Shown here piece after piece: positions 1 to 49,334 of a stretch of DNA of 49,334 bases (position 1 is its first letter; each line of letters opens with the position of its first letter). The DNA comes from Microscillaceae bacterium (GTDB taxonomy: Bacteria; Bacteroidota; Bacteroidia; Cytophagales; Microscillaceae): assembly GCA_012031215.1 (NCBI GenBank), contig JAAUUB010000007.1:1-49334 (forward strand). Reading direction: 5' to 3'. The notes beneath the pieces are model-generated. The model was not told the origin of the DNA. It did not search any database and saw nothing but the letters and a program-made list of their open reading frames with translations. The translations under genes and the position numbers were made by a program.

Positions 1-67
1 TAGATATTATTGAAACAAAAATAATACGTTCTTTGCAACCCACTGATTGTCAGATAACTAAAAACAA

Positions 68-283
68 CTAAAAGAAGCGAATGACTTTATTAATGTTTAT
101 AACTATTTGATTTTCAATGTTTTTCAAAAAAGTTATTACCTGAGTAGTTACAAAAATATCATCAATACTGCCGTAGAAGAAGCCGTTGAAATCGCTGTGA
201 AGAATAAGGTCTATAACTTTGTAAGGCCATTTTCCGCTCACATAAAGGGTAGGAAAAGATGATAGTGATTTGTAAAGACACAA
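68..283 (-). CDS. Possible small hypothetical protein or gene remnant
   Basis: A 71-codon open frame that begins at a TTG just after an in-frame TAA and ends at 68. The product is rich in aromatic and hydrophobic residues (VSGKWPYKVIDLILHSDF, then GFFYGSIDDIF) and reads more like protein than random AT-rich DNA. It has no ATG and matches no family I recognise. It could be the 3' end of a decayed gene or chance. Confidence is low. Confidence 0.15.
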   Translation of the reverse strand: MCLYKSLSSFPTLYVSGKWPYKVIDLILHSDFNGFFYGSIDDIFVTTQVITFLKNIENQIVININKVIRFF

Positions 284-358
284 GCAACTCCAAGCTTAGT
301 TTTTAGTCCTGAGATTCTGATAATCAGAAAGAAATCAACCTCTTTTTGAACAAAATAT

Positions 359-960
359 CTACTCCGCAAATACCTCGGCCAGGTCTATGTGCAAGTCGGG
401 GAATTGATGGGCACTAAAAACCTCGTCTTCGGCAAAGGCATTTTTAAGGTAATATCGCCCCTCCTCGCCCGATACAAACTGAAAAAGGGTCTGTTCGGAG
501 GGATACACCACCCAATATTCAGGCACGCCACTTTCTTCATAAAGGGCATACTTGGTCTTCACTCTTTTTTGGAGTTTCCCGGCGAGAGAATCTCGATGAT
601 TAAATCCGGAGCTCCGATGCAACCCTGTTCGTCCAGCTTGGTCTTATCACAAATGACACAAATATCGGGCTGCACCACCGTGTAGAGGTCTTGGTGGGCC
701 CGGCTGGATTTCTCCTTGTCCAAAAGCCGTACATCAAAGGGCGCGGAAAATACATCGCAATTCTTTTTTTGAAAAAAAAACCCAACATTGATGAGCAATT
801 TAGTGGATATTCGCTGGTGTTTCACACTCGGCGCGGGCGACATTTTGAAGATTTTACCCTTGATAAGCTCAACACTTTGCTCAAAACGCCAGGTCAGGTA
901 GTCGGCATAGGTATAGGTGCCCTGGGGGTCCAGTTCGGATAAGTCGGTGATATAAGCCAT
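359..960 (-). CDS. Uma2 family PD-(D/E)XK-fold protein, frame-disrupted
   Basis: A Uma2 (DUF820) protein of about 200 residues, a family with a restriction-endonuclease-like fold whose cellular role is poorly known. ATG at 960 gives MAYITDLSEL. Family features are the substrate-fold segment KHQRISTKLL, the QPDICVICD strand and GAPDLIIEILSPGNSKK, which holds the core D...E residues. The frame then breaks near 562-567, in a run of six T on the + strand. It continues in another frame as VKTKYALYEESGVPEYWVV, exactly the family's next block, and ends at 359. A one-base indel therefore explains the break. It stands alone and is AT-flanked, so true decay is also possible. Family assignment is sure; function is not. 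Confidence 0.8.
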
Positions 961-1133
961 ATCAATCACAGGATTTTATTGCTTGAATGTACTAAAATAA
1001 ATGGAGAAATCAAATTGAAGAGGCTCATTTTTGTTATTCTAAATTTTATTAATACAATAATAAATAGAAAAAATCAATTAAGCGCTTGATTTATAAAAAT
1101 TTGGCGAAATTCCGCTCCCCACAAAAAATCTTT

Positions 1134-1141
1134 TATCTTTG
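1134..1141 (+). promoter_or_regulatory. Candidate -7 element (TAnnTTTG) upstream of the CoA-transferase genes
   Basis: TATCTTTG matches the Bacteroidota -7 consensus TAnnTTTG and lies about 40 bases before the ATG at 1180. A TTTG occurs near 1100 but is too far upstream to be a good -33 element. The 970-1179 gap is AT-rich and holds nothing else I recognise. Confidence 0.4.
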
Positions 1142-1179
1142 TACGAACGAATTTTACTTCACTCAATCTTTTTTCAAAA

Positions 1180-1881
1180 ATGATAAACAAAGTTGTGGAG
1201 AATGCCGAAGCTGCCATTGCCGATATTTTCGATGGGGCCACCCTGATGTTGGGCGGTTTTGGGCTTTGTGGAATTCCTGAAAATTGTATTGCGGCCCTGG
1301 TGCGCAAAGGGGTTAAAAACCTGACTTGTATTTCCAACAATGCCGGTGTCGATGATTTTGGCATTGGATTGATGCTGCAACAGCGTCAGGTCAAAAAAAT
1401 GATTTCTTCGTATGTAGGCGAAAACAAAGAATTTGAGCGTCAGTTGCTATCGGGTGAGTTAGAAGTGGATTTGATCCCCCAGGGAACCCTGGCCGAGCGC
1501 ATTCGGGCGGGAGGAGCGGGCATTCCGGCCTTTTTTACACCGGCGGGTGTAGGCACCGACGTGGCCCAAGGCAAGGAAGTGCGAGAATTTTATGGCAAAA
1601 CCTACCTGATGGAAAAATGGCTTCGGGCCGATTTTGCGCTGGTGAAAGCCTGGAAAGGAGACACTTCGGGCAATCTTATTTTTCAGGGAACGGCCCGCAA
1701 TTTCAATCCTATGATGGCCACAGCCGGGCGCATCACCATTGCCGAAGTAGAAGAATTGGTTCCGGCAGGAGCGTTAGACCCCAATTTTGTGCATACCCCG
1801 GGAATATTTGTGCAACGCATTTTTGAAGGTAAAAACTACGAAAAGCGCATCGAACAACGCACCATACGCCAAGAAGCTTAA
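1180..1881 (+). CDS. scoA: 3-oxoacid CoA-transferase subunit A
   Basis: The alpha subunit of a two-subunit CoA-transferase, 233 residues, the usual length. It moves CoA from succinyl-CoA to acetoacetate or a related acid in ketone-body and short-chain acid use. The N terminus [13 protein letters not shown] with the glycine-rich [11 protein letters not shown] is the family signature, and [20 protein letters not shown] is typical of the succinyl-CoA:acetoacetate type. The frame is intact. The beta subunit is not next to it as is normal; it begins at 3377, after an unrelated secreted-protein gene. The spacing of 42 bases to that gene suggests one transcript. The exact acyl substrate is inferred from the family. 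Confidence 0.93.
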
Positions 1882-1923
1882 GTGCCTGCACCAGGCATTG
1901 CCTCACGGTTATACACAAGAAAT

Positions 1924-3349
1924 ATGGGTCGGACTTTTGCCATTTTTTTGTTTCTGAACTTTTCCTTGCCAGTGGCAAAAGCGCAGCCTGGCGCGGCTTT
2001 CTATCTGGAAAGCCCTTTTCTGACGGGTTTTCAAAAAGCTTGTGCCGATTTGGAAGGCAATTTGTACGTGAGTGGCTATTTTCAAAGGCAATTAAGCCTG
2101 GGGGGAGCCACCTTTTGGGCCGATCGGGGGGCCTACTTTCTGGCCAAATATCGCCCTGATTTCACGCTGGTATGGGCCCGGCAATTGACAGCTCCGCCCC
2201 GCGACCTTGCCTGGTCGGGCACCCAGTTATTGGTTTTGGGCCAGTTTCAGCACGAGCTCTATCTAGGCCGAGACACCCTCCGCTCTGCCGGAGGCTTTGA
2301 TGCCTTTGTAGCTGCCCTGGACACCCAAAGCGGAAATTGCCAATGGTATCGACATCTGTCGGCAAGTCGTGATGTGCTAGCCCAGGCCCTGAGCACCGAT
2401 ACCGAAGGAAATGTATATCTCACGGGCGGTTTTGAAGGCAATTTTAGCCTGGATGGCCATCACCTGGAGCGAGATTTATTCAAGAATGCTTATTTAATAA
2501 AGCTCAATGCCCAGGGACAATGCCAATGGGCAACCCGCCTGAGCGGAGGGCACAACCCACTCACGGGGGTATTTGTGCGAAGCCTAGCTTTTGATGCCCA
2601 GGGGTTTTTGTGGCTGGGGGGCAATTTGTGCGGGGCGGGGCGTTTTGCCCAAAAAATGATTTATAGCAGTACAGAGCAATATTTTGCCGAAGGCCGGGTG
2701 TATAACCACGACATCTTCGTGGCTTGTTATCAGCCCGATGGCATTTTGCGCTGGGTTAAAACCCTGGCCCAAAATGCCGACTTGCAGGTCTTACTTCCTG
2801 ACCACCAGGGCTATCTCTATCTGGCGGGGCATTTTCAGGGCAGCACCAACCTGAACCGTCCCCAGCAACTGGGCATGGCAAAATTTGGGCGCCAATCCCT
2901 CAAAGCGGCCCTTAGTGCGGGCCAACACCCGGTAGAAGACAGCTTTTGGCAAAATCAGTGCCTTGGGGCAGTATGAATGGCTCAAACACGGACAGGGAAC
3001 GGCCAATAACCGGGCCATTGCCCTGGCCTATGATGCAAGCCAGGGCCAGGTTTGGCTGGGCGGGATGTTTCAACAAAGCCTAAGCCTGGCCGAGAGTAAC
3101 TGGCAGGCCGAAGCAGGCCCACTTCATCAGCAGGACTTGTATTGGATAGGCCTGGATACCAAAGGAAAGCTTCGGGCAGGCGCGCAGTATGGCGGCCCAG
3201 GCAATGACCAACTCACCGCTTTGCTGATGGCCCCCGGCCCGGTTCTTTATTTGATTGGGCGCCAGGTGCGGGCCGATGGCACCGCCAATGGCTTTATTCT
3301 AAATGGGCAACTGGCCCCGGAAGCGAGGCCCGAAGCCCAAAAACCTTGA
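1924..3349 (+). CDS. Secreted repeat protein, probably beta-propeller, frame-disrupted
   Basis: ATG at 1924 (MGRTFAIFLFLNFSLPVAKAQ) gives a clear signal peptide ending in AKA-Q. The mature part holds about six repeats of the SBBP/propeller kind. Each has a strand like LYVSGYFQ or VYLTGGFEG (G-x-F) followed by an aromatic-x-K/A-x-N/D-x-G-x-x-x-W block, for example AYLIKLNAQGQCQW and DIFVACYQPDGILRW. The reading frame changes between about 2935 and 2975. The second frame continues the same repeat (GKISALGQYEWLKHG) to a stop at 3349. There is no obvious C-terminal type IX sorting domain. It sits between the two CoA-transferase subunit genes with gaps of 42 and 27 bases. Its function is unknown; periplasmic or surface location is inferred. 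Confidence 0.7.
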
Positions 3350-3376
3350 TTTTTCACCTTCTAATGATTCAAAATT

Positions 3377-4036
3377 ATGGCTCTTGACAAAGACGGAATC
3401 GCAAAACGAATTGCCCGAGAACTCAAAAACGGGTATTATGTCAACCTGGGCATTGGCATCCCTACCCTGGTGGCCAATTATATTCCCGAAGGCGTGGATG
3501 TAGTCCTGCAATCAGAAAATGGCTTGCTTGGTATCGGCCCTTTTCCGACCGAGGCCGAGGTTAGCCCGGATTTGATAAATGCGGGCAAGCAAACCGTAAC
3601 GATGGTGCCCGGCTCTTCTTTATTTAGCTCAGCAGATAGCTTTGGGATGATTCGGGGCAACCACGTAGATTTGACCATCCTGGGGGCAATGGAAGTATCG
3701 GAAAACGGAGACATTGCCAACTGGAAAATACCGGGCAAGATGGTAAAAGGCATGGGCGGGGCCATGGACCTCGTTGCGGCGGCCAAAAACATCATCGTGG
3801 CAATGACCCACGTGGACAAATATGGTGGCTCCAAGCTTTTGAAAAAGTGTACCCTGCCCCTCACTGGTGTCAACTGTGTTAAAAAAATTGTTAGCGAACT
3901 GGGCTATTTTGAGGTGATGCCCGGCGGTGGCTTCAAATTACTGGAACGCGCTCCCGGGGTTTCCGTAGAAGAAATTGTAAATGCTACCGAGGGCAAACTC
4001 ATTGTCCCGGACGAGGTTCCTGAAATGCAACTTTAA
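3377..4036 (+). CDS. scoB: 3-oxoacid CoA-transferase subunit B
   Basis: The beta subunit, 219 residues and intact. It carries the catalytic glutamate of the family (Glu47 in QSENGLLGIGPF), which forms the glutamyl-CoA thioester. NLGIGIPTLVANY and GAMEVSENGDIANW are further family blocks. It pairs with the alpha subunit at 1180-1881 although a secreted-protein gene separates them. The M48 lipoprotein gene follows after 13 bases, so all four genes are probably co-transcribed. Confidence 0.94.
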   Translation: MALDKDGIAKRIARELKNGYYVNLGIGIPTLVANYIPEGVDVVLQSENGLLGIGPFPTEAEVSPDLINAGKQTVTMVPGSSLFSSADSFGMIRGNHVDLTILGAMEVSENGDIANWKIPGKMVKGMGGAMDLVAAAKNIIVAMTHVDKYGGSKLLKKCTLPLTGVNCVKKIVSELGYFEVMPGGGFKLLERAPGVSVEEIVNATEGKLIVPDEVPEMQL

Positions 4037-4049
4037 ACCCTTTGATGCT

Positions 4050-4862
4050 ATGAAACTTCGCTTACCTTTTTTTGTAGCCAATCTCTTGCTTTGGTCTTCA
4101 CTTTTATTCCTAAGCCAGTGTGCTTCCTTCAATGTCTTTTCCCTTCAGGACGACATGAGCCTGGGCCAGCAAATGGAGCAACAAATTGCGAGTAATCCTC
4201 AGCAATACCCGGTGCTGGACCGGGGCAATTCCGCGAGGCTTATGGACATTTGCAACGCATTACGGATGAGATTCTCAATTCGGGTGAGGTTACCCACCGC
4301 GACATTTTCGAGTGGAAACTACACATCATCCGGGATGACAATACCCTGAATGCCTTCGTTACCCCGGGGGGGTATATCTATGTTTATACCGGGCTGATAA
4401 AATTTCTGGACACTGAGGACCAATTGGCTGGGGTGATGGGCCACGAGATTGCCCATGCCGACCGGCGCCATTCTACCAACAATATGACCAAACTCTACGG
4501 GGTGCAGATATTGGTAGGGGCTTTGGCGGGCGAAAACAGCAGCCTGCTGGCCCAAATGATTGGGCAGGTATCCGGAAACCTGATTGGACTATCTTTTAGT
4601 CGTAATTCGGAGGCGGATGCCGATGAATATTCGGTGCGTTATTTGTCAAAAACCCGTTATCAGTGCAATGGCGCAGCGGGCTTTTTTTGAGAAAATCCTC
4701 CAGGAAGGCAATAGCCAGGCCCCGCCCCAGTTTTTGAGCACCCACCCCAGTTCACAAAACCGGGTGCGCGACATCAACGATTTCGCCCAATCAGCAGGCT
4801 GCAATATGCAAGCCAGCAACAGCCAAGCAAATTATCTGGCATTCAAACGAAGCCTGCCCTAA
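4050..4862 (+). CDS. M48 family metalloprotease, lipoprotein, frame-disrupted
   Basis: A zinc peptidase of the M48 (BepA/LoiP-like) group, about 270 residues. ATG at 4050 leads a lipoprotein signal with lipobox LSQC, so it is probably anchored to a periplasm-facing membrane. The zinc motif HEIAH is at about 4441-4455, and the third ligand lies in SRNSEADADEYSV. The end (FLSTHPSSQNRVRDI) is the conserved C-terminal M48 block. Two frame changes interrupt it: one near 4234-4243, consistent with a missing base, and one in the seven-T run at 4681-4687, where removing one T restores GFFEKILQEGN. The family role is outer-membrane protein quality control; that is inferred here. Confidence 0.85.
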
Positions 4863-4875
4863 CCGAGCTTAAGGC

Positions 4876-4912
4876 AAAAAAAAGGCGGCTTTATAAAAAG
4901 TCGCCTTTTTTA
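4876..4912. terminator. Bidirectional intrinsic terminator
   Basis: A-run, then AAAGGCGGCTTT, a four-base loop and AAAGTCGCCTTTTTT, giving a stem with one mismatch and a T-run on each strand. It lies between the converging M48 gene and porX and can serve both. Confidence 0.8.
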
Positions 4913-4916
4913 TGTA

Positions 4917-6476
4917 CTATTGACCTTTGCCGCGCATCGTAACTAGGGGAATAATGATTTCCTCCATAGAAACGCCCCCGTGTTGGAAAGTATGCCGATA
5001 ATAATTTACATAATAATTAAAATTGTTCGGATAGGCAAAAAAGTAATCCTCGATGGCAAAAACATAGGAAGTCGAGACGTTCAGCTTGGGCAAGTGAAAT
5101 CTTTCGGGCTTGCGGGCCACCAGGATTTTGTCATCGTCATAGCTAAGGTTTTTGCCTTGTTTGTAGCGCAGGTTGGTGTTTACGTTGCGGTCGCCCACGA
5201 TGCGGTAAGGCTTTTTTACGAACATCGTGCCGTGGTCAGTGGTCAAAATCACCCGGGCGGATTTTTCGGAAACCCGGCGCAACAAATCCAGCAAAGGTGA
5301 ATGCAGAAACCAGGAGCGGGTCAGGGTACGAAAAGCCGCCTCATCCGGCATAAGTTCGCGAATCATATCCACATCAGTTCGGGCGTGGGAAAGCATATCT
5401 ACAAAATTGAACACCACCGCATTGAGCTGATTATGCATCAGGTTTTCTACCTGCTCGGCCAATTGTTTGCCCTGGCCTTGGGTGATGATTTTGTGATACG
5501 AGGCCTTAATGTTAAGGCGGTTTTTTTGGAGCTGTCGCATCAGGAAGGCCTCTTCGGAGAGGTTTTTTCCTTCTTCTTCATCTTCCTGTACCCAAAGGTC
5601 CTTGTGGTATTTGAGCATATCGGCGGGCATCATTCCGGCAAAAATGGCGTTGCGGGCATAAGCCGTCGTAGTGGGCAGGATAGAATAATAAGCACTTTCT
5701 TCCTCAATCGTAAAATACTCCAGCAAAATCGGTTCAATCACCTTCCATTGGTCGTAGCGCAGGTTGTCAATCACAATAAAAAAAATAGGTTCGGGCTGTT
5801 CCAGCAGCGGGAAAACCTTCTTTTTCATCAGTTGGTGCGAAAGTAAAGGACGGTCGGCTTTGGGCTCATTAAGCCAGTCTTCGTAATGGTCGCGGATGAA
5901 CTTAACAAAACTGGTATTGGCTTCGCTTTTTTGCATCTCGAGCACCTCAGCCATGTCCTTTTTTTGGGTTTGTTCTATTTCCAATTCCCAATAAATCAGC
6001 TTTTTATAAACATCCACCCATTCGTCATGATTCATGTATTCACTGAAAGCCAGCGCCAGGTTGCGAAAGTCCTGCTGATAACCTTGATTGGTTTTTTCGC
6101 TTACGAGGCGCTTATTATCCAGAATTTTTTTGACCGAGAGCAAAATCTGGTTCGGATTGAGCGGTTTGATAAGGTAATCCGAAATTTTAGCACCGATGGC
6201 TTCTTCCATGATGTGCTCTTCCTCGCTCTTAGTAATCATAATGACGGGCACATTGGGATTGATGGTTTTCATCTGGGCCAAGGTCTCGAGGCCCGTCATC
6301 CCGGGCATATTTTCGTCCAGAAACACAATGTCAAAAGACTGCTCCTGAAATTTATCCAGGGCATCGGCGCCGCTGTTGACCGGCGTAATGTGATACCCTT
6401 TTTTTTCCAGGAAAAGGATATGCGGCTTGAGAAGTTCAATTTCGTCATCGGCCCAAAGTATGGCGTAACTTTGCAT
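4917..6476 (-). CDS. porX: PorX-type response regulator with PglZ domain
   Basis: 519 residues, intact. Residues 1-120 are a CheY-like receiver: acidic pair Asp10-Asp11, phospho-acceptor Asp54 (FLDENMPGM), Thr82 and Lys104 (YLIKPL). After a helical linker, about residues 200-515 form a PglZ domain of the alkaline-phosphatase superfamily, with metal-site segments VIDNLRYDQW, PTTTAYARNA and LTTDHGTMF. This architecture is that of PorX, which with the kinase PorY controls type IX secretion genes in Porphyromonas gingivalis. Work on PorX describes metal-dependent phosphodiesterase activity on oligonucleotides. No histidine kinase gene is in the window. The product is probably cytosolic. A PorP/SprF gene at 26746 supports a type IX/gliding context. 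Confidence 0.93.
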   Translation of the reverse strand: MQSYAILWADDEIELLKPHILFLEKKGYHITPVNSGADALDKFQEQSFDIVFLDENMPGMTGLETLAQMKTINPNVPVIMITKSEEEHIMEEAIGAKISDYLIKPLNPNQILLSVKKILDNKRLVSEKTNQGYQQDFRNLALAFSEYMNHDEWVDVYKKLIYWELEIEQTQKKDMAEVLEMQKSEANTSFVKFIRDHYEDWLNEPKADRPLLSHQLMKKKVFPLLEQPEPIFFIVIDNLRYDQWKVIEPILLEYFTIEEESAYYSILPTTTAYARNAIFAGMMPADMLKYHKDLWVQEDEEEGKNLSEEAFLMRQLQKNRLNIKASYHKIITQGQGKQLAEQVENLMHNQLNAVVFNFVDMLSHARTDVDMIRELMPDEAAFRTLTRSWFLHSPLLDLLRRVSEKSARVILTTDHGTMFVKKPYRIVGDRNVNTNLRYKQGKNLSYDDDKILVARKPERFHLPKLNVSTSYVFAIEDYFFAYPNNFNYYVNYYRHTFQHGGVSMEEIIIPLVTMRGKGQ

Positions 6477-6670
6477 AGTTATATTGGTGTTTAATTGAAT
6501 GAAGACCTTTCTATATTGAAGGGTAAACGTAATCTTGTCTGAGTAAGTACCTCTTTTGCTTGGGAAAATTAGAGGCCACTCCCGCCCAGAGGTCTAAGGC
6601 CAAAACCAGCTTTTACCCAAAGGCTTTCTCCCCTACTCGTTCTTTTGAGATTTAAAATAAGCCTTTATGG

Positions 6671-6835
6671 TTGAAACACTTTGCTGATGAAGCGGAAATG
6701 TTATTGTCCATCTGCTTGAATGAGATTTCTAAAAAGCCTATCACCGGAAAAATATCCGCTCCTTTTTCGCGGTTTTATCAATTGCCTACTTTTCTCTCTG
6801 ACTATGAAGAAGATATAAATCCGAAAAGCCTATGA
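6671..6835 (+). other. Unassigned 585-base gap (6477-7061) with one protein-like open stretch
   Basis: Between porX and the tRNA I see no recognisable gene. One open stretch starting at a TTG (6671) encodes about 54 residues with protein-like composition (KHFADEAEMLLS, then SDYEEDINPKSL). It follows an in-frame TAA and has no ATG. It may be the remnant of a lost gene. An open frame on the other strand over 6802-7197 crosses the tRNA and is not credible. Confidence 0.2.
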
Positions 6836-7012
6836 ATCACGCTATTACTAAATATTATCAGCATATTGGGTTCTTTCTCAATCAGTTCAAAACTCCTGCT
6901 GCGTTTGCGCTGCTGCGCTGTGAAACTATAGACAAGCCCATTATAGATGACCACCACAAACACAATTTTATGAAATGGGTGGGCCTGAACAAAGCAAATT
7001 TGGAGTAAGGGT

Positions 7013-7050
7013 AAAAAAATAAACCGCCAAAGTGAAATCCTCAACGGTTT
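7013..7050 (-). terminator. Possible terminator of the tRNA transcript
   Basis: On the - strand AAACCG pairs with CGGTTT across a loop of about 18 bases, followed by TATTTTTTT. It lies just 3' of tRNA-Val. The stem is short, so confidence is moderate. Confidence 0.4.
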
Positions 7051-7061
7051 TGCTTTATAAG

Positions 7062-7136
7062 TGATCCCGGAGGGATTCGAACCCCCGACCCCCACCCTGT
7101 CAAGGTGATGCTCTAAACCAGCTGAGCTACGAGATC
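7062..7136 (-). tRNA. tRNA-Val (anticodon GAC)
   Basis: The - strand folds into a full cloverleaf. The acceptor stem GATCTCG pairs with CGGGATC (one G-T pair) and has discriminator A. The D-arm is GCTC/GAGC. The anticodon stem is TCACC/GGTGG with loop TTGACAG, so the anticodon is GAC (valine). The T-arm is GGGGG-TTCGAAT-CCCTC. CCA is not encoded. A good promoter lies about 20 bases upstream. Confidence 0.93.
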
Positions 7137-7155
7137 TTTTACTGATATGGGTTGG

Positions 7156-7188
7156 CAAAAATAGTAAAACCACTCGCCAATTTGCAAA
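7156..7188 (-). promoter_or_regulatory. Bacteroidota-type promoter for tRNA-Val
   Basis: On the - strand TTTG (7188-7185) is followed after 21 bases by TATTTTTG (7163-7156), which matches the -33/-7 consensus TTTG...TAnnTTTG. The -7 element ends about 19 bases before the tRNA 5' end. This is the best promoter in the window. Confidence 0.75.
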
Positions 7189-7213
7189 TCCTTGCAAAAA
7201 AATTAATCCGGCC

Positions 7214-8047
7214 TCAAAGGTAGTTCAATTGATAACGAAAATAAGTCTGAAGCAAAAGGGTCATTTTGCGAGCATCCGGCACCCGCACCCGCTGGTGCAT
7301 AATGGTGGTGCAGGGCAGTTTTTTTATCTTCGTGAACAACTTCCTGTAATAGATGTAGGCCAGATACACCCCCAATTTGGCGCCGCGTGCAATTGCAAAA
7401 TTCCCTGGTAGGCCGCCTCAAAATCTTGTTCTATGTCGTCCTCGATGGCTTTTTTAGCCGCTTCATCAAAGTGCGTAAAATCTACCTGCGGAAATAAGTA
7501 CGGCCTCGCTCATAATAATCACTTTTAAGGTCGCGCAAGAAATTTACTTTTTGAAAGGCTGCCCCCAGCCGACGGGCAGGTTCGCGGAGTTGTTCGTACA
7601 TCTTGGCATCTCCTTCACAAAAAACCCGCAGGCACATCAAACCCACTACTTCCGCTGAGCCATAGATATATTTTTCATACCCGGCGTGGTTATATTCCGA
7701 AAATTCCAGGTCCATGGCCATGCTGTGCAAAAAAGCCTCAATCAGTTCGTGCTCTATCTGGTATTCGTTGACCACCATTTGAAAGGAATGCAAGACCGGA
7801 TTGAGACTGATTTTTCCTCAATAGCCCGGTAGGTATCTTCCCGAAAGCGGGCCAGCAATGCTTTTTTATCAAAATCATGAAAAGTGTCCACAATCTCATC
7901 GGCATAGCGCACAAAGCCATAGATGGCATAAATAGGCAAATGGAAGCGTTTGTCAAGCGTTCGAATTCCCAATGTGAAAGATGTGCTGTAGTATTGGGTG
8001 ATGAGTTTACTACACTTAAAGGTGGTGAGATTATAAAGCTCCAGCAT
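7214..8047 (-). CDS. crtB: Phytoene/squalene synthase family protein (CrtB), frame-disrupted
   Basis: The condensing enzyme that joins two geranylgeranyl-PP into phytoene, the first committed carotenoid step. ATG at 8047. The aspartate motif VRYADEIVDTF, SAEVVGLMCLRVF and the second aspartate-rich region FLRDLKSDYYERGRTYF are all visible. Three frame changes are needed. One is in the five-T run at 7811-7815, where adding a base gives EEKISLNPVLHSF. One is near 7489-7494, giving TYFPQVDFTHFDEAA. One is near 7386-7392, giving ARGAKLGVYLAYIYY. The last frame ends FRYQLNYL at 7214. All three segments match the family in order, so base indels are likelier than decay. It follows crtI by 51 bases, an operon. 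Confidence 0.87.
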
Positions 8048-8098
8048 AGGTTTGTTTGGATTTAGTTGTTAAACCAGCCAAATAAAAAAATGTTGACC

Positions 8099-9590
8099 TC
8101 AGGAATCCGAAACTATTTTCTTGCCCCAGGCCTTGCGGATTTCGGCAGCCACTACCTGCCCGGAAATGAGCGAAGGCGGCACCCCCGGACCCGGCACCGT
8201 CAACTGACCTGTAAAATACCAATTTTCTAGTTTTTTACTTTTCAGGGCAGGTTTTAATATCGCGGTTTGCAAAAGGGTATTGGCCAGGCCGTAGGCATTG
8301 CCCTTAAAGGCATGATAATCTGCGATGAAATCACGATGGGCATAGCTTCGCTTATAGACCACGTGTTCCCGGATGGACTGGCCAGTGAGTTTTTCCAAGC
8401 GCCCCATCACCAAATCATAATAATGCTCCCGAACAAGGTCTTTGTCTTCCAGATTGGGGGCCACCGGAATAAGGATAAACAAATTTTCGCAACCTTCCGG
8501 AGCCACACCAGGGTCAGTAACAGAAGGAGCCGAAACATAAAAAAGCGGGCTCTCGGGCCAACGGGGGCTGGAATAAATTTCGCGGGCATGAAGCCCAAAG
8601 TCAGTATCAAAAAAGAGATTGTGATGGCGCAAGTTTTGGAGCCGCTTGTTGAGGCCCAAGTAAAAAATAAGCGAAGAAGGGGCCATTGTGCGGCTTTCCC
8701 AGTAGCGGTCATTGTATTGGCGATGGGCCTTCGGCAATACTTCCTGCTCGATGTGGTGGTAATCGGCACCCGCCACAAATACCTCAGCGGCATAGCTCTG
8801 GGTAGAAGTATGCACTTCGCGGACATTTTTGTGGACAATGCTCACATCCTGCACCTCGGCATTATAGACAAACTGTACCCCCAAAGACTCGGCTAGGTGC
8901 ACCATTCCTTCCACTATTTTGTGCATACCTCCTTTGGGATACCAGGTGCCGAGCTGAATATCGGCATAGTTCATCAGGCTATACAAAGCAGGGGTGTTTT
9001 GTGGCAAAGCCCCCAGAAACAATATCGGGAACTCCATCAACTGGAGAATCTTGGGATGGCGAAAATAACGCCGGATATGGGTATGGATAGACGTAAAAAC
9101 ATCCATCTTGAACAAAGCCCCCAACAAACGGGTGTCGGCAAACTCAAGCAAAGAACGACTGGGCTTATACACCAGGTCGCGCATGCCCACTTCATATTTA
9201 TAAGCCGCCTGAAGCATAAATTCTTCCAATTTCACAGAGCTCCCTTCTTCCAGCGACTCAAACAAAGCATGTAATTCGAGGCGCTGGGCCGGGATGTCCA
9301 TAAAGTCATTTTCGCCAAAAACCACGGTATAGGAAGGGTCCAGGCGAATCAAGTCATAAAAATCGGCGGTTTTTTCCAAACCGGTTGAAATACGCTTCAA
9401 ATACATCTGGCATCCAATACCAGCTTGGGCCCATATCAAAAATAAATCCTTCGGCTTCATACTGACGGGCGCGTCCTCCAGGGCGGTCATTCTTCTCAAG
9501 CACCTTTACTTCAAATCCGGTTTGGGCCAGCGAAGTAGCCGCCGCAATGCCCGCAAATCCGGCTCCGATTACAATTGCTTTGGGTTTCAT
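8099..9590 (-). CDS. crtI: Phytoene desaturase family protein (CrtI), frame-disrupted
   Basis: An FAD-dependent desaturase that introduces double bonds into phytoene. I chose ATG at 9590 because MKPKAIVIGAGFAGIAAA begins exactly at the dinucleotide-binding fold; the open frame above it is not conserved. Family blocks are LEKNDRPGGRA, DMGPSWYWMPDVFE, FYLGLNKR and the C-terminal GQLTVPGPGVPPSLISG. One frame change occurs at the T-run near 9370-9376, between PDVFE-x-YFNRFGK and TADFYDLIRLDP. Bacteroidota CrtI enzymes usually give neurosporene or lycopene; the end product here is not decidable. It is upstream of crtB. Cyclase and hydroxylase genes are not in the window. Confidence 0.9.
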
Positions 9591-9821
9591 GGGTTTGGTT
9601 TTCCAGTTAAATACTATAACTATTTTGGCCGGGCAATTTTGCTTTCCTGCACCCCGACCTCTGTTTGCTTTTCGGACAGCCCGTTTGGGCACTGCCTGGT
9701 CTAAACTTGCGTCGCAAAGGTGACAATTTCTTGCCAACATACCCTAAATCATTTTAGAAAGATTTTGTTTGAAAGGCCGCAACAAGACCAAATAAGGAGA
9801 AAAAGGGGTGTTTTTCATGAA

Positions 9822-9850
9822 AAATTCCATTTCCCAAAGAAATGGAATTT
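9822..9850 (-). terminator. Probable terminator after the phospho-sugar mutase
   Basis: AAATTCCATTTC and GAAATGGAATTT form a perfect 12-base stem with a five-base loop. On the - strand it is followed by TTTTT. It lies 39 bases past the mutase stop codon. The rest of 9591-9888 holds no gene. Confidence 0.6.
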
Positions 9851-9888
9851 CTTTTCAAGGCAACATCTGTTTGCAAGGTCCTCAGCAA

Positions 9889-11631
9889 TTATTGGTCAAT
9901 GCCCAAATCCTGGCGCAGGGCCGCAATTTTGGCCTTGAGCGCCGCTTGTACTTCTTCAAAGGCCTCGCGCTGAGGCAATGCGGCCCGCACACTGAAGTAA
10001 AACTTAATTTTAGGCTCGGTACCCGAAGGGCGGGCGGAAATTTTGCTGCCCTCTTCGGTAAAAAACTGCAAGACATTGGATTTATCCAAGGGCAGGGCTT
10101 GCACCTCGCCCGTGCGCAGGTCTTTCATCTCTCGGCTTTGGTAGTCGGCCACCTGCACCACGGCCTGCCCTCCCAAGCTTTTGGGCGGGTTTTGACGAAA
10201 GTTATGCATCATGGCCTGTATTTCTTCCGCTCCGGCTTTGCCCTTTTTGGTCAGTGAAGCCAGTTCTTCGTAGTAAAAGCCGTATTGCGTATAAATATCA
10301 ATAAGCTGTTCAAAAGGGCTTTTGCCCTGGTCTTTGGCGTAGGCCACCATTTCGGCAATCAGCCCACAAGCCATAATAGCGTCTTTGTCGCGGACAAACT
10401 CGCCAGCCAGGTAGCCATAGCTTTCTTCTCCCCCACCCAAAAAATATTTGCGGCCTTCGTTTTCCCGAATCACTTCGGCGATGTATTTAAAGCCAGTGAG
10501 GGTATTAAATACTTCCAGCCCCTGGGCTTGGGCGATGGCATCGAGCAGGTCGGTGGTAACAATGGTTTTGGCAATGTATTCGTGGCCTTGCATTTTGCCG
10601 GCCTGTTTTCGGGCTTCTATCAGATGGTGGATAAGCAAAGTGGCGGTTTGATTGCCATTGAGCAACTGCCACTGGCCCTGGTGGTTTTTGAGGGCAATGC
10701 CCACCCGGTCGGCATCAGGGTCGGTGCCCAGCAGCAGGTCGGCATCCATCGCTTGGGCCTGGGCCAGCCCAATGCTGAGGGCCTCGGCTTCTTCAGGATT
10801 GGGATAGACAACCGTGGGAAAATTGCCATCTGGTGTGGCCTGTTCCTGCACAACATGCACATTTTCAAAACCCATGCGGGCCAGCAAAGTGGGAACCAGG
10901 GTAATGGAAGTGCCATGAATGGAGGTAAAGACAATTTTCATGTCTTTCTGCCGCTGCACGGCCTCGGGCGCAACCGTGAGGGTGAGCACCTGCTCCAGGT
11001 ATTTTTCATCCATCTCAGCGCCCAGAGGAAGGATAAGTTCGGGTCGCCCTTCAAAACGAATGTCTTCCAGACGCACTTTTTGTACTTCGGCAATGATGTT
11101 TTGGTCGTGCGGGGGCACTACCTGCCCGCCATCCACCCAATAGGCTTTGTAGCCATTATACTCCTTAGGGTTATGCGAAGCCGTAATCACTACCCCGCTC
11201 TGGCAGCCCAGGACCCGGATGGCAAAAGAAAGCTCCGGGGTGGGGCGCAATTCCGTGAAAAGATAAACGGTAATGCCATTGGCCGAAAAAACTTCGGCGG
11301 TGAGGCGGGCAAATTCCGGGCTTTGGTTACGGCTGTCATAGGCAATGGCCACCTTGAGTGCTTCACCCGGAAAGCTTTGCAATAAGTAATTGGCCAGCCC
11401 CTGGGTAGCCTGGCCCACTGTATAGCGATTCATACGATTGCAGCCTACCCCCATCAGCCCCCGCAGGCCCCCTGTACCAAATTCAAGTTCTTTGTAAAAA
11501 GCATCGGTCAGGGCCGTATATTCCTGGGCATCAAGCAGGCGGCGAACCTCGGCTTTGGTAGCCTCGTCGTATTGGCCATCCAGCCAGGCTTGTACGCTTT
11601 GGGCAATTTCGGGCGCAAGTGCAGTCGTCAT
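9889..11631 (-). CDS. Phospho-sugar mutase (phosphoglucomutase/phosphomannomutase family)
   Basis: 580 residues, intact. It interconverts hexose 1- and 6-phosphates for glycogen, cell-wall or exopolysaccharide precursors. ATG at 11631 (MTTALAPEIAQSV) is chosen; the 46 codons before it are not family-like. Landmarks are FGTGGLRG, the active serine in GVVITASHNPKEYNG, the Mg-binding GTDPDADRVG, the sugar-binding GGGEESYGY and the phosphate-binding RPSGTEPKIKF. The length (about 580) and KYFLGGGEESYG fit the bacterial PgcA-like mutase group. It probably prefers glucose phosphate, but preference cannot be read from sequence. Confidence 0.92.
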   Translation of the reverse strand: MTTALAPEIAQSVQAWLDGQYDEATKAEVRRLLDAQEYTALTDAFYKELEFGTGGLRGLMGVGCNRMNRYTVGQATQGLANYLLQSFPGEALKVAIAYDSRNQSPEFARLTAEVFSANGITVYLFTELRPTPELSFAIRVLGCQSGVVITASHNPKEYNGYKAYWVDGGQVVPPHDQNIIAEVQKVRLEDIRFEGRPELILPLGAEMDEKYLEQVLTLTVAPEAVQRQKDMKIVFTSIHGTSITLVPTLLARMGFENVHVVQEQATPDGNFPTVVYPNPEEAEALSIGLAQAQAMDADLLLGTDPDADRVGIALKNHQGQWQLLNGNQTATLLIHHLIEARKQAGKMQGHEYIAKTIVTTDLLDAIAQAQGLEVFNTLTGFKYIAEVIRENEGRKYFLGGGEESYGYLAGEFVRDKDAIMACGLIAEMVAYAKDQGKSPFEQLIDIYTQYGFYYEELASLTKKGKAGAEEIQAMMHNFRQNPPKSLGGQAVVQVADYQSREMKDLRTGEVQALPLDKSNVLQFFTEEGSKISARPSGTEPKIKFYFSVRAALPQREAFEEVQAALKAKIAALRQDLGIDQ

Positions 11632-11784
11632 AGGTTTATCAGCTTTTGTTGGATTGGAAAAACTTCGCCCAAAAATACGCCAGAATTTGAGATTGTGCAC
11701 ATCGGGCCGGGTTGAGGGAATTTGATTACCTGGCAATTTTTGCGAGTATGTGTTAAGGCGGCATTTCATCGACTGCCTCAGGGC

Positions 11785-12483
11785 TCATCTCCCCTTCTTC
11801 GACATTTTGTAATATTCGAGTAAAAGCAGGTAGATTTTTTGTAGTTGGCGGGCATCTTTGTAAGCGCGGTGGCTGGGGTAATCTTTAAAAAAATGGACGG
11901 TTTTGTCGGAATTGTTGACAATGAGCAAGGCCGATGCACTTTGGCTATCGGGAAACAGTCGCCCACTGGCCCGATTCACCTTGCCCACTTCAATATATAC
12001 TGGCAGTAATGAGTACTTCTTGGTGCTTCTTTTTAGATAAAAAGCCAGTAAATCTTGGATAGGATAACCCTGCATAGGGCGGCCGCTGGCTAATTTTCGG
12101 AGTTCTTGGTACTGATTGAGCGTTGCCCGCACATAGTTGGCACTGTCTATCTTGTCAAATACGGGAGATTCAAAATCTGTTTTTTCGCGGGCCAGCAGGT
12201 CTTCAAATGCCTGAGAAACCCTCAGGAATACTTCCAGTGTGGCCGTTTCATTAAAATCAGGCCCGCTGAAGATATGCAATTCATCCATTAAGACATCATA
12301 CTGCTGATGTGCTACCTTCATCTCAAGTGCCATTACAGCGGGCGGAAAAAGTGTAAAATCTTCCAGCGGAAAATCAAAAGATACGTCTTTAAACTGGAGG
12401 CCGGCTATCAGACCCGGGAGGCTCAGGAAGGCAATCAGGATAAATGGCTTTGAGAAAAGGGGGAAGGTGTAGTGCTTTTTCAT
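11785..12483 (-). CDS. Hypothetical secreted protein
   Basis: 232 residues, intact, family not recognised. ATG at 12483 opens a signal peptide (basic MKKHYTF, then FILIAFLSLPGLIAG). The mature part is mostly helical and acidic, with LHIFSGPDFNETATLEVF and VFLRVSQAFEDLLA. A basic segment FYLKRSTKKYSLLPVYIEVGK comes before a C-terminal helix ending YYKMSKKGR. No repeats or catalytic motif are visible. It stands alone between the mutase and a sugar transporter on the same strand, 153 bases upstream of the mutase start, so it could share a transcript. Confidence 0.65.
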   Translation of the reverse strand: MKKHYTFPLFSKPFILIAFLSLPGLIAGLQFKDVSFDFPLEDFTLFPPAVMALEMKVAHQQYDVLMDELHIFSGPDFNETATLEVFLRVSQAFEDLLAREKTDFESPVFDKIDSANYVRATLNQYQELRKLASGRPMQGYPIQDLLAFYLKRSTKKYSLLPVYIEVGKVNRASGRLFPDSQSASALLIVNNSDKTVHFFKDYPSHRAYKDARQLQKIYLLLLEYYKMSKKGR

Positions 12484-12511
12484 AAATAGCTTGATTTTAT
12501 TAGCAAAAATA

Positions 12512-12533
12512 AAAAAAGGGCCGCTTTTTTTTA
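12512..12533 (-). terminator. Weak hairpin in the gap 12484-12711
   Basis: A run of A, GGGCCG and a run of T make an eight-base stem of mainly A-T pairs between the sugar transporter and the secreted-protein gene. It could end the transporter transcript, but it lies 180 bases past its stop. The rest of the gap shows nothing. Confidence 0.25.
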
Positions 12534-12711
12534 TTTTTCTGACAAAATCATCTGCTTCTTACAGAAAATATTGCTTGCCTGATAATTTTTATGAGGGGTT
12601 TGCGAGGGCAAGCCTGGGGCGGCTTTATTTTCCTCCCCAGACAGCCTGAAGGCAGTAGCACATTGATGCCCACAAAAATTCCCCTGAATCCAAAATCTTC
12701 CGATGGAAAGC

Positions 12712-14097
12712 TTAGGCGGTGGCACCCAGCTTCTTTTCCAGTTCTTCCAGGCTCTGGCCTTTGGTTTCGGGCACATAGCGCCACACAAAAATCAAAGCCA
12801 GCCCGGCCATACTTCCATAGAGCCAGAAGGGAAAAGCGCCGTGAAAGTTTTTTTGCAAATAGGCATTTCCATTGAGCATCGGAAAGGTTTGAGACACCAC
12901 AAAATTGGCTATCCATTGGGCGGCCACGGCCAAAGACATAGCCAGGCTCCGCACTCGATTGGGAAATATTTCGGCCAGCAATACCCACACCACCGGCCCC
13001 CAGGAAAGGGCAAAAGAAGCAATATAGCCCAGCACAAACACTAACAACCAGCCCCCAATGGCCTGATAGTACGCCGCCGTGCCAATGGCCCCCATACATA
13101 CGGCCATTCCGACCGCCCCAACTATTTGCAGGGGTTTACGGCCCCATTTATCTACGGTATAAATGGCCAGAATAGTAAAAAGCATATTGACCGAACCTAC
13201 CAGCACCGTTTGCAAGAGTGCCGTATCGGTGCCACTGCCAAAGCCCTTAAATATTTCGGGCGCATAATACATAAAGACATTGATGCCCGTTACCTGTTGA
13301 AAAACCGAAAGCAAAATACCAATCCACAAGAGCCGGGGAATGCCTTTTTCACCCAAATCGCGCCAGGAAGGCTGGTGGGTATGGAGCGAAGCCCGAATTT
13401 CGGCCACCAGCCGCTCTATTTCAGTGGCTGGGTATAGCCTGGCCAGCACCTGACGGGCTTCGGCTTCCTGGCCTCGCAGCATCAGCCAGCGCGGGCTGCG
13501 TGGTACGCGCCACAGCAGTACCGCAAATAAAATTGCGGGCAAAGCCTCGGAGCCAAACATCCATCGCCAGCCTGTGTGCATGTTCCAGGTCGCATCACCC
13601 TGCCGGGCAATGAAATAATTGACAAAATACACCAGTAAAATCCCCACCACGATGGCAAACTGGTTATACGAAACCAACTGCCCCCTGCGCTCAGCCGGGG
13701 CCATCTCGGCAATATACATTGGCGAGACCATAGAGGCCATCCCTACACCCACTCCCCCCACAATGCGAAAAAAAATGAAAGAAGTAAAATCCCAGGGCAG
13801 GGCTGTGCCGAGGGCGGAAATCAGAAAAAGCCAGGCCGCCACCTGCATAGAACTCCGCCGGCCCAGCCTCCGACTGGCTTCGCTGGCCATCAGGGCCCCC
13901 AGAATGCATCCCACCAGCGCACTAGAGGCCGCCCAGCCCTGTTGGGCATCACTAAGGCCAAAAAATATTTTGAGATTGCCAATGGCTCCCGAAATCACGG
14001 CTGTATCGTAGCCAAACAGCAAACCGCCCAGCGTAGCCACGAGGGTGATGGAAAAAATCCGGCCCGAATGTGCCGGGGAAGAAGGAGAAGCCTGCAT
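12712..14097 (-). CDS. Sugar porter family MFS transporter
   Basis: 461 residues with about 12 membrane segments, intact. Sugar-porter signatures appear in order: GGLLFGYDTAVISGA in TM1, RRLGRRSSM, RIVGGVGVGMASMVSPMY, IAEMAPAERRGQL, PRSPRWLMLRG after TM6, QQVTGINVFMYYAPEIF in TM7, and PETKGQSLEELE at the end. It resembles XylE/GalP-type proton symporters for xylose, glucose or related sugars. The substrate cannot be told. NAD synthetase is upstream on the same strand, 83 bases away. No sugar-specific regulator or hydrolase is adjacent. Confidence 0.92.
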   Translation of the reverse strand: MQASPSSPAHSGRIFSITLVATLGGLLFGYDTAVISGAIGNLKIFFGLSDAQQGWAASSALVGCILGALMASEASRRLGRRSSMQVAAWLFLISALGTALPWDFTSFIFFRIVGGVGVGMASMVSPMYIAEMAPAERRGQLVSYNQFAIVVGILLVYFVNYFIARQGDATWNMHTGWRWMFGSEALPAILFAVLLWRVPRSPRWLMLRGQEAEARQVLARLYPATEIERLVAEIRASLHTHQPSWRDLGEKGIPRLLWIGILLSVFQQVTGINVFMYYAPEIFKGFGSGTDTALLQTVLVGSVNMLFTILAIYTVDKWGRKPLQIVGAVGMAVCMGAIGTAAYYQAIGGWLLVFVLGYIASFALSWGPVVWVLLAEIFPNRVRSLAMSLAVAAQWIANFVVSQTFPMLNGNAYLQKNFHGAFPFWLYGSMAGLALIFVWRYVPETKGQSLEELEKKLGATA

Positions 14098-14180
14098 CTT
14101 TGTTTTTGTTTATTGGTGCAGACAAAGATAGAAGGCTTTTGGGAATGCATGGTATTTTGCCGGACAATTCCGGGGAAAGC

Positions 14181-16160
14181 TTACTCCTCGGCCCACAAAG
14201 CCCTGAGCTCGCGCTGAAATCCGCCGGATAAAATCGGAAAGCGGCACCAGGTTTTGGGGTCCAGGTTTTTGTCGTCCAGGTGAAAAGAAGGGGCATAGCG
14301 CTCCCGCTTCCATTGATTGCGGCTCCAGAGCTTAAAGAATTTATCCGTCCATTTTTTCAATTGTTCAGCCTCATAGTCTGGATACTGGGCCTTTAGAATG
14401 AGATAACATTCGCGGGGTGGTTTTTTATCGCGGATGGCATGGGCTTCTATTTCGTCCAGGATTTCATAAGGCATCAAGTCGGCCTCGTCGGTTTGTTTTG
14501 ATTCCTGAGGGCGCAGTTCGGCGGTTGGTTGTTGTTCATTGACAAAGCGCAGGGCCGGAATGCGCCAGGAGCCGTTCAGTCCCTCGGTCTCAAGCCAGCG
14601 CAGCCATTGCCGCAAAAAGGCTTTGTCAATGCCGGCAATAGGGCTAAGACCGCCGCTGGTATCGCCGTCCATGGTGGCATAGCCTACCGCCGCCTCCGAG
14701 CGATTGCTGGTAGAAAGAAGCAGGGCTCCTTTGATATTGGCCAGCATCCAAACGCTGGGGGCACGCACCCGGGCCTGGATGTTTTGGCGGGCAATATCGT
14801 CCTGGGCCCAATTAAGCGGCCTACCCAGGCATTCGGCAATCATCTCCTCATACCCTTTTACCAAATCTCCCACATAAAAGAAATCATAGGCAGCGTGCAG
14901 GGCCTGGGCCAGTTGCTCGGCCGCGTGGCGGGTTACGGCACCACTGTTTTCGGAGGCTTGATACACACAGGTCAGCAGGCGGTGGTTCAGTTGCTCCGCC
15001 GTGAGGCATTGCTTAATCTCAGGAATGTAGGCCAGCTTATCCGTAAAAGCTTCCCACCCAATGCTTTCTATGCCCAGGTCCACCATCAGGCGGCACAAAG
15101 CCGAAACGGCGGATGAATCGGCTCCCCCACTGAGCGACACCACAAAACCCCGGGAATAGCTTTTTCGCATATAGTCATAGAGTGCCAGGGCCACGGTCCG
15201 GCTAAACTCTTCTTCTTGTCGGAAAGCACTGCTTTCCCAAGGCAATTGGCTTGGCTGGGAAAACTGAGGGGGCAAGGCCGGAAATTCAAAATCGACCTCA
15301 ATGCAAAAATCTTCATTGGCCGCCTTTTCAAAGGGAACCCGGTTAGTGAGTTGCACCAGACGGTTCAGCTCCAGGTCTATCACCGCCGAGGTAAGCTGCC
15401 AATCGGCAAAAGAAAGCCGCTCGCCCTGGGCCACCAGTTCGCCATTTGAAGCAATCAGGGCTCCGCCATCAAAAATGAGCCGTCCCGATTCATTGCCCAG
15501 CAGGTTGGCATAGACATAACCCACGCCAAATGCCCGCGAACCTTCCAGTACAAAGCGCTTGCGAATGTCCATTTTATCAAACGCAAAATGGCTGGCACTG
15601 GGGTTGAGAATCATATCTACGCCTACTTCATAAAGAAAGCGTCCGGGGCGGTTGGCCACCCAGGCATCTTCACAAATTTCAAAACCTATCTTAATGCCCC
15701 CTATTTTAAAATAATAATCGCCCACCGGGTAATGCTGCCCTTTGATTTCAATGCTGGCTTTCTCGCCCTGCTTCCAGGGCATAAACCAGCGCGGTTCGTA
15801 ATATACGCCATTGCCCGCCAGAAATCGCTTGGCCACAAAGCCCGCAATCTGGCCATTTACCACCAGGCAAGCTGTATTGAAAAGCTTATTTTGCAAGGCC
15901 AAAGGCAAGCCCAGGGAAACAACCAGCCCCTCGGTTTCGGGCAAAATCTCCTGCAAAACTTCCAGCGAAAGCTGATGCAAGCTGGGGGCATAAAAGGCAT
16001 CTTCGCAGGAATAGCCCGGAATACATAATTCCGGCAGGCACAACACGCTAAGCCCCTCAGCCTTAGCCGCCCGAATGGCTGCCACAATGTTTCGTTTGTT
16101 GCCGTCCCAGTCCAGGGGGGTTTGGTTAAGAACAGCCGCGCCAACTTTAATGAATTTCAT
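14181..16160 (-). CDS. nadE: Glutamine-dependent NAD(+) synthetase
   Basis: 659 residues, intact. It makes NAD from nicotinic acid adenine dinucleotide, ATP and glutamine-derived ammonia. The N-terminal half is a nitrilase-fold glutaminase: Glu44 (LPELCIPGYSCED), a Lys around 114 (AKRFLAGNGVYYEP) and the cysteine in GFEICEDAW. The C-terminal half is the synthetase, with the ATP-pyrophosphatase loop VSLSGGADSSAVSALC and LLSTSNRSEAAVGYATMDGD. The domain order and length fit the two-domain NadE. A cytosolic enzyme; the 5' region (16161 onward) shows no riboswitch I recognise. Confidence 0.95.
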   Translation of the reverse strand: MKFIKVGAAVLNQTPLDWDGNKRNIVAAIRAAKAEGLSVLCLPELCIPGYSCEDAFYAPSLHQLSLEVLQEILPETEGLVVSLGLPLALQNKLFNTACLVVNGQIAGFVAKRFLAGNGVYYEPRWFMPWKQGEKASIEIKGQHYPVGDYYFKIGGIKIGFEICEDAWVANRPGRFLYEVGVDMILNPSASHFAFDKMDIRKRFVLEGSRAFGVGYVYANLLGNESGRLIFDGGALIASNGELVAQGERLSFADWQLTSAVIDLELNRLVQLTNRVPFEKAANEDFCIEVDFEFPALPPQFSQPSQLPWESSAFRQEEEFSRTVALALYDYMRKSYSRGFVVSLSGGADSSAVSALCRLMVDLGIESIGWEAFTDKLAYIPEIKQCLTAEQLNHRLLTCVYQASENSGAVTRHAAEQLAQALHAAYDFFYVGDLVKGYEEMIAECLGRPLNWAQDDIARQNIQARVRAPSVWMLANIKGALLLSTSNRSEAAVGYATMDGDTSGGLSPIAGIDKAFLRQWLRWLETEGLNGSWRIPALRFVNEQQPTAELRPQESKQTDEADLMPYEILDEIEAHAIRDKKPPRECYLILKAQYPDYEAEQLKKWTDKFFKLWSRNQWKRERYAPSFHLDDKNLDPKTWCRFPILSGGFQRELRALWAEE

Positions 16161-16648
16161 CTCTTACTCAGGTGTATAATTTTCTGTGAACAAAGCGCAT
16201 TTTTTCAAAATGCCGAGAAACGCTTTTTTTTTTAAGCCCAAAAATCAATGTCAAAAAGCATAAAACCACGAGAATCTGCTATGCTTCTTTTCCTTCCGCT
16301 TCTGTCCGGCTTTCCTCAACACTCCAAAGTACTGGATTCCTGCTCAAAATCCAAAACCAGGGCAGAAGTGGTTTTGTTGTTTTGCCTTACACTGGCCATT
16401 TTTTTTCATTTTGCCAGCTTTGATAAAAATCACCTTCTTACATATAAGCAACAAGGTTTTATTATGGTACTATCAAGATTATCAAAAGGCTTCCTCCTCC
16501 CCAAATGCTATAATTGCGCCATACTGACTCCTGGCTATTCCCATCACAGCGACAAAATGAGCGAAAAAAACTCCTGAACTAGAGGTTCTCCCCTCTTGGT
16601 ATCTAAATGATAAACAAACAATAGGTTTTACCTAAAATCAAAAATGTG
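16161..16648. other. 488-base gap without a supported gene
   Basis: The gap lies between the divergent nadE and hsp20 genes and must hold both promoters, but I find no clean TTTG/TAnnTTTG pair. A 109-codon open frame on + (16248-16577) has low-complexity, non-family content and is probably chance. No CIRCE-like inverted repeat is apparent before hsp20. Confidence 0.4.
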
Positions 16649-17101
16649 ATGAGCCTGATTCGTTTTAACACCGACTTCAACAACTGGATGCTCCCGCGTT
16701 TTGCCCAGATGATGGATCGTTTTTTTGACGATGACGTATTGAGTAATCGTAATTTTGCTTCCGCTACCCTTCCAGCCGTCAATATTAAAGAGACGTCCGA
16801 AGATTTTCAGGTGGAGTTGGCCGCTCCTGGTCTGCAAAAAGAAGATTTTAAGATTGAACTGGAAAACCACCTGCTGAAAATTTCTTCGGAGAAAAAAACT
16901 GCGCAGGAAGAGAAAAATGAGGATGGAAAGTATGCCCGCCGGGAATTTAGCTATCAATCCTTTCAGCGGGCTTTTACATTGCCCAGTAATGTGGATAGCG
17001 AAAAAATTGCGGCCCGTTACGAAGGCGGTATTCTGACCGTAATCATCCCGAAGCGGGAAGAAGCAAAAGATAAGCCTGCCCGCGCTATCTCCATCGGATA
17101 A
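16649..17101 (+). CDS. Hsp20/alpha-crystallin small heat-shock protein
   Basis: 150 residues, intact; ATG at 16649 (MSLIRFNTDFNNWM). The alpha-crystallin domain spans about residues 45-140: PAVNIKETSEDFQVELAAPG, then the conserved RYEGGILTVIIPK. The C terminus RAISIG supplies an I-x-I motif used for oligomer contacts. It acts as an ATP-independent holdase on unfolding proteins. It is single, with a strong terminator just downstream. Confidence 0.95.
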   Translation: MSLIRFNTDFNNWMLPRFAQMMDRFFDDDVLSNRNFASATLPAVNIKETSEDFQVELAAPGLQKEDFKIELENHLLKISSEKKTAQEEKNEDGKYARREFSYQSFQRAFTLPSNVDSEKIAARYEGGILTVIIPKREEAKDKPARAISIG

Positions 17102-17131
17102 GAGAAAGGATAGCGAGGATGAGTCATTGGC

Positions 17132-17168
17132 AAAAAGCCCTTGCCTCTCGCGGGCAAGGGCTTTTTTT
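17132..17168. terminator. Strong bidirectional terminator
   Basis: AAAAGCCCTTGCC and GGCAAGGGCTTTT form a perfect 13-base stem with a T-run on each strand. It separates the converging hsp20 and acyl-CoA-dehydrogenase-like genes. Confidence 0.9.
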
Positions 17169-17185
17169 GCCCGGTTTCTTTCTGT

Positions 17186-18328
17186 TTATAAAAGCCAGGC
17201 ATTGACGGGCAGCTCAAAAGCTACCCTTCCGGCTACTTCGTAATTAGGGGGCGCGATAAGTCCGTGTTGGCTCATCACCTGGGCATCGCGGAGCAATTCC
17301 TGCAACTTAACCCCTTCCCAGATACTGGAACCCCCACCCAGGTGATAAGCCTGCTGCACGATTTGAAGTGCCGTTTCGGCGGCGTAAGTAGCCGCCAGGC
17401 GCAGCGCACTTTTGGTCGCCGGGTCGGGAAATCCCTGTTCGGCTGCTTGCCAATTTTGGTGCATGGCCTCGTGCAGATAAAGCCGGGCCGATTGATAGGC
17501 CGCCTGCATCCGGGCCAGTTGGTCGTGCACTACCGGGCGCTCCGACAAGGTACGGCCAGCTCCCTGGGGCACTTTTTGCAGGCTCAGGGCCTTGATTTCG
17601 TGCCAGGCCCGGTGAGCCAGGCCCAGACCTACCGAAGCCACCCCTGCTGCCAGTGCCCCCAGGAAAGAAAAGCGGTAGAGGGTAGCCTCCACCCAGGGTT
17701 TTTTGACCGGAAAGGGCATCCAGTAGCCCTCTGGCACAAAAGCCTCCTCTACTTCATAGTCGATGCTTTGGCTGCCCCGCATGCCCAGCACGTGCCAATT
17801 ATCGTGGAATTGCACCTGCGCAGGCGAAAAATAAGCCAAAGCTGAAAAGGGTTTCTCTGCCGAAGCATCGGAGACCATCACGCCCCCTACAATATGAGAG
17901 GCCTGTGGTGTGCCCGAGCCCCAGGCCCAACGGCCCGAAACCCGCAAGCCCCCTGCTACCCGCCGGGCCTGCCCTACCGGAGCCGCCCAGCCTCCGGTCA
18001 TGGCATCAGAAGGGCCAAAAATAGCCTGGGCTGCCTCGGGAGGCAAATAGCCCGAACCTAAAGCCGCCGTGCCCGTTACGGCCACAATCCAGGCCAATGA
18101 GCCATTGTAATAAGCACAGGTCTCGATGGCTTGGAGCAAATCAAGCACCGTAGCCTGATGACCACCATAGGCCTGCGCCACCCATAGCCGCAATACGCTA
18201 CTGGCTTTGAGCCGGCCCATCAGGTCGGCAGGCAAAGCCCTAAGCTCGTCTATTTCCCGGCTTCGGGTTTCGGCTTCCTGTGCCAGGTTTTGCAATGGTT
18301 CAGCCAGGTGTGTAGAAAAATAAGTCAT
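17186..18328 (-). CDS. Acyl-CoA dehydrogenase-fold flavoprotein
   Basis: 380 residues, intact. The acyl-CoA dehydrogenase fold is shown by AYGGHQATVLDLLQAIETCA, the TGGWAAPVGQARRVAGGLRVSGRWAWGSG region (split across the middle beta domain) and the C-terminal helical EMHQ-type bundle ending AYHLGGGSSIWEG-x-KLQELLRD. The features GRWAWGSGTPQASH and WHVLGMRGSQS are closer to flavin-dependent monooxygenase relatives (group D, such as HpaB/DszC-like) than to beta-oxidation enzymes, and no catalytic glutamate is obvious. It is monocistronic, with no reductase or acyl-CoA ligase nearby. Substrate unknown. Confidence 0.8.
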   Translation of the reverse strand: MTYFSTHLAEPLQNLAQEAETRSREIDELRALPADLMGRLKASSVLRLWVAQAYGGHQATVLDLLQAIETCAYYNGSLAWIVAVTGTAALGSGYLPPEAAQAIFGPSDAMTGGWAAPVGQARRVAGGLRVSGRWAWGSGTPQASHIVGGVMVSDASAEKPFSALAYFSPAQVQFHDNWHVLGMRGSQSIDYEVEEAFVPEGYWMPFPVKKPWVEATLYRFSFLGALAAGVASVGLGLAHRAWHEIKALSLQKVPQGAGRTLSERPVVHDQLARMQAAYQSARLYLHEAMHQNWQAAEQGFPDPATKSALRLAATYAAETALQIVQQAYHLGGGSSIWEGVKLQELLRDAQVMSQHGLIAPPNYEVAGRVAFELPVNAWLL

Positions 18329-18440
18329 ATTGCTATTTTGAAGATGTGGAAAAGCTTGGGAAATGCCCCGAGCTTGTTCAAACCAATATTAAGTCAGAAG
18401 ATACAAATCATACCCAAAAAACGATTTTTTAGGGAATAAA

Positions 18441-18472
18441 AAAACCTTCCCGAAAAAAATTTCAGGAAGGCT
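18441..18472 (-). terminator. Terminator after the thioredoxin-fold operon
   Basis: CCTTCCCGAAA and TTTCAGGAAGG pair with one mismatch. On the - strand the stem is followed by a run of T. It lies 26 bases past the stop at 18496. Confidence 0.8.
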
Positions 18473-18495
18473 GGGCACAATAAAAGCTTTTCAAA

Positions 18496-19125
18496 TTAGC
18501 GGGTCTCTTTCCATTTGATGGTGCAACCCACCGCCTTGGTATCTGTTTTGCTGATGGCTTTGCCGGCCAGCAAAGCCTCGAGGGCATCGGCCAGGAAGGT
18601 TTCTGTTACGGCAGCAGCATCTTTGACACTATTGTCAATTGCGCCTTTGTAGCGCACAATCAAAACATCTTTGCCGTCTTTCTTTTCTTTGTTGAGCAAA
18701 AACACATCGGGAGTTTTGGTGGCACCGTACAGCCGGGCGTATTTTTGCTCGCCATCTACCAGGTAGGCAAATTTAAAGCCTTTTTCTTGGGCCCGCACCT
18801 TCATTTTCTCAAAGGTATCGTCGGCATGGGTCTGCTCATTTGGATTAATGGCAATGACAGGATAGCCTTTACTGGCATATTTTTCGTGCAGGGCAATCAT
18901 CCGGTCTTCGCTAGCCACTACAAAAGGGCAGTGGTTGCAGCTAAAAATCACGATAAAGCCTTTGGCCTCTTTGTAGTCGGCCATAGAGACCATCTTACCG
19001 TTGATGTTTTTCAGTTTAAAATCGGCGGCCACATCGCCCACTTGATATCCATTGGTTTGGAAAGTGGCAAAGCTAAAGGCTGTCAAAAGGGCCAATCCGG
19101 CCAGTGAAAAAAGGAGCTTTTTCAT
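18496..19125 (-). CDS. Secreted thioredoxin-fold (redoxin/AhpC-TSA) protein
   Basis: 209 residues, intact. A signal peptide (MKKLLFSLAGLALLTAFSFA) leads a redoxin domain: VGDVAADFKLKNINGKMVSM, FIVIFSCNHCPFVVASEDRM with a C-N-H-C active site, GYPVIAINPNE and the cis-proline region TKTPDVFLLN. The C-N-H-C pair suggests disulfide exchange or peroxide-linked reduction in the periplasm. It lies seven bases after a TlpA-like gene, so the two form an operon. The redox partner is unknown. Confidence 0.88.
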   Translation of the reverse strand: MKKLLFSLAGLALLTAFSFATFQTNGYQVGDVAADFKLKNINGKMVSMADYKEAKGFIVIFSCNHCPFVVASEDRMIALHEKYASKGYPVIAINPNEQTHADDTFEKMKVRAQEKGFKFAYLVDGEQKYARLYGATKTPDVFLLNKEKKDGKDVLIVRYKGAIDNSVKDAAAVTETFLADALEALLAGKAISKTDTKAVGCTIKWKETR

Positions 19126-19132
19126 AAATTGA

Positions 19133-19624
19133 TTATTTATTTTGAGATGAAACGTGATGAATGGCTTGCTGGAGGGCTTCCTTAGTCATTTCGCCGGAGT
19201 GAAAATGACGCTGTCCGCGTGCCTGGTTGATGATGATAGTTATCGGGATTTCACCGCCCCAGTCGGGGTCTAGGCGGGGAATCCACTGGTCAGCGTGGGC
19301 TTCGTCAAGAAACCAAACCGGGGCCTGCAAGCCTTTTTTGCTTAAAAAGGCCGACACAGTTTTGGGGCTGTCTTCTACGGCCAGGAGGATAAATTTCACT
19401 TTCTGGCCTTTGGTTTCCTGAAAAACTTCCTCAAAGTGAGGCAGTTCTTTGACACAAGGCCCGCACCAGGTAGCCCAAAGGTTAAGTACCCGAGTAGTAT
19501 CGTCGGATTGGCTCAGCTCATCAAGTACAGTCTGTATTTTTACTTGTTGGAGTGTCTGCGCTGAGAGTGGTAGAGGAAGTATTCCGGCCAGTATTAAACC
19601 AATTACCAAAAGAAAAGCCTGCAT
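19133..19624 (-). CDS. TlpA-like thioredoxin family protein
   Basis: 163 residues, intact. After a signal peptide (FLLVIGLILAGILPLPLSAQ) comes a thioredoxin fold with the active site LWATWCGPCVKELPHFEEV and cis-proline IPITIIINQ. Such proteins reduce disulfides in periplasmic clients, often for cytochrome c maturation. It is first in a two-gene operon with the redoxin gene downstream. Confidence 0.88.
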   Translation of the reverse strand: MQAFLLVIGLILAGILPLPLSAQTLQQVKIQTVLDELSQSDDTTRVLNLWATWCGPCVKELPHFEEVFQETKGQKVKFILLAVEDSPKTVSAFLSKKGLQAPVWFLDEAHADQWIPRLDPDWGGEIPITIIINQARGQRHFHSGEMTKEALQQAIHHVSSQNK

Positions 19625-19839
19625 AAGTTTGTTGTAGTTGGACTTGTAAATTTCAATGTTTAAACTATTCTAATGGGTTTTTCATTTCGGTTTAACGGAA
19701 TTTTAACAAGCTCATTCTGCAAGCAAAATTTTAGATGGATTTTAAAGTAGAAAAAGAGGGGGCATGCGGGCGTGCCGGATTTTTTTACCACTTTTGCAGG
19801 TTGAAAACTGATTTTTTATAAACCTTTTCTAAAACGCCC

Positions 19840-20621
19840 ATGGAACGTACCATTGCCCAGAAGCTGGATGCCCTTCTCAAACTTCAGGAAATCGACTCAA
19901 AACTAGATGAAATCAATACCATTCGGGGAGATTTGCCCGAAGAAGTGCAGGATTTGGAAGACGAGATAGTTGGCTACCAAACCCGTATTCAGAAGTTTAA
20001 AGAAGAGGTGAAAGGCTTTAATGAGGAAATCAATAGCAAGAAAGCCCGCAAGAAAGAAGCCGAAAAGCTCATTGAGAAATACAAAGAGCAGCAAATGAAT
20101 GTGCGCAACAACCGCGAGTATGAGGCCATTCTAAAAGAAATAGAATCGGAAGAGCTAGAAATTCAACTGGCGGATAAAAAAAATTCGGGAGGCCAACGAG
20201 AAAATCGTTAAGAAAAACGAGGAAATTGCCCAGACCGAGGCCATTTTAGAGGAGCGTAATAATGACCTTTCTCTCAAGCAAAAAGAACTGGATTTGCTGA
20301 TGCAAGAAAGCCGGGGCGACGAAGAAAAACTCCTCAAAAGAGCGCGAAAAGCAATCAAAAAATGTGGAAGAGCGGCTTTTGCGTTCTTATGAAAAAATTC
20401 GCAGCAATGCCATCAATGGCCTGGCCATTGTGCCCGTGCGGCGGAGTGCCTGCGGGGGTTGCTTTGCCATTGTGCCCCCACAGCGGCAGGCCGAGATTCG
20501 GGAGCGGAAAAAAATCATTGTTTGTGAACACTGCGGGCGCATTCTGGCGGGTGTGGATGAGCGCGAGGAAGTAGAAGAAGAAAAGCCCTTGAAAAAAACC
20601 CGTAAGTTGAAAGTAGAATAA
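19840..20621 (+). CDS. CT398-like coiled-coil zinc-ribbon protein, frame-disrupted
   Basis: About 260 residues. ATG at 19840 opens a long charged coiled coil (KLDALLKLQEIDSKLDEI, then KARKKEAEKLIEKY). The C-terminal part has the four-cysteine zinc ribbon CGGC...CEHC (CGGCFAIVPP and IVCEHCGRILAG), the DUF164/CT398 signature. Two frame changes are needed, at the A-run near 20173-20185 and near 20338-20345. The middle frame reads REANEKIVKKNEEIAQTEAI and the last EERLLRSYEKIRSNAINGLA, continuing the coil. Family members are linked to flagellar or RpoN-related processes in Chlamydia; the role in Bacteroidota is unknown. Confidence 0.85.
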
Positions 20622-20638
20622 TCAGCAAATGAACTTGC

Positions 20639-20679
20639 GAAGGGATTTTCCGAACTTAGATACACCGGAAAATCCCTTC
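20639..20679. terminator. Long hairpin between converging genes
   Basis: GAAGGGATTTTCCG and CGGAAAATCCCTTC form a perfect 14-base stem with a 13-base loop. T-runs are weak, but the place, between the zinc-ribbon gene and the converging TPR-PspC gene, fits termination in both directions. Confidence 0.65.
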
Positions 20680-20685
20680 ATTGTA

Positions 20686-21414
20686 TCAGGCACGCGGCAT
20701 CACAAAAGCCAGCAGAATGTAAATGGGAATAGAAACGCCCCCGCCAAAGATAACCCCCAGGATAAAAGCAATTCTGACCCAGGTTGGGTCAATGCCGAAA
20801 TACTCGGCAATGCCCGCACAAACCCCAAATATTTTCTTATCGCGGTTAGATTTGCGCAGGCGGCGGTTGTCTTCCAGGCTCAAGCCTTCGCTTCTTAGAA
20901 TCTCTTCCACCCTTGAAGCCGAAAGATTGCTCAAATCTTTTTGAAAAGATTTACCCTTGAGCCCTCCCAGCGAGGAAACCGAAGTTTTGCCAGTCCCCCG
21001 GTTTAGCTCGGCCGAAAGCCGAAATGAAAGCTCATGGTGAGGGTCCACGTGCAAGGCTTTTTTGACATAATTTTTGGCTTTTTGCAGGTCGTCTTTATGA
21101 TTCCGGAGCTGGCCCCGGTTTTTGTAGGCATTGGCCAGGCCATAGAGGGCATCTAGGTCGTTAGGGTGGAGGGCCAGGGCTTGCTCATATTCTTCTATGG
21201 CACTGTCCCAGTCCTCATAACGGCTGTAACCTTTGCCCCGGGCCAGGTAGTCATTCCGCTTTTTTTGGATAAAAGCCAAATCCTCCTCGCTCAGCCCCAG
21301 GTCGCGGGCAATTCGGGTCATTTCTTCTGGGTCGAGTGGGCGCTCGCGCTGCTCTTGCTGAAGCTGTAAGACCATCTGAACGTAAGCCTTAATCGTTTCT
21401 TCGGATTGGCTCAT
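20686..21414 (-). CDS. TPR-PspC domain fusion protein
   Basis: 242 residues, intact. ATG at 21414 (MSQSEETIKAYVQM). The first part is helical with a DLGLSEEDLAFI motif. About residues 60-125 hold TPR units (WDSAIEEYEQALALHPNDLDALYGLANAY). The C-terminal 60 residues are a PspC domain (RKSNRDKKIFGVCAGIAEYFGIDP-type, then WVRIAFILGV) with one or two membrane segments ending YILLAFVMPRA. PspC in enterobacteria senses membrane stress and binds PspA; no pspA-like gene is here. The N-terminal part is probably cytosolic. The start is supported by charge and continuity rather than by a visible RBS. Confidence 0.85.
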   Translation of the reverse strand: MSQSEETIKAYVQMVLQLQQEQRERPLDPEEMTRIARDLGLSEEDLAFIQKKRNDYLARGKGYSRYEDWDSAIEEYEQALALHPNDLDALYGLANAYKNRGQLRNHKDDLQKAKNYVKKALHVDPHHELSFRLSAELNRGTGKTSVSSLGGLKGKSFQKDLSNLSASRVEEILRSEGLSLEDNRRLRKSNRDKKIFGVCAGIAEYFGIDPTWVRIAFILGVIFGGGVSIPIYILLAFVMPRA

Positions 21415-21596
21415 GCGCAATTGACTAATTATGCCTTCGGGGTTTTATCCCTTTATTGGTTTAGTTGTAAATAGCAATTTATTTTATAATCCTTTGGGCC
21501 TAAGTGGCATTGGGTCCTGTTCATTTTGCCTCTTTGGGAAGGAAGCATTATTGTCGCGACAAATTTATACTTTCTCCACGAATTGGCTTTATTTTT

Positions 21597-22400
21597 TTAT
21601 CCCGCCGACTGCAAATAAGCCTGCGGTTGACGCAAAAAGTTTAAAGAGATTTGATTAAATGCATCGGGCTGGTCAATATTGACCACGTGTCCACAGTCTT
21701 TGAGGATTGCCAGGGCGGAGTTTTGGTGAATTTTAACAATCTTTTTTACCTGAGGCAGGAACATGTGGTCTTCCTCCCCCATGATGTAGAGGGTGGGGAT
21801 GGGCAGCTCCCGCTCATTGAAATATTTAAGCAGTGGGTTGACCTCAGAAGTGAGCTGATACCAGCGCAAAAACTCCTTTTGATACAATCGCTTGGCCTCC
21901 CGGATAAACATCAACCGGGATTTACGATGCCGTTTGCGGGGCATTATCACCCAGGCAAAAAGTGAATAAATCCACATATAGGGCACCCAGCGCTTGATGA
22001 CACTGCCCAGGCGCATCAAAATCTTGGAGCGGATATTGAGCCGGATAACGGCTCCGCCCAGGGTCATAGACCGGACTCTGTCGGGGGCCAGTTCGCCAAT
22101 GGTGCGAATGATAATGCTGGCCAGGGATATGCCCACAAAATGCGCCGAGACGATGCCATTATGGTCCATCACCTCTATCACATCGCGGCTGATGTCTTTA
22201 AAAGTATAACGGTTCTTGAGATAGTCCTGAAAAAAGTGCTTAGAACGCCCATGCCCCCGTAAATCCAGCAGCAAAACATTGTACTGCTCTTTGAAGGTGC
22301 GAATCTGACGATACCAAACCGAGGAACTCCCCCCGGCTCCGTGCACAAAAATCACCCATTCTTTTTGGGGGTCCAGTTCATATTTTTTGTAATACAGCAT
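21597..22400 (-). CDS. Alpha/beta hydrolase
   Basis: 267 residues, intact. The fold is shown by WVIFVHGAGGSSSVW (oxyanion loop), LLLDLRGHGRSKHF and the nucleophile elbow FVGISLASI (G-x-S-x-A, with Ala where Gly is usual). The acid is probably in YIMGEEDHMFLP and the histidine in DCGHVVNIDQPD. No signal peptide is visible; one segment (KRWVPYMWIYSLFAWVIMP) is hydrophobic and may form the lid or touch a membrane. Substrate unknown. Confidence 0.85.
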   Translation of the reverse strand: MLYYKKYELDPQKEWVIFVHGAGGSSSVWYRQIRTFKEQYNVLLLDLRGHGRSKHFFQDYLKNRYTFKDISRDVIEVMDHNGIVSAHFVGISLASIIIRTIGELAPDRVRSMTLGGAVIRLNIRSKILMRLGSVIKRWVPYMWIYSLFAWVIMPRKRHRKSRLMFIREAKRLYQKEFLRWYQLTSEVNPLLKYFNERELPIPTLYIMGEEDHMFLPQVKKIVKIHQNSALAILKDCGHVVNIDQPDAFNQISLNFLRQPQAYLQSAG

Positions 22401-22484
22401 ATCTATTTGCTTATCTTAGGCCAATATAGGCGAGGAATTGAGCAATATTTGCGAATGTACTAAAATATCCGCAAATATTTCGCC

Positions 22485-22991
22485 TTAAGAGGCCGGGATA
22501 AAGTGCCAACCTACTTTTTTATTGGCCAATATTTGTAGTACCTCTTGCACACTGGGCTCCTGAGCCAGGGCCGCCGGCCCAAATAATATCACCAGCAATT
22601 GCCCTTCGCCATAGCGCCGCTGGCGATACAGTTCAATTTGGCCCAAAAAGCGATTCCTTTCATTGCCTTTGCGAAGCATTTCGGCCATTTTGATTTCAAT
22701 GCCCAGTTGCCCTTCGCCCAGGTCTATGTCCACCCGCTCACGCCGCGATTGTGGCCCCGCAACCGGATATTGGGTTTGAACCTGCACAAAACGCTTTTGC
22801 AATAGCCGTGAAAGCCATTCTTCCACCGCACTCTCGCCCGCTTGCCCCAGGCAGGCAGGCGGGGGCGGCAACTGGGCCAAAAAACGACGTAAATTGCGCA
22901 AGGTGGGGGCTTTTCTTTGTTTTTTATGCCAGGATTTTAACCCGTAGGCCAGGCTGGCCGACAATACTCCTAGTAATATTGGAAAAAACAT
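22485..22991 (-). CDS. Membrane-anchored PD-(D/E)XK-like protein
   Basis: 168 residues, intact. Residues 1-18 are a hydrophobic N-terminal segment (FFPILLGVLSASLAYGL) followed by basic residues, so the domain would face the cytosol. The rest matches the PD-(D/E)XK nuclease plan: a helix with Glu53 and Glu57-58 (AGESAVEEWL), Asp88/Asp90 (RVDIDLGEG), E-x-K at 99-101 (LGIEIKM) and a helix with Gln118 (FLGQIELY). A final strand is GQLLVILFG. I do not recognise a named family. The catalytic set is complete, but nuclease activity is inferred. The neighbours on either side are an alpha/beta hydrolase gene and a CPBP protease gene on the other strand. Confidence 0.6.
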   Translation of the reverse strand: MFFPILLGVLSASLAYGLKSWHKKQRKAPTLRNLRRFLAQLPPPPACLGQAGESAVEEWLSRLLQKRFVQVQTQYPVAGPQSRRERVDIDLGEGQLGIEIKMAEMLRKGNERNRFLGQIELYRQRRYGEGQLLVILFGPAALAQEPSVQEVLQILANKKVGWHFIPAS

Positions 22992-23066
22992 GGCTTATTG
23001 GCAATCATTTATTGTCTTATTGGCAAAATGGCTAATTTGGCTTAGCAAGTTATTACTTTTTTAGCT

Positions 23067-23988
23067 TTGAAACAAATCTGGCACTATCTCCAATTATTTT
23101 TGCAGGCCCAGCGCTTTGTAAGCTTTTGGGCCGCTTGGGTCTTGATGTTGGGGTTTTGCCTGGTTTTGCGCTATGGCTTTGGCTATCGGCCCGGTACTGG
23201 GGAAGGCAAGCTGGCCCTACTGGAAGGAATCTTGTTTTTTCCAATGGCCTTTTTTGGTACACTTCTCATTTACAGCCTTTTTACTGGCCGGGGGCGATTT
23301 TGGCAAGAGACCTCTTTTTGGATGCTGAGTAGCCTGATCTTAGGGGCTTTGTGGTGGGTGCAGTTTGGCACTTTTTACGAATACTGGCTGCCGCAAACCG
23401 AAACCTCCGGCCGAAAGTGGTATGCCCGGCTTGCCTACAATCTGCACGTGTCTTTTTTTTTATGGCTTTGTTCCTTTGGGCTATGGCCTTTGGCGGGAAC
23501 AATGGCAGGCTACCCGGGGATATGGCCTAATGGCTCCGGCATTTACTTTGAAGCCTTATGGCTGGATGCTGGCTTTGATGGTTCCTCTGCTCATTGCAGT
23601 CTCCTATTTACCCGATTTTCAGCTTGCTTACCCGCGCTATAAGCCCGGAGCCTGGGAATATTATCGGGGCATTTGGCCTGCTTACACCATCATTGGCTTT
23701 GAGCTAAGTTATGTTTTGCAATTTGTGATGCTGGAGCTCTTTTTCCGGGGTTTTATGGTAATGGCTTTGCGCCCTTTTTTAGGAGAAGCCGCCGTATTTC
23801 CGATGGTGGGAGTGTATGTGTTTTTACATTTCAGCAAGCCCCTGGCCGAAACCCTCGGCTCTTTTTTTGGAGGCTTGGTGCTGGGCAGCACGGCTTTCTA
23901 TTCGGGCAGCATCCTGGGGGGTATTTTGGTGCACGTAGGAGTGGCCCTGTTGATGGAAGCCCTGGCCTATTGGCAAATTTGGGCTTGA
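23067..23988 (+). CDS. CPBP-family intramembrane protease, frame-disrupted
   Basis: About 305 residues with many membrane segments. The start is probably the TTG at 23067 (MKQIWHYLQLF); no ATG lies between it and the upstream stop. The frame changes in a nine-T run near 23452-23460, and the two parts join as YNLHVSFFYGFVPLGYGLWR. The CPBP (Rce1-like) core follows: LELFFRGFMVMA (one Glu, where EE is usual), VGVYVFLHFSKP with His, and ILGGILVHVGVALLME. Family members cleave membrane-bound substrates or act in bacteriocin immunity. The single-Glu variant of motif 1 should be noted; activity is not certain. Confidence 0.8.
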
Positions 23989-24000
23989 TTCAAATCAAGC
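23983..24000 (+). terminator. Possible terminator overlapping the CPBP stop codon
   Basis: GCTTGATT and AATCAAGC form an eight-base inverted repeat with a two-base centre; a run of ten T follows about eight bases on. Weak but well placed. Confidence 0.4.
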
Positions 24001-24093
24001 AACTGCGTTTTTTTTTGTTTTGGTCTTTTAGCTAAGATTTACCTTCCAAATAAGCGTCTGTCTTGATGAAAAAAATCATGCAAGAATTTATAA

Positions 24094-24128
24094 TTTGTAA
24101 AATCCATCGGTAAAAATTTCTATTTTTG
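24094..24128 (+). promoter_or_regulatory. Promoter for the YtcJ-type gene
   Basis: TTTG at 24094-24097 and TATTTTTG at 24121-24128 (TAnnTTTG), 23 bases apart, stand about 45 bases before the ATG at 24173. Confidence 0.6.
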
Positions 24129-24172
24129 GCTGAGAACAAACTTTTAAAACGTTACTTTTCAAATTCATAGAA

Positions 24173-25871
24173 TGTCTCAAAAAATTCAAAACGCCGCCCT
24201 TCTTACTCCACAAACCCATAAGGCTATTTTGCAACATCGCACTTTGGCTTGGCTTGTTCAGTTGTCATAGCCCGCAAAAAGTAGATTTCATTCTTCACAA
24301 TGCCAAGGTTTATACCGTAGATGAGCAGTTTTCCGTCGCCCAGGCTTTTGCGGTCAAATCGGGTCGTTTTGTTGCGGTTGGCTCCTCGGAGGAAATTTTG
24401 AAAAACTATAAGGCCGACAAAATCATCGATGCCCGGGGCAAACCCGTTTACCCAGGCTTTATTGATGCCCACTGCCACTTTTACAATTACGGCCGGTTCT
24501 TGCAGGAGGTAAACCTGGTAGGCACAAAATCCTACGCCGAAGTCCTGGAAAAACTAGTAGCCCATCGGCAGGAACACCCTGAAGAGCCCTGGATTGTGGG
24601 CCGGGGTTGGGACCAAAACGATTGGGCGGGCCTTGAATTTCCCAATAAATCTCCGCTTGACTCCCTCTTTCCCAACACCCCCGTCTATCTCACCCGGATT
24701 GATGGCCACGCGGCACTGGTGAACCAAAAAGCGCTTGACCAGGCGGGAATTGCCTATCCCCCCCAAGCCCTTGAAGGAGGGCTCATTGAGGCCAGAGACG
24801 GTCGGCTCACGGGCATCTTGGTGGACAATGCCTGTGACCTGGTCAATGCCAAAATTCCGGCCCCTTCGGCCAAAGCCCGCCAAAAGGCGCTTTTTGAAGC
24901 CCAGGAAAAGTGCTTTGCCGTAGGCCTGACCAGTGTGCACGATGCAGGACTGCCCCGCCAGGTGCTCGAAACCATTGCGCAAATGCATCGGGAGCAAACC
25001 CTGAAAATGCGTGTTTATGCGATGATTGGCGGCGAAGGGCCTGACCTGGACTACTACCTCCAAAAAGACCGCAAAAGGAGATTTCCTGAGCATCAGCAGT
25101 GTAAAGCTTTATGCCGATGGCGCGCTTGGTTCAAGGGGGGCCTGCCTGCTGGCCCCTTATGCCGACCGCCCCAAAGAAACAGGCTTTTTACTGGCTTCGC
25201 CCGAAAAACTGGAAGCCCGTATCCGAAAAATTGGCGCCAAAGGCTTTCAGGTCAATACCCATTGTATTGGCGATTCGGCCAACCGGCTTGTGCTTTCCAT
25301 TTATGGAAAAGTCTTAAAGGGCCAAAATGAGCTGCGCTGGCGTATAGAACATGCCCAAGTGATTCACCCTCAAGATTTTGCACTTTTCAAACAATACCAA
25401 ATCATCCCCTCTGTCCAACCTACCCATGCCACTTCGGATATGTTTTGGGCCGCCGACCGCCTGGGGCCCGAACGACTGCGCGGAGCCTATGCCTGGAAAT
25501 CGCTCCTGGCGCAAAACCAGGTGCTGGCCGCCGGCAGTGACTTCCCGGTGGAAGACATCAATCCGCTCTATGGCTTCCACGCCGCCATCGCCCGCCAAAA
25601 TGCGGAAGGAAAACCCGCCGGAGGTTTTCAAATGGAAAATGCCCTGACCCGCGAAGAAGCCCTCCGTGCCATGACTATCTGGGCGGCTTATGCCGCTTTT
25701 GAAGAAAAGACCAAAGGAACTATCCAAAAAGGAATGGTGGCCGATTTTGTACTATTGGAAGATGACCTGATGCAAGCCCCCCTCGAGGCACTGCGCTCCA
25801 TCAAAGTAAGTCAGACTTATCTCAACGGAGAACTGGTCTATCAGCCTTTGAAAAAAGGAGCTGAAGAGTAG
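24173..25871 (+). CDS. YtcJ-type amidohydrolase, probable lipoprotein, frame-disrupted
   Basis: About 565 residues. The N terminus reads well only if the A-run in codons 3-5 after ATG 24173 is corrected by one base: MSQK..., then RLFCNIALWLGLFSC, a lipobox-like signal. The enzyme part has the metal motif IDAHCHF, SSVKLYADGALGSRGA, VNTHCIGDSANR, RIEHAQ and GSDFPVEDINPL, the YtcJ/N-substituted formamide deformylase group. A second frame change lies in the A-run near 25073-25077; removing one A gives KDRKGDFLSISS. It likely hydrolyses an amide or related bond on the outside of the cell. Substrate unknown. Confidence 0.87.
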
Positions 25872-25892
25872 AACTTCACAAAATAAAAAAAC

Positions 25893-25906
25893 GTTGTTAT
25901 AACAAC
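25893..25906 (+). promoter_or_regulatory. Perfect palindrome upstream of the Crp/Fnr gene
   Basis: GTTGTTATAACAAC is a perfect 14-base palindrome 25 bases before the ATG at 25932. Its shape, TTG...CAA half sites, resembles operators of Crp/Fnr dimers (TTGA...TCAA). Autoregulation is an inference. Confidence 0.5.
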
Positions 25907-25931
25907 AATTAATGCCTTCGGGCACAACTTT

Positions 25932-26623
25932 ATGCAACAATCTGGTATTTGGTTTTTTGATGATGTCAATCTCTTTGATTTCTTCTGCCCGCACCGCTTA
26001 AAAGAGTATCAGGGAAAACATGCATTCAAGGAATATCAAAAGGGAGAATACATTTATTTTTCCCAGGACCCGGCCAACAAAATCTTTCTGGTGATAGAAG
26101 GCAAGGTCAAAATTTCTTTTTGTACGCCCGACGGTCGCGAGATTTCCAAGATGGTGCTTGAGACGGGAGAGATGTTTGGCGAACAGGCCCTTTTTGGGGT
26201 AGAACAACGCAATGATACGGCGCAGGCCATTTCCGAAAAACCGTGCTTTGTCCTTTGGATGTAGAAACAATGCACGAGCTGATGCGGACCTACCGCACTT
26301 TCAGCTTCAAGGTCTATAAAACGGTGGGCACACGCATTGAAAAACTGGAGCGCAAAATTGAGTCGCTCATCTCCAAAGATGTCAAAACCCGTTTATTGGA
26401 GTTTCTATGCGAGATGGCTCACGAAAGAGGCCGAAAAGCAGGTACGGAAACACTGGTGATGCATTCATTGACCCAAAAAGACATTGCCGACCTTATTGGC
26501 ACTTCCAGGCAAACGGTTACCACCTTGCTCAATGAGTTTAAAGAGCAAAACCTGATTTATTTTGACCGGAAACGCATCCTCATCCGCGATTTGCAAAAGC
26601 TCAGCAATTTGATAAGCACTTAG
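25932..26623 (+). CDS. Crp/Fnr family transcriptional regulator, frame-disrupted
   Basis: About 230 residues. The N-terminal cyclic-nucleotide-binding fold has GEYIYFSQDPANKIFLVIEGKV and the phosphate-loop region GEMFGEQALFGVE. A long dimer helix (RIEKLERKIESLISKDVKTR) leads the winged helix with recognition helix TSRQTVTTLLNEF. One frame change lies in the A-run near 26236-26240: the two sides join as ISEKTVLCPLDVETM. No cysteine cluster of Fnr type is seen, so the signal is not oxygen through an iron-sulfur cluster. A palindrome sits just upstream. Confidence 0.9.
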
Positions 26624-26730
26624 GCTTGGCCTTATCCGGCTTTTGTTTCCGTAAAAAAACGAGAAATATCCGGTTTTAAAAGGAATAGCGCAAGGTGTTT
26701 GCCGTTATGCAAAAGGCAATTGATTTTTGC

Positions 26731-26738
26731 TAAATTTG
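26731..26738 (+). promoter_or_regulatory. Candidate -7 element before the SprF gene
   Basis: TAAATTTG matches TAnnTTTG eight bases before the ATG at 26746. A -33 TTTG at the right distance is not clear. The short distance would give a very short leader. Confidence 0.4.
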
Positions 26739-26745
26739 CAATCCT

Positions 26746-27784
26746 ATGCGTTATTTTCTATCCTTTTTATGCGGGCTTGGCATTAAGCGATTTTCCTGGT
26801 TCCTTTTTTGGGGGCTCTCCTATCCCTTATGCGGGCAAGATGCCCATTTTTCTCAGTTTTATGCCGCACCGCTTTCTCTCAATCCGGCCCTGGCGGGTTT
26901 GTCGCCGGATGCCCGTTTTGCATTCAATTTTCGGAGCCAATGGCCCAAGCTGCCTGGTGAATTTGTGAGCTACCAATTGGCCTATGACCAGGGCTTTACC
27001 GAAGCCCGCAACGGGCTGGGCCTTTTGCTTCAGCTCGACCGGGCCGGGTCGGCAGGGGTTCGCTCGCTCAATGCTCAGGTGATGTATGCCTACACTTTGG
27101 CCTTTGAGCAATTTGCGGTGCGGGCCGGGCTAAGCCTGGGGTATGGAAATCGCAACCTGGATTATTTCCAACTGGTGTTTGGCGACCAGCTCACCAACCT
27201 GGGCCTCAATGGGCAGCCCACCCTGGAAAATGGCCTGGAAAACATCAATGTAAACTACTGGGAAGTAGGCACGGGCCTGCTGTTTTATACAGAAAATTTC
27301 TGGTTTGGCGTAGCGGGACATCACCTCAACCAGCCCAATCAATCGCTGGGCAATGACAATGATCCTTTGCCCCGCAAAATAAGTGTGCAGGCAGGCTATA
27401 AATTTATTCGCTATCGCCCCGGGCGCAATCGCCGCGACGGGTATGATTTTGCCCTGATGCCAGCGGTGTATTACAGCCAGCAGGGTGATTTTCGGCAATT
27501 AGACCTGGGCGCCAATGTCTTTCTAAGCCCGGTCATTTTTGGGCTTTGGTATCGGGGTGTTCCCGTAAGCCAGTCTTACAATGGGGCTTTGGTGGCGATG
27601 TCGGGTTTCAAGTACCAGGGCTTTCGATTTTTGTATAGCTATGATTTGCCCATGGGGCGCTTTGCCTCAGCCACGGGAGGGGCACACGAAATCTCCCTGG
27701 CATTGCAACTGGGTGAATGGGAAAAAAAAACGCCGCTATCGCCCCCGCTACAAAGTGCCTGTCTTCCCCGATTGGGTTAATTAG
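26746..27784 (+). CDS. PorP/SprF family type IX secretion membrane protein
   Basis: About 345 residues. After a signal peptide ending LCGQ comes the hallmark DAHFSQFYAAPLSLNPALAGL, then a beta-rich body with alternating hydrophobic strands (LGYGNRNLDYFQLVFGDQL, FWFGVAGHHLNQPNQS). These outer-membrane proteins assist type IX secretion and gliding adhesin export and often pair with large secreted proteins. The nine-A run at 27722-27730 makes the end uncertain. In the annotated frame it ends LPRLG; a one-base shift gives KKKRRYRPRYKVPVFPDWVN and a stop at 27784, which I prefer. No large adhesin gene adjoins it. Confidence 0.88.
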
Positions 27785-27825
27785 CAAAAAAAGCCCGCTT
27801 TCCCGCTAAGGCAGGCCAATATTTT

Positions 27826-27833
27826 TATTTTTG
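27826..27833 (+). promoter_or_regulatory. Candidate -7 element before purC
   Basis: TATTTTTG matches TAnnTTTG, 60 bases before the chosen ATG at 27894. No clear -33 element. Confidence 0.35.
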
Positions 27834-27893
27834 ATAGGAATGTTTTGGTCATTTTTGCCTTTGTTTGCGGGCAAAAATCTATTTGCAAAGCCT

Positions 27894-28843
27894 ATGGCCC
27901 TCATAACCGAAACACATTTTCAATTTCCAAGCCAGATAGACTTTTACCGGGGCAAAGTGCGCGATGTGTATATTTTTCCCGGCAGTTGGTGATGGTGGCC
28001 ACCGACCGCATCTCGGCTTTTGATGTCATTTTACCCCAGGCCATTCCCTACAAAGGCCAGGTGCTCAATCAACTATCTGCCTTCTTTTTGAACGCCACCG
28101 CCGCAAAAGTGCCCAACTGGCTATTGGGGCAACCCGATCCGAATGTAAGCATTGGCCGAAAATGCCAGCCTTTGGCGGTAGAGATGGTCATTCGGGCCTA
28201 TCTGGCGGGCAGTGCCTGGCGGGCTTACCAAAAAGGGCAGCGCGATTTTAACGGGCATATCCTGCCCGATGGCCTTCGCGAAAACGAGCTCCTCCCCGCC
28301 CCTATTCTCACGCCCAGCACCAAGGCCGAAAAAGGCACCCACGATGAAGATATTCGTACCGAGGAAATAATTGCCCGTGGGCTGGCCACCGCCGCACAAT
28401 ACGAACAAATGGCAGCTTATACCCGGGAATTATTCGAGGAAGGCCGTCGGATAGCGGCCCAAAATGGGCTCATCCTTGCCGACACCAAATATGAATTTGG
28501 CCTCTGGGAAGGAGAAATCTGCCTGATGGATGAAATCCACACACCCGATTCGTCGCGCTATTTTGATGCCGAAGGCTTTGCCCAGCGGCAGGAAAAAGGC
28601 GAACGCCAGCCACACCGCTCCAAAGAGATGGTGCGCCAATGGCTCATTGCACATAACTTTATGGGGCAGCCCGGCGAAACCATTCCCATTATGTCGCCGG
28701 AATGGATTGAGGCCATCAGCCAGGAGTATATTGCCTTGTATGAGCAACTCACCGGCCAGGCATTTGTGAAACCCGCTTCCGAAAACCGCCTGGCTACAAT
28801 GGAAGCGGCCATCGCTGACTTCTTGGCAAAAGACCCGGCTTAA
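27894..28843 (+). CDS. purC: SAICAR synthetase, frame-disrupted
   Basis: About 315 residues; it joins aspartate to CAIR in purine synthesis. I choose ATG 27894 because MALITETHFQFPSQIDFYRG and KVRDVY are the family N terminus; the open frame that runs in from 27845 is not. The frame must change near 27970-27976 (TTTTTCCC) to reach LVMVATDRISAFDVILPQ. The rest is intact: GKVRDVY, IPYKGQVLNQLS, EMVIRAYLAGSAW, the catalytic-region DTKYEFGLW and DEIHTPDSSRYF. It is a single gene, convergent with murI, whose 3' ends overlap it. Confidence 0.93.
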
Positions 28844-29644
28844 AATCAGGAAAAAGGCAAACAAAGCCCGGAAGAGGCAATTCTGGGAACAAATAAGACC
28901 ATTGATGGGCAAAAATATCAACCTCGCCCGTAGTATAAAACTGGTATTCTGGGATTTGAGGGCAGCGTTGCAAATCTTTGGCCGAAACTAAAAGCCGACG
29001 TACCTGCCTTGCCACCGCAATGGCCGGATTGATAAGATGCACCCGCCCTTCAGTAATTTTCTCCAGAAGCGGTGCCAAGAATGGATAGTGAGTGCATCCC
29101 AGCACCAATTGGTCAATGGGAGCGGCCAGCATCGGGGCCAGATACTGCCTCAGCAGGGCCTCGGTTTCGGGCGTATGGGCCTGCCCGGCTTCAATATTTT
29201 CTACCAAGCCAAACCCTATTTGCATCCACACCTCTACCCCCTGGGCGTGCTGGGTTTTGATATTGTGAAATCGCTCACTTTCTAGCGTGCCCTTAGTGGC
29301 AATCACACCTACCTTGCCCGTTTGGGTGAGCCGGGCCGCCGGCTTGATGGCAGGTTCCATGCCCACAAAAGGTTTTTTAAAGTGGGCGCGCAAATCCTGA
29401 ATTGCGGCCGAAGTAGCTGTATTGCAAGCCAGCACCACCAGTTTGCAGTCTTTATCCAGCAAAAATTGGGTAATGCGCCGGGCCCGGCGATGATTTCGTT
29501 TTGAGAACGTTCGCCATAAGGGCAAAAACCCTGATCGGCTACATAGACCAGGGATTCGTGAGGAAGCAATTGTACGAGTTCTTTCCAAACGGACAAGCCG
29601 CCAATGCCTGAATCAAAAATGCCAATGGGTTGAGAAGTTGCCAA
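28794..29644 (-). CDS. murI: Glutamate racemase, frame-disrupted
   Basis: About 283 residues; it makes D-glutamate for peptidoglycan. ATG at 29644 (MATSQPIGIFDSGIGGLSVW). The first catalytic cysteine is in LACNTATSAA and the second in VLGCTHYPFLAPL. The frame changes near 29482-29487 (GGGCCCGG); the segments join as IIAGRARRITQFLLDKDCK. The last 50 bases overlap the end of purC on the other strand, so the C terminus past about YTTGEVDIFAHQW is uncertain. The enzyme is cytosolic and usually essential. Confidence 0.92.
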
Positions 29645-29890
29645 AGCATCAAAATTTTGGTTTGCGAATTTAAACTCCGCTGCACAATTTCGTCCTATAT
29701 CTCCTTTATAATGACCCTTTGTGCCTAAAAATATAATTTTTCGAATAGATACACCAAAATCAAAAAACGAGGCGTTGCTTAGAAGATTCCTGATAAACTT
29801 GCGAAAATCTGGTATTTTTTTCAGTATTGAGCTGATTTTTTGAAAGATTTCCTGGTTTTTGGTGTGTCAAATAAAATAATAAAGTGTATA

Positions 29891-30673
29891 ATGAAAAAAT
29901 TTGCCTTACTCATTTTTTTCCTGGCCGGAGCTTTGGCCCTTGCCCGGGCACAATGCGATTCTTCTTACCTTTCCACTACCCTGCAGGCCGGACAATGGCT
30001 GGGCGATTACGCCTGGAGCTTTGTAAGCATTACCCCGGAACAGGAAGAGCAAGCCGGGGACGAAATGTTTGCCTACATTGAAGAAAACTTCCGGCTTTTG
30101 ACCGATGACCCTCGTGCCCAAAAACTGCGCCGCATCCTCAACAAGATGCTGCCCTTTGTCAAAAGGGCCGAAATTAAGTACGACATCCACCTTGTAGAGG
30201 AAGATGCCCTAATCAATGCCTTTTCCATTGCGGGGGGGCATTTGTTTATCACTACGGGCATCATGGATTGGGTGCAGAGTGATGATGAGCTGGCCTTTAT
30301 CATTGGACACGAAATGGCCCACGTAGATTTGGAGCATTGTATCCGGCACGTCAAACGTGGTATGACCATCCAGACCTGGGCCGAGTACCTGCAAATGGGC
30401 GATTATGCCGGCTTGATAGACCAGGTGCAGGGCATATTGGGCACTCCTTTTGGCCAGGTGGACGAGTACCAGTCGGACCGGGAAGGGGCCTATCTGGCCT
30501 GGAAAGCGGGCTATAACCCCCGCAAAGGCCAGGATTTTTTCCGCAAGCTTCAGGCCCAGGAAAGCCCTGGCGAACTGCCTTATGACCTGGATGTGCTCTT
30601 ACGCACCCATCCCTACTCGGTGCAGCGCATTAGCTGCCTGGAGCATTACATAGCCCACGAAATGAAAAAATAG
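29891..30673 (+). CDS. M48 family metalloprotease, secreted
   Basis: 261 residues, intact. ATG at 29891 opens a signal peptide (MKKFALLIFFLAGALALARA, cut before QCDSS). The zinc site is FIIGHEMAHVDLEH, with the third ligand in EYQSDREGAYLAW and the C-terminal family block LRTHPYSVQRISCLE. Loop SIAGGHLFITTGIMDW is typical of M48 BepA/LoiP relatives. It is a second M48 protein, smaller and not lipidated, compared with the one at 4050. Probably periplasmic protein quality control. Confidence 0.9.
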   Translation: MKKFALLIFFLAGALALARAQCDSSYLSTTLQAGQWLGDYAWSFVSITPEQEEQAGDEMFAYIEENFRLLTDDPRAQKLRRILNKMLPFVKRAEIKYDIHLVEEDALINAFSIAGGHLFITTGIMDWVQSDDELAFIIGHEMAHVDLEHCIRHVKRGMTIQTWAEYLQMGDYAGLIDQVQGILGTPFGQVDEYQSDREGAYLAWKAGYNPRKGQDFFRKLQAQESPGELPYDLDVLLRTHPYSVQRISCLEHYIAHEMKK

Positions 30674-30685
30674 ATAAACTCCGGA

Positions 30686-31228
30686 TTAGTCTGTTTTGGG
30701 ACGAAAAGCCGAAATCACGGCTTCGTTCACTTCCAGGTAAGGGCCTCCTATCAGGTCTATACAATAAGGGATGGCCGGAAAAACAGCTTCCAGGTTTTCA
30801 CGGATGGATTTGGGCTTGCCCGGAAGATTTACAATCAGGCTTTGATGGCGTATGCCGGCGGTTTGGCGGGATAAAATGGCCGTAGGCACATACTTTAGGC
30901 TTTCACGGCGCATCTGTTCGCCAAAACCTGGCAATAGTTTATGGCAAACGGCCTCGGTTGCCTCCGGCGTTACGTCGCGGGGCGCCGGGCCGGTTCCTCC
31001 ACAAGTAATAATGAGGCAGCACTTTTCCGCATCCGCCATACGAATCAGGCATTCGGCTATCTGGTCTTGCTCATCGGGCAAAACGGCATAGACCTCTTCG
31101 TAATCGCTGACAAGGTATGACTGCAATAAGGCCCGAATGGCCTGGCCCGGTAAGTCTTCGTAAATTCCCTGGCTGGCCCGGTCAGATACATTGATGATGC
31201 CAATTTTTATGGCTGATTTCTTGTTCAT
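30686..31228 (-). CDS. mogA: Molybdopterin adenylyltransferase
   Basis: 180 residues, intact. It adenylates molybdopterin for molybdenum insertion. The MogA/MoaB fold is marked by GIINVSDRASQGIYEDLPG, the substrate loop IITCGGTGPAPRDVTPEAT and LIVNLPGKPKSIREN, which are closer to MogA than to MoaB. It lies about 6.7 kb from the molybdopterin oxidoreductase gene at 37908. No other cofactor gene is in the window. Confidence 0.88.
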   Translation of the reverse strand: MNKKSAIKIGIINVSDRASQGIYEDLPGQAIRALLQSYLVSDYEEVYAVLPDEQDQIAECLIRMADAEKCCLIITCGGTGPAPRDVTPEATEAVCHKLLPGFGEQMRRESLKYVPTAILSRQTAGIRHQSLIVNLPGKPKSIRENLEAVFPAIPYCIDLIGGPYLEVNEAVISAFRPKTD

Positions 31229-31313
31229 GAAAGTGTATTGATTTTTTGAAAATGATAGCGAAAAATCTAAAAAAAATCCTAAATTGCAATGCTTTTAAAT
31301 GTGTGAAGCCAAA

Positions 31314-32315
31314 ATGATGCGATATTTTTACCTGCTGATATGTCTGGGACTGGGATGGATGCTTACCGGATGCCAAACCGAAGCTTCGCAAAAAATGGTA
31401 AAGACTCCGCCTGCCCCGAAGGCTAGGCTGGCCGCCCAAGTCGACCCTGAATTTGCTGAGAAGTTTCTGGCCCATTTCAAAAAGGCCGAACTGCCTTTCT
31501 CGATAGATACTTCCTACACTCTTGCTGATACCATCCCTGCCGATTTGGTGATTCGCTATGTATTGGAAGCAGCCGGGGCGGCCCAGCTCGATTACTTCAA
31601 AGACTATTGGGGCGATGAAGAAAGCCGCCAAATGACCCGGCAAGGGCTCAAAGACCGTTTCATTGATGTCTCCAAAAATGCTTTTGCCGTGCTCAATTTT
31701 GGCTTTGGCCCTCGCTTGTCGCTCCATCCCGATTATATTTCCCTGGTGGTGCATTTCATTCCTACTTTTATGGAAGGTCGCTATCGCTACTCGGTCTTGC
31801 TCAACTACCAGCCCAATGGCCAATTGGTGGATATTTTGCCCATTGGTCAAATCTCCGACTATGTTGATATGGCCGAATGGGTGAGTGCACAAATCAAGGC
31901 TCGGGACGAAATTGTGGTGAATACCCAACTCATTCATTATGGCGAAATGTATAACCAAGCCTCCGACTATACTGAGGAGGCCCGCCAGGTTTTTGCCTTA
32001 AACGCACAAGGTATTTTTCGGCTTGATACAGCACAATATTCGGCCTTCTCGGGTACTTTTGTGGCCGAAACGCAAGACCAGCGCTTCACGGTTGCCCAGG
32101 TGTTTGACGAAATCCGGGTGCATTACGCCCCTCGTGCCGAAGCACCCGAAGAAGAACTAAAAATTTTGAAAGTCTTGGCGGATGAAAATATGCTCATTGC
32201 CGAGCGTCCTGGCCACAAAACCGCGCTCACTCTGCACTATGATGCGCACAAGGCTACTTTCGTTTGCCAGAATGAAAAAGGAGAAAAGATAGCTTTTCGC
32301 CGACAGCAAAATTAA
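31314..32315 (+). CDS. Hypothetical lipoprotein
   Basis: 333 residues, intact, family not recognised. The first good ATG is 31314 (MMRYFYLLICLGLGWMLTGC), which gives a lipobox LTGC and a cysteine anchor. The mature part begins with a proline-rich stretch and has acidic helical segments, then beta-like repeats such as HYGEMYNQASDYTEEARQVF and LIHYGEMY. The last third (LTLHYDAHKATFVCQNEKG) looks like a small beta domain. No enzyme motif is visible. It is divergent from mogA. Confidence 0.65.
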   Translation: MMRYFYLLICLGLGWMLTGCQTEASQKMVKTPPAPKARLAAQVDPEFAEKFLAHFKKAELPFSIDTSYTLADTIPADLVIRYVLEAAGAAQLDYFKDYWGDEESRQMTRQGLKDRFIDVSKNAFAVLNFGFGPRLSLHPDYISLVVHFIPTFMEGRYRYSVLLNYQPNGQLVDILPIGQISDYVDMAEWVSAQIKARDEIVVNTQLIHYGEMYNQASDYTEEARQVFALNAQGIFRLDTAQYSAFSGTFVAETQDQRFTVAQVFDEIRVHYAPRAEAPEEELKILKVLADENMLIAERPGHKTALTLHYDAHKATFVCQNEKGEKIAFRRQQN

Positions 32316-32512
32316 GAAACAGGCCAAATCCTGGCCTCGCGAAGCGCAAGCCCCAAAAATCCGGGCTTTGTTTAGGACCCACTCCCTGGGCAGGCAAAGT
32401 CATTTTACATTTAGGGAGGAAATAATTCCCGAGTATTGCGGCCAATTTTGTTTTTAGGCAGAAACCAAGTGCTGGCTAGCTTTTTATTCCATTTCGGGAG
32501 GAAATAACTGGT

Positions 32513-33127
32513 TCATTCTTTTTTCATTTCCATCGCTATCAAGGCCCCATCACCACCCATTTCTTCAAGTTTTGAAATAATGCTAAGATAGCTTTCTTCA
32601 TCTCGGTTTTGGCTTAGTTTAAAGACATTTTCAACTTTTTCCACTTCTATTTCAAAGCCAACAATAGCAGGCATCATTTTATCAAGATAGGAATTGGGTA
32701 GGTTATCGTAAATAGTCAAGGATGCGGCATTTCCATTTTCAAATTTCAAAGTGAATTTTCGCATAAACTGAATAAGCTCCTCCGAAGACATAAAATGCAT
32801 CTGCCCGCTCATGTGCACACTCATATAATTCCAGGTGGAACCTGTCTGCGGGTTGCTGTACCAAGAGGCACTTACATAAGTATTGGGGCCTGTGAAAACC
32901 AGCAAGGCCTGAGGGTTTTCAATAAAGGCTTTATGGTGATCGGTGTTGCGCATAAAATGTCCCTGTACAATCAGATGAGATGCCCGTTTCTCGAGCAATA
33001 CCGGAATCTGTGTAGCCACTTGTTTGCCTGAACTAAAACTTCCGGTCAAAAAAGCAAATGGATTATTTTCAGCAAAATCCATTATTATTTGCTCGTCTTT
33101 TTCCTTGAAATACGAAAAATTATACAT
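32513..33127 (-). CDS. PaiB-like FMN-binding split-barrel protein
   Basis: 204 residues, intact; ATG at 33127 (MYNFSYFKEKDEQIIMDFAE). The split barrel of PaiB-type FMN-binding regulators is seen in NPFAFLTGSF, HLIVQGHFMRNTDHHKAF and the YVSASWY loop, with WNYMSVHMSGQ near the end. PaiB proteins are named as negative regulators of sporulation and protease genes in Bacillus, but the relatives mostly act as flavin/heme-linked proteins of unclear role. It is alone, with no partner. Confidence 0.85.
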   Translation of the reverse strand: MYNFSYFKEKDEQIIMDFAENNPFAFLTGSFSSGKQVATQIPVLLEKRASHLIVQGHFMRNTDHHKAFIENPQALLVFTGPNTYVSASWYSNPQTGSTWNYMSVHMSGQMHFMSSEELIQFMRKFTLKFENGNAASLTIYDNLPNSYLDKMMPAIVGFEIEVEKVENVFKLSQNRDEESYLSIISKLEEMGGDGALIAMEMKKE

Positions 33128-33341
33128 TATCCTTATTTTTTGAAATCTTGCTGAGATATTAAGAAGCCAGAGAAAAAGCAAAAGCTTTCCCTCAAAGCTG
33201 ATGCAAAAAATGGAGATAAAAAACCCCTTGGCCCAGATACCCGGAAAGGGATGGCAAGGAGGTAAACAATATGAAATCGAAAAAAGGGAAGGCCCCGACT
33301 TTTATTACCTGAAAAGCTTGGAAAGCCTCTGCAATCCGTGT

Positions 33342-34826
33342 TTACAACTGCTCAAAAATCCGGCGGATAGACACCTCTTCTCCTATTTTGGCGGGCAGGG
33401 CCGCGATGGCAATGCGTTCCTGTTCGGTGGTGTCGCGATGGCGAAGGGTTACGGTCTCGTCCTCGAGGGTTTGGTGGTCAATGGTAAGACAATAGGGCGT
33501 GCCAATCATATCCTGGCGGGTGTAGTTTTTGCCTATGGCCCCCCGCTCTTCATAGAGGGTGCGAAAATCATAACGCAGCAGTTCAAACACTTCGCGGGCT
33601 TTCTCGGGCAGGCCTTGCTTGCGCAAAAGCGGGAAGACGGCCACCTGGTAAGGCGCAATGGTGGGATGAAATTTTAAAAACACCCGGGTTTTTTCTTCTC
33701 CTTTGGCATCTATGCCTGTGGCTTCGGTGTAGGCCTGGCACAAAACGGCCAGAAAGAGGCGGTCAGCGCCTACTGACGTTTCCACTACATAAGGAATGTA
33801 GCGGTCTTTGAGGTCTTCGTCGTAGTAAAGCTGTTTGGTTTTTGAATATTCCTGATGGCTTTTGAGGTCAAAATCGGTGCGGGAGTGGATGCCTTCTATT
33901 TCTTTAAAACCAAAAGGAAAGGCAAACTCAATGTCCACGGCCGCATTGGCATAGTGAGCCAGCTTTTCGTGGACGTGCCAGCGCAGTTTTTCAGCCGGCA
34001 GACCGATGGCCTGGTGAAATTTCCAGCGTTTTTCCTTCCATTGTTCGTACCATTCCATTTCAGTATGAGGGCGCACAAAAAACTGCATTTCCATTTGTTC
34101 AAACTCGCGCATTCGGAAAATAAACTGCCGGGCCACAATCTCATTCCGAAAAGCCTTGCCTATTTGGGCAATGCCAAAAGGCAATTGTCGGCCACTGGTT
34201 TTTTGGACGTTCAGAAAATTGACAAAAATGCCCTGGGCCGTTTCGGGGCGCAGGTAGATCGTCGCCGCCTCTTCGGCCACTGAACCCATCTGGGTAGAAA
34301 ACATGAGGTTAAATTGCCGGACTTCGGTCCAGTTGGCCGTGCCCGAGATAGGGCAGGTAATGCCTTCATCGAGGATAAGTTGACGCACGCCGGCCAGGTC
34401 TTCCTGCTCCAGCCGCCGGGCCAATTCGTCGAGGAGGGCTTGTTTTTTATCAGGGTCGCCTGCCTGGGCATAGCTTTCGGCTTTTTCTTCTATGAGCACA
34501 TCGGCCCGGTAGCGTTTTTTTGAATCCTTGTTGTCAATTAGGGGGTCGTTGAAGCTATCTACGTGTCCAGAGGCTTTCCAGGTGGTAGGGTGCATAAAGA
34601 TGGCCGCATCAATGCCCACCACATTTTCGTTGAGCTGAGTCATGGCTTTCCACCAGACCAGTTTGAGATTATTTTTAAGCTCTACGCCATTTTGGCCAAA
34701 GTCATAGACCCCTTGTAGGCCATCGTAGATTTCGGATGATTGAAAAACAAAGCCATATTCTTTGGCGTGAGAGATAATACGCTGAAAAAGAGGATTTTCG
34801 GAAGAATTTTTTTCTTGCTTGGCCAT
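33342..34826 (-). CDS. glyS: Glycyl-tRNA synthetase (alpha2 type)
   Basis: 494 residues, intact. ATG at 34826 (MAKQEKNSSENPLFQRI) is chosen. Class II motifs are motif 2 FRNEIVARQFIFRMREFEQMEM-type (seen as two blocks) and motif 3 VGADRLFLAVL; the GlyQS-type EYGFVFQSSEIYDGLQG opens the protein. It charges tRNA-Gly with glycine. A promoter-like TAAGTTTG and a terminator-like hairpin lie in the leader. It follows a DnaQ-type exonuclease gene on the same strand. Confidence 0.96.
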   Translation of the reverse strand: MAKQEKNSSENPLFQRIISHAKEYGFVFQSSEIYDGLQGVYDFGQNGVELKNNLKLVWWKAMTQLNENVVGIDAAIFMHPTTWKASGHVDSFNDPLIDNKDSKKRYRADVLIEEKAESYAQAGDPDKKQALLDELARRLEQEDLAGVRQLILDEGITCPISGTANWTEVRQFNLMFSTQMGSVAEEAATIYLRPETAQGIFVNFLNVQKTSGRQLPFGIAQIGKAFRNEIVARQFIFRMREFEQMEMQFFVRPHTEMEWYEQWKEKRWKFHQAIGLPAEKLRWHVHEKLAHYANAAVDIEFAFPFGFKEIEGIHSRTDFDLKSHQEYSKTKQLYYDEDLKDRYIPYVVETSVGADRLFLAVLCQAYTEATGIDAKGEEKTRVFLKFHPTIAPYQVAVFPLLRKQGLPEKAREVFELLRYDFRTLYEERGAIGKNYTRQDMIGTPYCLTIDHQTLEDETVTLRHRDTTEQERIAIAALPAKIGEEVSIRRIFEQL

Positions 34827-34844
34827 ATTTCTTTGGTTCAGGAT

Positions 34845-34896
34845 AAAAAAGTCTCTTGTCCCGTTTGTTACGGGGGACTTGGGCATTGCAAACTTA
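34845..34896 (-). promoter_or_regulatory. glyS leader: candidate promoter and attenuator hairpin
   Basis: On the - strand TAAGTTTG (34896-34889, TAnnTTTG) comes first. Then AAGTC pairs with GACTT around an inner CCCCGT/ACGGG stem, followed by TTTTTT and, 18 bases on, the glyS ATG. It could also be the terminator of the exonuclease gene that ends at 34922. Which of the two is right cannot be settled here. Confidence 0.4.
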
Positions 34897-34921
34897 GTAA
34901 TTTTTTTTTGACACTGCCTCC

Positions 34922-35608
34922 TTAGCGCAAGAGGTCGCGCAGGGTATGTATGCCTCTTTTTTGGGCCTTACGAAGCAAGATTTGCAGTAGCCGGGCGGTG
35001 GCCAGGGCATCACCGGCCGCATTATGGCGCACCGAAATCGGAATTTGGTAACGAGCGCAAAGGGCATCAAGGTTGTAGAGGCCGGGCTGTTGGTCGTGGC
35101 GGGCTTGAAAGCCCTGCTCCAGGCGCTTGGCCAGTTGGATAGTATCCAGGCAAGGGTTTTGCAGAGGCAGTCCAAAGTGCCTTAGCATCATCTGCGACAT
35201 TATCTGGCGGTCAAATTCTATAAAATGCGCCACCAGCACCGAATTGCCCACATAGTCTAAAAAAAACCGTAAGGCTTCGGCTTCGCTCAGCCCGTCCCTC
35301 AACTCGCGGCTCAAAATCTGATGGACAGGAATGGATTCCTTGTTGCCGCTACTTTCATTATGCAACAAGACCTCAAGGGAATCTTCCACCTCTATGCGCC
35401 CGGCCCGCAAAGCAATGGCCCCAATGCTGATGACCCGGTCCTGTTTCCAATTGAGCCCAGTGGTTTCGGTATCAAATACCACTAATCGGGCTTCGGCAAT
35501 GTTTTGCCGGGTAGAACCCGATTTGTTCTTTTGGAGATATTCACAGACAAAATCTGGCAATTCACCTTTTTTACAAAGCGCCTGGGCACGATTTCCAAAC
35601 CAAAACAT
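34922..35608 (-). CDS. DnaQ-type 3'-5' exonuclease
   Basis: 228 residues, intact; ATG at 35608 (MFWFGNRAQ). The DEDDh exonuclease motifs are in order: RLVVFDTETTGLNW (Exo I), VLVAHFIEFDRQIM (Exo II) and SVRHNAAGDALATARLL (Exo III, His-x4-Asp). It resembles the proofreading epsilon subunit of DNA polymerase III and related RNase T-type proteins. The N-terminal 40 residues are extra. It is 21 bases downstream of the response regulator gene, so they may share a transcript. Confidence 0.9.
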   Translation of the reverse strand: MFWFGNRAQALCKKGELPDFVCEYLQKNKSGSTRQNIAEARLVVFDTETTGLNWKQDRVISIGAIALRAGRIEVEDSLEVLLHNESSGNKESIPVHQILSRELRDGLSEAEALRFFLDYVGNSVLVAHFIEFDRQIMSQMMLRHFGLPLQNPCLDTIQLAKRLEQGFQARHDQQPGLYNLDALCARYQIPISVRHNAAGDALATARLLQILLRKAQKRGIHTLRDLLR

Positions 35609-35628
35609 AGGCAAAAGATTAAAAAAAT

Positions 35629-36006
35629 TCAGACAAGCAGGCGTTGGAATTGATGCACAAGTTCTTCCAGTACAACTGGTTTTGTCAAATAGCCCTCAAA
35701 GCCCAGGGATAAAAACCGCTCCTTGTGGGCAGGCTCCGTGTAGGAAGTGAGGGCAAGCATGGGTAGCTTTTGCCAGCTTGGATTTTGGCGAATGGTTTGC
35801 ATGAGTTGCACGCCTTCTTCTTCGTGGTTACCCAGGTTGATGTCCATCAAAATCAAGCAAATCGGGGCTGTTTCCAGGATTTTTAAGGCACTCAGGGTAT
35901 CGTGGGCAATGCTCAATGCATAGGTCTTGGGCAGTATTTTTTTCATAATGAGGGCATTGATGGCCTCATCTTCTACATACAAAATATGGGGCAGTTTTAT
36001 ACTCAT
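35629..36006 (-). CDS. Single-domain response regulator
   Basis: 125 residues, intact, one receiver domain. The acidic pair is in ILYVEDEAINALIM, the phospho-acceptor aspartate in ILMDINLGNHEEEG, Ser/Thr in LALTSYTEPA and the lysine in GYLTKPVVLEEL. No output domain and no kinase gene are nearby. It probably relays a signal to another protein, or acts through direct contact. It precedes the DnaQ-type gene. Confidence 0.9.
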   Translation of the reverse strand: MSIKLPHILYVEDEAINALIMKKILPKTYALSIAHDTLSALKILETAPICLILMDINLGNHEEEGVQLMQTIRQNPSWQKLPMLALTSYTEPAHKERFLSLGFEGYLTKPVVLEELVHQFQRLLV

Positions 36007-36193
36007 TTTTTTTAGGACTTTGCCAACGTCTAAAATTAGTAATTTTCAGAAAATAAAATACTTTTAAAGGTCAAAACCCAATAGAGAAGTATTCCTTATA
36101 AAAAATCGGGCCAAATAAGCACATCTTTGTATTAAAAGCACCCAAGCAGTCGGTTAGTCCAATTATTTGTAATATTGTCCTCTAAAAATCATC

Positions 36194-37216
36194 ATGTACA
36201 TTCCCATACATCAAGATATTTCCCTGCGGCCTCTCCATACTTTTGGCATAGATTGCCGAGCGCGTTTTTTTGCGGTTTTTCACAATGAGGCTGAGCTTAA
36301 CCAACTTTTGGCCCATTTTGCTGGCCAGCCCGTGCTCATTTTAGGAGGAGGCAGCAATGTATTGTTTACCCGGGACTTCGCCGGGGCCGTTTGCAAAACA
36401 AAATTATGGGCATCCGGCTGGTGCGCCAGGACACACACTATGCCTGGGTAAGGGTGGGCGCAGGCGAAAACTGGCATTCATTTGTGCGGCACTGCATCGC
36501 CCAGGGTTGGGCGGGCGTAGAAAATCTATCCCTCATTCCGGGCACAGTGGGGGCTGCCCCAATGCAAAACATTGGCGCTTATGGCGTAGAGGTGCGTGAA
36601 GTCATTGAACACGTAGAAGCCCTGGACCGTGCCTCCGGCCAAGCCCGGCAATTTACAAATGAGGCTTGTGCCTTTGGCTATCGGGAAAGTTATTTCAAAA
36701 ATGAAGGCCGGGAACAATATATCATCACCCATGTCATGTTTCGGCTTGCAAAGCAGGCCCAATTTCGCCTGGAATACGGGGCCATCCGCGAAACATTGGC
36801 TCAAAAGGGATTTCCCCCTGCCCCCCTGAGTTTGCAAGCTGTAAGCGAGACCGTTTCCGAAATCCGCCGCCGCAAATTGCCTGACCCAACTGAAGTAGGA
36901 AATGGAGGCAGTTTTTTTTAAAAACCCGGAAATAGATTTGGGACATTACACCATGTTGCGGGAATCATTTCCCAATATTCCACATTTTCCCTTATCGGGA
37001 AATATGGTCAAAGTCCCTGCCGCCTGGCTCATCGAGCAAGCTGGCTGGAAAGGCGTTCGTCGGGGAGATGCGGGCGTTCACCCCCACCAGGCGCTAGTAA
37101 TCGTTAATTATGGGCAGGCAAGCGGTGCCGAAATACTAGAGCTATCCCAAGAAATACAGCACTCCGTGCGGGAAAAATACGGCATTTCGCTCACCCCCGA
37201 AATCAACGTTCTTTAA
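36194..37216 (+). CDS. murB: UDP-N-acetylenolpyruvoylglucosamine reductase, frame-disrupted
   Basis: About 340 residues; it makes UDP-MurNAc for peptidoglycan using NADPH and FAD. ATG at 36194 (MYIPIHQDISLRPLHTFG). FAD-binding LILGGGSNVLF, then a frame change near 36385-36398 in GCAAAACAAA, then NLSLIPGTVGAAPMQNIGAYG, the substrate/catalytic-serine region GNGGSFF, a second change in the T/A run at 36914-36925, and RRGDAGVHPHQALVIVNYG. The three parts overlap in sequence and match the type I MurB in order. The gene is usually essential, so indels in the read are likelier than loss. Confidence 0.94.
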
Positions 37217-37300
37217 GCACACCTTACGAAGGCCTAACCAGACTAAGGATTTTCAGTAAATAGTGAGGAAAGAATCAACATTATTTAAACTGAAAAATTA

Positions 37301-37789
37301 ATGAAAAGCACCGTAATTCTATTGGGTATCTTTTCTGTTTTGTTTTTTGAAACGACCGTCAAAGCCCAAAATAGCTACAATGTAGAAAAGTGCTGGGGCT
37401 TACAATTCAAACTACCTCAGGAAGTAGTGGGCAATCTGGCCAATAGCAAGGTCAATTTTTGGCTCACGGGCCAGCAAGAAGGGCCCGAATTCGAGTTTTA
37501 TATGCAGAGAATGGACCCGGCCAGTTTTCCCAAAAGATTTCAAAAATTATTGGAAGAAACTCAAGGCAAGGAGGAAGATTTTTCTGAACATCACCCGGAA
37601 GGCCTGCAATTCCAAAAAACCCAGCAGTTTGGCTTGGTGTTAGAATTTGCCGAAATAAGCAAACCGCACCGTTTGATTATCTTTACCTTCGCGTATGAAG
37701 GAAAAAAATACTTGGGCTACTTACTGACCAAAAGCCCCGCTATGGAAGAAATTGCGCAAGCAGTATTACGTTCTATTCAGCCTGTGTAA
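37301..37789 (+). CDS. Hypothetical secreted protein
   Basis: 162 residues, intact, no family recognised. The signal peptide is MKSTVILLGIFSVLFFETTVKA, cut before QNSYN. The mature part has aromatic/charged strands (LQFKLPQEVVG, KVNFWLTGQQEGPEFEFYMQ) and ends FTFAYEGKKYLGYLLTKSP, a pattern of a small beta domain. It is single, followed by a terminator, and 84 bases after murB. Confidence 0.7.
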   Translation: MKSTVILLGIFSVLFFETTVKAQNSYNVEKCWGLQFKLPQEVVGNLANSKVNFWLTGQQEGPEFEFYMQRMDPASFPKRFQKLLEETQGKEEDFSEHHPEGLQFQKTQQFGLVLEFAEISKPHRLIIFTFAYEGKKYLGYLLTKSPAMEEIAQAVLRSIQPV

Positions 37790-37815
37790 AGAAGGAAAAA
37801 ACTTGCCCTGTTTTT

Positions 37816-37849
37816 AAAAGTCTGCTCATCAGAGGGCAGGCTTTTTTTT
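37816..37849 (+). terminator. Terminator after the secreted-protein gene
   Basis: AAAAGTCTGC and GCAGGCTTTT make a ten-base stem with one G-T pair, followed by eight T. Confidence 0.75.
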
Positions 37850-37907
37850 ATTGCAAAAAACAGATTATTTTAGCTTTTGTCAAGAAACACTTAAACCCCC
37901 GGGCAAG

Positions 37908-40108
37908 ATGAAAAGCTACGCAAATATTCCGCAACTACACTACCGCACTTGCAACCTTTGCGAAGCGATGTGCGGATTGGAAATAGAATACCAGTCGCGC
38001 GAAGTGCGGAGCATTCGGGGCGATGCCGAAGACCCCTTTAGCCGGGGCCATCTTTGCCCCAAGGCCTATGGCCTCAAAGATATTTTTGAAGACCCCGACC
38101 GACTGAAAAGCCCCCAAAAGCGAACCGCCTCGGGCTGGCACGACCTTCCTTGGGAAGAGGCCCTGGAAGAAGCGGCGTTTGCATTGCAAAACATTCAAAA
38201 AAAATATGGAGGCAATGCCCTGGGCTTGTATTTGGGCAATCCCAATGCCCATAACCTGGGGGCCATGCTCATGGGTCCGCTCTTCTACCGTAGCCTCAAG
38301 ACCCAAAATCGCTTTTCGGCTACCTCCGTAGATCAGTTGCCCCATCACTTTGTGGCGCGCTATATGTTTGGCCATCAATTGCTTTTCCCCATTCCTGATA
38401 TAGACCGAACCCAGTATATGCTTATTTTAGGGGGCAATCCCCTGGCCTCTAATGGCAGCCTGATGACCGTGCCGGATGTGGGCCGTCGGCTGAGGGCCAT
38501 CCAGGAAAGAGGCGGGCAGGTGGTGGTGATAGACCCCCGACGCACCGAAACGGCCCAAAAAGCAAGTGTGCATCATTTCATTCGTCCGGGCACCGATGCC
38601 CTTTTTTTACTGGCCCTTTTGCACGAAATCACCGCTACCCACTGTGTCCGCCCGGGCCGTCTGGCTGATTTCACCGAGGGTATAGAAGAAATAAAATCCC
38701 TGGTGGCTCCTTATGCACCTGAGCGGGTGGCCGGAATATGCGGAATCGCCCCCGAGGCCATACGTCAGATTGCCCGGGATTTTTGCGAAGCCCCCGCCGC
38801 TGTTGCATATGGACGCATGGGGGTTTCTACCCAGGCTTTCGGGGCTTTGGCCCAATGGCTTATCAATGTGCTCAATATTCTGACAGGCAACCTGGACCGC
38901 CCGGGCGGGGCCATGTTTACCCTGCCAGCCGTAGATGTAGTGGGCCTGACCGGGCTTCGGGGGGCAGTGGGCAGCCATGGTCGCTGGAAAAGCCGGGTGC
39001 GGGGTTTGCCGGAGTTTGGGGGCGAATTGCCTGTTTCGGTGCTGGCCGAAGAAATACTGACCCCTGGTGAAGGACAAATTCGAGCTATGGTAACGGTGGC
39101 GGGAAATCCGGTGCTTTCTACACCCAATGGCCGCCAATTGGACAAAGCTTTTGCGCAATTAGATTTTATGCTGGCCATTGATATCTATCGCAATGAAACC
39201 ACCCGACATGCCCATTTGATTCTGCCGCCTACTACAGGCCTGGAAAATGAGCACTTTGATTTGGTGTTTAACTACCTGGCGGTGCGTAATACGGTCAAAT
39301 ATTCGCCCCGCCTCTTTGAGCCAGAAGAAAATACCCGCGCCGACTGGCAGATTCTCCGTGCCCTGGCCCAAAAAATGAAACCTGCGCCCGCTAAAAAATC
39401 AAAAGAACCCCTCGAGCGCCTCAGCCCCGAAGCCCTCCTGGACCTTGCCCTGCGCTTTGGCCCCTATGGAAGCAAAGGAGCCCCCTATTACAAAACCCAG
39501 GCCTGGGGAAAGGAGGGCCTAAAAATGCATACCCTCCGCCAACATCCCCACGGCTTAGACCTGGGGCCCTGCAGCCCCTGCTGCCCCATCGCCTTTTCAC
39601 TAAAAACCATCGCATTGACCTCCAGCCCGAAGTTTTGACCAAAGACCTGGCCCGGCTGCATAAAACATTTTTTGAAACCGAAACAAGCACCCCGGAATGG
39701 CCCTTCCAACTCATTGGCCGCCGCCACCTCCGCAGCAATAACTCCTGGATGCACAATAGCCCCCGGCTGGTGCGCGGCCGCAACCGATGCACTTTGATGA
39801 TGCACCCACAAGATGCCCAAAAGTTAGACCTGCAAAACGGCGAAAAAGTGAAAGTGCGCTCTCGGGTGGGCAGCATAGAAATAGCCCTGGAAACCACCGA
39901 CAGCCTGATGCCGGGCGTGGTCAGCATTCCACACGGATGGGGCCATCACCGCCCCGGAACCCTTTGGCAGGTGGCCGAAGCTTTTGCCGGGGTGAGCGCC
40001 AATGACCTGACCGATGAGCATTTTTTAGATGAACTTTGTGGCAATGCTGCCTTGAATGGCGTTGCTGTGGCAGTTGAAAAAATCTTGATTGAAGCGCATC
40101 CTGCTTAA
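37908..40108 (+). CDS. Molybdopterin-dependent oxidoreductase, frame-disrupted
   Basis: About 733 residues, a NapA/formate-dehydrogenase-type bis-MGD enzyme. ATG at 37908 (MKSYANIPQLHYR). A [4Fe-4S] site is set by CNLCEAMC and a later GHLCPKAYG. Further blocks are LILGGNPLASNGS, VIDPRRTETAQKA and LNILTGNLDRPGGAMF. At the usual molybdenum-ligand position stands SATSVDQLPHHFVA, with no Cys or Sec. The frame changes near 39562-39569 (GGGGCCC). The C-terminal MGD-binding domain (RLVRGRNRCTLMMHP, LMPGVVSIPHGWG) follows. No TAT signal is seen, so it is cytosolic. Substrate unknown. MogA is 6.7 kb away. Confidence 0.88.
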
Positions 40109-40146
40109 ACGGGGAGGTGTTTTGGCCCCAGTTAAGAATCCCTTTT

Positions 40147-41227
40147 TTAGGAATGGGACGGTGGATTGCTAAGGAGCAGGCGGGTATGGGGCAGTGCCTC
40201 CGGATGGTGTTTTTGTAAAAATGTAATAAGGGCTTCGCGTATGTGACAGCGCAGGTCAAAAGTCTGTGAGGCATCCGCAGCACTCATCAAAGCCCGGAGT
40301 TGCACGGTTTGCTCCGTTGCATCGGTTACTTGCAGCACTTTTACGCGCCTGTCCCAAAGCGGATTTTCTTCCAAAAGGCGAAAAAGCTCCGTCCGCAGGG
40401 CTTCTACCGGAACGGTATAGTCAGTGTAAATAAAAACGGCTCCGGTAAGCTCCGACGATTGCCGGGTCCAGTTTTGGAAAGGTTTCTCAATAAAATAATT
40501 TACTGGCACAACCAGGCGACGCTCATCCCAAAGTTTGACCACCACGAAGGTCAGCGTAACCTCCTCAATGCGTCCCCATTCATTTTCCACAATGACCACA
40601 TCATCCAGGCGAATGGGCTGGGCAAAGGCCAGTTGAATACCCGCCACCACATTGGCAATGCTTTTTTGAGCCGCAAAACCAATGACAATGCCCAGCACCC
40701 CGGCCGAAGTAAGCAAGCCAACACCCACTTGCCGAATGGAATCAAAAGTGAGCAGGATAAAGGCAAGGGCCAGGAGGATAACTATGAAAGAGGCAATCCG
40801 CTCCAGCATGCGGTACTGGGTCAAAAGCTTGCGGGAGTTTAAGTTATTGGCCTTCTCATCGTTTAAGTAATCGGCCAATACCTCCCGTACAACCACTATA
40901 CTTCGCCGAATAATAAGGCTCACCAGCCAGATAAAGGCAATCTGATACGCCTGTACCCAAAATTGGTATAAGCTTTCCTGAAAAAAACTCCTGACGACAG
41001 GGCCGGCCAGGGTGGAGGTAAGCAGCAAGATAAACCATAAGCCCGGATAGTACAAATTACGATACAAGATAGGCGAAGAAGGGGCAAAGGTGGCAATGAA
41101 GCGATGGCGTAGAATTTTAAAAACAATATGATATAGCAGGGCCGCGGCCAACATCAGCCCTACTACAATGCCCAGCAAGGCCCAGGCCCCCAACTGTTTC
41201 GTGTATATTTTCAAGGATGTCAAACAT
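40147..41227 (-). CDS. MscS-type mechanosensitive channel, frame-disrupted at the N terminus
   Basis: About 358 residues. I set the start at ATG 41227 (MFDILENIHETVG) followed by a one-base indel in the C-run at 41187-41191, giving ...ETVGAWALLGIVVG; it lies clear of the EEP gene that ends at 41243. Membrane segments cover about residues 15-140. The MscS pore/beta core is SAGVLGIVIGFAAQKSIANVVAGIQLAFAQ (split), IRLDDVVIVENEWGRIEEV and a C-terminal cytosolic domain. It protects against hypo-osmotic shock; ion choice cannot be told. Confidence 0.9.
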
Positions 41228-41242
41228 GCGATTGTTTTTTTC

Positions 41243-42360
41243 TTAACGAGGAATGGTAAACTCCGCAATCAAAGGCAGATGGTCAGAAATATGTCTGGTT
41301 TGGGTTTGTCTTACCCGGTGGGCCCCTATTTTAAGAAGCGGAGAAAAAAGATATAGTCAATGGTGCGGTCGGGTTGTTTCACCCGGGGGTCATTAGGGAA
41401 ATGCGTAAACCATTGGGCGGCAGCATCGCTTTGGGCTTGGGCCCGACTGGGAAAGGCGGCATAGCGGGCAAACAAGGGAGCTATTTCGGTTTTTTCCTGA
41501 TACAAAGCCCGGTGGGTCTCAGCCAGTTGCTGGTAGGCTTTTCCTGGCGGCAGGAGGTTAAAATCGCCTCCAATCAGCCAGGGAATTTTGCGGCTGCTTT
41601 GAGTTGCCAGCAGTTTTTCTACTTCTGCTACCTGCTTTTGCATCGTACGCGAGCCTTGTGCAAAAGCCGAGAGATGCGTATTCATCACCACCAGAAAGCC
41701 TCCCCCCTCGATGGGCAAAACAGCCTCCTGAATGGCCCGCTTGATATAAAATTGTTTCTTGAACCATTCATAAATGGCCCGGTTGAAGGGCAAATTCTCG
41801 TATTCAATCAATGGCAAGGCATGACGCACGGCATTGCTGATTTTGTATTTTGACAAGATACTCAACTTCATGCCGGCGCGCCCCCAGACCTTAGGGTCAG
41901 GCACAAAAGCCGATTTCCAGTAAAAACTAGAGGTATGGCAAAGGTATTCGTCCGAAATCAGCAGGCGCAATTCGGCCAGTTGGTCTTTATAATCTGTGCG
42001 TTTGGCCTGGTCATCTACCTCCTGAAGCAGGATGATGTCCGGGTCCTCTTCATTGACAATGCGGGCTACTTCGGCCAGGGTGCGGCGAATGTCGGCAGGC
42101 TGAGGGCGAGTGGCCGGGTTTTTGACTAATTCAGCGCCATCATCATAAAAAAAAACATAGCCCTTGCCTGCAAAATATTGCACATTCCAGCTCAAAACCT
42201 TGATTTTTTGGCCCGGCTTGAGAAGCGAGGCTTCCCCCCGATGTATAATGGTTTCGTTTTGGCGGGCCGGGGGATACCAATTGGCAAAATAAATGAAAGC
42301 GGCCAATCCAAAGACCAACAAAAACAAGATTCCAAAAAACCACTTGAAAAAGCGCAACAT
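41243..42360 (-). CDS. Endonuclease/exonuclease/phosphatase family protein, frame-disrupted
   Basis: About 370 residues. ATG at 42360. One N-terminal membrane segment (FFKWFFGILFLLVFGLAAFIYFA) is followed by the EEP domain: VLSWNVQYFAG, IILLQEVDD, VVMNTHLSAFAQG and LIGGDFNLLPPG. The true end is after an indel in the T-run near 41344-41349: the frame reaching SPLLKIGAHRVRQ then RHISDHLPLIAEF, which supplies the conserved SDH motif, and stops at 41243. Without it the protein would lack its catalytic histidine. Target may be DNA, a phospholipid or a phosphodiester; unknown. Confidence 0.87.
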
Positions 42361-42506
42361 CTCGCAATAGATTTAAAAAAGCTCAGCAACTAAACCCCAT
42401 CTTCGGGAACAAAAATTGCCTGAACCCTTAAGGCCATTCAAAACATTTTTAAGTAATTGCGGTAAAAGTAAGGAATTGTTTCCCTTTACCCAAACCAATA
42501 TTGCGT

Positions 42507-43975
42507 ATGCGTCGGATTTACTTTTGTGCTTGGTTCTTTTTTTTTTAGCCTTTTTTCGGCCATTGCTCAAGAGGTAGAGCTTCTTCGTATGCCCACCGTG
42601 GATGAAATAGATGCCCTGGTGGACAGCCTCCCCGAACCGGCCCAGGTAGAACTCAAACTGGGTTTTAGTACTACTGATTTGCAGGACCAACCCCTCCTCC
42701 AAGCTGAGGCGTATCTCAAAAAACTGCCCGCCCTGGAAAAAAGAGTCCGGGCAAACCCTCAGGACCTGCTTCTGCAAAAACTGTATTATGAAACCGCTTC
42801 CGGGGCTTATGCCCAGGACACTGCCCGGCTCAATGCCTTGACTATTTTCCCAAAAGCTTTTTTTAGAAAATTACCTCGCCCAAAACCCTCAGAGCGGAGA
42901 AGCACACTACCAGCTTGCTATGCTCCAAACGGCCAATGGGCAGATACAGGAAGCCTTTACCCACGCTGAACAAGCTGCCCAATGGATGCCTGATAGTGCC
43001 AAAGTGTGGGTGCAATGGGGCAGCCTTTTCCAAAACACGGGCGATATCCCCAAAGCCAAAGAATTATTTCTGAAAGCCCTGCGCCGCGATACCCAAAACC
43101 TGGATGCGCAAATTTTGTATCTTTTCAGCGGTTTTTATGAACAGATGAGCCAAATGAGCCTGGAACAGTTCCCAAACATCCAAATAGATGCACAATATCT
43201 GGAAGCCGCCTACGCCCAAAAACCTTCCCGCCCTTTGGAAAACCTGCGCTATGCCGCCCAGTTGCTTGAGATTTTTTATCGCGCCCTGGCGCAGCTTTAT
43301 CTGTATCTGGACGAGGCCGATTCTTCTGCAAGCAATTCTCTTCAGAAGCTCCTCAGCAACGATGCGCGCTTAACTGCAATAAAAAGATTTTTTTGAAAAA
43401 GAACTCAAGATTCGGAAGCATAATCCGGGCTTTGTCTGGCAGGCCTTAGGCTTTGTGGCTCTACTGCAAGGGCAAAGCCCGCTTACTTTTGAATACTTTG
43501 AAAAATCCCGACTGGCCAATCCCACCCGAGCCGATATATATGGCAATTTGATTTTTTTGCAAGTGCTTAAGGAAGAATGGCAAAATGCGGAAAAACTAAT
43601 CCGGCAAAAAAGCCAAATGGCCCCTGCCCCCACAGATTATGCGATGCTGGCCCGGGTTTATTTCAGGCGGGCCAGCCGAAAACAAGGCCCGGCCTGAACG
43701 AAGGCCTGCAAAAATATCCCCAGGATGCCAACCTGCACTATTACCGGGCGCTGATTGCCTACAAAAACCGCGACCGGGACCTGGCCGAAATGCACCTTAG
43801 CGAATCGGTGCAAATCACGACCCAAAACCTGGATGCAGTACTGGTGTACGGCCTTTGGCTTGTGTATCGCCAACGCCTGCAGGAAGGATTGCAAGCCCTC
43901 TACTTTGCCAAAAGTCAGGGAAATGAAACGGCCGCCCGGGTATTTGACCTTTATTTTAAAATAAAGGAAGAGTAG
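42507..43975 (+). CDS. Secreted TPR protein, frame-disrupted
   Basis: About 485 residues. ATG 42507 reads MRRIYFCAWFFFFSLFSAIAQ, a signal peptide, if the ten-T run at 42537-42546 has nine. Further indels: near 42848-42850 (CCC), giving FQKLFLENYLAQNPQSGEAHYQLA; in the seven-T run near 43388-43394, giving RFFEKELKIRKHNPGF; and near 43672-43690. TPR-like units are spread through the protein (AKVWVQWGSLFQNTGDIPKA, KELFLKALRRDTQNLDAQIL, and later NLHYYRALIAYKNRDRDLAEMH). It is probably a periplasmic scaffold. It is convergent with nothing and has no partner gene. Confidence 0.75.
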
Positions 43976-44037
43976 GCTAAAAATGCACTAATTTGGGGGG
44001 CTAAATTCAAAGTGCCCTCACACAAAAAACAACAAAG

Positions 44038-45167
44038 ATGTACAGCTTTTGGGAAAGCGATGCTTTTTTTCATTATGACTATCTCGTGGTGGGGGTGGTT
44101 TGGTGGGGCTTTCTACGGCCGCCAGCCTCATCGAGCAAGTGCCCCAGGCCCGCATCCTGGTATTGGAACAGGCTTTATTTCCCCGGGGGGCCAGTACCCG
44201 CAATGCCGGCTTTGCCTGCTTTGGGAGCCTCACCGAGCTTTGGGCTGAGGTAGAGGCTGAGGGCCAGGAGGCCATGTGTCGCAGAGTGGCCTGGCGTTGG
44301 GAAGGCCTGCAACGCCTTTGCCAGCGCCTGGGCAAAGAAGCCCTGGCCTGGGAAAACCATGGCGGCTATGAACTGATTCTCCGGCCCAATGTTATTCCCC
44401 CTGAAAAACTGGAAGCCCTCAACACCTTGCTAATGCCTTTGTTTGGGAAAGCCGTTTTTAGCGATGTTTCGGACAAAATTGCGGCATTTGGCTTTGATAC
44501 CGGGCAGGTGGGGCAGTTGCTCTGGAATCCCTTTGAAGCCCAACTGCACGCCGGGCGCATGATAGCCGCCTTGCAGGCCTATGTCCAAGAACGTGGTGTA
44601 AGGCTGCTGAGCCAGTGCGAGGTCAAGTCGCTAGAGCCAACTGCGGAGCAGCAAAAAGCAGAAGTCTTGCTCACAAACGGGGAGAAAACGTTCTTTTTTG
44701 CCCCAAAAGTGGCCGTATGCACCAATGCCTTTGCCCCGGCTTTGTTTCCGGTGCTCAATATTCGTCCGGGCCGTGGGCAGGTGCTTATCACGGAGTCGGT
44801 GCCACAATTGCCCTTCCATGGCACATTCCATTTTGAGGAAGGGTATTATTATTTCCGAAATGTAGGCCATCGGATTTTGCTTGGCGGCGGGCGCAACCTG
44901 GATTTTGCGGGCGAAACCACTACCGAAATTGCCCTGCACAAGGCCATTCAGCAAGACCTGGAAGAAAAGCTTTTTACACTCATTGCCCCTCATCGCCCCT
45001 TGAGCATTGCCCAGCGCTGGGCGGGCATTATGGGTTTTACCCCTGACCGCAACCCTATTGTGCAAAGCCTGGGCCCCGGCCTTTGGGTAGGGGCGGGATT
45101 GAACGGAATGGGCGTAGCCATTGGCACCTGGGTAGGCCACCAACTGGCCCAGCAAATGAAGACCTGA
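44038..45167 (+). CDS. DAO-type FAD-dependent oxidoreductase, frame-disrupted
   Basis: About 376 residues. ATG at 44038 (MYSFWESDAFFHYDYLVVG). One G added to the five-G run at 44091-44095 gives the FAD loop VVGGGLVGLSTAASLIEQV; without it the loop is lost. The D-amino-acid/glycine-oxidase fold is further shown by RGASTRNAGFACFG, YYYFRNVGHRILLGGG and a C-terminal GLNGMGVAIGTWVGHQLA. The substrate is probably an amine or amino acid. It is 23 bases upstream of cysQ, so probably co-transcribed. Confidence 0.86.
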
Positions 45168-45190
45168 TTTTTTGATTTTTAAGAAGACCT

Positions 45191-45982
45191 ATGTTGACAA
45201 ATGACTTAATGGCCCTGCAAGACCAGGCCATTTCCCTGGCCCTGGAAGCCGGAGAAGCCATTCTTTCGGTCTATCACTCGGCTGATTTTGGTACCTCTGC
45301 CAAAGAGGACCACTCCCCCCTGACCCGTGCCGACCAGCAGGCGCACGAAATCATTGCCCGGGGCTTGCTCGCAACACAATTGCCCCTTTTGAGCGAAGAA
45401 GGCCTGCATACCCCCTTTGCCGAGCGAAAGCAATGGGATTATTTCTGGCTGGTGGACCCCCTGGATGGCACTAAGGAGTTTATCAAAAAGAATGGGGAGT
45501 TTACCGTAAATATCGCGCTTATCCATCAGCAAAAGCCCCTTTTGGGGGTGGTCTATGCCCCAGTGCTGGGTAAACTATATGCCGCCCTCCGGGGCCAGGG
45601 CGCTTTCCGGCAAGAAAACAAGACTCGCTTTCAGCTCGAAAAGCGTGAGAATCCTCCCCGCCCCGAAGTTTTTAAGATTTTTGCTTCGCGCTCGCATATG
45701 AACGAGGCCACCAGGGCCTTTATCAATCGCTACCCAAACTTTGAAGAAGTGCACATGGGCAGTTCGCTCAAATTTATGCACATCGCCGAGGGGCAGGCCC
45801 ATCTCTACCCCCGGGTAGCCCCCACTATGGAATGGGACACCGCCGCTGCGCAGGTCATTGTGGAAGAAACGGGGGGGCAGGTTTTGCATTTCGAGACGGG
45901 ACAAGCCTTGCATTACAACAAAGAAAACCTGCTCAATCCCCATTTTGTGGTCTATGGGCATCTTCATTATCAGCCGGCCTAA
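45191..45982 (+). CDS. cysQ: 3'(2'),5'-bisphosphate nucleotidase
   Basis: 263 residues, intact. It removes 3'-phosphate from PAP/PAPS, relieving inhibition of sulfur and RNA metabolism. The inositol-monophosphatase fold has the metal sites LLSEEGL, WLVDPLDGTKEFI and EWDTAAAQVIVEETGG. The SEEG and DPLDGTKEF forms are those of CysQ. It follows the DAO gene by 23 bases. Confidence 0.93.
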   Translation: MLTNDLMALQDQAISLALEAGEAILSVYHSADFGTSAKEDHSPLTRADQQAHEIIARGLLATQLPLLSEEGLHTPFAERKQWDYFWLVDPLDGTKEFIKKNGEFTVNIALIHQQKPLLGVVYAPVLGKLYAALRGQGAFRQENKTRFQLEKRENPPRPEVFKIFASRSHMNEATRAFINRYPNFEEVHMGSSLKFMHIAEGQAHLYPRVAPTMEWDTAAAQVIVEETGGQVLHFETGQALHYNKENLLNPHFVVYGHLHYQPA

Positions 45983-46067
45983 AGGCCAAGAAATCAAAAA
46001 AACCGGCCCACTAAGGGCATTAGGCCATCCCGAAAATTTGGCTTATTTTGGCCAAAAAATCAGAAAA

Positions 46068-46940
46068 ATGAACCAAACTACCCAAGCTATCTCTTCACCG
46101 GAGGAAGACTGGACCGAAGTCATCAGCCCGAAAAAAAGTTGGTTTGACCTGCGCCTGGGCGAGTTATGGCGCTACCGTGATTTGATTGGACTTTTTGTGC
46201 GCCGTGATTTTGTTTCCATCTATAAACAAACCATTCTGGGGCCACTTTGGCACATCATCCAGCCCCTGATGACCACCCTGGTCTTTACCATTGTGTTTGG
46301 CCGGATTGCGGGCATCTCCACCGATGGACAGCCACAGTTTTTGTTTTATATGGCAGGGGTTACCATTTGGACTTATTTTGCCAGTTGCCTGAGCAAGACC
46401 TCTAATGTTTTTACGAGCAATGCCGATATTTTTGGCAAGGTTTACTTTCCCCGGATGACCGTTCCGGTGGCTACGGTCATCAGTGCGCTCATTGCCTTTG
46501 GAATTCAGATGGCCCTGTTTTTAGCTTTTTACGGCTATTACCTGATTATGGGAATGAGCTTCCAGGCCAATATCTGGATTTTAGCCATTCCCTATTTTGT
46601 GTTTTTGATGGCCGTTTTGGGGCTGGGCTTAGGCATCCTCATTTCGTCTCTGACCACCAAATACAAAGACCTGGTGCATCTGGTTGCCTTTGGGGTGCAA
46701 TTGTTTATGTATGCTTCGCCCGTGATTTACCCGATGTCGGCCCTGTCCGAAACGGCCCAGTTTTATTTATCTTTCAATCCTATTGCGCCCCTGATGGAGG
46801 GCTTTCGCTATGCTTTTTTTGGCACGGGTGCTTTTACGGCCACTATGCTGCTCTACAGTTCTGTCGTTACCCTCGCCATGTTTTTAATTGGGCTGGCTTT
46901 GTTTCATCGGGTGGAGAAAACCTTTATGGACACAGTGTGA
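46068..46940 (+). CDS. ABC-2 type polysaccharide/polyol phosphate export permease
   Basis: 290 residues, intact. ATG 46068 (MNQTTQAISSPEEDW) is chosen; the open frame before it overlaps cysQ and is not conserved. The motif LIGLFVRRDFVSIYKQTILGPLW and six membrane segments with GVTIWTYFASCL and YASPVIYPMS mark the TagG/Wzm/KpsM group, which exports O-antigen, capsule or teichoic-type polymers. The matching ATPase is not next to it in the window, an unusual gap. Two GT9 genes are on the other strand nearby. Confidence 0.92.
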   Translation: MNQTTQAISSPEEDWTEVISPKKSWFDLRLGELWRYRDLIGLFVRRDFVSIYKQTILGPLWHIIQPLMTTLVFTIVFGRIAGISTDGQPQFLFYMAGVTIWTYFASCLSKTSNVFTSNADIFGKVYFPRMTVPVATVISALIAFGIQMALFLAFYGYYLIMGMSFQANIWILAIPYFVFLMAVLGLGLGILISSLTTKYKDLVHLVAFGVQLFMYASPVIYPMSALSETAQFYLSFNPIAPLMEGFRYAFFGTGAFTATMLLYSSVVTLAMFLIGLALFHRVEKTFMDTV

Positions 46941-47171
46941 AACGACTGCTTGTGTGCTTTTATCCCAATAAATCGGCCTCTGCTTACGCACTCAGGTGCG
47001 GAAAGAAGGAGCAGGTTTCCTTTAAAAAGGGGCTTGTATGTTTGTGTGCATAGAAAAATGCTGGTCAGACAATTTTGTGATTGGTTTGTGAGAGTGGGCT
47101 TTTACTTCCTTTCTGGACCGCCCGATGGCGCTCTTACATTTGTGGCCACAAAGATTGCATAGTGCCAAAAA
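46941..47171. other. Gap of 231 bases after the ABC permease, with a promoter-like element
   Basis: No gene is supported. TACATTTG at 47135-47142 matches TAnnTTTG on the + strand, but no + gene follows it. A 70-codon open frame at 46950-47162 has no family feel. This is where the ATPase partner would normally be. Confidence 0.3.
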
Positions 47172-48176
47172 TTATTCTCTCCCTTTGGGCCAGGTCTGGA
47201 TTATGGCCCTGACCTCTTCCACGCGAATTTCTTCAATGCAAGCACACCAGTTTTGGCCCTTACAGCGGTAGCAGTCTTTTTCCTTGACCAGGTACGCCGC
47301 TTTCCTACCCACAGGTTGCCAGCGTCCAGGATGCATTGGCCGGCGGGGCATAAACAGGCCCAGGGTATGCTTGCCCAGGGCCGAGGCAATGTGCAAAGGG
47401 CCCGTGCTGCAGGCCAGCAAGCCATCACACTCACTCAGAAAGCGTAGCAATTCGGGCAGGCTCAATTGCCCGCTCACATCCATTACATGGGGCAGGGCCA
47501 GAAGTTCAGGCTTTTCCTGGCGCACCTTTTCGCCTTCTTCGGCCACCCCCGTAACAAAAATTTGAAAATCCTGAGCGGGCAGGCCCAATGCCAGCTGATA
47601 ATAATTTTCCAGGCCCCATTCTCGGGCGCTGCCCTTAGATTTAGGGTGAAGCACCAGTTTGAAGCGGGCATCTTGCAATATCCTGGCCAGGGCTGAAGGC
47701 AGCGGGGCAAGGGCTTGTAAGCCATACCAGGCGGGAATCTGAGACAAATCTACATCGGTGGGCAGGCCGAGGGGCTTCAGCAGTTTAAAATTGAGTTGGG
47801 CTTCGTGGGCTTTTGAGCGTGAGCGACTAAAATTCACCCTTCGGTTGGCATAGCGCCAGGTCTCCCAGCGATGCCCGGTAGCGATGCGAATGGGAATTTG
47901 GGCCTGATAAGCAGCCCTCAAGACCGCCTCATCCGGGAAGACCATCACCAGCGCATCGGCACGAAAATCGGTCAATAAGCCGGGCTGATGGAGGATGGAT
48001 TCACGGTCGAAAAAAGTGCCTATATGCGTGCAAGCCTGCACAAGGCCCTGGGTGTAAGCCTTGCCAATAAATCCCAGTTCCACCTCCGGCCAGTGAGCTT
48101 TGAGATAGCCGGCCAGGGGCAGGGTAAGCAGGACATCGCCCAGGTTATCGGTGCGACTCAGAAGGATGCGTTTCAT
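47172..48176 (-). CDS. GT9-family glycosyltransferase
   Basis: 334 residues, intact; ATG 48176 (MKRILLSRTDNLGDVLLTLP). GT9 heptosyltransferase fold: SRTDNLGDVLLTLPLAGYL, VLHPKSKGSAREWGLENYY, the donor-site segment ACSTGPLHIASALGKHTLGLF and a Cys-bearing end (CYRCKGQNWCACIEEI). It adds a sugar, often heptose, to lipopolysaccharide core or a related glycan. Its start overlaps the previous GT9 gene by 32 bases, so they are translationally linked. Confidence 0.9.
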   Translation of the reverse strand: MKRILLSRTDNLGDVLLTLPLAGYLKAHWPEVELGFIGKAYTQGLVQACTHIGTFFDRESILHQPGLLTDFRADALVMVFPDEAVLRAAYQAQIPIRIATGHRWETWRYANRRVNFSRSRSKAHEAQLNFKLLKPLGLPTDVDLSQIPAWYGLQALAPLPSALARILQDARFKLVLHPKSKGSAREWGLENYYQLALGLPAQDFQIFVTGVAEEGEKVRQEKPELLALPHVMDVSGQLSLPELLRFLSECDGLLACSTGPLHIASALGKHTLGLFMPRRPMHPGRWQPVGRKAAYLVKEKDCYRCKGQNWCACIEEIRVEEVRAIIQTWPKGRE

Positions 48177-49160
48177 GGCCAAAATAATCTTCCAAACGAA
48201 GGTCTAACATACATTTAAAATGCCCTTTGGGGCAGTGGGCTCGCCCCGCTTTGGCACAAGGGCGGCAGGCCAGGTTGGGATGCTCAATGAGGACGGCTTC
48301 AGTGCCATAAGGATACAGATATTGCGAAAGTGTCCCCCCATAAATGGCATAAATCTTTTTTTTAAATGCGGCGGCAATGTGGGTCAGGCCCGTATCGTGC
48401 CCTATTACGTAGTCGGCTTGTTGCACCAGCGAAGCCGACTGGCCCAGACGAAAAGAGCCACAGGTATTCCAAATAGCTTGTTGGGGCAGGGCCGCAGCCA
48501 TCTTATCCCCTTCGGAGCGGTCTTCGGGGCCGCCCACCAGCGCAATGGGTTGCTTGAGCCGACGGCAAAGTTCAATTTTTTCACCAGGGGTAGCTTTTTG
48601 GTAAACTCACTGGCCCCAATCACAAAGGCTACAAATCCGGCCTGGTGAGTATCGGGCCAGTCAGTTGGAGGCACTTCATCCTGGGGGGCAATAAAAAAAT
48701 CCAATCCCTGGCCATCGTTTACAACCCCCAGCGGCTTTACGGTGTCCCAGAATATATCCACCCAATGCCGGAAGGGGCCACGGTTAATTTTGAAATAGAC
48801 CAATAGCCATCTTGCCCAGAGGTATTTTCGGTAGGTGAGCACCCGGGCTCCCAGTCGCCATTTGAGAAGATTGCTCCTTAAGTTTTGATGCAGGTCAATG
48901 ACAAAGTCAAATTTTTCGGCTTGCAGGGACTTGCGCAGTGCAGGTAGGTTTTGGTCAAGGTAATGGATTCTATCTAACAAGGGGTGAGGGGCGAGTAGGG
49001 CAGCATACTGCTTTTTGGTGCAGAAATGCAGTTCGCAATGCGGCAGTTGGGTTTTCAGGCCCCGGATAAGGGGCGAAGTCCAAACAATGTCGCCAATGGC
49101 AGAAAAGCGGATAATGAGAATTTTTAACGTTGTTTTTTGGAGAGAAACAGCCCGCTTCAC
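48145..49160 (-). CDS. GT9-family glycosyltransferase, frame-disrupted
   Basis: About 338 residues. No ATG is available; GTG 49160 or TTG 49199 could start it, and GTG is close to the conserved LKILIIRFSAIGDIVWTSP. The frame changes in the five-T run near 48596-48600; the parts join as EFTKKATPGEKIELCRRLK. The second part has VGGPEDRSEGDKM, YVIGHDTGLTHIAAAFKKK and a four-Cys end (CRPCAKAGRAHCPKGHFKCM). It precedes and overlaps the next GT9 gene. Both probably act on lipopolysaccharide or a capsule-like glycan. Confidence 0.85.
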
Positions 49161-49275
49161 GAACAGTAATTTTTGAATTAAGTTATAATTTTCAAGCAAA
49201 AATAACGCAAGGATGTTTTTGTCAGCGAGATGATGTAGGTTCTATTTTTTACTTTTAGTTCCCAGTAAAAGCTAC

Positions 49276-49334
49276 TAATTTTGTAAATTAACAACGCAAG
49301 ATTTGCGCTTCAACAATTTTAAAATTCAAATGAA
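49276..49334 (+). promoter_or_regulatory. Promoter-like element and start of a gene beyond the window
   Basis: TAATTTTG (49276-49283) matches TAnnTTTG. An ATG at 49330 opens a frame that leaves the window after two bases. A -33 TTTG is not clear. Confidence 0.35.

Follow-up and report, generated by a model that had tools for sequence, protein, structure and literature searches.

What might a bacterium use a nuclease fold for when the fold is fixed to its membrane in a protein of 168 amino acids? The question is raised by one open reading frame in a 49,334-nucleotide stretch of contig JAAUUB010000007.1 (GenBank assembly GCA_012031215.1, a Microscillaceae bacterium), which is referred to here as the window. 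A first-pass annotation had read this frame as a membrane-tethered PD-(D/E)XK-like protein without a known family, and had named seven of its residues as a nuclease-type set (Glu53/57, Asp88/90, E99-x-K101 and Gln118). The assignment was confirmed: the minus-strand frame encodes one N-terminal membrane helix followed by a predicted PD-(D/E)XK domain, and the residue numbering was correct. A DNA search placed the gene at a single site in its own genome. The features of the protein are as follows.

22485..22991, minus strand: open reading frame of the tethered PD-(D/E)XK protein, 168 amino acids plus stop, ATG start, intact
22914..22988, minus strand: N-terminal membrane helix, residues 2-26 (hydrophobic core about 2-18), then basic KSWHKKQRK (model and hydropathy)
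22494..22835, minus strand: PD-(D/E)XK nuclease-fold domain, residues 53-166 (AlphaFold, VIA-align and alignment)
22833..22835, minus strand: E53, the motif I glutamate, in the first helix of the fold (13/13 family members, 20/21 in the wider set)
22689..22730, minus strand: D88-x-D90 (strand 86-91) and E99-x-K101 (strand 96-102), the predicted metal-binding/catalytic core (alignment and model)
22638..22640, minus strand: Q118, in the second core helix, near R114, G117 and Y122 (all four invariant, 13/13)

Homologues from the same family of bacteria were aligned in 13 rows, two of which (G006 and G007) are one residue apart. The members are 164-179 amino acids long and share 29-42% identity with the window protein. 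Seventeen columns are invariant, including E53, D88, D90, E99, K101 and Q118; E57 is nearly invariant, and the middle residue of E-x-K is I, V or L. Six of the seven positions that had been named from a single sequence are thus invariant in 13/13, which with 17 invariant positions in 168 gives a hypergeometric p of 2.9e-6, a value that takes no account of relatedness or of the frequent conservation of charged residues; the full residue set is real and beyond chance. When eight distant relatives were added to the 13 family members (L011 and L012 included), D88, E99, K101 and Y122 were found in all 21 rows, E53 and Q118 in 20 and D90 in 18. Relatives lacking E-x-K, which the annotation had named as evidence against its reading, were not seen in this set, as the motif is kept in 13/13 family members and 8/8 distant relatives.

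A structure predicted by AlphaFold from the 13-sequence alignment (mean pLDDT 90.3, pTM 0.80) consists of helix 2-26, short helices 31-39 and 46-49, helix 53-67, strands 71-76, 86-91 and 96-102, helices 103-107 and 109-127, strand 132-138, helices 140-144 and 146-157, and strand 161-166. DSSP of this model gives the alpha-beta-beta-beta-alpha-beta core of PD-(D/E)XK nucleases, with an acidic motif II residue (D88) and the (D/E)-x-K of the next strand (E99, K101) present in every row of both alignments. E53 falls in helix 53-67, D88 and D90 in strand 86-91, E99 and K101 in strand 96-102, and Q118 in helix 109-127, which are the canonical positions of these six conserved residues in the fold. 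Comparison of the model with solved structures, as the annotation had proposed, likewise pointed to a PD-(D/E)XK arrangement; a model of some other fold, the second outcome that the annotation had named as evidence against itself, was not obtained. The top rows from VIA-align were Can2 (8bao; Z 8.0, rmsd 3.5, 106 aligned) and EndoMS (5gke; 7.9, 3.5, 101), followed by the XisH-like 2okf (7.7, 3.5, 110) and SfsA (4dap; 7.7, 3.1, 108), with FANCM-FAAP24 and BglII also among them. The best rows are mostly nuclease folds, but the maximum Z of 8.0 is middling by the tool's own scale and may reflect a common arrangement only, and TIR-domain proteins, which are not nucleases, also matched at Z 6.0-6.5, a point counted against the assignment. 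Foldseek returned no PDB match at E <= 0.001 (the best was Mus81-Eme1, 0.016) and three matches in BFVD, none of which names a function; the best of these is an uncharacterised protein of Tetraselmis virus 1 (E 9.8e-5, TM 0.48/0.54). With middling Z values and no PDB match in Foldseek, the fold call leans on the order of elements in the model and on the conserved residues more than on structural search.

The N-terminal membrane segment is likewise borne out, both by the model helix and by hydropathy, as all 13 members carry a hydrophobic N-terminal segment (17-residue Kyte-Doolittle mean 1.5 to 3.0). The basic flank of a membrane helix is, by the positive-inside rule, the cytoplasmic one. No lysine or arginine precedes the hydrophobic core in any of the 13 members, and the 20 residues that follow it hold 1-8. 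In three of the 13, one acidic residue lies before the core; after the core, L006 has as many acidic as basic residues, and only one basic residue is present in L004 and in L005. Under this rule the flanking charges suggest that the nuclease domain faces the cytoplasm, in agreement with the inner-face placement first given, and that the protein is probably a single-pass inner-membrane protein with its N-terminus outside.

Assignment to a family is less simple. No family of Pfam or NCBIfam passed its curated cut-off in the 13 members, and the best PADLOC family for any of them reached E 0.0039, so that the statement "without a known family" holds at these thresholds, but it has to be qualified by a sub-threshold link to PF18742 (DpnII-MboI), the nearest Pfam model. 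In 10 of 13 members this model aligned with the catalytic stretch (best E 1.7e-5), short of its 27-bit cut-off (24.8 bits for L003, the member with the best E-value, and 14.7 for the window protein). Profile comparison with three Cytophagales members of PF18742, which are larger at 350-404 amino acids, was weak (hhalign P 0.012, probability 3.6%). Matches to Csn2, LmuA and NsnC in PADLOC, to NFACT-C, NMT_C and similar Pfam families, to NCBIfam families in single members and to three solved chains (E 0.44-1.4) were taken as chance. NERD, YraN/UPF0102 and Mrr are other nuclease-fold families, some of them with membrane segments; the 13 members matched 13 Pfam families at E up to 1, and none of these three is one of them. 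No description of this small-nuclease family was found among the best-ranked matches in the open-licence PMC literature.

In layout the protein is most like COG4741 and RmuC. COG4741 is described as a predicted membrane-anchored nuclease, found mostly in Archaea and represented by TVN1166 of T. volcanium, with an N-terminal helix, a domain predicted to be cytosolic and a minimal nuclease core of about 120 residues (PMC1189080). Its published motif, E-(V/I)D-E(V/I)K (PMC1189080), corresponds to E53, V87-D88 and E99-I-K101 here. The host here is one of the Bacteroidota, in contrast, D90 and Q118 are conserved as well, and nothing was identified as COG4741 in the Pfam and NCBIfam scans of the family. 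RmuC (COG1322, PF02646) is also described as having a PD-(D/E)XK domain behind an N-terminal membrane helix (PMC1189080), and the 168-residue protein has such a transmembrane helix by hydropathy and in the model. RmuC is about 475 amino acids long with long coiled coils, however, whereas in the model of the small protein only short helices lie between the membrane helix and the domain, and PF02646 matched none of the 13 members at E up to 1. We have filed the protein as a new family within a known kind, the membrane-tethered PD-(D/E)XK nucleases, with COG4741 set against it by description only. That RmuC, ShdA (Shield) and COG4741 are all described as joining a membrane helix to a nuclease fold (PMC1189080, PMC10270631) means that the earlier view of such proteins as uncommon needs softening.

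Where does the gene occur? Homologues were found in 13 of 15 genomes of the Microscillaceae, including that of the window, with one copy each, and in 11 of the 12 good genomes (completeness of 90% or more, contamination of 5% or less). When all 15 were searched with a profile, nothing turned up in G003 and only a 13.8-bit fragment in G008, which was set aside as a chance match (E 0.114, interrupted by two stops within 34 columns); G008 has a completeness of 82%, and the gene is present in G009, a genome of the same genus. Of 148 genomes sampled from the order, 13 matched, 10 of them from the same family, and a profile search of the class sample matched 6 of 395, window genome included. A peptide-pattern scan of genome contigs with the single protein found no relative, and an alignment-based scan found nine loci, all already among the family homologues. 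Searches by tblastn (E 0.001) gave no homologue in 50,697 phage records or 72,556 plasmid records, and a pattern scan of viral contigs gave none. The best reading of this distribution is a near-core, vertically kept gene of one bacterial family.

The proposal that we tentatively favour, at somewhat less than an even chance, is a single-pass inner-membrane PD-(D/E)XK DNase at the cytoplasmic face, for which RmuC-like genome upkeep is a likelier main task than dedicated phage defence. A metal-dependent DNase domain would be held at the inner membrane, where the tether would keep it off most of the nucleoid and so limit damage to the chromosome; only DNA that reaches the membrane would then be cut, whether intermediates of repair or recombination, stray DNA ends or foreign DNA entering the cell. 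For the tether as a safety device there is a precedent by analogy, as ShdA without its anchor could not be cloned (PMC10270631) and SNIPE without its anchor is reported to be highly toxic on induction (PMC13190303). The reading frame, predicted fold, residue conservation, membrane segment, distribution and purifying selection come directly from computation, whereas the orientation in the membrane, the nuclease activity, the substrate and the role are inferred. The conserved active site of the predicted nuclease does not name its substrate, and upkeep is preferred because a single-copy gene is kept through one family in a housekeeping setting. RmuC is itself a common housekeeping gene. Purifying selection on the small protein, the lack of homologues in the phage, plasmid and viral-contig searches, the absence of PADLOC matches among ten window neighbours and the distribution of RmuC within the family were counted in the same direction; absence of the coiled-coil/DNA-binding part of RmuC from the 168-residue protein was counted against it.

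SNIPE and Shield ShdA, both described as anti-phage systems, are membrane-tethered nucleases that face the cytoplasm (PMC13190303, PMC10270631), and the layout of one membrane helix and a cytoplasmic nuclease is shared by the protein as predicted here. It could accordingly be a stand-alone guard against phages or plasmids, cutting foreign DNA on entry as SNIPE does and as has been proposed for ShdA, a role that we regard as possible but doubtful. SNIPE uses GIY-YIG and DUF4041 (PMC13190303), of which DUF4041 has no counterpart in the small protein, and ShdA is a protein of about 520 amino acids with an RmuC domain (PMC10270631). That the nearest Pfam model is a restriction-enzyme family speaks for a guard, as does the rate of evolution. 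Median tip length is 0.88 changes per column for the nuclease versus 0.13 for the hydrolase encoded next to it in the window, and dN/dS is 0.11-0.23 in three pairs of genus g9 and 0.04 in G006/G007 (hydrolase, 0.04-0.09). These nuclease values are 5.3, 2.7 and 1.3 times those of the hydrolase in the g9 pairs, ratios that are rough because dS is 0.6-1.1 and near saturation, and 0.7 times in G006/G007. Purifying selection thus acts on a protein that nonetheless evolves quickly. Rapid evolution is common among defence genes, and it was counted against the upkeep reading. Resolution is poor in the nuclease tree, where 2 of 10 inner branches are starred; like the hydrolase tree, it recovers both genera that contain at least two carriers. 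Against a guard stand its near-universal, single-copy presence within one family, the lack of any PADLOC family better than that noted above and the housekeeping genes around it; ten neighbouring reading frames of the window gave no PADLOC match at E 1e-5. Of the functions first offered for the protein, dedicated phage exclusion is therefore less favoured, since the gene is near-universal in one family and lies among housekeeping genes. Whether as guard or as clean-up enzyme, the tethered nuclease may serve DNA at the inner membrane.

The distant relatives place the same domain in other settings. L016, L017 and L030 encode uncharacterised Cytophagales proteins of 251-268 amino acids, scattered over 3 of the 138 sampled order genomes outside the family carriers. 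Their nuclease domain is homologous (hhalign E 2.3e-20 over residues 26-168), but a conserved N-terminal part of about 110 amino acids replaces the membrane helix; L030-L032, judged from their sequences, are soluble relatives that lack an N-terminal hydrophobic segment. Two of the three genes (L030:1454-2209, L016:1444-2199 and L017:1345-2151, all minus strand) were scanned, and neither had an above-cut-off Pfam match. In another family of the class, L043:1486-2250, minus strand (G196:C27:47996-48760), encodes 255 amino acids and has no Pfam match at E 1e-4. As read from the sequence, this protein starts with an apparent signal peptide, after which come a separate membrane segment and a nuclease domain of this type, an arrangement that would give the domain the same orientation. 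A protein of 575 amino acids encoded at L052:4708-6435, plus strand (G378:C9), carries the domain at its C-terminus behind long N-terminal parts and has not kept D90 and Q118. Such multi-part proteins are of a sort seen in defence systems, so this relative is possibly defence-related and would lend the guard role some weight.

A PF02646 search of the 15 family genomes found one RmuC above cut-off, a protein of about 710 amino acids that by eye has a membrane helix and coiled coils, in G003, the only genome more than 90% complete that lacks the tethered nuclease; none of the 13 carriers has one. A sub-cut-off match in G004 (24.4 bits) was rejected as a secreted-looking helical protein, also by eye. 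The incomplete G008 has neither protein, which was counted against the pattern, and the contrast within the family gives a Fisher p of 0.13. In the order sample RmuC is above cut-off in 0 of 10 family carriers versus 62 of 138 other genomes (p = 0.005, uncorrected for relatedness and effectively representing few evolutionary events). Complementarity within the family is suggestive but statistically weak. Many order genomes without the small nuclease (76 of 138) have no RmuC either, so that loss of RmuC does not call for a replacement. The hydrolase tree, built from one gene, nests G003 beside genus g9 (97/95), so that G003 has probably lost the small nuclease. Strict mutual exclusion beyond the family was rejected: five of the eight genomes with distant relatives (G196, whose relative is membrane-anchored, G305, G421, G378 and G116) have RmuC as well, so the nuclease domain as such does not exclude it. 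It is on balance unlikely, if worth stating, that in the Microscillaceae the 168-residue protein, unrelated to RmuC by profile search, has displaced RmuC and does its work, with the nested G003, which lacks it, having RmuC instead. Were this true, the membrane tethering of a PD-(D/E)XK nuclease, rather than the coiled coils of RmuC, would be the essential part of a long-unexplained housekeeping function. A minimal near-core enzyme that is complementary to RmuC in the sampled family genomes would offer a small, testable model of why a cell retains a membrane-fixed DNA-cutting enzyme.

The gene neighbourhood bears on two further roles, and the elements next to the nuclease gene are these.

22444..22479, no strand: inverted repeat with 13-nt arms, 92% complementary, 10 nt between them, within the 84 bp that separate the nuclease gene from the hydrolase gene
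21597..22400, minus strand: alpha/beta hydrolase gene, directly downstream (Pfam PF00561, 6.2e-26)
20686..21420, minus strand: gene of a TPR and PspC-domain protein, third in line, TTG start as listed (Pfam PF04024, 1.7e-23)

The other window neighbours include an acyl-CoA dehydrogenase, two thioredoxin/AhpC-like proteins, a CAAX-protease-like protein, an amidohydrolase, a Crp-type regulator and PorP/SprF, which agrees with the earlier remark that no partner toxin or restriction gene is adjacent. Nor is any competence gene found among the Pfam-named neighbours, which counts against a part in processing DNA taken up at the inner membrane in natural transformation. Such a part would fit the predicted position at the cytoplasmic membrane face, and Shield ShdA is reported to lower transformation efficiency (PMC10270631), but we consider it very unlikely.

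The hydrolase gene follows the nuclease in 6 of 13 loci (G000, G001, G002, G006, G007 and G014) and the TPR-PspC gene is also in line at 5 of the 13. PspC is a domain of envelope-stress proteins, and the nuclease fold might have been kept for other work, for example in an envelope-stress protein linked to these two neighbours. A close hydrolase homologue (69-77% identity) is present in 15 of 15 family genomes, however, even where the nuclease lies elsewhere or is absent, and the hydrolase-PspC pair occurs without the nuclease in G008 and G013. Together with a complete catalytic set that is invariant in 13/13, this makes non-nuclease work quite improbable. A strict operon partnership with the hydrolase and PspC genes was rejected, as the hydrolase gene is in all 15 genomes yet follows the nuclease in only six of 13 loci; the hydrolase is a frequent neighbour, not an obligatory partner. 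Full-length matches to the TPR-PspC protein were found in 13 of 15 family genomes, with weak TPR matches only in G003, and weak matches plus a contig-edge fragment beside the hydrolase in G009. When the hydrolase tree is rooted at its midpoint, loci with nuclease and hydrolase adjacent fall on either side of the root (weak support), so the adjacency may be ancestral and have been broken later.

Four genes of the window, at 19840-20621, 23067-23988, 24254-25871 and 25932-26623, each seem to run across two reading frames: a gene whose product ends in a C4-type zinc ribbon, the CAAX-protease-like gene, the amidohydrolase and the Crp-type regulator. The CAAX-like gene is one frame of 309 amino acids in G002 (L019), and the splits are either assembly indel errors or real decay. 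The near-perfect inverted repeat between the nuclease and hydrolase genes is a possible operator or hairpin.
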